Source: Komagataeibacter nataicola (GTDB taxonomy: Bacteria; Pseudomonadota; Alphaproteobacteria; Acetobacterales; Acetobacteraceae). Taken from it: a stretch of 56,663 nucleotides of DNA. How positions within the stretch are numbered: the first letter of the stretch is position 1; every line of letters starts with the position of its first letter. The DNA lies in assembly GCF_003207795.1 (NCBI RefSeq), contig NZ_NIRT01000021.1, positions 1 through 56,663 on the forward strand, written 5' to 3'. The translations under genes and the position numbers were made by a program. The notes beneath the pieces are model-generated. The model ran no database searches and had not been told where the DNA came from. It saw only the letters and a list, made by a program, of their open reading frames with translations. Shown here piece by piece: positions 1-56,663 of the stretch.

Positions 1-192
1 CTGCTCGACCGCGTGCGCTTCCGCCCCATGACCCTGCCCGACCGCTTCATCGACCATAACAGCCAGGAGGCCCAGTACCATGAGGCCGGGCTGGATGCGG
101 TGGCCATTACCAATACCGCCCTTGATGCGCTGGGTGTCGGAATCAGCATGACGAAGCCCTTGCTAAAGACGGCAAACGGACCGAAATCATGA
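1..192 (+). CDS. dxs: 1-deoxy-D-xylulose-5-phosphate synthase, C-terminal end (partial)
   Basis: The first 63 codons in frame 1 run to a TGA at 190-192 and read like the extreme C-terminus of DXS, with the stretch LPDRFIDHNSQEAQYHEAGL followed by DAVAITNTAL. DXS condenses pyruvate and glyceraldehyde 3-phosphate into DXP, the first step of the non-mevalonate isoprenoid pathway that supplies squalene for hopanoids. The thiamine-diphosphate and transketolase domains lie upstream of the window. The stop codon overlaps the ATG of the next gene (ATGA), so dxs is translationally coupled to hpnM. That linkage of isoprenoid supply to hopanoid genes fits the family assignment. Identification rests on a short tail, so it is good but not certain. 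Confidence 0.85.
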   Translation: MLDRVRFRPMTLPDRFIDHNSQEAQYHEAGLDAVAITNTALDALGVGISMTKPLLKTANGPKS

Positions 193-851
193 ACATTATG
201 AAACATGCCCTGAAAACCACCGCACTGGCGCTTTGCGCCGGCCTGATGGCGGCACCGGTCATCCCTGCCGTCTTCCCCATTCATGCAGCCCATGCCGCCA
301 GCGCGTCCGACGCGCAGGTGCAGGAGCCGATCAAGGCCCTTTACGCGGCCCTTGACCGCGTGCAGGCCAAAGGCAGCGGCACGTTCGAGCAGCGCTCGCA
401 GATGCTCGCTCCCTCGATCGACCGTGCCTATGACATGGAGACCGTGCTCGCCTCCTCCATCGGCCCGCGCTACGCTGCCCTGCCCGCTGACCAGAAGCAG
501 CAACTTCTGGCCACGTTCCGCCAGTTTACGATCGCCCGCTATGTCTCGAGCTTCAAGCCGGGCAGCGACGCGCGCTTCACCATCGATCCTGCTGTCACGC
601 CCTCTCCGGTGGGTAACGACCGCATTGTTATAACGCACATCGGCTCATCCGATGATCCGAGCGGGACCGAAATCAATTACGTGATGCGCTCGGATGCCAA
701 GGGCTGGCAGATCGTTGACGTGCTGCTCAATGCCCATATCAGCCAGGTTGCGGCACAGCGTGCGGATTTCAGCTCAGCCCTGTCTGGCGGGAATGTCCAA
801 AAACTGACAAATCTGTTACAGAAGAAAATCAAGACCTTCTCGGAAGAGTAA
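189..851 (+). CDS. hpnM: Hopanoid-associated MlaC/Ttg2D-like periplasmic protein HpnM
   Basis: This 220-residue protein has a Sec signal peptide (hydrophobic core around residues 9-30, likely cleavage after AHA near residue 36). The rest matches the toluene-tolerance Ttg2/MlaC family: a helical N-part with AYDMETVLASSIGPRYAALP and a later GWQIVDVLLNAHI block typical of MlaC folds. MlaC proteins carry phospholipid through the periplasm. HpnM homologues are encoded in hopanoid clusters and are thought to move hopanoids or lipids to the outer membrane; here that role is inferred from context. The start at 189 overlaps the dxs stop; an internal ATG at 198 is an alternative. No export partner (HpnN) is in the window. 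Confidence 0.85.
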   Translation: MNIMKHALKTTALALCAGLMAAPVIPAVFPIHAAHAASASDAQVQEPIKALYAALDRVQAKGSGTFEQRSQMLAPSIDRAYDMETVLASSIGPRYAALPADQKQQLLATFRQFTIARYVSSFKPGSDARFTIDPAVTPSPVGNDRIVITHIGSSDDPSGTEINYVMRSDAKGWQIVDVLLNAHISQVAAQRADFSSALSGGNVQKLTNLLQKKIKTFSEE

Positions 852-914
852 TCTGACCCTTCCCTGACGTCTTTTTCATTTTTGCCTTGCGCGCGGGACC
901 TTGCCGGAAAAATA

Positions 915-2093
915 ATGTCTGTTTTCAACGCTCTTGTTTCACCCGCCGGACTGGCTGCGACTGTCGCGGCCGCTGGGTGCATGCAGGCAGCGGTAGGCAC
1001 TTTCCTGGTCTCGCGTTTCCGCTGGCAGGAAAAACGCGTTGACCGGGAAGTGCCCCTGCCACCGGTCTCCGTGCTCAAGCCGCTGCATGGGGATGAACCC
1101 CTGCTTGAGGAAGCACTCGAAAGCTTCTGCACGCAGGATTATCCCCATATGCAGATCGTCTTTGGTGTGCAGGCCGAGGATGATGCCGCCATCCCCATCG
1201 TGCGCCGCCTGATGGAACGTCATCCGGACGTGCCGATGGAGCTGGTGATCGACTCCACCTTCCATGGGGTGAACCGCAAGATCGGCAATCTGATCAACAT
1301 CATGACCCGCGTGAAGCATGATGTGCTGGTCATTTCCGACTCGGACATTCACGTGGCGCCCGATTACCTGCGCCACGTGGTGGGCGCGATGGTGCCCGAC
1401 AATGTGGGACTCGTGACCACGCTCTATGCCGGGCTGCCTGCCTCAAACACAGTTCCGCGCCTGCTCGCGGCCTGCCAGATCAACCACAACTTCCTGCCTG
1501 GCGTCATGCTGTCGCGCTACCTCGGGCGGCAGGACTGCCTTGGCGCCACCATGGCGCTGCGGCGCTCCATGCTCGACTCCATTGGCGGGCTCGAAGCCCT
1601 TGTGCCCCATGTGGCCGATGATGCGATTCTTGGCCGCTACGTGCGCGAGCATGGCAAGGACATCGCCATTGCCGCGTGCATGACATGGACCACCGTGGGC
1701 GAAACCTCGATGCGTGAGGTGCTGGCGCATGAACTGCGCTGGGGCCGCACCGTCAAGACACTGGAACCGGCAGGCTATGCGGCCTCAGCCATCCAGTTGC
1801 CCCTGTTCTGGGCCACGGTCGCGGTGCTGCTCGCACCCCATGCGGCGTGGACCTGGTTCTTCTTTCTTGGCGCGTGGGGATGGCGGGGCGTATGTTCCTT
1901 CATCCTTGACCGGACACTGGCGCAACGCAGCCTGCTGCCGTTAGTGCTACTGCCACTGCGCGACTGGATCTCAGCTGCGATCATGGTAGGCAGCGTGACG
2001 GGCACAAGGGTTGCCTGGCGCGGGCAGACGATGCATGTCACGCCCCATTCGGTCATGACACCACGATCGCAACCCGCCTCCCCCGGTGACTGA
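915..2093 (+). CDS. hpnI: Hopanoid glycosyltransferase HpnI (GT2, ceramide-glucosyltransferase-like)
   Basis: An inner-membrane family 2 glycosyltransferase of 392 residues. HpnI transfers N-acetylglucosamine to bacteriohopanetetrol, the first step toward the composite head group. There is an N-terminal membrane anchor (residues 5-25), the entry motif PPVSVLKPLHGDEPLLEE, the metal-binding D142-S-D144, a later VADDAILG acidic motif, an LRWGRT (QxxRW-type) motif, and two or three C-terminal membrane segments. The reading frame also opens at an ATG at 882, but its first 11 residues are unlike the family, and starting at 915 puts the hydrophobic anchor at the N-terminus. The gene follows hpnM by about 60 bases and precedes hpnJ, the usual hopanoid order. 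Confidence 0.88.
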   Translation: MSVFNALVSPAGLAATVAAAGCMQAAVGTFLVSRFRWQEKRVDREVPLPPVSVLKPLHGDEPLLEEALESFCTQDYPHMQIVFGVQAEDDAAIPIVRRLMERHPDVPMELVIDSTFHGVNRKIGNLINIMTRVKHDVLVISDSDIHVAPDYLRHVVGAMVPDNVGLVTTLYAGLPASNTVPRLLAACQINHNFLPGVMLSRYLGRQDCLGATMALRRSMLDSIGGLEALVPHVADDAILGRYVREHGKDIAIAACMTWTTVGETSMREVLAHELRWGRTVKTLEPAGYAASAIQLPLFWATVAVLLAPHAAWTWFFFLGAWGWRGVCSFILDRTLAQRSLLPLVLLPLRDWISAAIMVGSVTGTRVAWRGQTMHVTPHSVMTPRSQPASPGD

Positions 2094-2199
2094 CTCCCCC
2101 GCCAGCCCGCCGGACCGTTTTAAAAACCCACCCTGTAGTCAATAAGAACGGGTATTAAGGGAACCCCGTTCCCCGCCAGAACCCGAGGATACGCGTAGC

Positions 2200-3624
2200 A
2201 TGATGAAAACCCTGTTTCTCCAGCCGCCTTCGTTTGACGGATTCGACGGTGGGGCCGGTTCCCGCTATCAGGCCAAGCGGGAAATCAAGTCGTTCTGGTA
2301 CCCGACCTGGCTGGCCCAGCCCGCCGCCATGGTTGAGGGCAGCCGCCTGATCGATGCGCCGCCTGCCCGCATGGGCATGGAGCCGATCCTCGAAGACGTG
2401 CGCAACCGCGACCTCGTCATCATGCACACCTCCACGCCTTCCTTCGCATCGGACGTGCGCGTGGCCCAGATGCTCAAGGAGGCCAACCCCAAGGTCAAGA
2501 TCGGCATGGTTGGCGCCAAGGTGGCGGTGCAGCCCGAAGAGAGCCTGCTCAATGCCCCGCCAGTCGACTTCGTGGCGCGCAACGAATTCGACTTCACCAT
2601 CAAGGAAATGGCGGAAGGCCGCGAGTGGAAGGATGTCGATGGCATCTCCTGGCGCGATGCCGATGGCAAGATCGTGCACAACCGCGACCGCGCCATGATC
2701 GAGGACATGGACAGCCTGCCGTTCGTGACCGAAGTGTACAAGCGTGACCTGAAGATTGAAGACTACTTCATCGGTTACCTGATGCACCCCTACATCTCGA
2801 TCTATACCGGCCGTGGCTGCAAGTCGCGCTGCACCTTCTGCCTGTGGCCGCAGACCGTGGGCGGCCATCACTACCGCACCCGCAGCCCCGAGCACGTGGC
2901 CGCCGAGATCCGCCTGGCGAAGCAGTACTTCCCGCAGGTGAAGGAATTCTTCTTCGATGACGATACCTTCACCGATGACCTGCCGCGCGCCGAAGCGATT
3001 GCCAGGGAACTCGGCAAGCTGGGCGTAACCTGGTCGTGCAACGCCAAGGCGAACGTGCCCCGCAAGACGCTGGAAGTGCTCAAGGCCAACGGCCTGCGCC
3101 TGCTGCTCGTGGGTTACGAGAGCGGCAACCAGCAGATCCTGCACAACATCAAAAAGGGCATGCGCGTCGAGACGGCCCGCGAGTTCACCAAGAACTGCCA
3201 TGAACTCGGCATCAAGATCCATGGCACCTTCATCCTCGGCCTGCCGGGCGAGACGAAGGAAACCATTCAGGAAACCATCCGCTTCGCCACCGAGATCAAC
3301 CCGCACACGCTGCAGGTTTCGCTGGCAGCGCCCTATCCCGGCACGTTCCTGCACCAGCAGGCGACCGAGAATGGCTGGCTGGATGAAAAGAACGCCGAGC
3401 TGATCGATGACAACGGCGTGCAGATCGCACCGCTGCACTACCCGCACCTGTCACACACCGAGATCTTCCAGAGCGTGGAAGAATTCTACCGGAAGTTCTA
3501 CTTCCGTGCGCCCAAGATCGCCTCGATCCTGAACGAGATGGTGCGCAGCCCGCAGATGATGAAGCGCCGCCTGCGCGAAGGGGTGGAGTTCTTCCAGTTC
3601 CTGCGCGAACGCCGCGCGGCCTGA
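2200..3624 (+). CDS. hpnJ: Hopanoid B12-binding radical SAM protein HpnJ (cyclitol ether synthase)
   Basis: 474 residues. The N-terminal 180 or so residues form a cobalamin-binding-type domain. The radical SAM core follows, with the 4Fe-4S motif CxxxCxxC at C207, C211 and C214 within GRGCKSRCTFCLWPQ. Members of the HpnJ family convert glucosaminyl-hopanoid to the five-membered cyclitol ether. The FFFDDDTF, SCNAKANV and GTFILGLPGET stretches are typical of B12-radical SAM enzymes of this family. A GAGGA ribosome-binding site sits about 11 bases before the ATG. Length and gene order (hpnI-hpnJ-hpnK) support the call. A strong terminator follows immediately. Confidence 0.92.
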   Translation: MMKTLFLQPPSFDGFDGGAGSRYQAKREIKSFWYPTWLAQPAAMVEGSRLIDAPPARMGMEPILEDVRNRDLVIMHTSTPSFASDVRVAQMLKEANPKVKIGMVGAKVAVQPEESLLNAPPVDFVARNEFDFTIKEMAEGREWKDVDGISWRDADGKIVHNRDRAMIEDMDSLPFVTEVYKRDLKIEDYFIGYLMHPYISIYTGRGCKSRCTFCLWPQTVGGHHYRTRSPEHVAAEIRLAKQYFPQVKEFFFDDDTFTDDLPRAEAIARELGKLGVTWSCNAKANVPRKTLEVLKANGLRLLLVGYESGNQQILHNIKKGMRVETAREFTKNCHELGIKIHGTFILGLPGETKETIQETIRFATEINPHTLQVSLAAPYPGTFLHQQATENGWLDEKNAELIDDNGVQIAPLHYPHLSHTEIFQSVEEFYRKFYFRAPKIASILNEMVRSPQMMKRRLREGVEFFQFLRERRAA

Positions 3625-3638
3625 TCCCGCCACGCCCC

Positions 3639-3673
3639 ATGCCGGAACCTTCGGGTTCCGGCATTTCTTTTTT
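3639..3673 (+). terminator. Intrinsic terminator between hpnJ and hpnK
   Basis: A perfect 11-bp stem, ATGCCGGAACC (3639-3649) and GGTTCCGGCAT (3654-3664), closes on a TTCG tetraloop and is followed by TTC and six T. This is a textbook rho-independent terminator on the plus strand, 15 bases after the hpnJ stop and 22 bases before the hpnK start. It should cut hpnK expression relative to hpnJ unless there is read-through or a separate promoter. Confidence 0.9.
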
Positions 3674-3694
3674 CAAGCCACCCGGTTTTCCAGC

Positions 3695-4549
3695 ATGAAG
3701 CGCGTCATCATATCCGCCGACGATTTCGGCCTGTCGGAAGAAGTCAACGAGGCCATCGAGATCGCCCATCGGGATGGATTGCTGTCAACCGCGAGCCTGA
3801 TGGTTTCCGGCCCCGCCGCCGCCGATGCCGTACGCCGCGCCAAAAAGCTGCCTGACCTGCGGGTGGGGCTGCACCTTGTAGCCATTGAAGGCCCGGCCAC
3901 CCTGCCGCCTGCCGATATTCCGCTGCTGGTTCCGCAGGATGGTCTGTTCCCCTCCGACCAGCTCAAGCGGGGGGTGGAATATTTCTTTCGGCCTGCCGTG
4001 CGGCGTGAACTGGCTGCCGAGATCGAGGCGCAGTTCCGCGCCTTTGCCGCAACCGGGCTTATGCTGGACCACGCCAACGCGCACAAGCACATGCATCTGC
4101 ACCCCACCGTGGGGCGCTACCTGATTGAAAGCGGCCTGCGCCATGGCCTGCGCGCGGTGCGCGTGCCGCTCGAGCCACCCGAGCCACTCCGCGCGGCCGG
4201 CACCTATGCCGACACGCTGGGCGATGCCGCCCTGCGGCGGTGGACCGGGCTTTTACGCCATCAGGCGCATAAGGCCGGGCTGGTGACGAATGACTGGTGC
4301 TTTGGCCTGGCATGGAGCGGGCACATGACGACCGAGCGCGTCTCGGCGCTGGCCGCCCACCTGCCTGATGGTCTGTCGGAAATCTATTTCCACCCGGCCA
4401 CGGCCAAGAACAGACTGTTACAGCGGCTCATGCCGACTTACGAACATGAGGCCGAGTTCCGCACGCTCTGCGCGCCGGGCTTTCGCTCGGGGCTGGCTCA
4501 TGCGGGAGCTGTACCCACGACATGGACCGATGTTGCTAGCGGGCGTTAA
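3695..4549 (+). CDS. hpnK: Hopanoid YdjC/ChbG-like deacetylase HpnK
   Basis: A 284-residue carbohydrate deacetylase of the YdjC/ChbG family. HpnK is the family proposed to remove the acetyl group from N-acetylglucosaminyl-hopanoid before HpnJ makes the cyclitol ether. Visible signatures are the N-terminal metal/catalytic pair D9-D10 in SADDFGLS and the histidine cluster starting D125-H126 with H130, H132, H134 and H136, as in YdjC enzymes. The protein looks cytoplasmic. No clear Shine-Dalgarno is seen before the ATG at 3695, and a terminator lies just upstream, so it may be expressed at a low level by read-through. A dispersed repeat element follows its stop. Confidence 0.88.
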   Translation: MKRVIISADDFGLSEEVNEAIEIAHRDGLLSTASLMVSGPAAADAVRRAKKLPDLRVGLHLVAIEGPATLPPADIPLLVPQDGLFPSDQLKRGVEYFFRPAVRRELAAEIEAQFRAFAATGLMLDHANAHKHMHLHPTVGRYLIESGLRHGLRAVRVPLEPPEPLRAAGTYADTLGDAALRRWTGLLRHQAHKAGLVTNDWCFGLAWSGHMTTERVSALAAHLPDGLSEIYFHPATAKNRLLQRLMPTYEHEAEFRTLCAPGFRSGLAHAGAVPTTWTDVASGR

Positions 4550-4560
4550 ACGGACGGAAT

Positions 4561-4646
4561 AAAAGGTTTTGGTAAAGCTTTTTTTCACAAAAAAGCTTTA
4601 AAAGAACGCCGCCTTTTTAAAAAAAGGCGGCACCCAAAAACTTTTT
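4561..4646 (+). repeat. Dispersed two-hairpin repeat, complete copy A
   Basis: An 86-bp intergenic element between convergent hpnK and trxA. It starts AAAAGGTTTTGG and ends CCCAAAAACTTTTT, near-inverted ends. Inside are two hairpins: AAAGCTTTTTT against AAAAAAGCTTT (about 4575-4600), then GCCGCCTTTTT against AAAAGGCGGC (about 4609-4631). Related copies occur at 22951, 51761 and, decayed or partial, at 15626, 20289, 31316, 54367 and 55777. Both hairpins carry A/T runs on both sides, so each can serve as a bidirectional terminator here. Confidence 0.8.
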
Positions 4647-4654
4647 ACTGATAA

Positions 4655-4984
4655 TCAGCCGAGCTTGGATTCAACCCATGCCTTGAGCTGGCTCTTGGGC
4701 ATCGCACCGGTCTGCTGGGCTACGGGCTTGCCATCCTTGAACAGGACCAGAGTGGGAATGCTGCGTACGCCATATTCGTTGGGGGTGCGGAGATTATTGT
4801 CGATATCGACCTTGGCCACGGTCATGCGGCCCTTGAACTCGCCGCCGAGCTCTTCCAGCGCGGGCGCGATCATTTTGCACGGGCCGCACCATTCAGCCCA
4901 GAAATCAACCAGAACCGGCTCCTTCGAGTCGAGCACCAGCGTCTTGAACTGGTCATCGCTGACCGCAATCGTGTTTTCACCCAT
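4655..4984 (-). CDS. trxA: Thioredoxin
   Basis: A 109-residue cytoplasmic thioredoxin, the general dithiol reductant kept reduced by thioredoxin reductase. The redox centre is C33-G-P-C36 in FWAEWCGPCKMIAP, and the cis-proline motif is in VRSIPTLVLFKDG. Length equals the family's usual 105-110. The ATG at 4984 (MGENT) is chosen; a GTG one codon earlier at 4987 is possible, and a GGAG lies about 9 bases upstream of the ATG. The gene lies 79 bases downstream of addA on the same strand, the usual alphaproteobacterial addB-addA-trxA order, so it may share the operon or have its own promoter in the gap. Confidence 0.96.
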   Translation of the reverse strand: MGENTIAVSDDQFKTLVLDSKEPVLVDFWAEWCGPCKMIAPALEELGGEFKGRMTVAKVDIDNNLRTPNEYGVRSIPTLVLFKDGKPVAQQTGAMPKSQLKAWVESKLG

Positions 4985-5063
4985 CACTCAATGCTCCATT
5001 TACGGCAGCCATGGCTGCCTGTGTCCTTGCGTCCTGCTGACATGGCAATCGCCCGGCACGCGG

Positions 5064-8000
5064 TCAAGCCCGTACCGACCCCTTTAAGGCAACCCGGTCC
5101 GGCGCATAATGGTCCAGCAGTGCCGCGGGCAGGATGTCAACGCGCACGCCCTCGGTCCAGACCAGCACGCACACAACCTGCCTGCCGGGATAGACCCCGC
5201 GCAACAGGGCGCGGTAGGCCGCCATCTGGCGCAGGTAGAGCACGGGGGTCTGCCCAATATCGGCTGGTGGATGGCGGTTGGTCTTGAAGTCGCACACCAT
5301 GACCGTATCGGCATTGACCGCCATGCGGTCCACCTGCCCCACGATCACCTGCTCGCCCACGATTCCGGCCAGGGGCTGCTCCACGCGGCTGCCAGGCGCA
5401 AACAGGGCCGCAAGCTCTGGCCGCTCCATGACCGCGAGCACCTCCGCCACCAGTTCATCACGCAGTTCGGGCGCAAGCCCCGCCGCCGGGCGCGACAGCC
5501 AGGCATGGGCCAGATCCGCACGCGCATCGGGCGCGCAGTCGGGCAGGTACTGCAACAGGGCATGCACCAGTTGCCCGCGTTGCAGGGCGCGGGCGCGCCG
5601 GGCCGTGGCATCCGCCCGGTCGCGCACCGTGCTGGCCGAGACCAGCGGCGAGCGCACGGCAGGCTGCGGGCCAAGGGCCACATCATCGGGCCGGCTGGGC
5701 GCAAGCGGGCGGGCCAGCGGGCCTTCCGCCACGGGCAGCACGGGCCGCCACAGCGGCGCGTGGCCCATCCACTCCGGCAAGGCGACGGGTTCCACCTCCA
5801 GCGCCGGGGCCTGCGACCGGGGCATGGGCGCGGACACGCTGCGCTTTTCCTCCAGCACCAGGCTTTCACCCTCCCAGCCCAGATCAAAAGGCCGGGCCTC
5901 GGCGCCTGCCTGCTCGAAACCACGGTGGCACAGGTCATACCAGCAGCCATCGGGCACGCCCCGGCTGGGCTTCCAGCCGCATATGACCAGCCGGTCGCTC
6001 GCACGGGTCAACGCCACGTAAAGCAGACGGTTATATTCCTCCGCCGCCTCCTGTTTGATCTTGTCCTGCAAGGCTGCGGTCAGGTCGGTGGTCAGCTCGC
6101 GGCGGGGCACCCAGATGGGGATGTCGAGACCGGTCTGCTGGTCCTTTTTCCACAGGATGTTGGTGTCAGAGCGGGGGCTGGCGATGGTATCGGGCAGCAC
6201 CACCAGCCGCGCCTGCAGCCCCTTGGCCCCGTGCGCGGTCATGACGCGCACCATGTTGGCCGAGGCGTCAGGCTCATGGCGCACGGTCTCATCCGAGGCA
6301 TTGAGCCAGTGCAGGAAGCCCTGCAGCGAGATGGCATGCGCCTCCTCAAAGCGCAGCGCGGCGGAGAGCAGTTCATCCACCGGCTCCACCGCCTCCGGCC
6401 CAAGGCGGGCCAGCAGCCGCGTGCGCGCCCCCAGCGGCCCAAGGGCCTCGGCCAGAAGCTGGTAGGGGGTTGCGTAGTCCACCTGCCGGAACAGCGTGTT
6501 GAGGATATGCCATGCCGCCGCCCAGTCCGGGCGCTCGGTATGGCGCGCGCGCAGCACGGCCCAGAGCGGTTTGCCATCGCGGCCCGTTGCAAGATGCATG
6601 AGCGACTCATCATCCAGCCCGCCAATGGGCGAGGTCAGCACGCAGGCCAGCGTCAGGTCATCCTGCGGCAGGAGCAGACACGCGCACAGCGCCATGAGAT
6701 CCTGCACGGCAAGCTGGTCGGTCAGCACGGTGCGCACGAGGGTGGCCACCGGCACGTCGTTCGTTTTCAGCGCGCGGATCAGGGCGCGGGCGAAGGCCGA
6801 GCGACGCGGCACGAGAATCAGCACGTCACCCGGCGCAAGCGGGGCCTCGCCCGGTGCCGGGGGCCTGCGCAGTTCGGCTGCAATCCAGGCGGCCAGCGTA
6901 TCGGCCAGGCGCTGCTGGGCAGTGGACTGGCCCGCGTTCTGGCTGGGGGCCTGCCAGGGGCTGACTGCCTCGCCATCCTCCTCCACCGGCACGGGGGGCC
7001 AGATCTCGACGCGGCCGCCCTGGCCGGGGCGGGCGGTGACATGGGGGGGAATGGTGCCATCGGGCTCGGCCACGCCCCGGGCGGCGGCGGCGTTGGCGAA
7101 CACGCTGTCCACCAGTTTGAGCACCGGGGCGGTGGAGCGGAAGGAAACGGTCAGGGCCGGTTCGCGCCACAGGGCCCCGGCTGCCGCCGCACTGTGGCGA
7201 AAGCGCTGCCGCCACGCGCGGAAGGCCTCGGGGTCGGCCCCCTGAAACGAATAGATCGACTGCTTGTAGTCCCCCACCGCGAAGATGGTGCGCGGCGTGC
7301 CCTCGTCATCATGCGTGCCTTCGCCTGCGAAGAACTCCGCCGTCAGCCCCCCCGCGATGGCCCACTGGTCGAATGATGTATCCTGCACCTCATCAAGCAG
7401 AAGGTGGTCGATGCCGCCGTCGAGCTTGTAGAGTACCCACGCCGCACCGGGGTCACGCAGCAGTTCGAGCGTGCGGTCGATCAGGTCATCATAATCAACC
7501 ATGCCCTGCGCGCTCTTGCGCGTGGCGTAACGCTCCAGCACCGGCTGCGCGACCGAGAGCAGCGCGCAGGTCAGTTCAAACACCGTGATCGCACGCATCT
7601 GCTGCTCAATGGCGATGATGCGCGCCGCCTCCGCCAGCAGCTGTTCGACCAGCACCGGGCGCGCGGCGGCAAGTTTGGCGTTCAGCCCGCCGCGCTGACG
7701 GGGCGCGCCATCGTTTTTCAGCAGCGCCTTGCGCCACACGGGCCATTGTGCCGCGCGGGCCGCCGCATCCTGCCCCAGCCAGGCCAGCATGATTTCGGCC
7801 TGCGTCCTGACGGTGGGCGATCCTTCCTGCGCCGCGTAACGCAGGCCGTCGCGCAGGGCGTCCTCATCGGGGATGGTGGCGCAGGCCTGGCGCAGCACCT
7901 CCTCCACGCTGCGCCCGCTTATGCCCAGCAGGCGCATCAGGGCAGCCTCGACACTGGCCCGGTCGCGCACCCACTGCCGCGCCACCGGCAGCAGGCGGCG

Positions 8001-8654
8001 GGCATGCGCCTGCAACCGCGCGATCAGGGACGTAAAGTCACCCATGCCGATCTGACCCGCCAGCAGCCCCACGGCGGGGCCGCCCGCGCCCACCACGTCC
8101 TCCACCGCCGCGCGCTGGGCCAGGCGGGCATCGGTTTCCTCGATCAGGGTGAAATGCGGGCTGATCGCGGCTTCAATGGGGAAGCGCCGCAGCAGCGACT
8201 GGCAGAAGGCATGGATGGTGCCAATGCGCATGCCGCCGGGCAGATCAAGCACGCGGGCAAACAGTTCACGCGCCACCTCGCGCGTGCGCTCATCCACCGG
8301 CACCGACAGGCGGGCAAGTTCCCCATCCAGCGCCGCATCAGGCAGCATGACCCACTGGCCCAGCCGGTCCTGCAGGCGGATCGACATTTCGGCTGCCGCC
8401 GCCTTGGTAAAGGTCAGGCACAGGATGCGACCGGGGTCGCTGCCCGCGACACGGGTGGGCACGCCGTCACGGTCGGGCACGTCACGCGGCAGCATGAGGC
8501 GCAGCAGCCGGTCGATCAGCAGCTTGGTCTTGCCACTACCCGCCGAGGCCGAGACAAACACCGATGCCTGCGGGTCCGATGCCTGCGCCTGGCTGCGATT
8601 GGCAAGGCCGATGGCGTCCATCGTGGTGTCGGCCTTTGGGGGGAACACGTTCAT
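5064..8654 (-). CDS. addA: Double-strand break repair helicase-nuclease AddA
   Basis: 1196 residues, the UvrD-like helicase/nuclease subunit of AddAB, which resects double-strand DNA ends and loads RecA. Walker A is at residues 36-43 (ASAGSGKT); UvrD-type motifs follow (LTFTKAAAAEM, LLLDEVQDTS, AVGDYKQSIYSFQGADP, VMTAHGAKGLQ, YVALTRASDRLVI). The C-terminal RecB-type nuclease has RGQLVHALLQYLP and the catalytic D1122-F-K of CDFKTNRHP. Its ATG overlaps the addB stop (ATGA), so the two subunits are translationally coupled. Length is normal for the alphaproteobacterial form. M12 is an alternative start but would lose the coupling. Confidence 0.96.
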   Translation of the reverse strand: MNVFPPKADTTMDAIGLANRSQAQASDPQASVFVSASAGSGKTKLLIDRLLRLMLPRDVPDRDGVPTRVAGSDPGRILCLTFTKAAAAEMSIRLQDRLGQWVMLPDAALDGELARLSVPVDERTREVARELFARVLDLPGGMRIGTIHAFCQSLLRRFPIEAAISPHFTLIEETDARLAQRAAVEDVVGAGGPAVGLLAGQIGMGDFTSLIARLQAHARRLLPVARQWVRDRASVEAALMRLLGISGRSVEEVLRQACATIPDEDALRDGLRYAAQEGSPTVRTQAEIMLAWLGQDAAARAAQWPVWRKALLKNDGAPRQRGGLNAKLAAARPVLVEQLLAEAARIIAIEQQMRAITVFELTCALLSVAQPVLERYATRKSAQGMVDYDDLIDRTLELLRDPGAAWVLYKLDGGIDHLLLDEVQDTSFDQWAIAGGLTAEFFAGEGTHDDEGTPRTIFAVGDYKQSIYSFQGADPEAFRAWRQRFRHSAAAAGALWREPALTVSFRSTAPVLKLVDSVFANAAAARGVAEPDGTIPPHVTARPGQGGRVEIWPPVPVEEDGEAVSPWQAPSQNAGQSTAQQRLADTLAAWIAAELRRPPAPGEAPLAPGDVLILVPRRSAFARALIRALKTNDVPVATLVRTVLTDQLAVQDLMALCACLLLPQDDLTLACVLTSPIGGLDDESLMHLATGRDGKPLWAVLRARHTERPDWAAAWHILNTLFRQVDYATPYQLLAEALGPLGARTRLLARLGPEAVEPVDELLSAALRFEEAHAISLQGFLHWLNASDETVRHEPDASANMVRVMTAHGAKGLQARLVVLPDTIASPRSDTNILWKKDQQTGLDIPIWVPRRELTTDLTAALQDKIKQEAAEEYNRLLYVALTRASDRLVICGWKPSRGVPDGCWYDLCHRGFEQAGAEARPFDLGWEGESLVLEEKRSVSAPMPRSQAPALEVEPVALPEWMGHAPLWRPVLPVAEGPLARPLAPSRPDDVALGPQPAVRSPLVSASTVRDRADATARRARALQRGQLVHALLQYLPDCAPDARADLAHAWLSRPAAGLAPELRDELVAEVLAVMERPELAALFAPGSRVEQPLAGIVGEQVIVGQVDRMAVNADTVMVCDFKTNRHPPADIGQTPVLYLRQMAAYRALLRGVYPGRQVVCVLVWTEGVRVDILPAALLDHYAPDRVALKGSVRA

Positions 8655-11600
8655 CCGCCATTCTCCTCACGCGCCGCACTCCATTCCGCAACGCGGGCCA
8701 GATGGGCGTAATCGGCAAAGCGGGGTTCCTCGCCGGGATAGGGGTGCGACAGATAGGGCTGGTCGGGATTGTCGTAACCGGCCACCAGATCACGCAGCCC
8801 CGCGCGGCATGACGCGATCAGATCGGTCAGCTCCTCCCCGCGCGCCACGTCGAGCACCAGGGCTGGCACATGGCCGCCGGTCAGCCGCCAGTAGACCAGT
8901 TCCGCCACCGTGCCCGCGATAGGGGGCGGAAAGCCGCCATTTTCAATCATCGCGGCCTCAAGCACCAGTTGCGACTGCCAGCCCTCCAGCACGCTGCGCC
9001 GCGTGGGCAGGGTGCCGGTCTTGTAATCGAACAGGCTCAGCGTGCCATCACCGTTGCGATCAATCCGGTCGGCCCGGCCGCGCAGGGTGAAGGGGCCGCC
9101 GGGCAGGCCTTCGAGTTGCATGCGTCCGCTCAGTTCGGTCAGCACCTCACGCGCGCCACCCGTGGCCCGCCGCGCCTGTTCGGTCCGGGCGCACCATGTG
9201 GCGATGCGTTCCAGCCTTGGCGCCCACCAGGCGGCAAGGGCCGGGCGCAGTTCAGCCCTGCGCAGCACATCGGTAAAGACGGCCTGCATTTCGGTCGCGC
9301 CCTCTGCCGGCCAGTCGGTGGGGTGGGCGCTGAACCACTCATCAAGGGCCGCGTGCACGATCTGCCCGTAATCCGCAGCATCCGCCAGTTCCTCAAGGTC
9401 GGGCAGGCGGTTGAGGCGCAGGATGCGGCGGGCATAGATGGCGTAGGGGTCGCGCATCCATGTCTCGATCTCGGTCACTGACAGGCTGCGAGGGCGCAGG
9501 GCGACTGCCGGGCACGGACGCGGCGGGCTGGCAGGCTGCACCAGCCCGCCGGGCGGGCGGTCGAGGCTGTCAAGCCAGCGCAGGGCGGGGTGCGGCGGCA
9601 GGCCGTAGCCGTGCCCCGCCAGATAGGCATTGAGCCTGACCAGCCACCGCGCGGGCACGGTCGGCGCGCCCTGCCGCCGTGCCGCCATGGACAGCACGAC
9701 CCTTGGCGCAGCACAGGCGCACGAGACGAAGTCATGCGCGGCCTGGCCTATGGCCCATTCCGGCGAGGGCAGACCCACGCGGGTGCGCATGGGGCGGCTC
9801 ATCCATGGCCCTGGATCGGTGGCGGGGGGCCAGACGGTCTCGACCAGGCCGCCAAGCACGATGGTGTCGGCCGTCTGCAATCGCGCTTCAAGCAGGCCCC
9901 AGATGAACACGCGCGGATGCACCGCCGTGCCCTCGCGCCCACGCACCGCGCGCCGCCCCTGCACCGTCATGCCCGCCAGCGAGGAGGCCAGCAGCCCGTC
10001 CAGCGCGCCCAGCCGGGCCTCGGGCAGCACGTCGCACCATGCCAGCATGCCACTCATGTGCTGACCCAGCGCGTTGCCTTCCTCACCGGCCCACAGGCGC
10101 TCGGCGCCATCGGTGGTGTCGGTCGCGGCAAGCGCCTGCGCGGTCTCGATCAGGGCGGCAAGCAGGGTGGAAACCGGCACCAGACTCGCGCGCGGCAGGG
10201 CGAGCAGCGGACCGAAAGCTGTTTCGAGCCGGTTGATGAAGCCGGTGATTTCCTCCGGCGCGTCGGGCGCATCGGCCAGCGCGCCGTGCGGGTCTTGCGC
10301 CGCCCGCGCCAGCGCGCCCCTCAGCCCGGCAATGCCCGGTGGCGGGGCGGGGCCGCGCAGCACCAGCCGCTCGAGCTGGCGGGCGCTGGCGCGGCAGTTG
10401 CCCGGCGCAAGGCCACACGCCGCCAGCGGGTGCTTGATGACCGAAAGCAGCGCCACGGGCGAAAGCCCGCCATCCACCGCCTGTATGATCAGCCGCAGGA
10501 AAGCGGTCTGCGGTATGGTGAGCAGGCTTTCGCCCGCGCTGTCATCGGCAATGACGCCCCAGCGCACCAGTTCGGTCGCAACGCGCCCGGCCAGCGCACG
10601 GTCGGGGGTGACGAGGGCGGCGCGCCTGCCGGGCTGCTCGAGCACCTGGCGCAGCACCATCGCAATGGCCGCCGCTTCCTCCTGCTGGTCGGTGCTGCGC
10701 AGTACCGACAGGCCATCGGCCATGACCGGAGCCTCGGGGTCGCGCCAGCCCGCCAGCGCATGGGCGGGCAGCAGGGCGCGGGCCAGCAGGCTGGCGCGCG
10801 GGATGGGGCTGCTGGCAACGCATCCCGGTGGCACATCCTCCCACTTTTCCATGCAGGCCCGCTCAAGGCCGAGTTCGGCCAGCATGTGCGCGGTGCCCGC
10901 CTGCGGGTGGTCGGGCGGCAAGTTGCACCAGACGTTATCGGCGCAGTCCATATCCACGCCCGGCAGCACCAGCAGCCCATCGGGCAGCGACAGCACGGCG
11001 CGCAGCATGGCGATGGTGGAGGGCACGGCATCGGAAAAACCTGCCGCCCAGATGGGGTAGCCTGCCGGTGGTGGCACCTCCAGCCAGCGCGCGGCCTGCG
11101 CATGCAGCAGGGCAGTCTGGCGGGCGACGGGGTTCATCACCCCCTGCTCGGCCAGCCATGCGGGCCAGACCTGGGTGATGATGGACAGGAACTGCACGGT
11201 CAGGTGCCAGTGCTGGGCAAAATCGCCCTCGGCGGCATGGGGCAGGCGCTCGCACAGGTCGCATTCGGCCCATTCCGCCTCATCCATCAGGTCAGCCAGC
11301 GCGCGGGCCAGCGGCCAGGCCTGGTCTACGCCCTGCACATCACCAAAGGCGCGGCCTGCCTGCATGACCAGCAGCGTAAGCGTGGCAAGGCGGCGGATGG
11401 GGTCGACCGCGGGCGGCAGGTCAAGCGCATTGCGACCCGAGAGCGCAAGGGCCGCCTCATCAAGCCCGGCAATGGGGGCGATGCGCGGCAGCAGGATGGG
11501 GCGACCATCGACCTGCCGCACGAAGGCCTCGGTCAGGGCGCGGGCGGCGCGGCGGCTGGGCAGCAGGATCAGGCCGGTGCCGCAGGCCTGCGCGTCATGC

Positions 11601-11704
11601 CCCGCCTGCGCCAGCCAGCGCGCGGCAATCTGGTCCACAAATGGCACATGCGGCGGAATGACGGCCGCCCGACCGCGCAGGGCAGGGGCTTCGGGCTGGC
11701 TCAC
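8651..11704 (-). CDS. addB: Double-strand break repair protein AddB
   Basis: The partner nuclease of AddA, 1017 residues from a GTG at 11704. That start gives a GTGA overlap with the stop of the upstream nucleotidyltransferase gene (11701-11703). The frame stays open to 11791, but the extra 29 codons lie inside the neighbouring gene and are not family-like. Visible features are the N-terminal LILLPSRRAARALTEAF block and a C-terminal RecB-like nuclease with AADYGQIVHAALDEWF and FDYKTGTLPTRRSVLEGWQ, the DYK being catalytic. The central domain is a degenerate helicase fold. Codon and base composition match the neighbours. Confidence 0.93.
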   Translation of the reverse strand: MSQPEAPALRGRAAVIPPHVPFVDQIAARWLAQAGHDAQACGTGLILLPSRRAARALTEAFVRQVDGRPILLPRIAPIAGLDEAALALSGRNALDLPPAVDPIRRLATLTLLVMQAGRAFGDVQGVDQAWPLARALADLMDEAEWAECDLCERLPHAAEGDFAQHWHLTVQFLSIITQVWPAWLAEQGVMNPVARQTALLHAQAARWLEVPPPAGYPIWAAGFSDAVPSTIAMLRAVLSLPDGLLVLPGVDMDCADNVWCNLPPDHPQAGTAHMLAELGLERACMEKWEDVPPGCVASSPIPRASLLARALLPAHALAGWRDPEAPVMADGLSVLRSTDQQEEAAAIAMVLRQVLEQPGRRAALVTPDRALAGRVATELVRWGVIADDSAGESLLTIPQTAFLRLIIQAVDGGLSPVALLSVIKHPLAACGLAPGNCRASARQLERLVLRGPAPPPGIAGLRGALARAAQDPHGALADAPDAPEEITGFINRLETAFGPLLALPRASLVPVSTLLAALIETAQALAATDTTDGAERLWAGEEGNALGQHMSGMLAWCDVLPEARLGALDGLLASSLAGMTVQGRRAVRGREGTAVHPRVFIWGLLEARLQTADTIVLGGLVETVWPPATDPGPWMSRPMRTRVGLPSPEWAIGQAAHDFVSCACAAPRVVLSMAARRQGAPTVPARWLVRLNAYLAGHGYGLPPHPALRWLDSLDRPPGGLVQPASPPRPCPAVALRPRSLSVTEIETWMRDPYAIYARRILRLNRLPDLEELADAADYGQIVHAALDEWFSAHPTDWPAEGATEMQAVFTDVLRRAELRPALAAWWAPRLERIATWCARTEQARRATGGAREVLTELSGRMQLEGLPGGPFTLRGRADRIDRNGDGTLSLFDYKTGTLPTRRSVLEGWQSQLVLEAAMIENGGFPPPIAGTVAELVYWRLTGGHVPALVLDVARGEELTDLIASCRAGLRDLVAGYDNPDQPYLSHPYPGEEPRFADYAHLARVAEWSAAREENGG

Positions 11705-12462
11705 AGGCCGGAATCCGAATCGGGGTTCAGGGTTGAATGCAGCACGCGCTCGGCGGCCGCGATATCGGCCGGGCGTGAGAGGTGGAACCACAGCGAATCA
11801 TGCACGATCACACCCAGGCGGCCTGCCTCCATTGCCTTATCCCACAGCCGGTTCATGCTGAAGCCGCCTTCGGGCGCTGCATCGAACAGCCGGGGCGAGC
11901 AGATCTGCACGCCGGTAAAGATATAGGGCGTAATCTCGCCCGCGCGCGGGCGGCGCGGCCTGCCGTGGGCATCGACGGCAAAATCGCCATGGCCCACCTC
12001 GCCCACCGCACGCGTCATGCCGCCAAGCAGCAGCATGGCGTCCATGCTGGCAGGGTCGAACGCCGCCGCCAGCCGCCGCAGGGCAGGCACCGGGCCGTTG
12101 AGCCACATGGCATCGCCATTGAGCAGAAAGAACGGGTCCGGCCCGATCCGGCCCGCGCGCAGGGCACTTGCGGCACTGCCGCCGGTTTCAAGCAGGGTTT
12201 CCTCCACCTGTTCAACCGTGCGGGGGCCACGATGGGCAGCCGCCCGCGCGGCCAGCGCCGCATGGATGGCATCGGGCTGCCAGTGGGCATTGACCACCAC
12301 CTGCGCAACACCCGCCGCCTCGAGCCGGTCAAGCACATGATCGAGAATCGGCTGACCCGCCACGCGCAGCAACGGCTTGGGCACCGCTTCGCTCAGCGGC
12401 CGCATGCGCCGCCCCAGCCCTGCGGCAAAAACCATGGCGGTACGGGGCATGTTCACGCTCAT
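11701..12462 (-). CDS. Sugar-1-phosphate nucleotidyltransferase (MurU-like)
   Basis: 253 residues. The N-terminus has the pyrophosphorylase signature [21 protein letters not shown] (residues 12-32), with the metal site in LLNGDAMWL. In the usual tsaE-amgK-murU-addB-addA-trxA order of alphaproteobacteria, this position is held by MurU, the N-acetylmuramate-1-phosphate uridylyltransferase of peptidoglycan recycling. Other sugars (mannose-1-P, heptose-1-P) are possible because the family is similar throughout. The ATG overlaps the tsaE stop (ATGA) and the stop overlaps the addB GTG. The kinase AmgK that normally sits between tsaE and murU is absent here, which weakens the MurU assignment. Confidence 0.8.
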
Positions 12463-12944
12463 GGGGCATCTCCTGTATCGAGGTTCGTCAACTGCGCCAG
12501 CCGCCCGCCACCACCTGCCAGCCGGGCCACGCGCCCGCCCGCCGCATCGGGCACAAGGCTCACGCGCAGCGCATCAGGGGGTGTCAGGTTGCCCAGCCGC
12601 TCTGGCCATTCAACCAGCACGATGCCCTCGCACGCCTCATCCCACCCCAGCTCATGCAGGGCATCGGGGCCATCAAGCCGCCACAGGTCAAAATGCGAGA
12701 TCGGAGCCAGCGGCGCTTCATAGACCTGCACCAGCGTATAGGACGGGCTGGGCACTTCCATTTCCGCATCCCCGCACAGGGCGCGCAGCAGGGCGCGGGC
12801 CAGCGTGGTCTTGCCAGCCCCCAGATCACCTTCCAGCAGCACGACATCGCCGGGGCGCAGCACGGCGGCCAGCGCCCGGCCCAGCGCCTGCGTGGCCTGA
12901 GGGTCGGGCAGGGAAATTTCACGCACGAACGGGTTTGCATCCAT
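12459..12944 (-). CDS. tsaE: tRNA threonylcarbamoyladenosine biosynthesis ATPase TsaE
   Basis: 161 residues from the ATG at 12944 ([10 protein letters not shown]). TsaE is the P-loop ATPase that supports the TsaB-TsaD complex making t6A37 in tRNAs decoding ANN codons. Walker A is in [20 protein letters not shown]; the [23 protein letters not shown] and [10 protein letters not shown] blocks are typical. The frame continues open to 13541 upstream, but that stretch antisense-overlaps the divergent reductase gene, and the family is about 150-165 residues long, so the internal ATG is used. It is the first gene of a tightly overlapping operon that runs through addA. Confidence 0.94.
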
Positions 12945-13196
12945 GCGGCCAGTGTGCCCCCGCCCTGCCTCCGCGCACAAGGGGGATGGCAGGGGCGCGC
13001 ATGGAAAACCGTTTTCATATCCTGCGCCCTGGTTGCGCAAGGAGGGTTTTCTTTTCAATAGTTTAGCACAACAACGCACGCCATCGTCACACGCCAGACC
13101 GCGCCCGAGGCTTGCGCCTGCGGGCACAACCAAGCAAAACCGCACCTGACATATGCCTTTAACCAGACCACGGACTGCAGGACAGCTGAGCCGGAC

Positions 13197-14222
13197 ATGA
13201 TCACGCCCTCCCCCACCCACACCACCGATGTCGCCATTATTGGAGCGGGCCCTGCCGGGCTGTTCGCCGCCTTTGAATGCAGCATGCTCAAACTTGGCTG
13301 CGTGCTGATTGATGCGCTTGATGAAATTGGCGGCCAGTGCGCAGCGCTCTACCCTGAAAAACCGATCTATGACATTCCCGCCCACCCCGCAATCGAGGGC
13401 GGCGCGCTGATCGAGGCGCTCGACCGCCAGATCGCGCCCTTTGACGTGCCGCGCCTGCTTGGCCGCCGGGTGGAGCGGCTCGAGGGCACACGCGGCGCCT
13501 TTCGCCTCGGCACTGACAAAGGCGACGTGATTGCAGCCCATGCCGTCATCATCGCGGCCGGTGCTGGCGCGTTTGGCCCCAACCGCCCCCCGCTTGAGGG
13601 GCTGGCCGCTTTCGAGGCTACGGGTAGCGTGCAGTATTTTGTGCGCCGCCGCGCCGATTTTGCGGGCAGGGACGTACTGATTGCGGGCGGTGGCGATTCA
13701 GCGGTGGACTGGGCGCTGTCCCTGCGCGAGGTCGCGCGCAGCGTGAAGCTGGTGCACCGCCGCGACCGCTTTCGCGCCGCCCCCGAAAGCCTGCGCCAGC
13801 TTGACGAGGCCGTAGGCCGTGGCGAAGTGGAAAAGATCATCGGCTACCAGCTGCATGGCCTGCACGGCACGGATGGCCAACTCGCGGGCGTGGACCTTGC
13901 CACGCTCGATGGCACGGTAAGGCATGTGGCGTGTGACCACCTGCTGCCCTTTTTCGGGCTGGCGACCGACCTTGGGCCAATTGCCCAGTGGGGACTCGAC
14001 ACCCTGCGCGGCACCATTCCCGTTACCCCTTCCACCTGCGAGAGCAGCCTGGCCGGCATTTTCGCGGTAGGCGATGTCGCGACCTATCCCGGCAAGCTCA
14101 AGCTGATCCTCCAGGGCTTTGCCGAAGGGGCCATGGCGGCGCATGCCATCCACCCCATCGTGCACCCTGACAGGGCGCTGCATTTTGAATATTCGACCAG
14201 CAAGGGCGTGCCCGCAGGCTAG
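13197..14222 (+). CDS. Ferredoxin/flavodoxin--NADP reductase (thioredoxin-reductase-like type)
   Basis: 341 residues, a flavoprotein passing electrons between NADPH and ferredoxin. The FAD dinucleotide motif G16-A-G-P-A-G21 is at the N-terminus, followed by [20 protein letters not shown], which is characteristic of the YumC/TrxR-like FNR group. The NADPH motif GGGDSA is at 164-169 with the [11 protein letters not shown] block, and the C-terminal FAD motif is [16 protein letters not shown]. The redox CxxC of true thioredoxin reductases is absent, which separates it from TrxB. It is divergent from tsaE across a 252-base gap that must hold both promoters; no further gene is seen in that gap. Confidence 0.9.
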
Positions 14223-14331
14223 GCGGTGGCGGATTTCAGCCATCCGGTCCTGTCATAACAGAAACGGTTGACCATTGCTTCCGTCTGGCGCATCCCCGAT
14301 GTGTTGATGACGGAAGAATAAGGGACAGACC

Positions 14332-15597
14332 GTGAAAGTTATCGTTCTGGGCGCGGGCGTGGTTGGCGTGACGGCGGCATGGTATCTCGCCAGGGAAGGC
14401 CACGAGGTCACGGTCATCGACCGCCAGCCCGCCGCCGCGATGGAAACCTCGTTTGCCAATGCGGGCCAGATCTCGCCGGGTTTTTCCTCTCCCTGGGCCG
14501 AGCCCGCGCTGCCGCTCAAGGTACTGCGCTGGATGGTCGGCCCCCACGCGCCCATCGTCGTGCGCCCGCGCTTCGATCTGGCCATGATGCGCTGGCTCGA
14601 GCAGCTTCTGGCCAACTGCAACGCGCATGACTACGATATCAACAAGTCCCGCATGCTGCGCATTGCAACCTACAGCCGTGACTGCCTCGATACCCTGCGC
14701 CGCGATACCGGCATCACCTATGATGATGAACAGCGCGGCCTGATCCAGCTTTTCCGCACGCAAAAGCAGGTGGATGCCGCGGCCCGCGACATGAAGCTGC
14801 TCGACCTTGCGGGCGTTGCCCACGAGTTCCTCAGCCCCGATGACATCGCCCGCCACGAGCCGGGCCTGATGGAAAACCGCCACCTGTTCCAGGGCGGCCT
14901 GCGCCTGCCCGGCGATGAATCGGGCGACTGCCACATGTTCACCGCCCGTCTGGCCCAGAAGGCGGAAGAGGAACTCGGCGTCACCTTCCATTACGAGACC
15001 AATATCGAGGCGCTTGATGCCTCGGCCACCGATATTCTGGGCGTGCGCACCTCCATGGGCCGCATGACGGCAGATGCCTATGTGGTGTCGATGGGCAGCT
15101 ATTCCCCGCTGCTGCTACGCCCTCTGGGCATAAAGCTGCCGGTTTACCCCACCAAGGGCTATTCGCTGACGCTGCCGGTCACCGATCCGGCCCGCGCGCC
15201 GGTCTCCACCGTCAATGACGCGACCCACAAGGTCTCGGTCACGCGGCTGGGCGAGCGGATCCGCATTGGCGGCACGGCGGAACTGACCGGCTACAACCTG
15301 CGCCTGAGCCGCGACCGGCGCGAACTGCTCGAGCTTTCGTTCAGCGAACTGTTTGGCGCGAGCGGCGATCTGTCGCAGGGCGCTTACTGGACCGGGCTGC
15401 GCCCGAGCACGCCCGATGGCACGCCGGTCATCGGGCCTGCGGGGCGCTTTGCCAACCTGTGGCTCAATACCGGGCACGGCACGCTGGGCTGGACCATGGC
15501 CTGCGGCTCGGGCCGCGTGCTGGCCGACCGCATGAGCAACAAGCCCACCGAGATTCCCTGCCTCGACCTGTCCATAGACCGCTACGCCACGGCCTGA
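14332..15597 (+). CDS. dadA: D-amino acid dehydrogenase, small subunit type
   Basis: 421 residues. DadA oxidatively deaminates D-amino acids (chiefly D-alanine) at the membrane, feeding electrons to the respiratory chain. The FAD Rossmann motif VLGAGVVGVTAAWYLAREGH is at residues 4-23, followed by SFANAGQISPGFSSPWAEP, the highly conserved DadA block. The C-terminus has GLRPSTPDGTPVIGP and LNTGHGTLGWTMACGSG. Translation starts at a GTG (14332) with an AAGGGA Shine-Dalgarno about 8 bases upstream. The usual partner, alanine racemase dadX, is not adjacent. A partial repeat and a terminator follow the stop. Confidence 0.95.
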   Translation: MKVIVLGAGVVGVTAAWYLAREGHEVTVIDRQPAAAMETSFANAGQISPGFSSPWAEPALPLKVLRWMVGPHAPIVVRPRFDLAMMRWLEQLLANCNAHDYDINKSRMLRIATYSRDCLDTLRRDTGITYDDEQRGLIQLFRTQKQVDAAARDMKLLDLAGVAHEFLSPDDIARHEPGLMENRHLFQGGLRLPGDESGDCHMFTARLAQKAEEELGVTFHYETNIEALDASATDILGVRTSMGRMTADAYVVSMGSYSPLLLRPLGIKLPVYPTKGYSLTLPVTDPARAPVSTVNDATHKVSVTRLGERIRIGGTAELTGYNLRLSRDRRELLELSFSELFGASGDLSQGAYWTGLRPSTPDGTPVIGPAGRFANLWLNTGHGTLGWTMACGSGRVLADRMSNKPTEIPCLDLSIDRYATA

Positions 15598-15625
15598 AGT
15601 CAGGCAGGCCTTTCATCACCACAAA

Positions 15626-15660
15626 CGCCGCCTTCGCTGAAAAAAGGCGGCGCCCAAAAA
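15626..15660 (+). repeat. Partial dispersed repeat (GCCGCC half)
   Basis: CGCCGCC at 15626-15632 pairs with GGCGGCG at 15646-15652 and runs into CCCAAAAAAAA, the same arrangement as the right half of the element at 4561. The AAGCTT hairpin is missing. It lies directly after dadA and directly before an unrelated terminator hairpin. Confidence 0.55.
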
Positions 15661-15688
15661 AAAGCCCGGCGTAAACCGGGCTTTTTTC
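15661..15688. terminator. Bidirectional intrinsic terminator (dadA / His-rich peptide gene)
   Basis: AAAGCCCGG (15661-15669) and CCGGGCTTT (15676-15684) form a 9-bp stem with a six-base loop, flanked by an A run on the left and a T run on the right. It serves convergent dadA (plus) and the gene ending at 15740 (minus). Confidence 0.9.
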
Positions 15689-15739
15689 GTGCAGCCGTAA
15701 CCAGCCCCGAGGAAGGAGCCGGTTACGGGAATGCGGGAA

Positions 15740-16006
15740 TTACTGGGCGGCCGGAGCAGCAGCAGCCGGAGCCGCCGCGTCCTTCTTGGCGCCATGGTGA
15801 CGCGTGCCATTATGATGGCTGCCGCCGTGATGCTTCTTTTTCGCGCCAGCTTCAGCCGGAGCCGTGCCCTCGGCTGCGTCAGGCACATGCTGCGGCGCGG
15901 AAACGGCCGGGGTGGTCGGCTCGGTCTGCGCCATGACAGGTGCTGCAACGCCCATGACGGCAACAGCGGACAGGGCAGCCAGGAAACGACGGGTGGAAAC
16001 GATCAT
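15740..16006 (-). CDS. Small exported His/Ala-rich protein, unknown function
   Basis: 88 residues with a clear Sec signal peptide: basic start, hydrophobic ALSAVAVMGVAAPVMAQ and cleavage after VMA near residue 26. The mature part is about 62 residues of low complexity: Thr/Pro/Ala-rich, then KKKHHGGSHHNGTRHHGAKK (about residues 56-75), then an alanine-rich tail. Paired histidines suggest metal binding or an acid-buffering periplasmic role, but no family is recognised and this is speculation. About 225 bases of AT-richer DNA lie between its start and the typA stop and must hold its promoter. It is convergent with dadA. Confidence 0.75.
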   Translation of the reverse strand: MIVSTRRFLAALSAVAVMGVAAPVMAQTEPTTPAVSAPQHVPDAAEGTAPAEAGAKKKHHGGSHHNGTRHHGAKKDAAAPAAAAPAAQ

Positions 16007-16230
16007 ATAAAAATACTCCAGAACTCAGGACTCTATGTCCCAATACGCCAATCGGCTGACGAATCGTGCCAGCCGGTCTGGCTTCCCTGCTCTACCATGA
16101 AGCAGGAAAGTCGTCCTGAATTAAAATTCTTAAATTTATGGATATGTTCTCACTTCTGCCGCAAGGCGACCGCAATCTCAAGAACTGAAACGTTACTAAA
16201 GATTGCAGCCACCCCTGCGCCGGGCAGAAA

Positions 16231-18054
16231 TCAGTCAACCGAACCCGAACGCTCGCGCTTCTTGCGCTCGTGCGGGTCGAGATAGCGCTTGCGGATACGC
16301 ACGGCAGACGGCGTGACCTCAACGAGTTCATCATCCTCGATATAGGCAATCGCCTGCTCGAGGTTCATCTTGCGCGGCGGGATCAGCAGCAGGGCCTCGT
16401 CCTTGCCGGCGGCGCGGATGTTGGTCAGCTTCTTTTCACGGACCGGGTTCACTTCAAGATCATTCTCGCGCGAATGCTCGCCGATGATCATGCCCACGTA
16501 AACCTTCTCGCCCGCATCGACGAACAGCGTGCCACGGTCCTGCAGCGAGAACAGCGAATACTGTGTGGTCGCCCCGTCTTCCGACGAGATCAGCGAGCCG
16601 TTGCGGCGCCCGGCAATCGGCCCGACATAAGGCTGGTAGCCATGGAACAGGCGGTTCATGATGCCCGATCCGCGCGTGTCGGTCAGGAATTCGCCATGAT
16701 AGCCGATCAGCCCGCGTGAGGGGATGAGGAAGCTCAGGCGCACCTTGCCACCGCCCGAAGGCTGCATGTCCTGCATGATGCCCTTGCGCAGGGCCATCTT
16801 TTCAACCACGACGCCCGAATACGGCTCGTCCACGTCGATCAGGACTTCCTCGAACGGCTCTTCGCGCTCGCCGGTTTCCTCATTGGTGCGGAACAGCACG
16901 CGGGGGCGGCCGATGGTCAGCTCGAAGCCTTCGCGGCGCATCTGCTCGATCAGCACGCCAAGCTGGAGTTCGCCACGGCCTGCGACCTCGAAGGCCTCAC
17001 TCTCGGGGCTTTCGGACACGCGGATGGCGATGTTGCCTTCCGTTTCCTTGAACAGGCGGTCACGGATCTGGCGCGAGGTGACCTTCTTGCCCTCGCGGCC
17101 GCCAAGCGGGCCATCGTTGAGGCGGAAGGTCATGGACAGCGTCGGCGGATCAACCGGGGTTGAGGGCAGCGGCTCCTTGACTTCAAGGGCTGCGATCGTC
17201 TCGGGAATCGTCGCTTCGGACAGGCCGGCCACGGCCACGATGTCACCAGCTTCGACTTCTTCCACCGGCACGCGGTCAAGGCCACGGAAGGAGAGCAGCT
17301 TGGTCAGGCGGCCGGTTTCAACCACCGAGCCATCGGGGCGCAGCACATGCACCGGCATGTTCATCTTCGCAACGCCCTGCTCGACGCGGCCGGTCAGCAC
17401 GCGGCCAAGGAAGTTGTCGTTCTCGAGGATGGTGGCGACCATCGCGAACGGCGCGTCCTTGTTGACCTTCGGCGGCGGCACGTGGCTCAGGATCAGGTCG
17501 AACATGGGCGAGAGGTCCTTGCGCGGACCATCGATCTCGGTATCGGCCCAGCCCTGGCGGCCCGAGGCGTAGAGCATGGGGAAGTCGAGCTGCTCGTCAT
17601 TGGCGCCAAGGGCTGCGAACAGATCGAAAATCTCGTTATGCACTTCATCGGGGCGGGCATCGCCACGGTCGATCTTGTTCACGACCACGATCGGCTTCAG
17701 GCCGCGCGCGAGCGCCTTGCCCACCACGAACTTGGTCTGGGGCAGTGCGCCTTCGGCGGAATCGACGAGCACGACGGCACCGTCAACCATGCTCAGGATA
17801 CGCTCCACCTCGCCGCCGAAATCGGCATGGCCCGGGGTGTCGATGATGTTGATGCGGGTATCTTTCCACACCACCGACGTGCACTTGGCAAGAATGGTGA
17901 TGCCACGCTCGCGCTCGAGGTCGTTGCTGTCCATGGCGCGTTCAGCGACGTGCTGGTTGTCACGGAAGGAACCGGACTGTTTAAGAAGCTGGTCGACCAG
18001 TGTGGTCTTGCCATGATCGACGTGCGCGATAATGGCGATATTGCGGATATCCAT
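16231..18054 (-). CDS. typA: Translational GTPase TypA/BipA
   Basis: 607 residues from the ATG at 18054. TypA/BipA is a ribosome-binding GTPase of the EF-G family that helps ribosome assembly and stress adaptation. G1 is AHVDHGKTT at residues 10-18, then the G2 region RGITIL, G3 [12 protein letters not shown] and G4 NKIDR; the C-terminal TypA-specific domain includes [22 protein letters not shown] and ends with a basic [16 protein letters not shown] tail. The frame is open to 18207, but the first 51 residues of that longer version are unlike TypA, and [16 protein letters not shown] is the standard N-terminus. Length is normal for the family. Confidence 0.97.
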
Positions 18055-18242
18055 AAGTGCTCTTGACCTGACTTTCCTTGGCGTTACGCCATACGGGTGC
18101 GCGGCGGCACATGCGGGCGACACCCGTGCGTGCGGCGGCGGAATAATTGGCTGCTGGCTGCGTAGATAAAGCGGACTGGCGCGGATTGCACGCGAAACTT
18201 CGCGCACAACCCCGTCAAACGCCCGCCTTCATGCCCTGCGGA

Positions 18243-19271
18243 TCAGAAATCCATGTCCTGGCGCATGTTCATGAGCGGGCGCGCGCCGTAATGCGAAATC
18301 ACTTCCGAGGCCGCGACACTGCCCAGCCGCCCGCATTCGGCAAGTGTGCGGTCCGATGTCCAGCCAGCGAGGAAGCCTGCCGCATAGGCATCGCCCGCGC
18401 CGGTGGTGTCGATCACCTGCGTGCGCACGCTGTCGATGACGATGCGCTGCTGGTCCTGGATGATGACGCTGCCTTTCTCCGAACGTGTCAGCACGGCGAA
18501 ATGCGTATCGGCGGCGACAAGGCGGGCGGCATGATCGAAATCGGCGGTCTGGTACAGCGCGCAGATCTCGTCTTCATTGGCGAACAGGATGTCGATATGC
18601 CCGCGCACGAGGTCGAGGAACGCCGCGCGATGGCGGTCGACGCAGAATTTGTCGGACAGCGAAAGCGCCACCTTGCGACCGGCCTCATGGGCAATGCGGG
18701 CCGCAGTGCGAAAGGCTTCCTGTGCCGCCGGCGGGTCGAACAGGTAGCCTTCCATGTAGGTGACCTTGGCGGACTGGACCACATCGGCGAGCACGTCTTC
18801 GGGGCCGAAATTCACGCACGCACCCAGATAGGTGTTCATGGTGCGCTGGCCATCGGGCGTGACCACGATGATGCAGCGCGCGGTGGGGTGCGCGGTACCC
18901 GCATCGCCCTGCAGTGGCGATGAGGGGAAATACACGCCTGCCCCCTGCATGTCGGTGGCGAACGCCTTGCCCGGCGCATCATCGGCCACCTTGCCCAGAT
19001 ACGCCACGCGCGCGCCCATGTTGGAGGCGACGACGCAGGTATTGGCCGCCGAGCCACCGCCCATTTCCTTTTCGCGCCTGATCTGGCAGTACAGCGCCTC
19101 GGCGCGGGCCGCGTCGATCAGCATCATCCCGCCCGGCGTCATGCCGTTGCGCTCCGGGAAGGCAGCTTCCACCGGTGCCAGTACATCGACGATCGCATTG
19201 CCGATGCCCAGCAGGTCAAACCGGCATTCTGCCGCCTGTCCCGAATTTTCCATATCCTGTGTCACTCCCAT
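18243..19271 (-). CDS. Adenosine kinase (PfkB/ribokinase family)
   Basis: 342 residues. The family phosphorylates adenosine or related nucleosides in purine salvage. Visible signatures are GGGSAANT at 71-78 (substrate loop) and DTTGAGD at 288-294, the PfkB signature with the catalytic Asp, plus LGIGNAIVDV near the N-terminus and YLGKVADD, both typical of alphaproteobacterial adenosine kinases. Sugar kinase activity cannot be excluded from sequence alone. Start choice is uncertain: ATG at 19271, GTG at 19265 and ATG at 19253 are all in frame before the conserved part. The gene is downstream of nothing on its strand and is divergent from the bactofilin gene. Confidence 0.88.
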   Translation of the reverse strand: MGVTQDMENSGQAAECRFDLLGIGNAIVDVLAPVEAAFPERNGMTPGGMMLIDAARAEALYCQIRREKEMGGGSAANTCVVASNMGARVAYLGKVADDAPGKAFATDMQGAGVYFPSSPLQGDAGTAHPTARCIIVVTPDGQRTMNTYLGACVNFGPEDVLADVVQSAKVTYMEGYLFDPPAAQEAFRTAARIAHEAGRKVALSLSDKFCVDRHRAAFLDLVRGHIDILFANEDEICALYQTADFDHAARLVAADTHFAVLTRSEKGSVIIQDQQRIVIDSVRTQVIDTTGAGDAYAAGFLAGWTSDRTLAECGRLGSVAASEVISHYGARPLMNMRQDMDF

Positions 19272-19548
19272 CGCAGATCAGGCCCAATATGCAGGCAAGG
19301 CGCAGGTGCGCCACGAAATAACCCATTTTTTCGGGCCAAAGTCGCCCTTCGCTATCATTGGCGGGTAAATGGCGCAATGCATGAAGTTTTTTATGCCTCT
19401 CCCGGCCCCTTAACGCCCTTGTCGACAGGTTTGGGGGGCGTATAACCGGGTATAGGGGGCTGCGGCCTGCAACCAGCCCGAGACGCGTTCTTTTTCGTTC
19501 GGGGGCGTTCACGCGCCCTGATGCAGCATCTAACCAAGCGGGGTAATA

Positions 19549-20172
19549 TTGTTTAAACGACGCAAGCCAGCAGACACCAAGCCACCCGCCCCCACTCCGT
19601 CCCCCGCGCAGCAGCCGGGCCGCCCGGTCATGGGCGGTGGTACCTCTCCATCTTCTTCCTCTGCCAGCAAGGAAAATACATCCATGGCCCGTCCGCCCTT
19701 CCCGCCCACGCCTTCTCCCTCGCCCGCGCCTGGCGCACGCCCCGGTGCGCCGGGTGCTGCGGCACCCGTCAAAAAGGAAAATGAGCGCCGCACCCTCGTG
19801 GTCGGTCGTGGCATCAGCGTGCAGGGCACCATCCAGGACGCCGAACGCCTGGTTGTGGAAGGCACCGTCGAGTCCTCGCTGATCAATGCATCCGAGCTGC
19901 AGATCGCGCAGGGCGGCGTGTTCAAGGGCGAAGTCGAGGTTGAGGATGCGGAACTCGCGGGCACCATCGATGGCACGCTGACCGTGCGCGGCAGCCTGAC
20001 CATCCGCTCCACCGGCCGCCTGCTCGGCAAGGCCAAGTGCCGCCGCCTGAAGGTGGAAGATGGTGGCCAGGTAACCGGCCAGCTCGAAATGATCACGACC
20101 CCCGCCGCCCCGCAGGCCGCCCCCGCTCCGGCAGCCCAGCCCGCGCCCCCGCGCCCGGCCAGCGCTGGCTGA
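19549..20172 (+). CDS. Bactofilin (polymer-forming cytoskeletal protein)
   Basis: 207 residues. A Pro/Ala/Ser-rich flexible N-part (residues 1-80) precedes the bactofilin beta-helix core (about 82-180: TLVVGRGISVQGTIQDAERL, VVEGTVESSLINASELQI and following repeats), then an Ala/Pro tail. Bactofilins polymerise without nucleotide and scaffold shape or polar proteins at the membrane. Translation begins at TTG (19549) with GCGGGG about 7 bases upstream. That start gives MFKRRK, resembling the MF-plus-basic membrane-targeting end known in Caulobacter BacA, so it is preferred over the internal ATG at 19630. No M23 peptidase gene, a common partner, is adjacent. Confidence 0.9.
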   Translation: MFKRRKPADTKPPAPTPSPAQQPGRPVMGGGTSPSSSSASKENTSMARPPFPPTPSPSPAPGARPGAPGAAAPVKKENERRTLVVGRGISVQGTIQDAERLVVEGTVESSLINASELQIAQGGVFKGEVEVEDAELAGTIDGTLTVRGSLTIRSTGRLLGKAKCRRLKVEDGGQVTGQLEMITTPAAPQAAPAPAAQPAPPRPASAG

Positions 20173-20208
20173 GGCACGCTTTTCCGCCCGGCCTGCCCGG
20201 GCGGATAC

Positions 20209-20247
20209 AAAAAACGCCAGAGGCAGCAATGCCCTGGCGTTTTTTTT
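20209..20247 (+). terminator. Intrinsic terminator after the bactofilin gene
   Basis: AACGCCAG (20213-20220) pairs with CTGGCGTT (20234-20241), followed by seven further T. The loop itself contains GGCA-gcaa-TGCC, extending the helix. An A run on the left lets it work on the minus strand too, for gcrA. Confidence 0.9.
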
Positions 20248-20288
20248 GCAGTAACCTGCACATAACTGACTGATGAAAGATTTCCGGG

Positions 20289-20337
20289 AGCTGCTTTCCC
20301 GAGCGTTTTCAAAGCAGCTTCACCAGAAGATTCTTTA
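20289..20337 (-). repeat. Possible decayed half copy of the dispersed repeat
   Basis: AGCTGCTTT (20289-20297) pairs perfectly with AAAGCAGCT (20311-20319) and is followed by TCACCAGAAGATTCTTTAT, which resembles the AGCTTCACCAAAAACTTTTA end of the copy at 22951. The match is loose; it may only be a hairpin downstream of gcrA. Confidence 0.3.
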
Positions 20338-20365
20338 TGCGCTGGAACCTGCTCCCGTGGGGAAA

Positions 20366-20980
20366 TCAGGCCACGTTATCGCGCCGGTCGCTGCGCAGCT
20401 TTACATAGGCAAGCTGCGCATGTTCGGCGCAGTACGGCTTGCCCGGCAGCGGCGTTGCCCCACAGAAGTGAAAGCCCGGCGTGCCCGGATCGCCCAGCGG
20501 CCAGCAGCAGGACTGGCTGCTGCGGCGGCGCGGCTCGCTTACGGGCCGCAGCGCGGCACGGGCAGCACGGGCAGGCGCACGCGCCGGACGGGCGGCAGGG
20601 GCCTCGGGGGCCGGTTCAGCTGCGGGTGCCGGGGGGGTGACCTTCGGCTCGAGGGGCGCGGCAGTCGCCTTCACCGGCGCAGGAGCCTTTTCAGGCGCGG
20701 GTGATGGCGCCACCACAGGCGCGGGGGCCGCTTCCTTTTTCGGAGCCACGGCGGCGGCTGGCGCAACCGGGGCGGCCTGTGTGGCGGCATCGGCTGGCGG
20801 CGTGGCCTTGGCGGCACGGCGGATAGGCGATGGGCGGGGCTTGAGGCCAAGGCGGTGCGCCTTGCCCACAACGGCATTTTTGGTAACAGATAACTGGCGG
20901 CCGATTTCAGCGGTCGATAATCCCTGCTGCCACAGATCACGCAGTCGCGCGATCGTCTCCTCTGTCCATTCCATCGCCAT
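20366..20980 (-). CDS. gcrA: GcrA cell-cycle transcription regulator
   Basis: 204 residues. GcrA works with sigma70 and reads CcrM-methylated GANTC promoters to drive the alphaproteobacterial cell cycle. The N-terminal DNA-binding module is plain: WTEETIARLRDLWQQGLSTA then EIGRQLSVTKNAVVGKAHRL (residues 5-45). A long Ala/Pro/Lys linker (about 55-150) joins it to the C-terminal zinc-like sigma-binding part CCWPLGDPGTPGFHFCGATP followed by LPGKPYCAEH. The linker is longer than in Caulobacter GcrA, so the protein is about 30 residues longer than usual. It is a single-gene unit convergent with the bactofilin gene. Confidence 0.95.
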   Translation of the reverse strand: MAMEWTEETIARLRDLWQQGLSTAEIGRQLSVTKNAVVGKAHRLGLKPRPSPIRRAAKATPPADAATQAAPVAPAAAVAPKKEAAPAPVVAPSPAPEKAPAPVKATAAPLEPKVTPPAPAAEPAPEAPAARPARAPARAARAALRPVSEPRRRSSQSCCWPLGDPGTPGFHFCGATPLPGKPYCAEHAQLAYVKLRSDRRDNVA

Positions 20981-21123
20981 CGTTCTGCACTCCTTACGCG
21001 GAATGGAGCGAAACTAGGCGTATCTGCCATCTATCTCAACCGCAGAATGACAGAATCTTGTGGACAGTTCTGCCCATAACCTGTTTGCAACCCATGTAAA
21101 ACCGCTTGAGCCCCCTGCGGGGC

Positions 21124-22311
21124 TCAGTCGTGGATCAGCTTGACCTTGCCATTCTCGACACCCATGGTCAGCCTCCCCGCCTTGAGTTCACGCGCAAGCT
21201 TGCCAAACACGGTATTGCGCCAACCATGAAAAGCGGGGATATCCGCCGCGTCATCCAGCGCAAAACGGTCGAGATCCTCTGATGACGCCACAAGTTTCGG
21301 GGCCACGCGATGGGCCTCGCAGCAGGTGGCGAGCAGAACCTTGAGCAGGGCGATCAGGGCTGCTGACGGGCGTGGCGCATCCTTGCCCCGCCCCTTGGGC
21401 AGGCGCGGCAGATCGGCTTCCGGCACGGCCTGGGCCTGTGTTACCGCCTCAAGCAGGGACTGCCCGCTGCGCCCCTCGGCAAACCCACGTGAGACGCCAC
21501 GCACGCGTGCCAGCGCATCGACCGTGTCGGGCGCCGTGGCGGCGATTTCCATCAGGCTCTCATCCTTGAGCAGGCGCTGACGCGGCACGTTGACGCGCTG
21601 GGCTTCGCCTTCCCGCCATGCCGCGACCGCACGCAGGATGCCCAGCATGCGCCGGTTATTGGTGCGTGGGCGCATCTTCTCCCACAGGGTCAGCGGATCG
21701 GGGCGGAAGGTGACGGGGTTGTTCAGGGTAGCCAGCTCGGCCGCGACCCAGTCCAGCCGCCCCTCGCGCTCGAGCTGCGCCAGCAGTTTTGCATAGACCA
21801 GCCGCAGATAGGTGACGTCAGCCGCCGCGTAGCCGATCTGGGCGGGCGAGAGCGGACGCGCCGACCAGTCGGAAAAGCGATGTGACTTGTCGATCTGCAC
21901 GCCAAGCAACGACGAGACGAGATTGTCATACCCCACCTGGTCGCCATAGCCTGCCACCATGGCCGCGACCTGAGTGTCGAACAGGGCGGCGGGCAGGCGG
22001 TCGAACAGATGCAGGAAGATTTCAAGGTCCTGCCGTGCGGCGTGAAAGACCTTCACCACCGCCGCATCATCGAGCAGCGCGCCAAGGCTGGTCAGGTCCA
22101 TGCCGGGGGCGACCGTGTCGATCACCACCACCTCGTTTTCGCCTGCCAGCTGCACAAGGCACAGCTCCGGCCAGTACGTGCGCTCGCGCACGAATTCCGT
22201 GTCAATTGTTACAAACGGCTCCTGGCGCAGTCGCGCGGTTACAGCCTCAAGCGCCGCCGTGGTGGTAACCAGCACAGGAGCGGGAAATTCGGGTCGGGAT
22301 ACACGTGCCAT
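21124..22311 (-). CDS. rnd: Ribonuclease D
   Basis: 395 residues, a 3'-5' exoribonuclease that trims tRNA precursors. DEDD exonuclease motifs are visible: VTIDTEF (D37, E39), [11 protein letters not shown] and YAAADVTYL with the Y-x(3)-D form. An HRDC domain follows (around residues 210-300, [20 protein letters not shown] and [12 protein letters not shown]). The ATG at 22311 is divergent from queF with about 140 bases to its start. Length is slightly above the E. coli enzyme. No signs of transfer or decay. Confidence 0.95.
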
Positions 22312-22451
22312 TCCGTGCAGTTATCATGGCTGCACCGGGTTGCGGAAGCAGGGAAAACCGCATGTCCCCTCTCCGCATTTCCATTGACGCCCCCCAACGC
22401 CTTGCGGCATCAGCCCCTTATCCTTTTTTTTCACTGCGGACGGACCCGCCC

Positions 22452-22931
22452 ATGACCTCCAGCCCCACCCAAGATGATGGCAGCCAGTTCCTGACGCAGC
22501 TCGGCCAGAACAGCGCCCAGCCCGCAAGCCCCGAGGAAGCCCGGCTTGAACGCGTGCCCGCCCCCGACCGCGGGCGGCGTTACGTGGTGCGTTTCACCGC
22601 GCCCGAATTCACCTCGCTGTGCCCGGTCACGGGGCAGCCCGATTTCGCCCATATCGTGATCGACTACATTCCCGATGAATGGATTGTGGAGAGCAAGTCG
22701 CTCAAGCTGTTCCTGACCAGTTTCCGCAACCATGGCGCCTTCCATGAGCGGTGCTCGATGCAGATCGCCACCACGCTTGTCGATCTGCTGCAACCCGTGT
22801 GGCTGCGCATCGGAGCCTACTGGTACCCGCGCGGTGGCATGCCCATTGATGTGTTCTGGCAGACGAGCACTCCGCCTGAAGGCGTGTGGATTCCCGCGCA
22901 GGATGTGCCGGGCTATCGCGGGCGCGGCTAG
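22452..22931 (+). CDS. queF: NADPH-dependent 7-cyano-7-deazaguanine reductase QueF
   Basis: 159 residues of the short (type I, unimodular) QueF family, which reduces preQ0 to preQ1 for queuosine in tRNA. The catalytic Cys57 lies in [15 protein letters not shown] with Asp64 seven residues on; the QueF motif [20 protein letters not shown] follows. The frame is open from 22305, but the first 49 residues overlap the rnd promoter and start and are unlike the family; the ATG at 22452 gives the usual length. No queC, queD or queE is adjacent, so it stands alone before the repeat element at 22951. Confidence 0.94.
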
Positions 22932-22950
22932 ACACCTGTTTGAAAATGAC

Positions 22951-23033
22951 AAAAGTTTCTGTATTCCGCCTTTTTTTCAAAAAGGTAGCGTTCTTCTGAA
23001 GCTTTTTGAAAAAAGCTTCACCAAAAACTTTTA
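22951..23033 (-). repeat. Dispersed two-hairpin repeat, complete copy C (inverted)
   Basis: The element is in the opposite orientation to the copy at 4561. On the plus strand it begins AAAAGTTTCTG, then a CCGCC-T-run with matching A-run-GG hairpin, then GAAGCTTTTT against AAAAAGCTTC, and ends CACCAAAAACTTTTA. It sits between convergent queF and atpC, just before a separate bidirectional terminator. The GCCGCC hairpin has point changes (GGTAGC), so its stem is weaker than in copy A. Confidence 0.8.
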
Positions 23034-23085
23034 TATGTTTTCAGCAATACTTTCGGGGTCTGACGGTCTGGTCGCCCCATAACAG

Positions 23086-23110
23086 AAAAGCGCCCCGTAA
23101 GGGCGCTTTT
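23086..23110. terminator. Bidirectional terminator between queF and atpC
   Basis: AAAAGCGCCC (23086-23095) and GGGCGCTTTT (23101-23110) form a perfect 10-bp stem with a CGTAA loop, with A and T runs included on the two sides, serving queF (plus) and the atp operon (minus). Confidence 0.9.
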
Positions 23111-23167
23111 CATGTCCGGCAATACACCCGCTTCCATGCAGGAAGTGGATGCAGGCTGGCGATCGTG

Positions 23168-23593
23168 TCAGAGCGACATGCCCGGTATGGCGGACTGCGC
23201 CGCCTCGATCTCGGCCCGGGCCGACTGCATCTTGCCCATGAGGATATCAAGCGCAGACACGTTCATCTTGTCCGCGTCCTCATAGGATTTTTCCAGACCC
23301 GCCAGACGGGCTTCCGCATCGTCAACCGACAGGTCTTCGAGCTTGGTGGCCCGGTCGGCAAGGATGGTGCAGTGGCTTGGCGCGATATCGGCAAAGCCGC
23401 CCGCCACGAAGAAGCGATGCGTCACCACATCGCCTTCATAGATGTCAACCACGCCACCGCGCAGCGTCAGCATGAGCGGGGCATGATCGGGCATGGCCGC
23501 GATGTCGCCTTCCGTCCCCGGCATGACAGCCATATCAGCGTCATGCGCGAACAGGACTTTCTCCGGGCTGACAATCTTGACCTTAATGGACAT
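23168..23593 (-). CDS. atpC: F1 ATP synthase epsilon subunit
   Basis: 141 residues. Epsilon is the central-stalk subunit that couples rotation and inhibits ATP hydrolysis. The N-terminal beta-sandwich is visible (KIVSPEKVLFAHDADMAVMP, EGDIAAMPDHAPLMLTLRGG), followed by the C-terminal helical arm rich in Ala and Glu. It is the last gene of the atpHAGDC operon, 31 bases after atpD, and ends before a shared terminator. Length matches alphaproteobacterial epsilon. Confidence 0.96.
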   Translation of the reverse strand: MSIKVKIVSPEKVLFAHDADMAVMPGTEGDIAAMPDHAPLMLTLRGGVVDIYEGDVVTHRFFVAGGFADIAPSHCTILADRATKLEDLSVDDAEARLAGLEKSYEDADKMNVSALDILMGKMQSARAEIEAAQSAIPGMSL

Positions 23594-23624
23594 GGTCTAT
23601 TTTCCTTGCGTCAGGGGCCGGGGT

Positions 23625-26014
<2,390 letters not shown>

Positions 26015-26030
26015 GGTTGCCCGATCTTCC

Positions 26031-27572
26031 TCAGTTGGCGAACTGACGGCCGAATGTCGTCAGGAAATCGTTCAGGCGGCTTTCGATGTCCTTCGTCAGC
26101 TGGCGCTGGGTCCGGATCGATTCCAGGATATCCTTGCCCGATGTGCGAACATCATCAAGCAGGCGCTTCTCGTAGCTGGTCACTTCGGCAACCGGCACGG
26201 CGTCGATATAGCCACGCGTGCCAGCGTAAAGCACCACAACCTGCTCCTCGACCGACAGCGGCGAGGTTTCGGGCTGCTTGAGCAGCTCGACAAGGCGCGC
26301 GCCACGGGCGAGCTGCTTCTGGGTCGCTGGATCGAGATCGGAGGCGAACTGCGAGAACGCCGCCATTTCACGATACTGCGCCAGCTCGAGCTTGATCTTG
26401 CCCGCAACCTGCTTCATCGCCTTGATCTGGGCGGCCGAACCCACGCGGGACACGGAACCACCCACGTTCACGGCGGGGCGGATGCCACGGTAGAACAGGT
26501 CGGTTTCAAGGAAGACCTGACCATCGGTGATGGAGATCACGTTGGTCGGGATATAGGCGGACACGTCACCGGCCTGCGTCTCGATCACCGGCAGGGCGGT
26601 CAGCGAACCCGCGCCGAACTTGTCGGACATCTTCGCCGCACGCTCGAGCAGGCGCGAATGCAGATAGAACACGTCACCGGGGTAGGCTTCACGGCCCGGC
26701 GGACGACGCAGCAGCAGCGACATCTGACGGTAGGCGACGGCCTGCTTGGACAGGTCATCATACACGATCAGGGCATGCATGCCGTTATCACGGAAGTATT
26801 CGCCCATGGAGCAGGCGGCATACGGTGCCAGGTACTGCATCGGCGCCGGGTCGGAGGCGGTGGCGGCGACAACGATGGAGTATTCCATCGCGCCGGTTTC
26901 CTCCAGCGTGCGGACCAGCTGCGCCACCGTCGAGCGCTTCTGCCCGATGGCGACATAGATGCAGTAAAGCGACTTGCTCTCGTCACCCAGGGCGTTGACG
27001 CTCTTCTGGTTGACGATGGTGTCGATCAGGATGGCGGTCTTGCCGGTCTGGCGGTCACCGATGATGAGTTCACGCTGGCCACGCCCGATGGGCACGAGCG
27101 CGTCGATCGCCTTGATGCCGGTCTGCATCGGCTCGCTGACGGACTGGCGCGGCATGATGCCGGGCGCCTTGATTTCCGCGCGCTTGCTGATGACTTCACC
27201 CACCAGCGGCCCCTTGCCGTCGATCGGGTTGCCGAGGCCATCGACCACGCGGCCGAGCAGCGCCTTGCCGGTAGGCACTTCAACCACCTTGCCGGTACGG
27301 GCGACGGTGTCACCTTCACGCATTGCGCTGTCATCGCCGAAGATGACAACACCGACGTTGTCATTCTCGAGGTTGAGCGCCATGCCCTTCTGGCCGCTGG
27401 CGGGGAAGTCCAGCATTTCGCCGGCTTCGACATTCTGCAGGCCGTAGACACGGGCGATGCCGTCACCAACCGACAGGATGGTTCCTGTCTCGGCAACGTC
27501 AGCGGCCTTGTCGAACGTAGCGATCTGCTGCTTGAGGATATCCGAAATCTCGGAGGGGCGGATTTCCATCAC
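26031..27572 (-). CDS. atpA: F1 ATP synthase alpha subunit
   Basis: 513 residues, the non-catalytic nucleotide-binding subunit. The N-terminus [16 protein letters not shown] is standard; Walker A GDRQTGKT is at 172-179; other blocks are [38 protein letters not shown] and the alpha/beta signature [13 protein letters not shown] codons at 27572 and 27569 are both possible; the first overlaps the atpH stop (ATGA), indicating translational coupling. It belongs to the F1-only operon; F0 genes (atpB, E, F) are not in this window, as is usual for alphaproteobacteria. Confidence 0.98.
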
Positions 27573-28150
27573 GCGGCTCCCTTCATGGCATGGTGCAGGC
27601 GGGTAAGGCGGGATCTGAGACTGGTGTCATACAGGCGGGCGCCAACGCGCACGACCAGACCGCCCAGCAGGGCCGCGTCAACACGCTCCTGGATATTGAC
27701 TTTGGAATAGCCGGCCTCGGCAAGGCGGCTGCGAAGCTGGACACGCTGCAGGTCGGTCAGGGGGTGAGCGGACACGACATCCGCCACCACTTCCCCGCGC
27801 CGGGCCGCAGCGATAGCCGCCAGCGCGGCAAGAATCTCACGCAGGCGCGGAAGGCGGCGGTTATTCGCCACCACGCCAACAAAATCACGCATGAGGGGGC
27901 TGAACCCCTCGGCGTTCAGCACGGCATCGATCGCCCGCGCGCTATCGCGCATGTCGAGCGTGCGGTCCGCAAGGGCGGTACGCAGGTCGGCACTGCCGTC
28001 GATCAGACCGGCAAGGGCCGTAGCCTGCTCCAGAACAGGATCAAGCTGCTGGCGTTCAGCCGCAAGCTCATAGAGCGCCGTCGCGTAACGACCGGGAAGG
28101 CCATTGGCAATGGAGGCGATCGGTATTGAGGTCGTTCCACCCGAATCCAC
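27569..28150 (-). CDS. atpH: F1 ATP synthase delta subunit
   Basis: 193 residues from a GTG at 28150; a TTG at 28189 would add 13 residues and has no well-spaced ribosome-binding site, so the GTG is preferred, though not proven. Delta (OSCP-like) joins F1 to the peripheral stalk. Typical blocks are [20 protein letters not shown] near the N-terminus, [20 protein letters not shown] in the middle and [20 protein letters not shown] with [13 protein letters not shown] at the C-terminus. It is the first gene of atpHAGDC; about 315 bases separate it from the next gene on this strand, and the operon promoter should lie there. Confidence 0.93.
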
Positions 28151-28438
28151 TGTCCGCTTTTCCAATCCAGAATCTTGATTCAAACACAAGCCACCTGCCC
28201 GGAAACCGAGGCCCCGTGCGCTGCTGGCGCGGCTCTAGCACGCAGCGTAAACACACGCAACAGACAGGCGGCCCACTGGCGTGGCGCAACGCCACACAAC
28301 CGCCCGTTTTCGCGCATATGGGCACGCCCCTAGCAGAGGTTGGCGGGATCATACATGCCGCGCGCCTTTTCGGAAACAGGAAAGCGCCGGTTTTGTCACC
28401 TTCCGGCGCGATGCGCGGGCGGGAATGGCAGTCAAGGT

Positions 28439-28466
28439 ATGCATATTATGCATATCACTAATGCAT
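28439..28466. repeat. Triple ATGCAT motif upstream of the atp operon
   Basis: ATGCAT occurs at 28439, 28448 and 28461, the first two as a tandem ATGCATATT/ATGCATATC. The cluster touches the stop of the MFS gene and lies about 290 bases upstream of atpH. A binding site is possible but no known regulator is matched. The rest of 28190-28438 shows no gene. Confidence 0.3.
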
Positions 28467-29896
28467 TATTCCGAATCAAGCAGTGCCGCGACCGCCTGGG
28501 CGCTGCGCCGCGCGCGGAGTCCGGTCGAAACCAGCCCCAGTGCCGCGATGCAGCCCGCCCCCACCGCCATGCTCCACCACACCGCATGGGTGGCGTGGGG
28601 AAAGGCGCTCCACTGCACCACGCCGCCGCGCACGCTGGAGGCACTCATCGCGCCACCCAGGGCGATGCCAAGCAGCGCGCCCACCTGCCGGCTTGTCGAG
28701 GCAATGGCCGCGGCGACACCCGCCTGCGCGCGCGGCATGCCGGAAATGGCCGCATTGGTAATGGGCGCGTTGCACAGGCCAAACCCGCACCCGCACAGCC
28801 CGTAGGAGGCGAGCAGCAGGCCAAGCGGGGTCATGGCGTCCAGCCCTGTCAGCAGCAGCGCGCCCGCGCCGAACCCGATGGCGGAGAGCAGCAGCGGCAG
28901 CCGCGCGCCATACCGCCCCGTCAGCCGTCCCGAAAGCGGCGCACACAGCATGGAACCTGTCGCAAAAGGCAGCGTGCACAGCCCGGCATGCAGGGCATCA
29001 AGCCCGCGCACATCCTGCAGGTAAAGCGTGTTGAGGAACAGGAAGGCGCTGAACATGGCAAAGGCCAGCACGGCGATGATGATCGCCCCCGAGAACGGCC
29101 ATGCGCCAAAAAAGCGCAGGTCGATCAGGGGCGTCGCGGCACGGCGCTCGACAATGACGAACCCCGCGATCGACAGCAGCCCGAACCCGAGGAAGCCGGA
29201 AATGGCGGGCGAGGACCAGCCGTAATTATGCGCCTCGATCAGCCCCGAGGTAATCATGGCCAGCGCCACGATGGCCAGCAGCTGCCCCGGCGCATCAATG
29301 CTGCGGCCACGCCCGCCACGGGATTCAGGCACGAAGCGCAGCGTCAGCCCTATGGCCAGCAGCCCGATCGGCACATTTACCCAGAACACCGCCTGCCAGC
29401 CCACCCAGTGCACCAGCACGCCGCCCACCACCGGCCCCAGCGCCAGCGCCACGCCCGACGTGGCGCCCCATGTGCCGATGGCCTGCGCCCGCGCCCGTGG
29501 CTCGACATACACGCTTGTCAGGATCGACAGCGCCACGGGGTTGAGCATGGAGCCGCCGATTCCCTGCACCGCGCGCGCGAACACCAGCATCTCCACGCTG
29601 CGCGCCAGCCCGCACAGGGCCGAACCCGCGCAGAACAGCGTAATGCCGATGAGGAACATCCGCCGCCGCCCGAACCGGTCGGCCAGCGTGCCCACGAGCA
29701 GCATCAGGCTCGCCACCATGAGGGTGTAGGCATCGACCACCCATTGCAGCGTGGAAAAGCCGCCATGCATCTGCGCGCGGATGGAGGGCAGCACGACATT
29801 GACCACCGTGACATCCATCATGACCAGCAGCAGGCTGAGGCAGCAGGTGGCCAGCACCACGCGCGGATGGAGGATGGGAGAGCCGGTCAATGCCAT
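28466..29896 (-). CDS. MFS drug/export transporter, DHA2 (EmrB/QacA-like) family
   Basis: 476 residues with about 14 hydrophobic segments, a proton-driven exporter in the inner membrane. Motif A is LVGTLADRFGRRRMFLIG (near residues 65-82), the MMDVTVVNVVLPSI block in TM1 is the DHA2 hallmark, and ARAVQGIGGSMLNP is the motif B region. Substrate is unknown; acids, dyes and antibiotics are all possible. The ATG at 29896 (AGGG eight bases upstream) is preferred over the GTG at 29905. No adaptor gene (EmrA-like) is adjacent, and tRNA-Gly lies just upstream on the same strand. Confidence 0.92.
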   Translation of the reverse strand: MALTGSPILHPRVVLATCCLSLLLVMMDVTVVNVVLPSIRAQMHGGFSTLQWVVDAYTLMVASLMLLVGTLADRFGRRRMFLIGITLFCAGSALCGLARSVEMLVFARAVQGIGGSMLNPVALSILTSVYVEPRARAQAIGTWGATSGVALALGPVVGGVLVHWVGWQAVFWVNVPIGLLAIGLTLRFVPESRGGRGRSIDAPGQLLAIVALAMITSGLIEAHNYGWSSPAISGFLGFGLLSIAGFVIVERRAATPLIDLRFFGAWPFSGAIIIAVLAFAMFSAFLFLNTLYLQDVRGLDALHAGLCTLPFATGSMLCAPLSGRLTGRYGARLPLLLSAIGFGAGALLLTGLDAMTPLGLLLASYGLCGCGFGLCNAPITNAAISGMPRAQAGVAAAIASTSRQVGALLGIALGGAMSASSVRGGVVQWSAFPHATHAVWWSMAVGAGCIAALGLVSTGLRARRSAQAVAALLDSE

Positions 29897-29985
29897 TGGA
29901 AACACCCTGCCCCATCATGCCGCCCGGGCAGCACGCGCCCGAATCCGGTCAGGGCCGAAACGGATTTTTATTGTATGGGGACTGA

Positions 29986-30059
29986 TGGAGCGGGCGAAGG
30001 GAATCGAACCCTCCTCAGAAGCTTGGAAGGCTACTGCATTACCACTATGCTACGCCCGC
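29986..30059 (-). tRNA. tRNA-Gly (anticodon UCC)
   Basis: Read on the minus strand, the acceptor GCGGGCG pairs with CGCCCGC, and the discriminator U is followed by an encoded CCA (29986-29988). The D arm has GCATAGTGGTAATGC, the anticodon loop is CT-TCC-AA flanked by a GCAGTAGC/GCTTCTG-type stem, and the T arm has GGTTCGATTCC. 74 nt including CCA. Confidence 0.95.
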
Positions 30060-30284
30060 CCATAAGGTTGATCCATCCATACCGTTTCCGTCCTTTGTCG
30101 CGCAAGCCCATAAAGGCGTGCGGGATGCCAAACGCACCAAACTTGTATTTTTATGGGCGCACCCTCTTGACTTTCGGCTCGGTTCATACTTTTTTCCGCT
30201 TCCTGTGCCGGGTTCGCATGGACGACCCGAAACGGCGCGGCAGATGCCACGCCATGTGTTTCGGGCCTTCGCAGGCGGCTTTGC

Positions 30285-30361
30285 AGGGGTGTAGCTCAAT
30301 TGGCTAGAGCGCCGGTCTCCAAAACCGGAGGTTGCGGGTTCGAGACCCTCCACCCCTGCCA
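30285..30361 (+). tRNA. tRNA-Trp (anticodon CCA)
   Basis: The acceptor AGGGGTG pairs with CACCCCT (30351-30357), then G and an encoded CCA. The D arm is GCTCAATTGGCTAGAGC, the anticodon arm CCGGT-CT-CCA-AA-ACCGG and the T arm GCGGGTTCGAGACCC. It lies 136 bases before secE, the conserved tRNA-Trp-secE-nusG arrangement. Confidence 0.97.
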
Positions 30362-30497
30362 TTCTTTCCGGTCGGGCATTCCCCTTCCGGCCTGGCACCC
30401 GATGGGTCGGGCCACAATGGTCCGCACCGGTTTCTTAGGCCCCGCACCGGCTGGTTCATCCGGTTGGTGCGCCGTGGCGTTGCAGGAAGGGTATTTC

Positions 30498-30692
30498 GTG
30501 TCGGTCAGTCCCGCGAAATTTGTTGAAGACGTTCGGGCCGAGGCCAGGAAAGTCACGTGGCCCACACGACGCGCCACCCTGATGACAACGGGTGCGGTGC
30601 TGGCCATGGCCGGTCTTGCATCGGTTTTCTTTTTCCTCGTCGACGAGGTGATCGGCCTTGCCGTACGGAAACTCTTCGGACTGGGAGGCTGA
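30498..30692 (+). CDS. secE: Preprotein translocase subunit SecE
   Basis: 64 residues, the clamp subunit of the SecYEG channel. It is the short single-span form: the amphipathic stretch [20 protein letters not shown] (the VTWP motif is diagnostic) followed by one membrane helix (about residues 34-55). The GTG start at 30498 has an ideal AGGAAGG ribosome-binding site six to seven bases upstream. The open frame reaches back over tRNA-Trp, which cannot be coding. nusG begins 8 bases after the stop. Confidence 0.95.
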
Positions 30693-30700
30693 GTTCAGCC

Positions 30701-31231
30701 ATGGCCAAGCGGTGGTATGTGATCCACGTCTATTCGGGCTTCGAGAAGAAGATTGCCCAGCACATCACGGAACAGGCCGCCCAGAAAGGGCTGGCCGACC
30801 ATTTCGGTGAGATCCTCGTCCCTTCGGAAGAAGTGACGGAAGTGCGTCGTGGCCAGAAGGTCAATGCCGAGCGCAAGTTCTTCCCCGGTTACGTGCTGGT
30901 CAACATGGAACTGACCGATGAGGCGTGGCACCTGGTCAAGGACACGCCCAAGGTTACCGGCTTCCTCGGCAGCAAGACCCGCCCTACGCCCATCCCCAAG
31001 GCTGAAGCCGAACGGGCCATGAAGCAGGCGCAGGAAGGTGTCGAGCGGGTCCGCCCCTCCGTTACCTTCGAGATCGGCGAGCAGATCCGCGTGGCCGATG
31101 GTCCCTTCACCTCGTTCAACGGCACGATCGAGGAAGTGGACGAGGAACGCGGCCGCCTGAAGGTCAGCGTCTCCATCTTCGGCCGCTCCACCCCGGTCGA
31201 TCTGGAATACAGCCAGGTGGAGAAGGTCTGA
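30701..31231 (+). CDS. nusG: Transcription termination/antitermination factor NusG
   Basis: 176 residues. NusG binds RNA polymerase, couples it to the ribosome and helps Rho. The NGN domain starts [20 protein letters not shown]; the [20 protein letters not shown] and VTGFLG blocks follow; the KOW domain has [20 protein letters not shown]. The ATG at 30701 is preferred over an upstream in-frame start lying inside secE. Contrary to the common order, the gene is followed by a terminator and then a minus-strand operon, not by rplK. Confidence 0.97.
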
Positions 31232-31253
31232 GCCTTCTTCCTCCGCTGAACTG

Positions 31254-31278
31254 AAAAGCGCCTCCGGGCGCTTTTTTT
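31254..31278 (+). terminator. Intrinsic terminator after nusG
   Basis: AAAGCGCC (31255-31262) pairs with GGCGCTTT (31267-31274) across a TCCG loop, followed by a T run to 31278. Confidence 0.9.
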
Positions 31279-31315
31279 ATGCCCGGATGGCTGCGCCTCT
31301 TCACCAGCCATGATA

Positions 31316-31368
31316 AATTTCCGGGGACCGCCTTTTTTCCGCAAAGGCGGCGTTCTTTCAACGCTTTT
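31316..31368 (-). repeat. Partial dispersed repeat, copy D
   Basis: AAATTTCCGGGGACCGCC, then a T-run/GCAAAGGCGGC hairpin and GTTCTTTCAACGCTTTTA match the inverted form of the element with the AAGCTT hairpin cut short. It abuts the stop codon of pqiC (31370-31372) and could act as its terminator. Confidence 0.6.
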
Positions 31369-31369
31369 A

Positions 31370-32017
31370 TTATTTATGCAGGGCGGGCTGTGGCGCGGGC
31401 GGCAGGGCCGCCAGTCGCGCAGCCGCCATATCCGCCACCTGTCCGGTCAACTGGCTGAGCGAGGCCACCATGGCCCGCATGCCGCTGCCCGCTGGCGTGG
31501 CGGTCAGGGCAAGCGGCACCGACAGGGCATGCTCGGGGTCACCCGCCCGGTGCACCGACAGGCTGCCTGCCAGATGCACGATGCCCGTAGCATCACGCGC
31601 AAAACGCGTAATCTCGACCTCGACAAACCCCTGCGCGGGCGCGCTCGTGGCATCGTTCTGGGCAAATACGCTCACGCCGGGCAGGCGCTGCTGCAGGTCG
31701 GTGGCCAGCACATGGCCAAGCATGGGGGCGAGCGGCTCGCTCCACGCCGCCCCGGCACTCGGCGTAACGCTGTAGTCATCCTGCACACCCACAATGCTCT
31801 GCCGGTCGAGCGAGGGCGAAACACCTGGCGTGCGCACCTCGATCACCGCGGGCATGCCTGTGCCAACCAGGCCTGCCTGCGCCGCGGGCACGGGGGCAAG
31901 CGAGTACAGCGTGGGGTCGGTTGACCCGCAGCCGCTGAGTGCGAGCAGCGATGCAACCGCCACGCCTGCGGCCATGGGCCGCGTTGACTGTATGAAATGC
32001 CAGAAGGGGCGTTGCAT
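31370..32017 (-). CDS. pqiC: PqiC-type outer-membrane lipoprotein (ABC-type transport auxiliary, DUF330)
   Basis: 215 residues. A lipoprotein signal peptide ends in the lipobox LSGC (Cys near residue 30), followed by the typical STDPTLYSLAPVPAAQAG of the YmbA/PqiC family (LYxL core). PqiC anchors the PqiB needle in the outer membrane. The rest is a mixed beta-alpha domain with VFAQNDATSAPAQGFVEVEI. It is the last gene of pqiABC, 4 bases after pqiB, so co-translated. Its stop lies within the edge of a repeat element. Confidence 0.9.
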   Translation of the reverse strand: MQRPFWHFIQSTRPMAAGVAVASLLALSGCGSTDPTLYSLAPVPAAQAGLVGTGMPAVIEVRTPGVSPSLDRQSIVGVQDDYSVTPSAGAAWSEPLAPMLGHVLATDLQQRLPGVSVFAQNDATSAPAQGFVEVEITRFARDATGIVHLAGSLSVHRAGDPEHALSVPLALTATPAGSGMRAMVASLSQLTGQVADMAAARLAALPPAPQPALHK

Positions 32018-32021
32018 GCTT

Positions 32022-33686
32022 TTATCGTCCCGTAATCAGTGCCGAGGGGTGGTGGGTCAGGAAGTCGGACAGGAAGCGCAGCGAGCGCGCGGCGTCATTA
32101 AGCTGCAGCATCATCTGCTGCAGGTTGCGCTGGAAGTCGGTATCGCCGCCATAGCTCGACAGCACCGAGTTGGCACTCTTGAGCGTCTTGTCCATGCCGG
32201 TCAGCAGCTGCGGCATTTCGGTGCGGGCATCATGCGATATGACCTGCAGGTTCTGCAACGAACCGCGCAGCGCGGTCAGGGCCTGTTTGGTGTCTGGGCT
32301 GTTGATGCGGGCATCGGCATGGGCCAGCAGGCTGTTCAGGTTCTCGCCCATCTGGGTCAGGGGCATTGCGGCAATCTTGTCGCTCACTACCGAGAGCGAA
32401 TCCATGATGCCCGACATGCCGCCCGCCTGGCCGGGCAGGACCATGGCATCGCCTTCCATCTCGACCTGCGCGGGCGTTGCGTTCTTTACGAAGGTCAGCC
32501 CGATTTCGGATTCGCCGGTCAGCATGCTGGTGCTCTGCACCGAAGCCCGCAGACCCGAAGCCACCTGCATGCGCAAAAGCCCGGCCAGCGCATCGGGGGG
32601 CACCTGCCGGTTATCGAGCACGCGCTCGGGCTGGAGTTCCATGGCCACGCGCACATGCGCCTTGCCCGTGGCGGGATCGACCTGCAGCTTCACGTCATCA
32701 ATCATGCCGACCTGAATGCCGAACATGGTCAGGCGGCCGCCTTTGGTCAGCCCCGTGACCGAACTGGTCAGGTACGTAACCAGCGGAATGCGCTCGCGGT
32801 AACCTGCGCTATTGGCGTCTTCCGCGCTATCATAAAGCTGGAAAGCGGTTTCCTGCCCGGCCGTGGGGGGCAGGGTGTTTTTCTCGTTGCGTTCATCAGG
32901 CGGATCAAACGCCACCCCGCCCGAGAGCAGCGCCTGAAGCGACTGGAGCTTGACCTTGAGCCCGCCCGCCCCAAGACCAACCTGCACGCCGGACACGTTC
33001 CAGAACCGCGTGGTGGTGCGCAGGTAGCTGTCATAAGGGGCCTGCACGAAAATCTGCACCTTGATCGGCCCGCGCCCTTCGGACGGCATGGTGTAGCCGA
33101 GCACCTCGCCCACCACCACGTCGCGGAAGAAGATGGGCGCACCCTGACCAAGCGAGCCAAGCGACTGCGTGATGAGGGTGTAGGTATGGCCCGGCTGGTC
33201 GGAGCGCACGCCTGGCGGCGATTCGAGACCGGTGAAACGGGTGGTGTAACGCCCCCCCGCCTCGCCTGCATCCATGGCGATGTAGGCGCCGGACATGACC
33301 GTTTCCAGACCCGTAATGCTCGCGCCGTTGATGCGTGGACGCACGACCCAGAAGCGGGCGTGATCGGTCAGCATGCGGCCGGCCGCCGCCGTCATGCGCA
33401 CGCGCACCTCGACATGGTGCAGGTCATCGCTCAGCCGGATGGAATCGACCGTGCCGAGCGAGACCGCCTTGTTCTTGACTTCGGTCTGGCCGCTGGTCAG
33501 GCCATCGGCGGTATCGAAGCTGATGACAATCAGCGGCCCGCGCCCGGTCAGCCCGCGCCAGCCCAGATAGCCCGCGATGATGATGGCCACGATCGGCACC
33601 AGCCACACGACCGAGAAACGGTACCGCCGCGTCTGGGCCTGCGGCACGCCGCCATTGGAATTACCGGGAGGAAAATCGTCATTCAC
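32022..33686 (-). CDS. pqiB: PqiB-type MCE domain intermembrane transport protein
   Basis: 554 residues. One N-terminal membrane anchor (about residues 22-43, FSVVWLVPIVAIIIAGYLGW) is followed by three MCE domains (first begins ISFDTADGLTSGQTEVKNKA; later VFVKNATPAQVEME in the third) and a C-terminal coiled coil (SLSVVSDKIAAMPLTQMGEN onward). PqiB forms a hexameric tube carrying lipid between inner and outer membranes. ATGA overlap with the pqiA stop shows coupling. Length agrees with E. coli PqiB. Confidence 0.93.
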   Translation of the reverse strand: MNDDFPPGNSNGGVPQAQTRRYRFSVVWLVPIVAIIIAGYLGWRGLTGRGPLIVISFDTADGLTSGQTEVKNKAVSLGTVDSIRLSDDLHHVEVRVRMTAAAGRMLTDHARFWVVRPRINGASITGLETVMSGAYIAMDAGEAGGRYTTRFTGLESPPGVRSDQPGHTYTLITQSLGSLGQGAPIFFRDVVVGEVLGYTMPSEGRGPIKVQIFVQAPYDSYLRTTTRFWNVSGVQVGLGAGGLKVKLQSLQALLSGGVAFDPPDERNEKNTLPPTAGQETAFQLYDSAEDANSAGYRERIPLVTYLTSSVTGLTKGGRLTMFGIQVGMIDDVKLQVDPATGKAHVRVAMELQPERVLDNRQVPPDALAGLLRMQVASGLRASVQSTSMLTGESEIGLTFVKNATPAQVEMEGDAMVLPGQAGGMSGIMDSLSVVSDKIAAMPLTQMGENLNSLLAHADARINSPDTKQALTALRGSLQNLQVISHDARTEMPQLLTGMDKTLKSANSVLSSYGGDTDFQRNLQQMMLQLNDAARSLRFLSDFLTHHPSALITGR

Positions 33687-35161
33687 GCCAGATCTGGCTC
33701 CATGCTGGCCGGGCGTGTTTCCGCCGGCGAAAGGGAAGATGCCGGGCCATCATGGTCAACCGCCGCCACCACGCCGGGCGGCAGACCATCGGTCACCGGG
33801 CCATTGCGCCCCGCCGCATCCCACATGATGCGCGGGTCGAAGCTCCAGGCGGCCAGCAGTGTGAGGATCACGACGGCGGCAAACGCCACCATCCCGGCAT
33901 TGGCCGTGACACTGGCCATGAAGTTGAACCGCACCACCGCCACCAGGATCGAGATCATGAACACGTCGATCATCGACCACCGCCCCACCATGTCCACCAC
34001 CCTGAACAGCCTTGTCCGCGCCACGAGGTGCCCCCGCGCGCCGCGCCATGTCTGGATGATCATCCAGCCCAGGCTCGCGATCTTGAGCATGGGCACGGTG
34101 ATGGAGGCAAAGAACACCAGCAGCGCCAGCGGGATCATGCCGTCGGCCCACAGTTCGAGCGCGCCTTCGATGATGGTGTGCCCACCCCCGCCGCCCATGC
34201 GCGTAAACGTCATGACCGGATAGAGATTGGCCGGAATATAGAATACAACCGCCGCGATGAGGAAGGCGGTGGTGCGGGTGAGCGTTTGCGGCAGGCGGCG
34301 CCAGACCTTGTGCTCGCAGCGCGGGCACAGCCCCACGCAGCGCAGGTTCGAGACCGGGTGCGCAAGCTCCCCCACCAGCCCGCATGAGCTGCACGCCACC
34401 AGATGGTCGACCGGCGGCATGCCGATGTCATCCACATGCGCGTAATCCACCACGACCCTGCCGCCGCTTTCAGCACGGGTGAGGGAATCGATGCGGCGGT
34501 GCTGCCAGATCATTTCGGTATCGAGCGTCGAATCGGTGGCCGCCATGGTCAGCATCAGCGCACCGATCAGGTACACCGCGGGCCCCACATCCACATGCGC
34601 CATGTCGGTCAGCTTGGTGTAGGCCACGAAGATGCCCAGAATATAGACCTCGACCATCGACCACGGCCGCAGCTTGTCATACCACACCAGAATGCGCGGC
34701 CCCCAGTCGGGCAGTTGCGGGCGGGAGGCGGCATACAGGATGGCGAACATGAACCCGATCGCCACCGCGGGCGCCAGCACGGTCACGGCACCCACCAGAA
34801 TCCCGGCCTCGCCCCAGCCTTCATGCATGAGTTCCATAGGCCCGGTCAGCAGGTCCACGGTGCGCTGCCTGCCGTACACATCCAGCGTCATGAGCGATGA
34901 GGCGAGCGCTGCCAGATAGAACGCCGCCGAGCTGATGCAGAAGGCCAGCGGCGTTGCCAGCGGGGCCGTGCGCCGCCTGCGCGCGAGCTTCTGCCCGCAG
35001 CGCGTGCACAGGGCCTGCTGGCCGGGCGCGAGTTCGGGCAGACGCTGGTACAGCCCGCAGCCGGGACATTCCGACAGGCCGCCAACAATGCGGACATGGG
35101 GCACGGGGCCGATGCCCGCATCGTCACAGCGCATCGGCCGGATGGAAAATGACTTGTTCAT
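33683..35161 (-). CDS. pqiA: PqiA-type inner-membrane protein
   Basis: 492 residues with two tandem PqiA domains, each a zinc-ribbon-like cysteine set followed by about four membrane helices. Cysteines: CPGCGLYQRLPELAPGQ then CTRCG in repeat one (about residues 34-59) and CSSCGLVGELAHPV then CPRC in repeat two (about 258-287). PqiA is the inner-membrane partner of PqiB in lipid/paraquat-stress resistance. The ATG at 35161 lies about 95 bases from tRNA-Thr, divergent. First gene of the operon; no SoxR box is recognisable in the short gap. Confidence 0.92.
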   Translation of the reverse strand: MNKSFSIRPMRCDDAGIGPVPHVRIVGGLSECPGCGLYQRLPELAPGQQALCTRCGQKLARRRRTAPLATPLAFCISSAAFYLAALASSLMTLDVYGRQRTVDLLTGPMELMHEGWGEAGILVGAVTVLAPAVAIGFMFAILYAASRPQLPDWGPRILVWYDKLRPWSMVEVYILGIFVAYTKLTDMAHVDVGPAVYLIGALMLTMAATDSTLDTEMIWQHRRIDSLTRAESGGRVVVDYAHVDDIGMPPVDHLVACSSCGLVGELAHPVSNLRCVGLCPRCEHKVWRRLPQTLTRTTAFLIAAVVFYIPANLYPVMTFTRMGGGGGHTIIEGALELWADGMIPLALLVFFASITVPMLKIASLGWMIIQTWRGARGHLVARTRLFRVVDMVGRWSMIDVFMISILVAVVRFNFMASVTANAGMVAFAAVVILTLLAAWSFDPRIMWDAAGRNGPVTDGLPPGVVAAVDHDGPASSLSPAETRPASMEPDLA

Positions 35162-35255
35162 CTGCCCCCACCATATAGACCAAATTAAAATGGGAAATGC
35201 CGCAATTGATATATTGCATCATGCCAGCCCATCGTTTATCAGACGCCACAGGTTT

Positions 35256-35330
35256 GCCGACATAGCTCAGGGGTAGAGCAACTGATTCGTAATCAGTAGG
35301 CCCTCGGTTCAATTCCGAGTGTCGGCACCA
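35256..35330 (+). tRNA. tRNA-Thr (anticodon CGU)
   Basis: The acceptor GCCGACA pairs with TGTCGGC (35320-35326); discriminator A and encoded CCA follow. The D arm is GCTCAGGGGTAGAGC, the anticodon arm ACTGATT-CGT-AATCAGT and the T arm CTCGGTTCAATTCCGAG. 75 nt with CCA. Confidence 0.97.
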
Positions 35331-35634
35331 CCTACCTTCTTGAAATCGTTGATTTTATTAATGTTACCCCAGCAATGCTGCGCCATACTGCGCCGTGGCG
35401 GGGCAACAGGACAGGGTCACTGTACCTGCTGCGGCCGGGGCCGATCCTCAAACGCCCGGCTGCCGCAAGGGCCACAAAAAAGGCGGCACCGTTCCCGATG
35501 CCGCCTCTTTTCTGAGGACAGTCGCCGTTTTTGATTTCAACGAACCGTCAGCATCCTTCATTCCATGTGCGCTGACCTGCCACAACAGGCGCAGCCTCAC
35601 GTTTGGCTGACCTCACGCCATCGTGGCCCCTGGC
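35331..35634. other. Intergenic region after tRNA-Thr
   Basis: About 304 bases with no convincing gene. The only structure seen is the bidirectional hairpin at 35474-35513. Short open frames here lack start signals and family likeness. Confidence 0.6.
35474..35513 (-). terminator. Terminator downstream of the RMF/CrpP-like gene
   Basis: AGGCGGCA (35481-35488) pairs with TGCCGCCT (35499-35506). On the minus strand the stem is followed by a T run (complement of 35475-35481), fitting termination of the gene ending at 35635. The AAAAAAGGCGGCACC side is identical to the right arm of the dispersed repeat and may derive from it. Confidence 0.7.
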
Positions 35635-35811
35635 CTATTTCTCGGCAAACGGGTCGAAGTCGCCGTCGTTCTCGCGCACGCTCCACCAGCCTTTGTTCCA
35701 GTCCTCATAGGCGGGCAGGGTTTCATCAAACGGGTTCTCGATCAGCGGCTCGCCCTTGGTGGCGGCTGCCTTGCCCTGCGCAAAGGCGTCGGGCGGGGTC
35801 TGGTCGGTCAT
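35635..35811 (-). CDS. Small RMF/CrpP-like protein
   Basis: 58 residues, starting MTDQTPPDAFAQGKAAATKG and ending with DWNKGWWSVRENDGDFDPFA-EK. The pattern QGxxAAxxGExxxENPF...W..GW resembles the ribosome modulation factor/CrpP fold (short helix, G-rich turn, NP[FY], W-x(2)-GW). Such proteins bind ribosomes in stationary phase or have been linked to antibiotic modification; which, if either, applies here is unknown. The start ATG is at 35811, the stop TAG at 35635; a terminator follows. The acidic tail is unlike basic E. coli RMF, so ribosome binding is doubtful. Family assignment is by motif only. Confidence 0.7.
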   Translation of the reverse strand: MTDQTPPDAFAQGKAAATKGEPLIENPFDETLPAYEDWNKGWWSVRENDGDFDPFAEK

Positions 35812-36063
35812 GTCGGGTTCCTGACTTGTGTGCCTGGCAATGCGGCAGGCTTACACCATGCACGCGCGACCCGCAGCCCCGCGTGGCGGAAGGGGGTAAT
35901 GCGCTGGGCGCAGGTGTTGGGGGTGCGATTGTGCGCGGCCAGCCATACATCGTAGGATACGTGACCGCCTCTGCGCGTTATGGGATAAGGGCGCTGGCAC
36001 GGGCGTATTTCCGCCAGCCAGGGACTGACATCCGTCAAGAGATTTTAGGGAAGAACGACACAT

Positions 36064-36654
36064 ATGAACGTGAAGCTGTTTGCATCCCGCCGCGTGGCGC
36101 TGGCTCTGGCCACCGTGGTTGCGGGCGCGTCTGCTGCCGCAATGCCCGCCATGGCGCAGGCCCCGGTCATCGTGGGCAACCAGACGGCGACCGCCACGGT
36201 CGAGAGCGTGGACCATGAGGCGGGCATGATCCTGCTGCGCGACAAGACGGGCAACCTCGATACCGTGCGCGTCGACCCCGACCTGCGCGCCAAGCTGCCG
36301 GTGCTCAACCCCGGCGACAAGATCGGCCTGCGTATTGTCCGCACCATTGATGCGTCCATCGCCCCTCCGGGCGCGCCGCTGCCGGAATCGACCGAGAACG
36401 CCGCCGGCACCCGTACCGGCCCGCACCCGCATGGCATGATGGTGTCCTTCAAGCGCGAGCGCGTGAAGGTGACCGGCGTGGACACCACGCGCAACCAGGT
36501 CGTGTTTGTCGATCCTGATGACATCACCCGCGTGGTGCTGGTGCGCCAGAAGGCGATGCAGGACTTCCTCAAGACCCTCAAGCCCGGCGATGAGGTGGAC
36601 ACCACGGTGATGGATGCGGTGTCGTTCTCGGTGCTCAGCCGACTTCCGTCCTGA
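36064..36654 (+). CDS. Exported protein of unknown function
   Basis: 196 residues with a Sec signal peptide (RRVALALATVVAGASAAAMP, cleavage after AMA/Q near residue 32). The mature part looks all-beta: TATATVESVDHEAGMILLRD, NLDTVRVDPDLRAKLPVLNP and GDKIGLRIVRTIDASIA. Later VFVDPDDITRVVLVRQ and FLKTLKPGDEVDTTVMDAVS suggest two OB- or SH3-like beta units with repeated L-x-PGD turns. No family is recognised with confidence. AGGGAAG lies 10 bases before the ATG. Its last 20 bases overlap the end of the convergent FUSC gene. Confidence 0.8.
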   Translation: MNVKLFASRRVALALATVVAGASAAAMPAMAQAPVIVGNQTATATVESVDHEAGMILLRDKTGNLDTVRVDPDLRAKLPVLNPGDKIGLRIVRTIDASIAPPGAPLPESTENAAGTRTGPHPHGMMVSFKRERVKVTGVDTTRNQVVFVDPDDITRVVLVRQKAMQDFLKTLKPGDEVDTTVMDAVSFSVLSRLPS

Positions 36655-38791
36655 CGGCGGCCAGCGGCGGCCGGTGGGCGGCGGGATAGTCCTCCGCCCA
36701 TTGCAGCGGGCCGCGCTGGTCAAGAAAACCGGGGATATCCTCGATGATCCGCGCGGCCTGCTCAAGGCAGGCCATGGCCTCGACCTGGGCGGCAGGGCGC
36801 AGGGTCAGGGCATCGGGCGGGCAGAGTATGGTCGCCGCCCGCCGCAGGCTGGCCGCCGTGAGCAGCGGGTTGTGCGCCAGTTCGCTAAAGGTGCCCAGCG
36901 CATCATAGATCGCCGCCTGCTGCGCGCCCATGATGTCGGGACTGCCCGCGATGGTGCGGATACGCTCGATCAGCCGCCCGAGCGAAAGCGTGGCCAGCGC
37001 CGCATCGATATATTCATGCATGCTGGCAGGCCGGGCGAAGAACGACAGCCGCATTGCCAGGCGGATCACCTTCTGCAGTTGCAGGTTCTCCCATACCAGC
37101 CATTCCTTGCCCTGCCTGCGGCCCGACAGCGCCAGCCTGCGCAGGCTGCGCGTAAGCGACATGACCAGGCGGGCGGCATCAAGCCGGTGGTTGGGCGGCA
37201 GGATCACACGGAAGGACAGCACCAGCATGATGCAACCCATGAACAGCGCCATCCAGCCGTTGAACAGGTTGATATCGTTATAATAATGAATCGGGTTGTT
37301 GACCTGCAGCATCACGGTCGCGAACACGCCATAACCAAAACCGCCCACGCCGAATTTGGGGTGGAACTGCAACCACACGCCGGGCAGCAGCATAATGCAC
37401 AGCGAGAGCCACAGCAGCGGGTAGCCATCGATCTGCGGCAGCAGGTAGATATGGCACAGCAGCCCCGCCGGTATGCCCAGCGCCGTACCTGCCGCCATCA
37501 TCCCCGCCGCGCGTGAGGCCGAAGGCAGAGTGGACAGCAGGCTTGCCGCCGCCACCACGTAGAGCATCATGGTTGGCCCCGCCGTCCAGTGCAGCACGTA
37601 CCAGATCAGCGTGGTGAGCAGCGTGGTCAGCGCGCCGCGCGCGGCGTTGCGCAGTGCCGTGGGCCATTCCAGATAGGGTTGCAGGCGAAGTTTGCGCCCC
37701 GCACTGCCCCGGCGCGAGAGGTCCTGCAGGGCGGTGTCGATCTGGCCGAGCAGGTCCTGAATGTCATCAAGGAACAGCAGCGAGCGGGGCGAATGGGTGG
37801 CGCGCGCCTCGTCGATCATGATGGTGCGCGTGTGCTGGATGCGCGCGCAGCCCTGCGTCCACATCGCTTCGAGCGACTGGCCTTTTGTCAGGTCCAGCAG
37901 GGTGTGCAGCATGGCCTCGATCTCGCCATGCACCGCGCGGTCCTGCTCCGTATCAGCGGGGGTGATGGTGTGGGGGTGGTACGAGGCCACGATGCCCGAA
38001 AGCCGCGCAAGTCCGGCCCTGATCTCACGCTGGCGCACGCTGATGTCGTAATTGTCGGCCGCTGCGTATTCCACCGCGTCCGACAGGCGGGCAATGCGGG
38101 TGAGCATGGCCGCGCGGCTGTCATGAAAGGTGGAAGGCAGGGCACGGAACGTGCTGCCGGGCAGCGCATCGGGGTTCTGCGCGGGCACGTTGCTGTAGCC
38201 CTGGTGGAAGGCCAGGATGTAGCTGACCGTATCACGGAACAGGGTGTGGATCTGGGTGAACAGCGTGTCCGACCGGCGTGGCGAGGTGACCATGAACACC
38301 GCCGCCGTGGTGACGATGCCCACCACCACGGCGGCAAGGCGCGACATGGCGGAGAGGAAAATGCCATCGGGGTTGTCAAACGCGGGGGCGGAGATGATGA
38401 CGATGGTGTAGCCGGTGAGCACGGCGGCATAGGCGCGGAACAGCCGCAGGAAGGTGGCCGCCATGCAGGCCAGCCCCACCACCACCGACAGCCCCATGAA
38501 ATACAGCACCGGCGACTGCACGAACACCGCCATCAGCCCCACGCTGATCGTGGCCCCGATGATGGTGCCGATGATGCGCCACACGCTTTTTGAAACCAGT
38601 GCCCCCACCGTGGGGTTGGCCACGATCATGACCGTGGTGACCGAACTCATGGGTGACTGGAGCTGGAACGAGAAGGCCAGGAACAGTGCAATCCCCACCG
38701 AAAGCAGCGCACGCGCGCAGAACGCCGCCGTGGTGCGCGTGGCGGCCCACTGGGCATCATCGGAGAAAATGCGCTTCAGGCTGGACAACAT
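36635..38791 (-). CDS. FUSC family inner-membrane exporter (AaeB/YccS-like)
   Basis: 718 residues from the ATG at 38791. Two blocks of membrane helices (about residues 20-170 and 380-530) with a long soluble region after each, the FUSC arrangement seen in aromatic acid exporters such as AaeB. Blocks include ARALLSVGIALFLAFSFQLQ and WRIIGTIIGATISVGLMAVF. In-frame alternatives are ATG at 38839 and TTG at 38887; neither has a good ribosome-binding site, whereas GGGAG lies about 12 bases before 38791. It is divergent from a marR gene, so regulation by that repressor is likely. The HlyD gene beyond marR could supply a periplasmic partner, but it is in another operon. Confidence 0.88.
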   Translation of the reverse strand: MLSSLKRIFSDDAQWAATRTTAAFCARALLSVGIALFLAFSFQLQSPMSSVTTVMIVANPTVGALVSKSVWRIIGTIIGATISVGLMAVFVQSPVLYFMGLSVVVGLACMAATFLRLFRAYAAVLTGYTIVIISAPAFDNPDGIFLSAMSRLAAVVVGIVTTAAVFMVTSPRRSDTLFTQIHTLFRDTVSYILAFHQGYSNVPAQNPDALPGSTFRALPSTFHDSRAAMLTRIARLSDAVEYAAADNYDISVRQREIRAGLARLSGIVASYHPHTITPADTEQDRAVHGEIEAMLHTLLDLTKGQSLEAMWTQGCARIQHTRTIMIDEARATHSPRSLLFLDDIQDLLGQIDTALQDLSRRGSAGRKLRLQPYLEWPTALRNAARGALTTLLTTLIWYVLHWTAGPTMMLYVVAAASLLSTLPSASRAAGMMAAGTALGIPAGLLCHIYLLPQIDGYPLLWLSLCIMLLPGVWLQFHPKFGVGGFGYGVFATVMLQVNNPIHYYNDINLFNGWMALFMGCIMLVLSFRVILPPNHRLDAARLVMSLTRSLRRLALSGRRQGKEWLVWENLQLQKVIRLAMRLSFFARPASMHEYIDAALATLSLGRLIERIRTIAGSPDIMGAQQAAIYDALGTFSELAHNPLLTAASLRRAATILCPPDALTLRPAAQVEAMACLEQAARIIEDIPGFLDQRGPLQWAEDYPAAHRPPLAAVRTEVG

Positions 38792-38875
38792 TGGGCGAAA
38801 AACTCCCGGCGGCGGCGTAGGGGCTACCTGATAAACCATACGGTGAAAAGGAAAAGGCGCACGCAGCCGGAATTT

Positions 38876-38911
38876 ATTGTATGACAATTAGTGTCATGTC
38901 AATTATATTGA
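38876..38911. promoter_or_regulatory. Promoter and operator between the FUSC gene and marR
   Basis: A perfect 17-bp palindrome, ATGACA-ATTAG-TGTCAT, lies at 38881-38897, and a second, TCAAT-TAT-ATTGA, at 38899-38911. On the minus strand TTGACA (38902-38897) and TACAAT (38881-38876) could be -35 and -10 boxes for the FUSC gene with a short 15-base spacer that is filled by the first palindrome. This is the expected geometry for repression by the adjacent MarR protein. The regulator-site pairing is inferred. Confidence 0.65.
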
Positions 38912-39032
38912 TGCTATCAGTTCTGCCGCCGGGCAGCCATCTCCATAAACGGTCATGATTCCGCGCGCCCCGCGTGCTATCGCGCAGCAGGCGCCATGGC
39001 CACGGCCTGACCAACCAGCACAGGGAATGCTC

Positions 39033-39542
39033 ATGACCGACCGTTCACCACTGCCCGATATCGAGGGCACGGGTTTCCAGGACATGCGAATGACCTTCCT
39101 CACCATGCGGCTGGCCAATACCTGGCGGCTGGTGCTCGACCGCGCCCTGCGCCCCGATGGCATGAGCATGGCGATGATGCGCCCGCTCGCCTACCTGATG
39201 ATGCTGCCCGCTGGCGTGAGCCAGCGCGCGCTCGCCCATGCCATGAACACCGACAGTTCAGCCCTGGTGCGCGTGCTCGACCTGCTGGAAGATGAAGGGC
39301 TGGTCGAGCGCCGCCCCGACCCCGCCGACCGCCGCGCCAAAACCCTGCACCTGACCACGCGCGGCACGCGCAAATGCGCAGCCCTTCACCAGATCTGCGC
39401 GGGCATGGAGGCCCGTGTGCTCGGTGGCGTGGAAGCAGGGCAGGCGCAGGCCATGATGGATGTGCTGGCCGTGGTGCTGCGCCACGCGGAGAGCGTGCTG
39501 CGCGAGGAAGAGGCCGCACCCTGTAGCGATAACACGCCCTGA
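39033..39542 (+). CDS. MarR family transcriptional regulator
   Basis: 169 residues from the ATG at 39033, chosen because AGGGA lies six bases upstream; ATG at 39027 and 38955 are in frame. The winged helix-turn-helix is plain: GVSQRALAHAMNTDSSALVR as the recognition region, then LEDEGLVERRPDPADRRAKT, the MarR wing with the DPxDRR motif. MarR repressors release DNA on binding small aromatic compounds. It lies between the FUSC gene (divergent) and the HlyD-RbbA operon (same strand), and could control both. Its stop codon is embedded in a 20-bp palindrome. Confidence 0.93.
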   Translation: MTDRSPLPDIEGTGFQDMRMTFLTMRLANTWRLVLDRALRPDGMSMAMMRPLAYLMMLPAGVSQRALAHAMNTDSSALVRVLDLLEDEGLVERRPDPADRRAKTLHLTTRGTRKCAALHQICAGMEARVLGGVEAGQAQAMMDVLAVVLRHAESVLREEEAAPCSDNTP

Positions 39543-39560
39543 ACTGATGTACATCAGTTC
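39541..39560. promoter_or_regulatory. Perfect 20-bp palindrome upstream of the efflux operon
   Basis: GAACTGATGTACATCAGTTC is fully self-complementary with no loop. It overlaps the marR stop and lies about 130 bases before hlyD. The lack of a loop and T run argues against a terminator; the form suits a dimeric repressor. GTATAG-like -10 sequence follows about 15 bases later, so it may be the operator of the hlyD-rbbA operon. Confidence 0.6.
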
Positions 39561-39693
39561 ACTGTGTGGCCGGGTTGTATAGAAGATAGGATTCTGGTGT
39601 CCCCGCATTGGCTTTAAAGGTTTCATCCATGATCGTATTGCTCCACCCCGTTGCGACCGGCCCGTGCCTTGCGGGCAGCATGGGGCCGATGGC

Positions 39694-40680
39694 ATGAAGT
39701 GGCGCGACGCGGCGATTGGCGCGGGGCTTGTCATTGTAGCGGCAGGCTGTGGCGTGGGGTGGTACGTGGTGCAGCACCAGGGCGAGCTGCCGCCGGGGCT
39801 GGCGCGCGCCAATGGGCGGCTGGAACTCGCCCGCATTGATGTGGCGGTCAAATATCCCGGGCGCGTCACCGAACTGGATTTCAACGAGGGCGATACGGTC
39901 GCCGCAGATCAGGTGCTGGCGCGCGAGGATGACATCAGCGCGCGCGCCAGCCTTGACGCCGCGCGCGCCCACCTGCGCGCAGCCCAGGCCGACGTGGTCC
40001 GTGCGCAGGCCGAGCACGATGCACGGCAGGCAACGCTGGGCCTGGCACGCCACGACATGGACCACGCGCAGGCCATGTTCCGCCAGCACCTCGTCTCTGA
40101 CATGGAACTGACCCAGCACCAGACCAGTCTCGACACCGCCACTGCGGGGGCCGAGGCGGCTGCACACGCGGTTGATGCCGCACAGGCCGTGGCGGATGCC
40201 GCCCAGGCGCAGGTGACGCAGGCCCGGTCCGCCGAGGATGACATGACCATCCGCGCCCCCGTGGCCGGCCGGATTGAATACCGCATCGTGGAAAAGGGCG
40301 CCGTCCTGCCCGGCGGTGGCCGCGTGGCCTCGCTGCTCAACCCGGCGGATATGTACCTGACCGTGTTCTACCCCTCGCAGCAGGCGGGGCAGCTTCATGT
40401 AGGCGATCAGGCGCGCATAGCGCTTGACGCGCTGCACCAGCAGGTCATTCCCGCCACCATTTCCTTCGTCTCGCCCGAAGCACAGTTCACCCCCAAATAT
40501 GTCGAGACCGCGACCGAGCGCGACAAGCTGGTTTACCGCGTCAAGCTGCGGGTCAGCCCCGAAATCGCGGCCCGGTATGGCAGCGTGCTCAAGGCGGGCA
40601 TGACGGGCGATGGCTACGTGCGCACCGACCCCGCCACCCGCTGGCCCGCAGCGCTTGACGTGGCCGATGCCCCGCAATGA
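39694..40680 (+). CDS. HlyD/YhiI-like periplasmic adaptor of an ABC exporter
   Basis: 328 residues from the ATG at 39694 (a start at 39664 would add 10 residues). One N-terminal membrane anchor (residues 6-25), then the lipoyl half-motif VAVKYPGRVTELDFNEGDTV, an Ala/Gln/His-rich coiled-coil hairpin (about 70-180), the second lipoyl half IRAPVAGRIEYRIVEKGAVL and a beta-barrel domain. It bridges an inner-membrane pump to an outer-membrane channel. Its stop overlaps the start of the RbbA-like gene (ATGA). Gene order hlyD-rbbA-permease equals yhiI-rbbA-yhhJ of enterobacteria. Confidence 0.92.
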   Translation: MKWRDAAIGAGLVIVAAGCGVGWYVVQHQGELPPGLARANGRLELARIDVAVKYPGRVTELDFNEGDTVAADQVLAREDDISARASLDAARAHLRAAQADVVRAQAEHDARQATLGLARHDMDHAQAMFRQHLVSDMELTQHQTSLDTATAGAEAAAHAVDAAQAVADAAQAQVTQARSAEDDMTIRAPVAGRIEYRIVEKGAVLPGGGRVASLLNPADMYLTVFYPSQQAGQLHVGDQARIALDALHQQVIPATISFVSPEAQFTPKYVETATERDKLVYRVKLRVSPEIAARYGSVLKAGMTGDGYVRTDPATRWPAALDVADAPQ

Positions 40681-43457
40681 GCGAGGCCGCGCCCCATAAT
40701 AGCCCGCCAGGCATCCGCATTGCCGGGGTCACGCACCGTTATGGCGCGGTCACGGCGCTGGCGGATGTGACGCTGGACCTGCCCGCGGGCACCACCATCG
40801 GCCTTGTGGGGCCTGATGGCGTGGGCAAGTCGACCCTGCTCGGACTGATCGCGGGCGTGCGCAGGCTCCAGTCGGGCCGGCTGGATGTGCTGGGTGCCGA
40901 TATAGGTGAGCGCCGCGCGCGCGAGGCGTTCCTGCCGCGTGTCGCCTTCATGCCGCAGGGGCTGGGGCGCAACCTGTATCCCACCCTGTCGGTGTGGGAG
41001 AATATCGACTTCTTTGCCCGCCTGTTCGGCATGGATGCCCGCGAGCGTGATGCCCGCATCGAGCGCCTGCTCGATGCAACAGGTCTCGCCCCCTTCCCCG
41101 ACCGCGCGGCGGGCCACCTCTCGGGCGGCATGAAGCAGAAGGTCAGCCTGTGCTGCGCGCTGGTGCATGACCCCGACCTGCTGATCCTTGATGAACCCAC
41201 CACGGGTGTTGATCCGCTCTCGCGCCAGCAGTTCTGGACGCTGGTGGACCAGTTGCGCCGCGAGCGCCCCACCATGACCGTGATCGTCTCCACGGCGTAT
41301 ATGGAGGAAGCCGAGCGGTTTGCATGGCTGGTGGCGATGGATGACGGCAAGGTGCTGATCAGCGACCAGACGCAAAAGGTGCTCGAGCGCACGCACACCA
41401 CATCGCTGGAGGACGCGTATATCTCGCTCCTGCCCGAGGGCAAGCGGCAGGAGGCCAGCGGCTTCGTCATTCCACCCTATGCCAATCCCGGCGGGCCGCC
41501 CGCCATCGAGGCCGAGCACCTGACCCGTCGTTTTGGCAGCTTTACGGCGGTGAGCGATGTGAGCTTCACCATCAGCCGGGGCGAGATTTTCGGCTTTCTT
41601 GGCTCCAATGGCTGCGGCAAGTCCACCACCATGAAGATGCTGACCGGCCTGCTCGATGCCACAAGCGGCACGGCAAAGCTGTTTGGCGAGCAGATCACGG
41701 CGGGCGACATGAAAACCCGCATGCGCATTGGCTACATGTCGCAGGCGTTCTCGCTGTATGAGGAACTGACCGTGCGGCAGAACCTCATGCTGCAGGCCCG
41801 TCTTTACCGCATTCCCGCAGCCCGGGCGGCGCAGCGCGTGGCGCAGGCCATCGAGTCGTTCGAGCTCGGCGCCTGCGCCGATGTCAGCCCCGCCGCCCTG
41901 CCGCTGGGCATCCGCCAGCGCCTGCAACTGGCTGCGGCGTGCATCAACAACCCTGAAATCCTGATCCTCGATGAGCCGACCTCCGGCGTGGACCCCGCCG
42001 CGCGCGATATGTTCTGGCGGCACCTCATCCGCCTGTCGCGTCAGGACCATGTAACGATTTTCGTCTCGACCCATTTCATGAATGAGGCGGCGCGGTGCGA
42101 CCGCATCTCGCTCATGCATCGCGGCCACGTGCTGGCCGTGGGCACGCCCGCCGAACTGGTGAAAAAACGCAGCGCCCCCAACCTTGAAGCCGCCTTCATC
42201 GCCTATCTACAGGATGCCGAGGCCGCGACCGATGCGCAGGAGCATGCGGCCGCCCCGCCCGCGCGGCAGGGTGCGGCCCGCACATGGTGGCATGCGCTGG
42301 GCGGCAGGCTGGCCGCGCGGTTCGGCACGCTGGGGGGCGCGTGGCTGCCACGTGCCTGGGCCTTTGCCCGGCGCGAGGGGGTGGAACTGCTGCGCGACCG
42401 CCTGCGGCTGACCTTTGCCCTGATTGGCCCGCTGATCCTGCTGGTGGTGGCGGCCTCGAGCATCTCGTTCGATGTGGAAGGCGTGCGCTTTACGGTTGAT
42501 GACCATGACCGCACCACCATCAGCCGCGACCTGATCGACAGTTTTCGCGGCTCCACCTATTTCCATGAACTTGCCCCCGTGGCCGATGCCGACGGGCTGG
42601 ACCGCGAGATCCGCAATGGCAGGGCGCAGCTTGCGCTCGACATACCCGCAGGTTTCGCGCGTGACCTCGAGGCCGGGCGCAGGCCCGAGATCGGGGTCAT
42701 CATCGATGGCGCGGTGCCATTCCTTGCGGCCAATGTGCGCGCCTACGTGACCGGCGTGCTGGCCGGTTACGCCAGCACGCTCGGCCGCGCCATGCCACAG
42801 GGGGCGGTTATTCCCATCACCGTGGAGCCGCGTTTTTCCTATAATCAGGAATTCCGCAGCATCTACGCCATGACGCCGGGCGTAATCATGCTCGCTCTCA
42901 TCCTCATCCCCACCATGCTCACCGCCCTTGGCGTGGTGCGCGAGAAGGAGGTGGGCTCCATTGTCAATCTCTACGCCTCGCCCGCCTCGGTGGGGCAGTA
43001 CCTCATGGGCAAGCAGGCGCCTTACGTGGCGCTGGCCACCATCAGCTATTTCATGCTGGTGCTGGTGGCCGTGGTGGTGATGGGGGTGCCGCTCAAGGGG
43101 TCGCTGCTGGCGCTCACGCTGGGGGGGGTGCTGTTCGTGCTGTCGGCCACCGGGCTGGGGTTGCTCATTTCCACTTTTGTCAGCTCGCAGGTGGCGGCCA
43201 TCTTCGGCACGTCCATCATCTGCCTGATCCCGGCGGTCAATTTCTCCGGGCTGCTCTATCCGGCCTCCACGCTGACGGGCATCAGCCGCCTCGTGGGGCT
43301 GGGCTTTCCCGCCGCGTGGTACCAGCTCATCAGCCTGGGCTGCTTCACCAAGGGGCTGGGAGTGACAAGCTTCGGGCCGATGTACCTGGCGCTGGGCTGC
43401 TTTGGCGCGGGCTACATGCTGGCCGCCCGTCTTCTGCTGAAAAAACAGGAAGCCTGA
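40677..43457 (+). CDS. rbbA: RbbA-like ABC transporter: two ATPase domains fused to an ABC-2 permease
   Basis: 926 residues. First ATPase: Walker A GPDGVGKS (45-52), signature LSGGMKQKVSLCCAL, Walker B LLILDEPTTGVDP. Second ATPase: Walker A GSNGCGKS (309-316), a degenerate signature (ALPLGIRQRLQLAA in place of LSGGxxQR) and Walker B LILILDEPTSGVDP-like. From about residue 565 an ABC-2 membrane domain with six helices follows. This architecture is that of RbbA (YhiH), described in E. coli as a ribosome-associated ATPase but in this setting more simply an exporter. Coupled to hlyD upstream and the second permease downstream (4-base gap). Confidence 0.92.
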   Translation: MSEAAPHNSPPGIRIAGVTHRYGAVTALADVTLDLPAGTTIGLVGPDGVGKSTLLGLIAGVRRLQSGRLDVLGADIGERRAREAFLPRVAFMPQGLGRNLYPTLSVWENIDFFARLFGMDARERDARIERLLDATGLAPFPDRAAGHLSGGMKQKVSLCCALVHDPDLLILDEPTTGVDPLSRQQFWTLVDQLRRERPTMTVIVSTAYMEEAERFAWLVAMDDGKVLISDQTQKVLERTHTTSLEDAYISLLPEGKRQEASGFVIPPYANPGGPPAIEAEHLTRRFGSFTAVSDVSFTISRGEIFGFLGSNGCGKSTTMKMLTGLLDATSGTAKLFGEQITAGDMKTRMRIGYMSQAFSLYEELTVRQNLMLQARLYRIPAARAAQRVAQAIESFELGACADVSPAALPLGIRQRLQLAAACINNPEILILDEPTSGVDPAARDMFWRHLIRLSRQDHVTIFVSTHFMNEAARCDRISLMHRGHVLAVGTPAELVKKRSAPNLEAAFIAYLQDAEAATDAQEHAAAPPARQGAARTWWHALGGRLAARFGTLGGAWLPRAWAFARREGVELLRDRLRLTFALIGPLILLVVAASSISFDVEGVRFTVDDHDRTTISRDLIDSFRGSTYFHELAPVADADGLDREIRNGRAQLALDIPAGFARDLEAGRRPEIGVIIDGAVPFLAANVRAYVTGVLAGYASTLGRAMPQGAVIPITVEPRFSYNQEFRSIYAMTPGVIMLALILIPTMLTALGVVREKEVGSIVNLYASPASVGQYLMGKQAPYVALATISYFMLVLVAVVVMGVPLKGSLLALTLGGVLFVLSATGLGLLISTFVSSQVAAIFGTSIICLIPAVNFSGLLYPASTLTGISRLVGLGFPAAWYQLISLGCFTKGLGVTSFGPMYLALGCFGAGYMLAARLLLKKQEA

Positions 43458-43461
43458 GCAT

Positions 43462-44589
43462 ATGATGCGCTGGCTGCTCAATGTCGGTCTGCTGTGCGGC
43501 AAGGAACTGCGCAGCCTGGTGCATGACCGGGTGTTGCTGGGGCTGATCGTGTTCGCCTTCAGCGCGGGCGTGCTGCTGGTGGCCAACGGGGTGAAGGTGG
43601 AGGTGTCAAACGCCACCATCGCCTTTATCGACGAGGATAATTCTCCCCTCTCGCGCCGCATGCGCGATGCGGTGCAGCCGCCCTATTTCAAGCCGCCCGT
43701 GATGGTGGACCGCGCGCAGGCGCTGGCGGGCATGGACAGGGGAGACTACATCTTCGTGGTCGACATTCCTCCCCATTTCCAGGCCGACGTGCTGGCAGGG
43801 CGCGTGCCCGCCGTGCAGCTGCGCGTGGATGCCACCGCCATGACCCAGGCCGGGCTGGGCACGGAATACCTCAACGAGATCCTGATGGGCGAGGTGGATG
43901 ACATGCTGCATGTGCCATCGCCCATCGATCAGGTGCCGTTTGCCGTGCAAAGCCGCATCCGCTTCAACCCCAACAGTGAATCGAAATGGTTCACCTCGGT
44001 CATGCAGATCGTGACCAACATCACCATCCTGTCCATCGTGCTGGTTGGCGCGGCGGTGATCCGCGAACGCGAACACGGCACGCTCGAGCACCTGCTGGTC
44101 ATGCCCGTCAGTGCCAGCGAGATCGCGGTGGCCAAGATCGTGACCAACGGGCTTGTCATCTTTGTCGGCGCCATCATCTCGCTGTGGCTGGTGGTGCATG
44201 TGTGGCTCGGCGTGCCGATTGCGGGGTCGGTTACGCTGTTTGCCGCGTGCTCGCTGCTGTATCTGTTCTCGGCCACGGCGCTGGGCATCATGCTGGCCAC
44301 GGTGGCGCCCACCATGCCGCAGTTCGGGCTGCTGGTGGTGCCGGTCTATGCGGTGGCCTACCTGCTCTCGGGGGCGGCAACGCCGGTGGAAAGCATGCCG
44401 CAGATGATGCAGGTGGTGGTGCGCTTCCTGCCCACCACGCAGTTCGTCAACCTGTCGCAGGCCATTCTGTACCGCGATGCGGGGCTGGGGGCGATCGCGC
44501 TGCCGCTGCTGACCGTGACCGTGACAGGCATTGTATTTCTTGTATTCGCGCTCATGCGCTTCAGATCCATGTTGGCAAGGCAGGAATGA
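43462..44589 (+). CDS. ABC-2 type permease (YhhJ-like)
   Basis: 375 residues: one N-terminal helix (about 24-46), a large periplasmic domain with AIFIDEDNSPLS-like NATIAFIDEDNSPLSRRMRD, then five C-terminal helices with the ABC-2 signature TILSIVLVGAAVIREREHGT and LEHLLVMPVSASEIAVAKI. It pairs with the membrane half of the RbbA-like protein as a heterodimeric channel. The stop overlaps the start of the outer-membrane factor gene (ATGA), so all four genes are one translational unit. ATG at 43465 is an alternative start. Confidence 0.93.
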   Translation: MMRWLLNVGLLCGKELRSLVHDRVLLGLIVFAFSAGVLLVANGVKVEVSNATIAFIDEDNSPLSRRMRDAVQPPYFKPPVMVDRAQALAGMDRGDYIFVVDIPPHFQADVLAGRVPAVQLRVDATAMTQAGLGTEYLNEILMGEVDDMLHVPSPIDQVPFAVQSRIRFNPNSESKWFTSVMQIVTNITILSIVLVGAAVIREREHGTLEHLLVMPVSASEIAVAKIVTNGLVIFVGAIISLWLVVHVWLGVPIAGSVTLFAACSLLYLFSATALGIMLATVAPTMPQFGLLVVPVYAVAYLLSGAATPVESMPQMMQVVVRFLPTTQFVNLSQAILYRDAGLGAIALPLLTVTVTGIVFLVFALMRFRSMLARQE

Positions 44590-46025
44590 TGAGGAACAGA
44601 TTGGCGCGGGCCGCCCGCATGGGAAGCATGGCGGCGGCCGTGGGGCTTGTGGCGGGGTGCTCGCCCTTCCGCACGCATGCGCCCGCGTCGCACGTAACGG
44701 TGCCCCGGCAGTTCACGCAGGCGGGCATGACGGCCGCGCAGCCCCCCACCGACATGACGCGCTGGTGGGAGGCATGGCATGACCCGGGGCTGACGCACGC
44801 GGTCGAGACCGCGCTGGCCGCAAGCCCCGACATCCGCATCGCGCGCGACCGCGTGCTTGAGGCGCGGGCCATGCATACGGTGGTGCGCTCGGCGCTCTAC
44901 CCCACCGTGGGAGCCACCGGCAACATGATGGGTGGCGACATTGACTGGCGCGATGCCGATGGCCTGCCCGACTCCAACCGCAGCACGGATGGCCACCTTG
45001 CGGGCATCACCGCCTCGTGGGAACCGGACCTGTTTGGCGGCCGCCATGCCGATGCGAAGGCGGCGAAGGATGGCGTGAAGGCTGAGGAAGAATATTTCCA
45101 CGGCGTGCAGATGGTCATCGCCGCCGATGCCGCCGACAGTTACCTGCGCGCGCAGGGCGTGCAGCGCCAGATTGCCCTGACCGACCAGGGCATCGCCACG
45201 CTGGGGCAGTTGCGGGCCTACGGGCAGGCGCGTTTTGCATCGGGGCAGGCCACGGCGGCGGATGTGCGGATGGTTGAACAGAAGCTTTCGGAAATGAAGG
45301 CGCGCAGGCCCCTTCTCGTAGCCCGGCTCGACCTCATGCGCCGCAGGCTTGCCGTGCTGTCCGGCCAGACACCGGAGGGACTGGCGGCACCGCCCACCCC
45401 CCCGGCCTATTTCGTGCCGCCCGCCCCCGTGGGGCAGATGCCTGACACGGTGCTCGAGCGCAGGCCCGATGTGCGCGCCCGGCGCGATCAGGTGGATGCG
45501 GCGCTCAACCGGCTCAAAAGTGCCAAGACGGATCTGCTGCCCCGCTTCGGGCTGGAATTTTTTGGTGGCGACGGGCGGCTGCATTTTGATGGCATTCCCG
45601 GCCTGTCGGGCACGGGTGGCCTGATTGCGCTGACCACCTACCTGCCCATCTTCACCGCCAACCGCATTCAGGCGCGCATTCATGCCGCGAGCGCCCGGCT
45701 CGATGCGGCGGTGGCGGGCTATGACAAGAGCCTGCTGCACGCGCTTGCCGAGGTGGAGGACAGCTATGAAAACCGCCTTGGCCTTGACGCCCGCGACGTA
45801 GAGCTGACGCGCGCGCAGGCGCAGGCCGGGCAGGTTGCGCATGATATGGCCGGTCTGTATGCCGGTGGGCAGCGCACGCTTGGCGATGTGCTTCAGGCCC
45901 GCATGCAGGCGCTTGATGCGCAGGGAGCGGTGCTGTCCAACCAGGACACGCGCACGCAGGCCACCATTCAGCTGGCCCGCGTGCTGGGCGGGGGCTGGCA
46001 GGAGGCAACGCCGGTTTCGCACTAG
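44586..46025 (+). CDS. NodT-family outer-membrane efflux lipoprotein
   Basis: 479 residues from the ATG at 44586. A lipoprotein signal ends in VAGC (Cys near 24), followed by two OEP repeats with long helical hairpins (DIRIARDRVLEARAMHTVVR in the first; LAEVEDSYENRLGLDARDVE in the second) typical of TolC/OprM-like trimers. PTDMTRWWEAWHDPGLTHAV is the usual entry motif of the NodT group. It supplies the outer-membrane duct for the HlyD-ABC pump encoded upstream. A much longer upstream frame lies over the permease gene and is not coding. Confidence 0.94.
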   Translation: MMRNRLARAARMGSMAAAVGLVAGCSPFRTHAPASHVTVPRQFTQAGMTAAQPPTDMTRWWEAWHDPGLTHAVETALAASPDIRIARDRVLEARAMHTVVRSALYPTVGATGNMMGGDIDWRDADGLPDSNRSTDGHLAGITASWEPDLFGGRHADAKAAKDGVKAEEEYFHGVQMVIAADAADSYLRAQGVQRQIALTDQGIATLGQLRAYGQARFASGQATAADVRMVEQKLSEMKARRPLLVARLDLMRRRLAVLSGQTPEGLAAPPTPPAYFVPPAPVGQMPDTVLERRPDVRARRDQVDAALNRLKSAKTDLLPRFGLEFFGGDGRLHFDGIPGLSGTGGLIALTTYLPIFTANRIQARIHAASARLDAAVAGYDKSLLHALAEVEDSYENRLGLDARDVELTRAQAQAGQVAHDMAGLYAGGQRTLGDVLQARMQALDAQGAVLSNQDTRTQATIQLARVLGGGWQEATPVSH

Positions 46026-46052
46026 GCGCGGGCAGAAAAGGAGAGGCGTCGG

Positions 46053-47402
46053 ATGTCGGTCGGAATGGCCCTGCTGCTGGCTGTTGTGGCCATATGCGTT
46101 GTTGTTTTCCTGATTGAGCGGTGCAAGCTCAATCCATTCCTGGCACTGTTCATTGCCTCCATGCTGCTAGGCTTTGCCGCTGGCATGCCCGCACCCCATG
46201 TGGTGAGCACGTTCGAGAAAGGGGCCGGGCAGGTGCTCGGCCAGATCGCCTCGGTCATCGCGCTGGGCACCATGCTGGGCAAGATGCTTGAGGTGTCAGG
46301 CGGGGCGGACCGCATCGCCATGACCGTGGTGGCGCTGGCCGGGCCGCGGCGGCTGGACTGGGCCATGATGGTGATCGGGCTGCTGGTCGGGCTGTCGGTG
46401 TTCTTTACGGTGGGCTTCGTGGTGCTGGTGCCGCTGGCATTTTCCATCGCGCGGCAGACAAAAATGCCCATCCTGCATGTGGCCCTGCCGGTTACGGCGG
46501 CGCTGTCGGTGGTGCAGGGCTACATGCCGCCCCACCCCGGCACCATGTTCGCGCTGGCGGCCTACCATGCCGATATCGGCCGCCTGATCTGGATGGGGGC
46601 GCTGGTCAGCGTGCCTGCCGCCATCATTGCAGGCCCGCTCTATACGCGCTTCATCGTGCCCCGCCTGCCAGCCGATGCCGGGGCGCAGGCCGCGCGCGCG
46701 CATGATGCCAGTACGCCGCGCAACCCCTCTGACCTGCCGGGTTTTGGCATGACCCTGTTCACCATTCTTGCCCCCATGGTGCTGATGCTGGCAGGCTCGG
46801 CCACGCGGTTTATGGGGCCGCAGCCCGGCGCGTGGGCTGAGGCGCTGCGCTTTGCGGGCGACCCCAATGTGGGGCTGGCGCTGGCGGCGCTGCTGTCGTT
46901 CTGGACGCTGGGGCTGCGGCGCGGCATGACGCGCGAGAAGGTGCTGGCGTGCTCCAATGAATGTCTTGGCCCGCTGGCGGGGCTGCTGCTCATGATCGGG
47001 GCGGGTGGCGGCTTTGGCGCGGAACTGATGGAGAGCGGCATATCCGACGCCATTGCCCGTGCTGCGGTCGACATGCATGTGCCGCTGCTGGTGCTGGCCT
47101 GGGGGCTGGCCGCGGGCATGCGTGTGGCCGTGGGGTCGGCCACGGTGGCCATGAGCACCACGGCGGGCATCGTGGCCCCCATCATGGCGCATGGCTCCGC
47201 GATCTCGCCCGAGCTTGTGGTGCTGGCCACCGGAGCGGGAGCGGTGATGTTCGGCCCGATGAATGATTCCGGCTTCTGGCAGGTGCGCGATGCGCTGGGG
47301 CTGACCGTGCCACAGACCCTGCGCACATGGTCCGTTCTGGAAACACTGATTGGCATGGTGGGGCTTGCAATGTGCGTGCTGTTGCAGGCCTGCGGCCTGT
47401 AA
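46053..47402 (+). CDS. GntP-family gluconate/organic acid:H+ symporter
   Basis: 449 residues, about 12 membrane helices. The family signature is visible: LNPFLALFIASMLLGFAAGM, FEKGAGQVLGQIASVIALGT then MLGKMLEVSGGADRIA; later VSVPAAIIAGPLY, and AAGMRVAVGSATVAMSTTAG. Gluconate fits a sugar-oxidising acetic acid bacterium, but D-serine, fructuronate or other hydroxyacids are possible. AAAAGGAGAGG gives a strong ribosome-binding site. It follows the efflux gene by 27 bases and may be co-transcribed, although function suggests an unrelated role. Confidence 0.9.
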   Translation: MSVGMALLLAVVAICVVVFLIERCKLNPFLALFIASMLLGFAAGMPAPHVVSTFEKGAGQVLGQIASVIALGTMLGKMLEVSGGADRIAMTVVALAGPRRLDWAMMVIGLLVGLSVFFTVGFVVLVPLAFSIARQTKMPILHVALPVTAALSVVQGYMPPHPGTMFALAAYHADIGRLIWMGALVSVPAAIIAGPLYTRFIVPRLPADAGAQAARAHDASTPRNPSDLPGFGMTLFTILAPMVLMLAGSATRFMGPQPGAWAEALRFAGDPNVGLALAALLSFWTLGLRRGMTREKVLACSNECLGPLAGLLLMIGAGGGFGAELMESGISDAIARAAVDMHVPLLVLAWGLAAGMRVAVGSATVAMSTTAGIVAPIMAHGSAISPELVVLATGAGAVMFGPMNDSGFWQVRDALGLTVPQTLRTWSVLETLIGMVGLAMCVLLQACGL

Positions 47403-47566
47403 AAACAGGGTTGGCATGGGCCTGACGGGTCATCGGCCGGTCATCGCCGCCCGAAGAGACCTTCCGGCGCCAGGCAAGGCGGCATCTGCGGCGATACACT
47501 GGCCTGCCTCGGCCAGACGTTCATCCCTGCACAACGGGCGGGATGCTCCCTTGAGCGCCCCCTATT

Positions 47567-48898
47567 TCAGGACCGTGCCGACATGCTGCCCGGCGCACCG
47601 GGCCGGGTCTGGGCCGCAGGCGGCTGGCCCATTGTGGCGCAGACCCGGAAGGCAAGCAGCGCCCCTGACAGCGTAAGGAAAGCCGGAATCCACATGTCAT
47701 GCCCCACATGGGTGAACTCGAGACCCAACGCCAGGGCCGTCAGCGGCATGGACATGAACGTGCCCAGAAAGGCAATGCCGCCCAGCAGCGCCACCGTGCC
47801 CACATCCACCATGGGCAGGCAGGCATTCCACCCCCCCGCCAGCACGGTGGCCAGCAGGGCGCCCATGGTCAGGCTGGGCGTAAGCAGGCCACCTGCCGCA
47901 CCCGCCCGCAGCGCGCCCATGATGACGACAACCTTGAGCACCAGCACGGTCGCTGCAAGCTGCGTGCCCAGCTGTGCCGACAGCGCAAGCTGCATCGGCC
48001 CGCGCCCGTTGCCGGGCAGCTGCGGGTAGAAGCACGACAGAACGCCCAGCAGCGGAAACACCACAAGGCACCACGCAATGCGCGCCCCTCCCCGCGCGGC
48101 CCGGTTCTGCACCACGGCCATCAGCCGCCTGGCCATCTGCGCGCCCATGCCAATGACCGGCCCCGCGCACAGCGCCCACAGCACCACGGGGGCCGTGACC
48201 ACCATTGGCCCGATGTCATACTGGTGCAGGTTGCCCAGCACCGCCCACGGCACGAATGCCCCGATGGCCGAAGCGCCCACCGCGCACAGCACCGCGCGCT
48301 GCCCCACCGTGCCGAGCAGCACCTCGAGAATGAACAGCGCGCCGCCCAGCGGCACGTTATAGACGGCGGAAAGTCCGGCCCCCGCCCCGCAGGCGATGAT
48401 GATGCGCCGGTCATCGGGCGCAAGCCCCAGCACGCGGCCGGTGCCGGTGGCCAGCACCGCGCCGAGTTCACGCGGCGCGACCTCGCGGCCGAGCGGCGAG
48501 CCAAGGGCCACCGTCACGATCTGGAGCAGCACGTGCACGGTGGTGGAGAGCGCGGGCATGGGCTTGCCCAGCCCCGTCCTGCCCACGGCAGCCGCGATGC
48601 TGACCAGCGGCCTGCCAAAACGCCCCAGCGCCCACCAGCCCACGCCCGCCACCACGCCCGCGGCGCACAGGGCGGCAATCCTGCGCCAGGGCGCGGCCGC
48701 ACTCACGCCCTGCACGAATGTATGCGGCCCGCCGGGCTGGCCATAGCCATAGGCGGCATGCTGGATCATGTGCAGCAGCAGCGACAGCACCGTGCCCCCC
48801 ACACCCGACAGGAAACCGGTTGCAATGACCGCCACGGCCATGACCGGCCATGCGGTGGGCGCGCCATGAGGCGCGGATGCGGGAGCGGGTTGGGTCAT
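47567..48898 (-). CDS. ClC-type chloride channel/antiporter, atypical filter motifs
   Basis: 443 residues, about ten hydrophobic segments. ClC landmarks are present but altered: the GSGIP filter position reads G109-L-G-K-P113, the GREGP motif reads G137-R-E139-V-A-P142 (gating Glu kept), and the third motif is AGAAGGLLTPSLTMGALLAT (normally GxFxP). Thus the central filter Ser is missing. Transport of chloride, fluoride, nitrate or another ion cannot be decided. Start: ATG at 48898 gives a plausible N-terminus; ATG at 48937 adds 13 residues. It converges on the GntP gene with a 164-base gap that shows nothing recognisable. Confidence 0.85.
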   Translation of the reverse strand: MTQPAPASAPHGAPTAWPVMAVAVIATGFLSGVGGTVLSLLLHMIQHAAYGYGQPGGPHTFVQGVSAAAPWRRIAALCAAGVVAGVGWWALGRFGRPLVSIAAAVGRTGLGKPMPALSTTVHVLLQIVTVALGSPLGREVAPRELGAVLATGTGRVLGLAPDDRRIIIACGAGAGLSAVYNVPLGGALFILEVLLGTVGQRAVLCAVGASAIGAFVPWAVLGNLHQYDIGPMVVTAPVVLWALCAGPVIGMGAQMARRLMAVVQNRAARGGARIAWCLVVFPLLGVLSCFYPQLPGNGRGPMQLALSAQLGTQLAATVLVLKVVVIMGALRAGAAGGLLTPSLTMGALLATVLAGGWNACLPMVDVGTVALLGGIAFLGTFMSMPLTALALGLEFTHVGHDMWIPAFLTLSGALLAFRVCATMGQPPAAQTRPGAPGSMSARS

Positions 48899-49238
48899 GA
48901 TGGCATGGGATATGCCGGATAAGGCAGGGCGCGCCAAGCCGGTTTAACGGGCGCGGATGCCACGGCCCGCGCGCCATGGCCCGGGGCGCGATCACGCGCG
49001 CAGCCACGCCCCCCCTTCGATTCGGGAACGGTGGCCCGCGTATTGACAGCCCTGCGCCCCCGCTGCCGCGCCACAGGTCAGAAATGGCGAACACGCCATA
49101 CCCATAATGGCAACACCCCGCCCCTGCACAATAGCGCTGAAAGGCGCTAGCAACTTCATATTGCTTCGCGATATGGTTGCCTGTACGGAACAGTAGCCAT
49201 CAGGTGACGTTTCAGGGGCAAGGCAGGAAGGGGACGAG
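48899..49238. other. Intergenic region upstream of glnK
   Basis: About 340 bases divergent between the ClC gene and glnK-amtB. A long dyad lies at 49150-49180: GCAAC-tt-CATAT, nine bases, ATATG-GTTGC. It is about 59 bases upstream of the glnK start, so it may be an activator or repressor site. I found no convincing sigma54 GG-N10-GC box nor gene. Confidence 0.5.
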
Positions 49239-49577
49239 ATGAAATTCGTTATTGCCATCATCAAGCCGTTCAAGCTCGATGAGGTACGCGAAGGGTTGCA
49301 TTCCATCGGGGTGGATGCCCTGACCGCAACCGAGGTGAAGGGATATGGCCGCCAGAAAGGCCAGACCGAAATCTATCGCGGTGCTGAATACAACATCCAG
49401 TTCCTGCCCAAGATCAAGCTCGAGATCGCGGTGCCCGACGCGCAGTGCGACAAGGTGGTGGAAGTGATCCAGTCCGCCTCGTGCACGGGCAAGATCGGTG
49501 ATGGCAAGATTTTCGTTCTCGACCTGCAGCAGGCAATACGGATCAGGACACAGGAAACCGGAGAAAACGCGCTGTGA
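49239..49577 (+). CDS. glnK: P-II nitrogen regulatory protein GlnK/GlnB
   Basis: 112 residues. P-II senses 2-oxoglutarate, ATP/ADP and, through uridylylation, glutamine. The start MKFVIAIIKPFKLDEVREGL is standard; the T-loop has the uridylylation site Y51 in EIYRGAEYNIQF; the ATP-binding TGKIGDGKIFVLDL block is present. Coupled to amtB by GTGA overlap, so it is the GlnK type that plugs AmtB when ammonium rises. AAGGGG lies about 9 bases upstream. Confidence 0.97.
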   Translation: MKFVIAIIKPFKLDEVREGLHSIGVDALTATEVKGYGRQKGQTEIYRGAEYNIQFLPKIKLEIAVPDAQCDKVVEVIQSASCTGKIGDGKIFVLDLQQAIRIRTQETGENAL

Positions 49578-50950
49578 TCAAGAAGATTGGCAAAAGCGCC
49601 CGCCATGCCGGGCTGGCGGCGGCGGCTTTTGGCGCGTCGATGGCCAGCCTGCCGGCCATGGCGGCCGATGCCCCCCCCGCCATCGACACGGGTGATACCG
49701 CCTGGATGCTGATCAGCACGGCGCTCGTGCTGATGATGACCATCCCCGGCCTTGCGCTGTTCTATGCGGGCATGGTGCGCAAGAAAAACGTGCTGGCGAC
49801 ACTCATGCAGTCCTTCTCCATCTGCTGCATCATGACCGTGGTGTGGATGGTGCTGGGCTACAGCCTGACCTTTACCTCGGGCAACGCCTTCATTGGCGGG
49901 CTGTCGCGCGTGATGCTCAACGGGCTGGGCGCTGGCATCAGCAAGGGCAGTGACGTGGCCTTCACCATGGCCGCGGGCACGCCTGCCGCCACTACCATGA
50001 CCATTCCCGAAAGTGTCTGGATGACCTTCCAGATGACCTTCGCCATCATCACGCCCGCGCTGATTACCGGCGCGTTTGCCGAACGCATGAAGTTTAGCGC
50101 CCTGTGCGTGTTCACCATCATCTGGTCGCTGATCGTGTATGTGCCCGTGGCCCACTGGGTGTGGGGGCCGGATGGCTGGGTGGCTGCCAGGATCGGCGCG
50201 ATCGACTTTGCTGGCGGCACGGTGGTGCATATCAACGCGGGCATCGCGGGCCTTGTGGCCGCCCTGGTGATGGGCCGGCGCAAGGGTTATGGGGAGGACG
50301 ACCTCTCACCCTACAACCTGACCTATGCCATCATTGGCGCATCCCTGCTGTGGGTGGGCTGGTTCGGCTTCAACGCAGGCTCGGCCGGTGGCGCCAACGG
50401 GCGCGCGGGCATGGCCATGGCCACCACCCAGATTGCCGCGGCCGCCGCTGGCGTGTCGTGGATGTGCGCCGAATGGATCAAGACCGGCAAGCCGACGGTG
50501 CTGGGCATCATCTCGGGTGCGGTGGGTGGCCTGGTGGCCATTACGCCTGCGGCGGGCTTCGTGCTGCCCGGTGGCGCGCTGATGATCGGGCTGATCGCTG
50601 GCGTGATCTGCTTCTGGGGCGCCACGGGCCTCAAGCACATGATGGGCTATGACGACAGCCTCGACGCCTTTGGCGTGCATGGCATTGGCGGCATTGTAGG
50701 CGCGCTGCTGACCGGCGTGTTCGCCTATGGCCCGCTTTCGGCCACCGACGGCAGCCCCGAGGGCGTGAGCGGGTCGTTCCACCAGTTCATCGCCCAGGCG
50801 GAATCGGTGGGCATTACCGTGGTGTGGTGCGCGGTGCTGACCTTCATCCTGCTCAAGGCCATTGACCTGACCATCGGCCTGCGTGTGACGCGTGATGAGG
50901 AAATGGAAGGCCTCGACATGAGCCTGCATGGCGAGCGGATCAATTCCTGA
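49574..50950 (+). CDS. amtB: Ammonium transporter AmtB
   Basis: 458 residues from a GTG overlapping the glnK stop. A cleavable signal peptide (about residues 1-31, cleavage after AMA) precedes 11 membrane helices, as in proteobacterial AmtB. Conserved parts: IPGLALFYAGMVRKKNVLAT, the twin-His pore residues in VPVAHWVWGPDGW and FGVHGIGGIVGALLTG, and the DxxxxPGGA-type GFVLPGGALMIGL. It imports ammonium and is gated by GlnK. A terminator follows 27 bases after the stop. Confidence 0.97.
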   Translation: MIKKIGKSARHAGLAAAAFGASMASLPAMAADAPPAIDTGDTAWMLISTALVLMMTIPGLALFYAGMVRKKNVLATLMQSFSICCIMTVVWMVLGYSLTFTSGNAFIGGLSRVMLNGLGAGISKGSDVAFTMAAGTPAATTMTIPESVWMTFQMTFAIITPALITGAFAERMKFSALCVFTIIWSLIVYVPVAHWVWGPDGWVAARIGAIDFAGGTVVHINAGIAGLVAALVMGRRKGYGEDDLSPYNLTYAIIGASLLWVGWFGFNAGSAGGANGRAGMAMATTQIAAAAAGVSWMCAEWIKTGKPTVLGIISGAVGGLVAITPAAGFVLPGGALMIGLIAGVICFWGATGLKHMMGYDDSLDAFGVHGIGGIVGALLTGVFAYGPLSATDGSPEGVSGSFHQFIAQAESVGITVVWCAVLTFILLKAIDLTIGLRVTRDEEMEGLDMSLHGERINS

Positions 50951-50977
50951 CCTTATTTCCTGCATGCAACATTGTAG

Positions 50978-51007
50978 AAAGGGCGGCCTGCGGGTCGCCC
51001 TTTTTTT
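50978..51007 (+). terminator. Intrinsic terminator after amtB
   Basis: AAAGGGCG (50978-50985) pairs with CGCCCTTT (50996-51003), followed by further T to 51007. Confidence 0.88.
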
Positions 51008-51133
51008 ATGTGCCCTCCGCCCGGCCGGTGCTGCGCACCCGACCCTGTGGCACGTTTTGTGCTGCAAGGCTGCAAAATCTGCTTATAGTATCCATATCAT
51101 GACCATAGGATCGGGTGTGGAGTAGGATGACCC

Positions 51134-51715
51134 ATGAATGATGAATGTCGTTTCATGCTCATAAACCGCATGGAAAAGAGTCTGGTTGCAGGAAAGCACA
51201 TGCCCGATATGGTGTTTGCGGATGAATGGGATGCTTACTATTTCTATCCATCTGATTATTTGACAGAGGACGAGACCGCCGAGATCATCTGGTCACTTAT
51301 GGACTTAAACGGCGAGAGCCTGTTTTGTATTGTCGATATGATTACACTGCCTGAAGATGAAACAGATAGCGTTTCATATATAAATATAAACGAAACAAAA
51401 GATAAATATAAAGATTACAGATCGGTCTGGAATCAGAAAAGAAAGGATGGGCTTGCGTGGCTGCACAATGTCGATGCATATGCCCTGTCATCTACATCTG
51501 GGAAATGGTTCATATATAGTGAAAGAGATAACGAGATAGCGATTATTGCCCTGAAGGGCATGGAGACTATAAAATGTTTTGCAGAACATAAATATTTAGT
51601 CCATGCCATTCTTCCTGATGACCTGAACAGAAAAGAAATTCTGGTCAGTCCATTGGACAGGCTGGATCCGGCATGGTGTGAGAATTTTCGCAGGTTTTAC
51701 AGCCACCCGGACTGA
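51134..51715 (+). CDS. AT-rich orphan gene, acidic protein of unknown function
   Basis: 193 residues, no signal peptide or membrane segment, acidic and aromatic-rich (DEWDAYYFYPSDYLTEDETA, AWLHNVDAYALSSTSGKWFI). No family is recognised. Its base use stands out: many ATA, AGA, AAA and TTA codons, for example around 51360-51420, unlike every neighbour, which points to horizontal acquisition. AGGA lies about 9 bases before the ATG, so it looks expressed. A soluble acidic protein of this size in an accessory spot could be an immunity protein, but no toxin gene is next to it and this is only a guess. A complete repeat element follows. Confidence 0.75.
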   Translation: MNDECRFMLINRMEKSLVAGKHMPDMVFADEWDAYYFYPSDYLTEDETAEIIWSLMDLNGESLFCIVDMITLPEDETDSVSYININETKDKYKDYRSVWNQKRKDGLAWLHNVDAYALSSTSGKWFIYSERDNEIAIIALKGMETIKCFAEHKYLVHAILPDDLNRKEILVSPLDRLDPAWCENFRRFYSHPD

Positions 51716-51760
51716 CCAAAGCAATTATTCAATAATAAAAACAGATCACTGATAAAAAAG

Positions 51761-51840
51761 AAAAATTTCTGGTGAAGCTTTTTCAAAAAGCGTCGAAAGA
51801 ATACCGCCTTTTTAAAAAAGGCGGCACCCGGAAACTTTTA
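51761..51840 (+). repeat. Dispersed two-hairpin repeat, complete copy B
   Basis: Starts AAAAATTTCTGGTGAAGC, with an AAGCTTTTT/AAAAAGCG hairpin, then GAATACCGCCTTTTT against AAAAAGGCGGC, and ends CACCCGGAAACTTTTA. Same orientation as the copy at 4561. It lies between the convergent orphan gene and TonB receptor gene. Confidence 0.8.
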
Positions 51841-51864
51841 CGCTTTCAGCAAGGCTTCAGTTTA

Positions 51865-54084
51865 TCAGAAGTTCTGCGAAATACCGGTCAGGATCGTGCG
51901 CCGCAACCCGTATTGCGGGGCGCCCACGCCAATGCCCGTGCCGCTGCGCAGCATGTAGGGATGGTCGAACAGGTTGGTCACATCCAGCCGCAGCTGCGTG
52001 GTGCGCAGGAAGCGCGAATGGAACAGGTCACGGAAGGACTGCACAAGGGCCAGGTTGAACGTGGCGTATTGTGGGATCACGCCGCCATTGGGCACGGTGT
52101 CGGTATCCTGCCGCAGGCCGCTGCCATAGACCATGGTGGCCGAAAGCAGCGTGGGATGCCCGGTGCGGTGGAAGAAGGTGTAGGACCCACCGGCGGACGC
52201 GGTCCAGCGCTGGTCATGGTCAAGATGCACCCAGTGCTGGCTGATATAGTTGAGGTCATCGGGGGCAAAGTTGAACTGCGCGCTGGTAATGTCCTTGCCG
52301 ATGGCGCGCGACCACGCAAAATTGCCGTAAAGCGACAGCGGCCCGCGATCGTAGGAGGTCGAGACCTCATAGCCATTCACCTGCCCGCGCCGGTAATTGA
52401 AGCCCGAGAGGATGATGGGTGCGCCGAACTGCCCCTCGTCAATCAGGTTATGGGCCAGCTTGTAATAGGCATCGAACGACACGCGCCAGCCGGGCAGGAT
52501 GACCTGCTCGATCCCGGCATCGAAGTAATGGTCACGCTCGGCCTTGACCGTGCTGCTGCCGGTGCCGGGCGCAGCGCCCGATGTACCTGCGAACTGCTGC
52601 AAGTCGGCCCCCCCCACCACCTCGAAGGGCGGGGGCGTGAAGTAGCGGGAGTAGCCTGCATGCAGCGTTGCCCCCTTCCACGCGCGCCACACCACGTTGA
52701 TGCGCGGGCTGAGCTGGTGCTCGTTGGTGTATTCACCCACGCCATCAAAACGCAGGCCGTAATTGACCGTGACATTACGCAGCGGCCGCCATTCGTCCTG
52801 CACGTACAGGCCATAAACATCGCCCGTGCGGCCATTGCCGGTATGGATGGACTGGAGTGCCCCCGTGTCGGTGTTCTGCACCAGTGAATCGGCCTTGGTG
52901 ATGTTGCGCTCGGCAAAGACCTGAAAGCCGAAGCGCACGGTGTGATCTGGCCGCACGCGCCAGGTCACGTCGCTCTGGGTGCCGGTTGACATGACCGAGC
53001 GCTCGGCATGCTGGCTTATGCCCATATAGGCCAGGTCGCCCAGGTTGGGGTCGGGGCTGTAGCCGAGGCTGCTGTAGCGCGAGAACACCGATGTCTGGAG
53101 CGAGAAGGCCCCGATCTCCTTCTGCAGCGACAGGATGCCGAAATCGGTGATCTGCTTCTGGCGTTCATTGAGGCTGGAGGCGCGCGGTGCACCGGGCACC
53201 GATACGCACGCCGAATCATCACCCGCGCAGGGGAAGGTCTGGCCACCAATATTGGGCAACTGGTACTCGGCGTTCGACACGCCAGCAATCAGGCTCAGCC
53301 GCGTGTTTTCATCCACTGTATAACGCAGGTGGCCGAGGAAATGGTACTGGTTGCTCAGGTCATGCGGCGCATTGAACGAGGGCGTGGTGTTCTCGATGCC
53401 CACCCGGTCATGCACGTAATCGGCGGTGAGGAAGTAATCCCACCTGCCATGCTGCCCCCCATACTGCGCGGAGGGGAAGAAATAGTCACGCGCGCCACCG
53501 TAGATGGACACGTTGCCACCCTTGTTGGTGGCGCCATTCTTTGTGGTGATGTCCACCACCGCAGCCTGCAGGAAGCCGTACTGCACCGGCAATGCACCGG
53601 TGGAAAGCGACATGTTATCGGCAAAGCGGGTCATGAGTGTCTGGCCGAACACGTTCATGCCTTCGGGCAACTGCACGCCATCAAGGCGGAACTGCACCTC
53701 GTTATGGTCGCCACGCACGTGGATCTGGCCGTAACTGTCCTGCGCCACACCGGGGGCCTGCAACAGCACGCTGTTCAGCGCGGCATTGTCGCCGCCGGGA
53801 ATGGTCTCGATCGCCTTGCGGCTGAAGGCATGCACCGTTGCCCCCGTGGAGGGCTGCAACTGCACGCGCGCGCGGTCGAGACGCGCGGTGACGGTCATGG
53901 CTTCGGGCGCTGATGAGGGGCGGCTGAGCGCCTGTGCCTGCTCGGTGGTGGCCTGCGGGTCATCAGGCGTTGTGACTGTGGCAGGCACGCCCTGTGCAAG
54001 GGCGGTCGTAACAGGAGTCAGCGCGGTTATGGCCGCGAGCATGGCACGGGAAAGGGAACGGGGAAAAAACCATAGGCGCGTCAT
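51865..54084 (-). CDS. TonB-dependent outer-membrane receptor
   Basis: 739 residues from the ATG at 54084. Signal peptide (FFPRSLSRAMLAAITALTPV, cleavage after ALA/Q near 31), plug domain (about 70-190: AFSRKAIETIPGGDNAALNS, IHVRGDHNEVQFRLDGVQLP) and a 22-strand barrel ending in QNF, a typical C-terminal aromatic. It imports a ligand using TonB energy; the ligand is not evident. No Fur-type box was seen upstream and no siderophore genes are adjacent. The frame is open to 54240, but the extra 52 residues are not signal-like. Short N-terminal TonB box is unclear. Confidence 0.92.
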   Translation of the reverse strand: MTRLWFFPRSLSRAMLAAITALTPVTTALAQGVPATVTTPDDPQATTEQAQALSRPSSAPEAMTVTARLDRARVQLQPSTGATVHAFSRKAIETIPGGDNAALNSVLLQAPGVAQDSYGQIHVRGDHNEVQFRLDGVQLPEGMNVFGQTLMTRFADNMSLSTGALPVQYGFLQAAVVDITTKNGATNKGGNVSIYGGARDYFFPSAQYGGQHGRWDYFLTADYVHDRVGIENTTPSFNAPHDLSNQYHFLGHLRYTVDENTRLSLIAGVSNAEYQLPNIGGQTFPCAGDDSACVSVPGAPRASSLNERQKQITDFGILSLQKEIGAFSLQTSVFSRYSSLGYSPDPNLGDLAYMGISQHAERSVMSTGTQSDVTWRVRPDHTVRFGFQVFAERNITKADSLVQNTDTGALQSIHTGNGRTGDVYGLYVQDEWRPLRNVTVNYGLRFDGVGEYTNEHQLSPRINVVWRAWKGATLHAGYSRYFTPPPFEVVGGADLQQFAGTSGAAPGTGSSTVKAERDHYFDAGIEQVILPGWRVSFDAYYKLAHNLIDEGQFGAPIILSGFNYRRGQVNGYEVSTSYDRGPLSLYGNFAWSRAIGKDITSAQFNFAPDDLNYISQHWVHLDHDQRWTASAGGSYTFFHRTGHPTLLSATMVYGSGLRQDTDTVPNGGVIPQYATFNLALVQSFRDLFHSRFLRTTQLRLDVTNLFDHPYMLRSGTGIGVGAPQYGLRRTILTGISQNF

Positions 54085-54496
54085 GGCGGAAAGGCTCGCA
54101 TCCGGTGAGGTGGTTTCGGGAGGCGCAGCTTTATTTGGTACAATATAACATAACAATATGGAAAAACCGTCGCCTTCGCCGGGCCTGCCAAATGTTGTAT
54201 TTATGCAACAGAACCGTTCGGCCAAAAGGGCACAGCACATAACCGCTTCTCCCCAAAACGGGAAGCCGCCCTATTGCGCCATCTTCTGGTGGTTCATTAT
54301 GGTTTTTGATCCTATTTTAAAACGATATTATTAAATATACATATTTTATTTATTCTGAAATTAAAGATATTTTCTGGTAAAGCATTATTCACGACACTTC
54401 AGTAAACGCCGTATTTTGAAAAAAGATGTCCCAAAACTTTTATTAATTCTCATCAATGCATTATTTTAAAATACTATATTAACAAAGGAACCTGAC
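54085..54496. other. AT-rich intergenic region upstream of the TonB receptor gene
   Basis: About 410 bases without a gene. CAATAT occurs as a direct repeat at 54141 and 54154 within the likely receptor promoter. A decayed repeat element is at 54367-54442. 54300-54370 is strongly AT-rich, unlike the genome average. Confidence 0.55.
54367..54442 (+). repeat. Dispersed repeat, decayed copy E
   Basis: ATATTTTCTGGTAAAGC, a broken first hairpin (ATTATTC), AAACGCCGTATTTTGAAAAA and GTCCCAAAACTTTTA follow the element from end to end at the expected spacing, but both hairpins are mutated. It lies 55 bases before the DUF1963 gene. Confidence 0.6.
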
Positions 54497-55552
54497 ATGG
54501 CCGATATCCCGCTCCCTCCTGACCGCGAGACTCTGGCGCAATCGCTACAGGCTACTGGCCTGCCTGCTGCCATCGTGGCCCATCTTGCCGCGCAGGCCCG
54601 ACCTGCCTTACTCATGCCCACCACGGCAGGGGATGAGGACACCATTGCCCCCGGCGCCTCGAAACTCGGCGGCCGCCCCGACCTGCCGCAGGGCATGGCC
54701 TGGCCCCTGCGCCCGCCCTACCCCGATGCTGCCAAGCGGGCGCAATACTACAACCGCAAAGCAGATGACCTGCTGGAAAACCCGCCCTCATGGGCACGCG
54801 CCCGGGGAGCCGAATGGTTCAGCCGCAACTACCGCGCCAAAGCGCAGGCGGTGGCGACAGATTTCCCGCTGGCCTTCTTTGGTCAGTTCAATCTGGCCGA
54901 ACTGGCGCAGGCACCGGGTTTCGACCCCGTTTTCCCGACTGGTGGCCGCCTACTGGTATTCTATGATTACTGGATAGAGCCGGAAGGATTCACCCCCGAA
55001 GCCGCCGTGGGGTGGCGCGTGATATGGGATCCGTCACCCGTGGCTGAACTGGTGCGCGCGCCGGTGCCCGAGGCCCTTCTGGCAATTTCGAATGACAGGT
55101 GGCGCTGCGTCTTTCCCCCCGCCCCCGTGACCACGCCACGCTCTGTCCTCACGCCCATGCCGCTCAATGACAAGGGATGGGATGCCTTCTGCCTTGATGA
55201 TAATGCGAAACTCTCGGCCTATGACGAGTGGTTCTGCGCCTTCGGCACGCCCGATGAAAAAGGACGTGATAACCACCAGTTTGGCGGTTTTCCGCAACCG
55301 TTACAGAACGGCCTTCAGGCCCGCAGCCAGCTTGCCGCCAACGGCCTGAACTGCGGGGGCGGAGCTGTGTGGAACACGCCAGAGGCGAAGGTGCTGCTGC
55401 AAGCCGCAGGGGAATGGCGGCTTGTCGTACAGATCGGGGCTGACTCACATGCCCGGTTTGCGGATGTGGGGGCCTATTACGTGATGATGCGTGAGGCTGA
55501 TATCGCGGCCCGCCGGTTCGACCGGGCACGTGTCGTCTATCAGTGCGGCTAG
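54497..55552 (+). CDS. DUF1963 (YwqG-like) domain protein
   Basis: 351 residues, no signal peptide. It resembles the YwqG/DUF1963 family: SKLGGRPDLPQGMAWPL near residue 55-71, PLAFFGQFNLAELA near 125-138, GRLLVFYDYW, and the late GDSHxxFADVG-type block IGADSHARFADVGAYYVMM. Function of the family is unknown; members are often linked to accessory regions. Codon use is GC-rich like the chromosome. Start ATG 54497 has AAAGGAACCTGAC upstream (AAGGA, 8 bases). Copies of the dispersed repeat lie on both sides (54367, 55777), and a solitary CRISPR repeat lies 58 bases after its stop. Confidence 0.85.
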   Translation: MADIPLPPDRETLAQSLQATGLPAAIVAHLAAQARPALLMPTTAGDEDTIAPGASKLGGRPDLPQGMAWPLRPPYPDAAKRAQYYNRKADDLLENPPSWARARGAEWFSRNYRAKAQAVATDFPLAFFGQFNLAELAQAPGFDPVFPTGGRLLVFYDYWIEPEGFTPEAAVGWRVIWDPSPVAELVRAPVPEALLAISNDRWRCVFPPAPVTTPRSVLTPMPLNDKGWDAFCLDDNAKLSAYDEWFCAFGTPDEKGRDNHQFGGFPQPLQNGLQARSQLAANGLNCGGGAVWNTPEAKVLLQAAGEWRLVVQIGADSHARFADVGAYYVMMREADIAARRFDRARVVYQCG

Positions 55553-55609
55553 ATCCCTGCCGGGGCAGAAAATATCGATTGACGGTTCAGGCGCAGGATA
55601 AGGCGTTTT

Positions 55610-55637
55610 GGCTTATCCCCGCGTGTGCGGGGAACAC
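55610..55637. CRISPR. Solitary type I-E CRISPR repeat (relic)
   Basis: A 28-nt sequence with the form GGCTTATCCCCGCG...GGGGAACAC. Its complement begins GTGTTCCCCGC and ends GGGGATAAGCC, matching the type I-E repeat consensus including the 7-bp CCCCGC/GCGGGG hairpin. No second copy lies 61 bases away in either direction and no cas genes are in the window, so it is not an array. It is likely a relic or an isolated insertion. The ORF beginning MAYPRVCGEHSS over it is the usual translation artefact of such repeats. Confidence 0.7.
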
Positions 55638-55776
55638 TCTTCGTGGAACAGACTGATTCCACAGCCTTATTTTACGGTCAAAGAAACTACCAACCAGAAT
55701 GCCCTTCTACCTGCCCCTCTTTACGCCATCGCAAAAGGCTCATCGTCCGGGTCCGTAGCAAGGCACGGGCAGGGAA

Positions 55777-55812
55777 TGTTTCTGGCGCAGCTTTTTTCAA
55801 AAAGCCCTGTCA
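55777..55812 (+). repeat. Dispersed repeat, half copy F
   Basis: ATGTTTCTGGCGCAGCTTTTTTCAAAAAGC matches the left end and first hairpin of the element; the GCCGCC half is missing. It lies just before the TetR stop (55828) and can terminate that minus-strand gene. Confidence 0.55.
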
Positions 55813-55827
55813 GAGCACGCCCTTACC

Positions 55828-56526
55828 TTACCCCTGCATCACCACCGGCGGCAGGCGCGGCCCTTCGCGCAGATAGGCGTTGAGAAAGGTACGCACTGCC
55901 GAACGCGCAATGAAATCAATATGCGCCTGGTCAGTGCTGACCGGCAGTTGCAGGCGCGAGCGCGCGGTAATGCGGGTCTGGCACAGGGCGTAGAACTGCT
56001 CGGCGGCAAAAACCGGGTCGGGAATGTTCAGCACACCGGAATCATTATGCTGCATCAGCCAGACTGAAAGGATGTTGATGGCCTTCTGCGGGCCATGTTT
56101 CCAGAACGTCTCGGCCAGTTCGGGAAAATTGCCGGCCTCGGAAATGATGATGCGATTGAGCATGAGCGATAGCGGCGAGGTGAGCAGCCTGATCATGGCC
56201 ACGGCCAGATGCTCGAGCGATTCCGTAAGGTTCGCTCCTTCATCAATGCGGCTGAACAGGAGCGGCATCTTCTCGCACGCGCACTGCTCCACAAAGGCGG
56301 AGAACAGCGTGGCCTTGCTATCGAAGTAATTGTACAGCGTGCCTTTTGACACCCCGGCATCCCGCGCGATGCCCGACATGCTGGCCCCCTCGTAGCCATT
56401 TTGGGCAAAGACACGCGCCGCGCCAGCCAGGATCTGCTGCCGCTTGGCAGCGGAGGCGCCCGGGGGCAGACTCTCACCGGCGTGCATTTTGGCTGACTGA
56501 CCTGGCGTGGTGCCCATTGAAATCAT
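55828..56526 (-). CDS. TetR family transcriptional regulator
   Basis: 232 residues from the ATG at 56526 (GGGAG four bases upstream; ATG at 56517 and 56601 are alternatives). The helix-turn-helix is AARVFAQNGYEGASMSGIAR then DAGVSKGTLYNYFDSKATLF, the classic TetR/AcrR motif. The C-terminal ligand domain resembles the group beside RND efflux genes (LTSPLSLMLNRIIISEAGNF, FWKHGPQKAINILSVWLMQH). It is divergent from a gene that starts at the window edge, with a dyad between them. Confidence 0.92.
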   Translation of the reverse strand: MISMGTTPGQSAKMHAGESLPPGASAAKRQQILAGAARVFAQNGYEGASMSGIARDAGVSKGTLYNYFDSKATLFSAFVEQCACEKMPLLFSRIDEGANLTESLEHLAVAMIRLLTSPLSLMLNRIIISEAGNFPELAETFWKHGPQKAINILSVWLMQHNDSGVLNIPDPVFAAEQFYALCQTRITARSRLQLPVSTDQAHIDFIARSAVRTFLNAYLREGPRLPPVVMQG

Positions 56527-56618
56527 CCTGCTCCCGCGGTTGACGCGTACTTTCGATTGACCCCGTGAGATGGGGTGGTTGCCGTCCTCCCCGCACGGCA
56601 TCGCAATGTGCCAGAATG

Positions 56619-56636
56619 GTCGTTGGAAGAAACGAC
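56619..56636. promoter_or_regulatory. Candidate TetR operator
   Basis: GTCGTT (56619-56624), six bases, AACGAC (56631-56636): a perfect 6+6 inverted repeat in the divergent tetR promoter region, 19 bases before the next gene's start. Assigned to the adjacent TetR protein by position only. Confidence 0.6.
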
Positions 56637-56654
56637 TGCGCGAAAGGACGGCAG

Positions 56655-56663
56655 ATGAAGGAT
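56655..56663 (+). CDS. Start of a divergent gene cut by the window edge
   Basis: ATG at 56655 with AAGGACG six bases upstream gives Met-Lys-Asp, then the window ends. By position, divergent from tetR, it could be an efflux adaptor, but nothing in the three codons tests this. Confidence 0.4.

Follow-up and report, generated by a model that had tools for sequence, protein, structure and literature searches.

A short repeat dispersed through the window, the whole 56,663-bp stretch analysed here and one contig of a 3.67-Mb draft genome of Komagataeibacter nataicola (105 contigs), is probably the two-hairpin core of a non-autonomous miniature inverted-repeat transposable element (MITE) of the IS5 group, whose outer arms erode while the core persists behind stop codons and is flipped at some sites. 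The transposon part of this explanation is well supported; the core's fate, its function and its possible independent mobility are what we infer.

The core and its copies

Three full-length copies are present in the window at the places and in the orientations given in the initial annotation, with covariance model (R1) scores of 100.8, 93.2 and 92.3 bits (E <= 2e-20 in the window). R1 and the HMM were built from the same 29 copies, the three full ones of the window included, so that these match by construction, and the finds elsewhere in the genome are mostly independent of model building. The best-scoring copy (4559-4647, + strand; 100.8 bits) is a full-length core consisting of a terminal stem, an AAGC hairpin and a GCC hairpin; it is flanked by the stop codons of two genes, identified by Pfam as YdjC-like and thioredoxin, and no outer arms were seen around it. 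The second (22937-23064, - strand; 92.3 bits) comprises a core at 22949-23034 and remnants of both outer arms, covers positions 16-137 of the full-unit model, and is located between the stop of a QueF-like gene and a separate terminator-like hairpin. This hairpin (23085-23111) is a strong inverted repeat, GAAAAGCGCCCCGTAAGGGCGCTTTTC, and a similar one was seen by eye in 19 of 19 aligned genus genomes, whether the element was present or not. The third copy (51757-51858, + strand; 93.2 bits), with its core at 51759-51841 and a right-arm remnant (full-unit model positions 40-144), is at the 3' end of a TonB-dependent receptor gene (51865-54240, - strand). Fold z-scores of the three full copies were -5.9 (the copy at 4559-4647), -4.0 and -2.9, and at the last of these values 2 of 200 shuffles folded equally well.

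The copy described as decayed proved real (54351-54471, + strand; 30.9 bits; nhmmer E 2.9e-5). It retains arm remnants on both sides, matching full-unit model positions 30-153 (E 3.9e-10), and lies between divergent genes. The halves annotated at 15626, 31316 and 55777, and the possible one at 20289, were also recovered, more weakly, with nhmmer E-values that refer to 2.0 Mb scanned together: the GCC hairpin at 15623-15660 (+ strand; E 0.002), the GCC hairpin side at 31314-31368 (- strand; E 1.4e-7), the left end with the AAGC hairpin at 55775-55821 (+ strand; E 2.5e-4), and a weak left end with the AAGC hairpin at 20295-20334 (- strand; E 0.0065).

The R1 search of the genome gave at least 150 places at E 1.3e-4 or better. 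A profile run over 824 kb of the source genome found 112 copies at E <= 0.01, about one per 7 kb, 70 of them covering at least 70 model positions; extrapolation of this density gives some 500 copies per genome. When 150 Acetobacteraceae genomes were searched, 20 matched at 1e-4; the strong matches were in the sample's three genomes of the source genus and in two of a genus (g73) that, from named loci with strong matches, appears to be Novacetimonas, the others being weaker. The nearest named relatives of one window protein were from Komagataeibacter melomenusus and K. xylinus (95-96% identity). On plasmids the core is rare: at E <= 1e-4 it occurs in 6 of 72,556 records, at 1-5 places in each, and on these records, of 43-260 kb, it is sparser than on most contigs examined.

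Oriented copies read, in order, GATAAAAGTTTTTGGTG, an AAGCTT-type hairpin, a short linker, a GCCGCC-type hairpin and CACCCAAAAACTTTTATC. As the ends of the consensus core pair, either strand forms a three-way branch, and the full copies of the window fold likewise. Eight or more terminal pairs form in 82 of 98 copies taken from two genomes, and 67 of the 82 have exactly two hairpins as well. In their alignment 94.9% of cells pair, and changes on both sides occur in 15 of 23 pairs, against 3.9 (sd 1.4) in shuffled and 4-9 in slid controls, in an alignment that was fitted with the structural model and leans towards that structure; template switching itself could produce paired changes in the core. 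The counts of wobble cells, which overall would hint at a strand bias (109 G-U vs 58 A-C), have the opposite sign in helix 3 (20 to 31). Membership of an Rfam RNA family was rejected: across the whole window only 3 tRNAs reached the gathering score and the core had no match, and at 11 loci searched with an E-value threshold the weak matches at the element all fell far below the gathering scores.

The ends, the linker and both hairpins are thus common to the copies over 85 positions at no fewer than 150 places, and neither outcome named beforehand as speaking against a family, generic terminators sharing no ends beyond the hairpins or a lack of copies elsewhere in the genome, was observed. That the copies are ordinary intrinsic terminators grown alike by convergence, belonging to no repeat family, is scarcely credible: their location after stops and between convergent genes and their T-rich tail would suit such an origin, but not the extent of the shared sequence, nor an insertion for which the empty site is known (below).

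The complete unit and its IS5-type relatives

A plasmid copy was the lead to longer, arm-bearing copies. Complete copies measure about 160 bp from the outer repeat GAGRCTGTTTGAAAA to the outer repeat TTTTCAAACARTCTC, and in all those examined the arms enclose the core in a constant orientation; in the genome they are far fewer than the cores. Hence the 86-bp element of the initial annotation is a genuine repeat but represents the core only, and its near-inverted ends, which had been read as those of a transposon, are not the termini, the true ends lying about 40 bp outside, while the proposed MITE class stands.

Target duplications were indeed detected. Identical flanking triplets, all of the form TNA, border 13 of 20 full-length copies, the 12 best-scoring included; at the other 7 the triplets do not match, which counts against the MITE explanation. 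One of the 13 (L364, G135:C2:39169-39330) has the left flank of the insertion on contig C60 (L317) and the right flank of that on contig C29 (L305) of the source genome. Since it joins the flanks of two sites it is a recombination product and not an independent case, so that the independent duplications number 12 of 19. At this locus two unit copies, or their surroundings, recombined and the replicon was rearranged. The C29 insertion has an empty site in six Komagataeibacter plasmid records from relatives. Each aligns over the full length of the joined flank (92 bases) at 97.8-98.9% identity, and a single TTA occupies the site in the one record read.

The unit is too short for a transposase-sized frame, and an IS5-family transposase would move it in trans. 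A candidate relative was found in another genome (G060), an 883-bp insertion sequence (IS) that ends in GAGCCTGTTTGRAAA and encodes an IS5-family transposase (PF01609, PF13340; NF033580). Plasmids of Novacetimonas, K. xylinus, Gluconobacter and Lichenicola carry full-length homologues; homologues are annotated IS5 or, the more distant ones, IS12528. Its ends and those of the unit, GAGCCTGTTTGRAAA and GAGRCTGTTTGAAAA, are similar over about 15 bp, not exact. Members of the IS1031/IS12528 group make 3-bp TNA target duplications; among six IS copies examined here, T-N-A triplets were present on both sides in five and were identical in two. The MITE unit thus resembles this group in the ends of the closest relative, in its flanking T-N-A triplets and in the genera that carry it, and differs in that the group members carry a transposase, in place of which the unit holds the two-hairpin core. 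Other members have different ends, namely GAACCTG in N. hansenii, GAGCCCTTTTGG in IS12528 of G. oxydans and GAGCCTGATCC in a copy of IS1031A.

The search for a transposase with matching ends yielded an IS5-family IS with similar ends and none with exactly those of the unit (GAGACTGTTTGAAAA): one IS1031A copy and 30 IS5-type loci of 86 matches contained no end pair resembling it. This result and the identical triplets at just two of the six IS copies also weigh against the MITE explanation. The MITE label is nonetheless right, because the outer repeats are like those of an IS5-family IS, the target duplications are TNA and an empty site exists.

Larger units of 2.7-3.6 kb ending in GTGACTGTTTGAAAA, close to the ends of the MITE unit, were observed at L368 and L374 (G160) and at L380 (G060); the G160 unit with these ends contains an IS5-type transposase. 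On N. hansenii plasmid p1 an IS630-family element (L301:2454-3783) directly adjoins a complete 162-bp unit, and the same IS630 occurs elsewhere on other Komagataeibacter plasmids. It was rejected as the mover of the core, its ends (about ACTATGGGCTAT) being different from those of the unit.

The initial annotation had left the choice between a MITE and the REP/BIME class, and it is the former, of the IS5 kind, that agrees with the ends, the TNA duplications and the empty site. Repeats of the REP/BIME/REPIN type are likewise extragenic and palindromic, and a family of this kind spread by a RAYT (Y1) transposase would account for the high copy number, the hairpins and the armless copies without visible target duplication; it is nevertheless very improbable here. 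The Y1/RAYT profile PF01797 had no match in the source genome (a draft of 105 contigs), the same profile matching 5 of 14 control genomes, and among nine related genomes it matched in one, at an IS200/RAYT-like Y1 transposase (L392, G142:C11:52773-53135). In addition, a REP unit, a palindrome of 20-40 bp characterised by a GTAG/CGTC tag, is far shorter than the core, which alone spans 85 model positions, and the repeat, 86-160 bp in length, has IS5-type transposon ends and TNA duplications.

Armless copies and cores in other genera

Flank scores divided 163 copies into 115 with neither arm, 28 with one and 20 with both. In 4 of 14 comparisons with another genome a copy with both arms was missing there, as against 1 of 13 for one-armed copies and 3 of 85 for armless ones (both-armed vs armless, Fisher 0.007, for comparisons that share sites and are not independent), and the arm-bearing copies look younger than the armless ones. 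The flanks of armless copies have an A-rich stretch on the left and a T-rich one on the right, resembling the inner arms. After insertion, then, the outer arms would erode and the core would stay where it is harmless or useful. The best-conserved third of the cores departs from this picture, since 39 of its 50 members have neither arm, the opposite of simple decay with age. Taken by itself the armless majority has neither IS terminal repeats nor a target duplication, and its members are classed as cores, not as complete MITEs.

A different origin has thus to be weighed, in which the two-hairpin core is an old, Acetobacteraceae-wide mobile element that makes no target duplications and of which an IS5-type unit of Komagataeibacter captured one; we retain it tentatively, as possible although unlikely. 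The armless state of the best cores speaks for it and against the MITE explanation, as does the site at 4561, where the bases outside the core sum, by eye, to about the whole outgroup spacer, as would result from insertion of a bare core. So do copies in other genera. Four genomes (G140, G020, G119 and G145), with 30 to 129 matches each (one copy may count on both strands), have cores with like ends (AAAAGTTTTTTGG...CCAAAAACTTTT) and other hairpins, some cores of one genome being identical or near-identical, and GAGACTG arms were absent from the copies read. In G140 the first hairpin varies among copies by matched changes on both sides. As these cores have like ends and no arms, the core may also move alone.

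Several results run counter to this origin. Direct repeats were sought at 96 core-only copies in 448 settings (7 lengths and 8 x 8 offsets) and none stood out (best z 2.7), and 192 settings gave no convincing inverted repeat at such copies. The Y1 transposase is scarce, with no match in the source genome and one among nine relatives, and the four genomes of other genera had no PF01797 match. Arm-bearing copies are the ones more often missing from relatives, and the A/T-rich flanks that recall the inner arms persist around armless copies. In its widest form, the proposal would be of branched elements mobile throughout the Acetobacteraceae, with constant ends and exchangeable hairpins, spreading by themselves without target duplications or a Y1 transposase, landing close to stops between convergent genes, flipping in place and, in Komagataeibacter, also packaged between ends of the IS5 type; this we regard as doubtful.

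Gene ends, in-place flips and related repeats

The preferred explanation, an IS5-group MITE with a persisting core, would have the core retained close behind stop codons, above all between convergent genes. Among 151 full copies, 85 were between convergent genes, 61 between co-directional and 4 between divergent ones, one was at an edge and none was inside a gene, as compared with 263 convergent (15%), 1186 co-directional and 260 divergent adjacent gene pairs in the background; genes were taken from a purpose-written caller, and since orthologues are among the copies, which were drawn from four genomes, the positional p-values are too small. The earlier statement that copies lie outside genes, mostly between convergent genes or after stops, is borne out in this set, the decayed copy between divergent genes being an exception in the window. 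Convergent copies without arms (69 of 105 armless) were at medians of 7 and 21 bp from the two stops, and those with both arms (8 of 19) at 37.5 and 133.5 bp.

The core is therefore placed where transcripts would end, and a terminator role would fit, as judged by position alone: its A-tract, branched stem and T-tract could end transcripts, or form a 3' barrier, on both strands. Against this part of the explanation, a consensus scan for simple terminators (a G+C-rich stem directly followed by a T-run) gave no site at 4400-5000, the one copy scanned, which is weak evidence because shuffles averaged just 0.7 sites; and the separate terminator-like hairpin beside the copy at 22951 is conserved.

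At site 4561 the element is present in 7 of 19 genus genomes and missing in 12. In G135 its orientation is reversed and the junctions are the same; G165 has an inverted and shortened copy, G163 a shortened one. Among 25 orthologous sites with full-length copies in at least two of four genomes, three contain an inverted pair (5 of 38 pairs), and the junctions of the inverted cores fall at the same base. Inversion had been flagged by script at 11 sites and was accepted at four on sequence inspection, three with full copies and a fourth involving a partial copy; left outside the count were five sites with weak partial copies and C9:3268 with G165, and the flip suggested at C84:2858 with G165 was not accepted, the flanks of this site being unconvincing. 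Core derivatives with one hairpin or with the ends only were also present.

The flips are most simply explained by template switching between the core's own inverted ends during replication, which would turn it in place. Template switching between the arms of an inverted repeat reverses the spacer and keeps the arms, according to two reports (PMC8604942, PMC8794818). The likeness lies in the reversed spacer and retained arms; the loops and spacers described there are of a few bases, whereas here about 55-60 bases with two hairpins are turned.

Selection on the core may operate but is weakly supported, because its conservation is modest: in 33 same-orientation orthologous pairs mean core identity was 0.820, against 0.754 for the 30-bp flanks and 0.789 for unrelated cores (0.917 for aligned 600-bp flanks), and the core was more identical than the 30-bp flank in 21 of the 33. 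Amplification shortly before the species split would explain such identities without strong selection.

Two known families were likened to this one by description, as given in one source (PMC10969869). Correia elements, the MITEs of Neisseria, are also of high copy number and their inversion has been reported, and they are mostly upstream of genes and carry promoters, whereas the two-hairpin copies are at 3' ends; SPRITE is likewise a dispersed terminator-like repeat. No description of the present family was found in the literature, going by titles and abstract openings, and term searches of the available portions of comparative work on Komagataeibacter mobile DNA (PMC6528568, PMC13028821) did not turn it up. 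Taken together, the family is new among IS5-type MITEs, its unusual branched core being kept at gene ends and found flipped in place.

What has been dissected is the apparent dominant repeat of an industrial cellulose producer, at roughly one copy every 7 kb. Whether the core moves alone could be tested in the other genera, and the in-place flips can be counted and may document template switching at bacterial hairpins in nature. Should transcription end at these cores, a good share of the 3' ends in this genome would have come from transposition.
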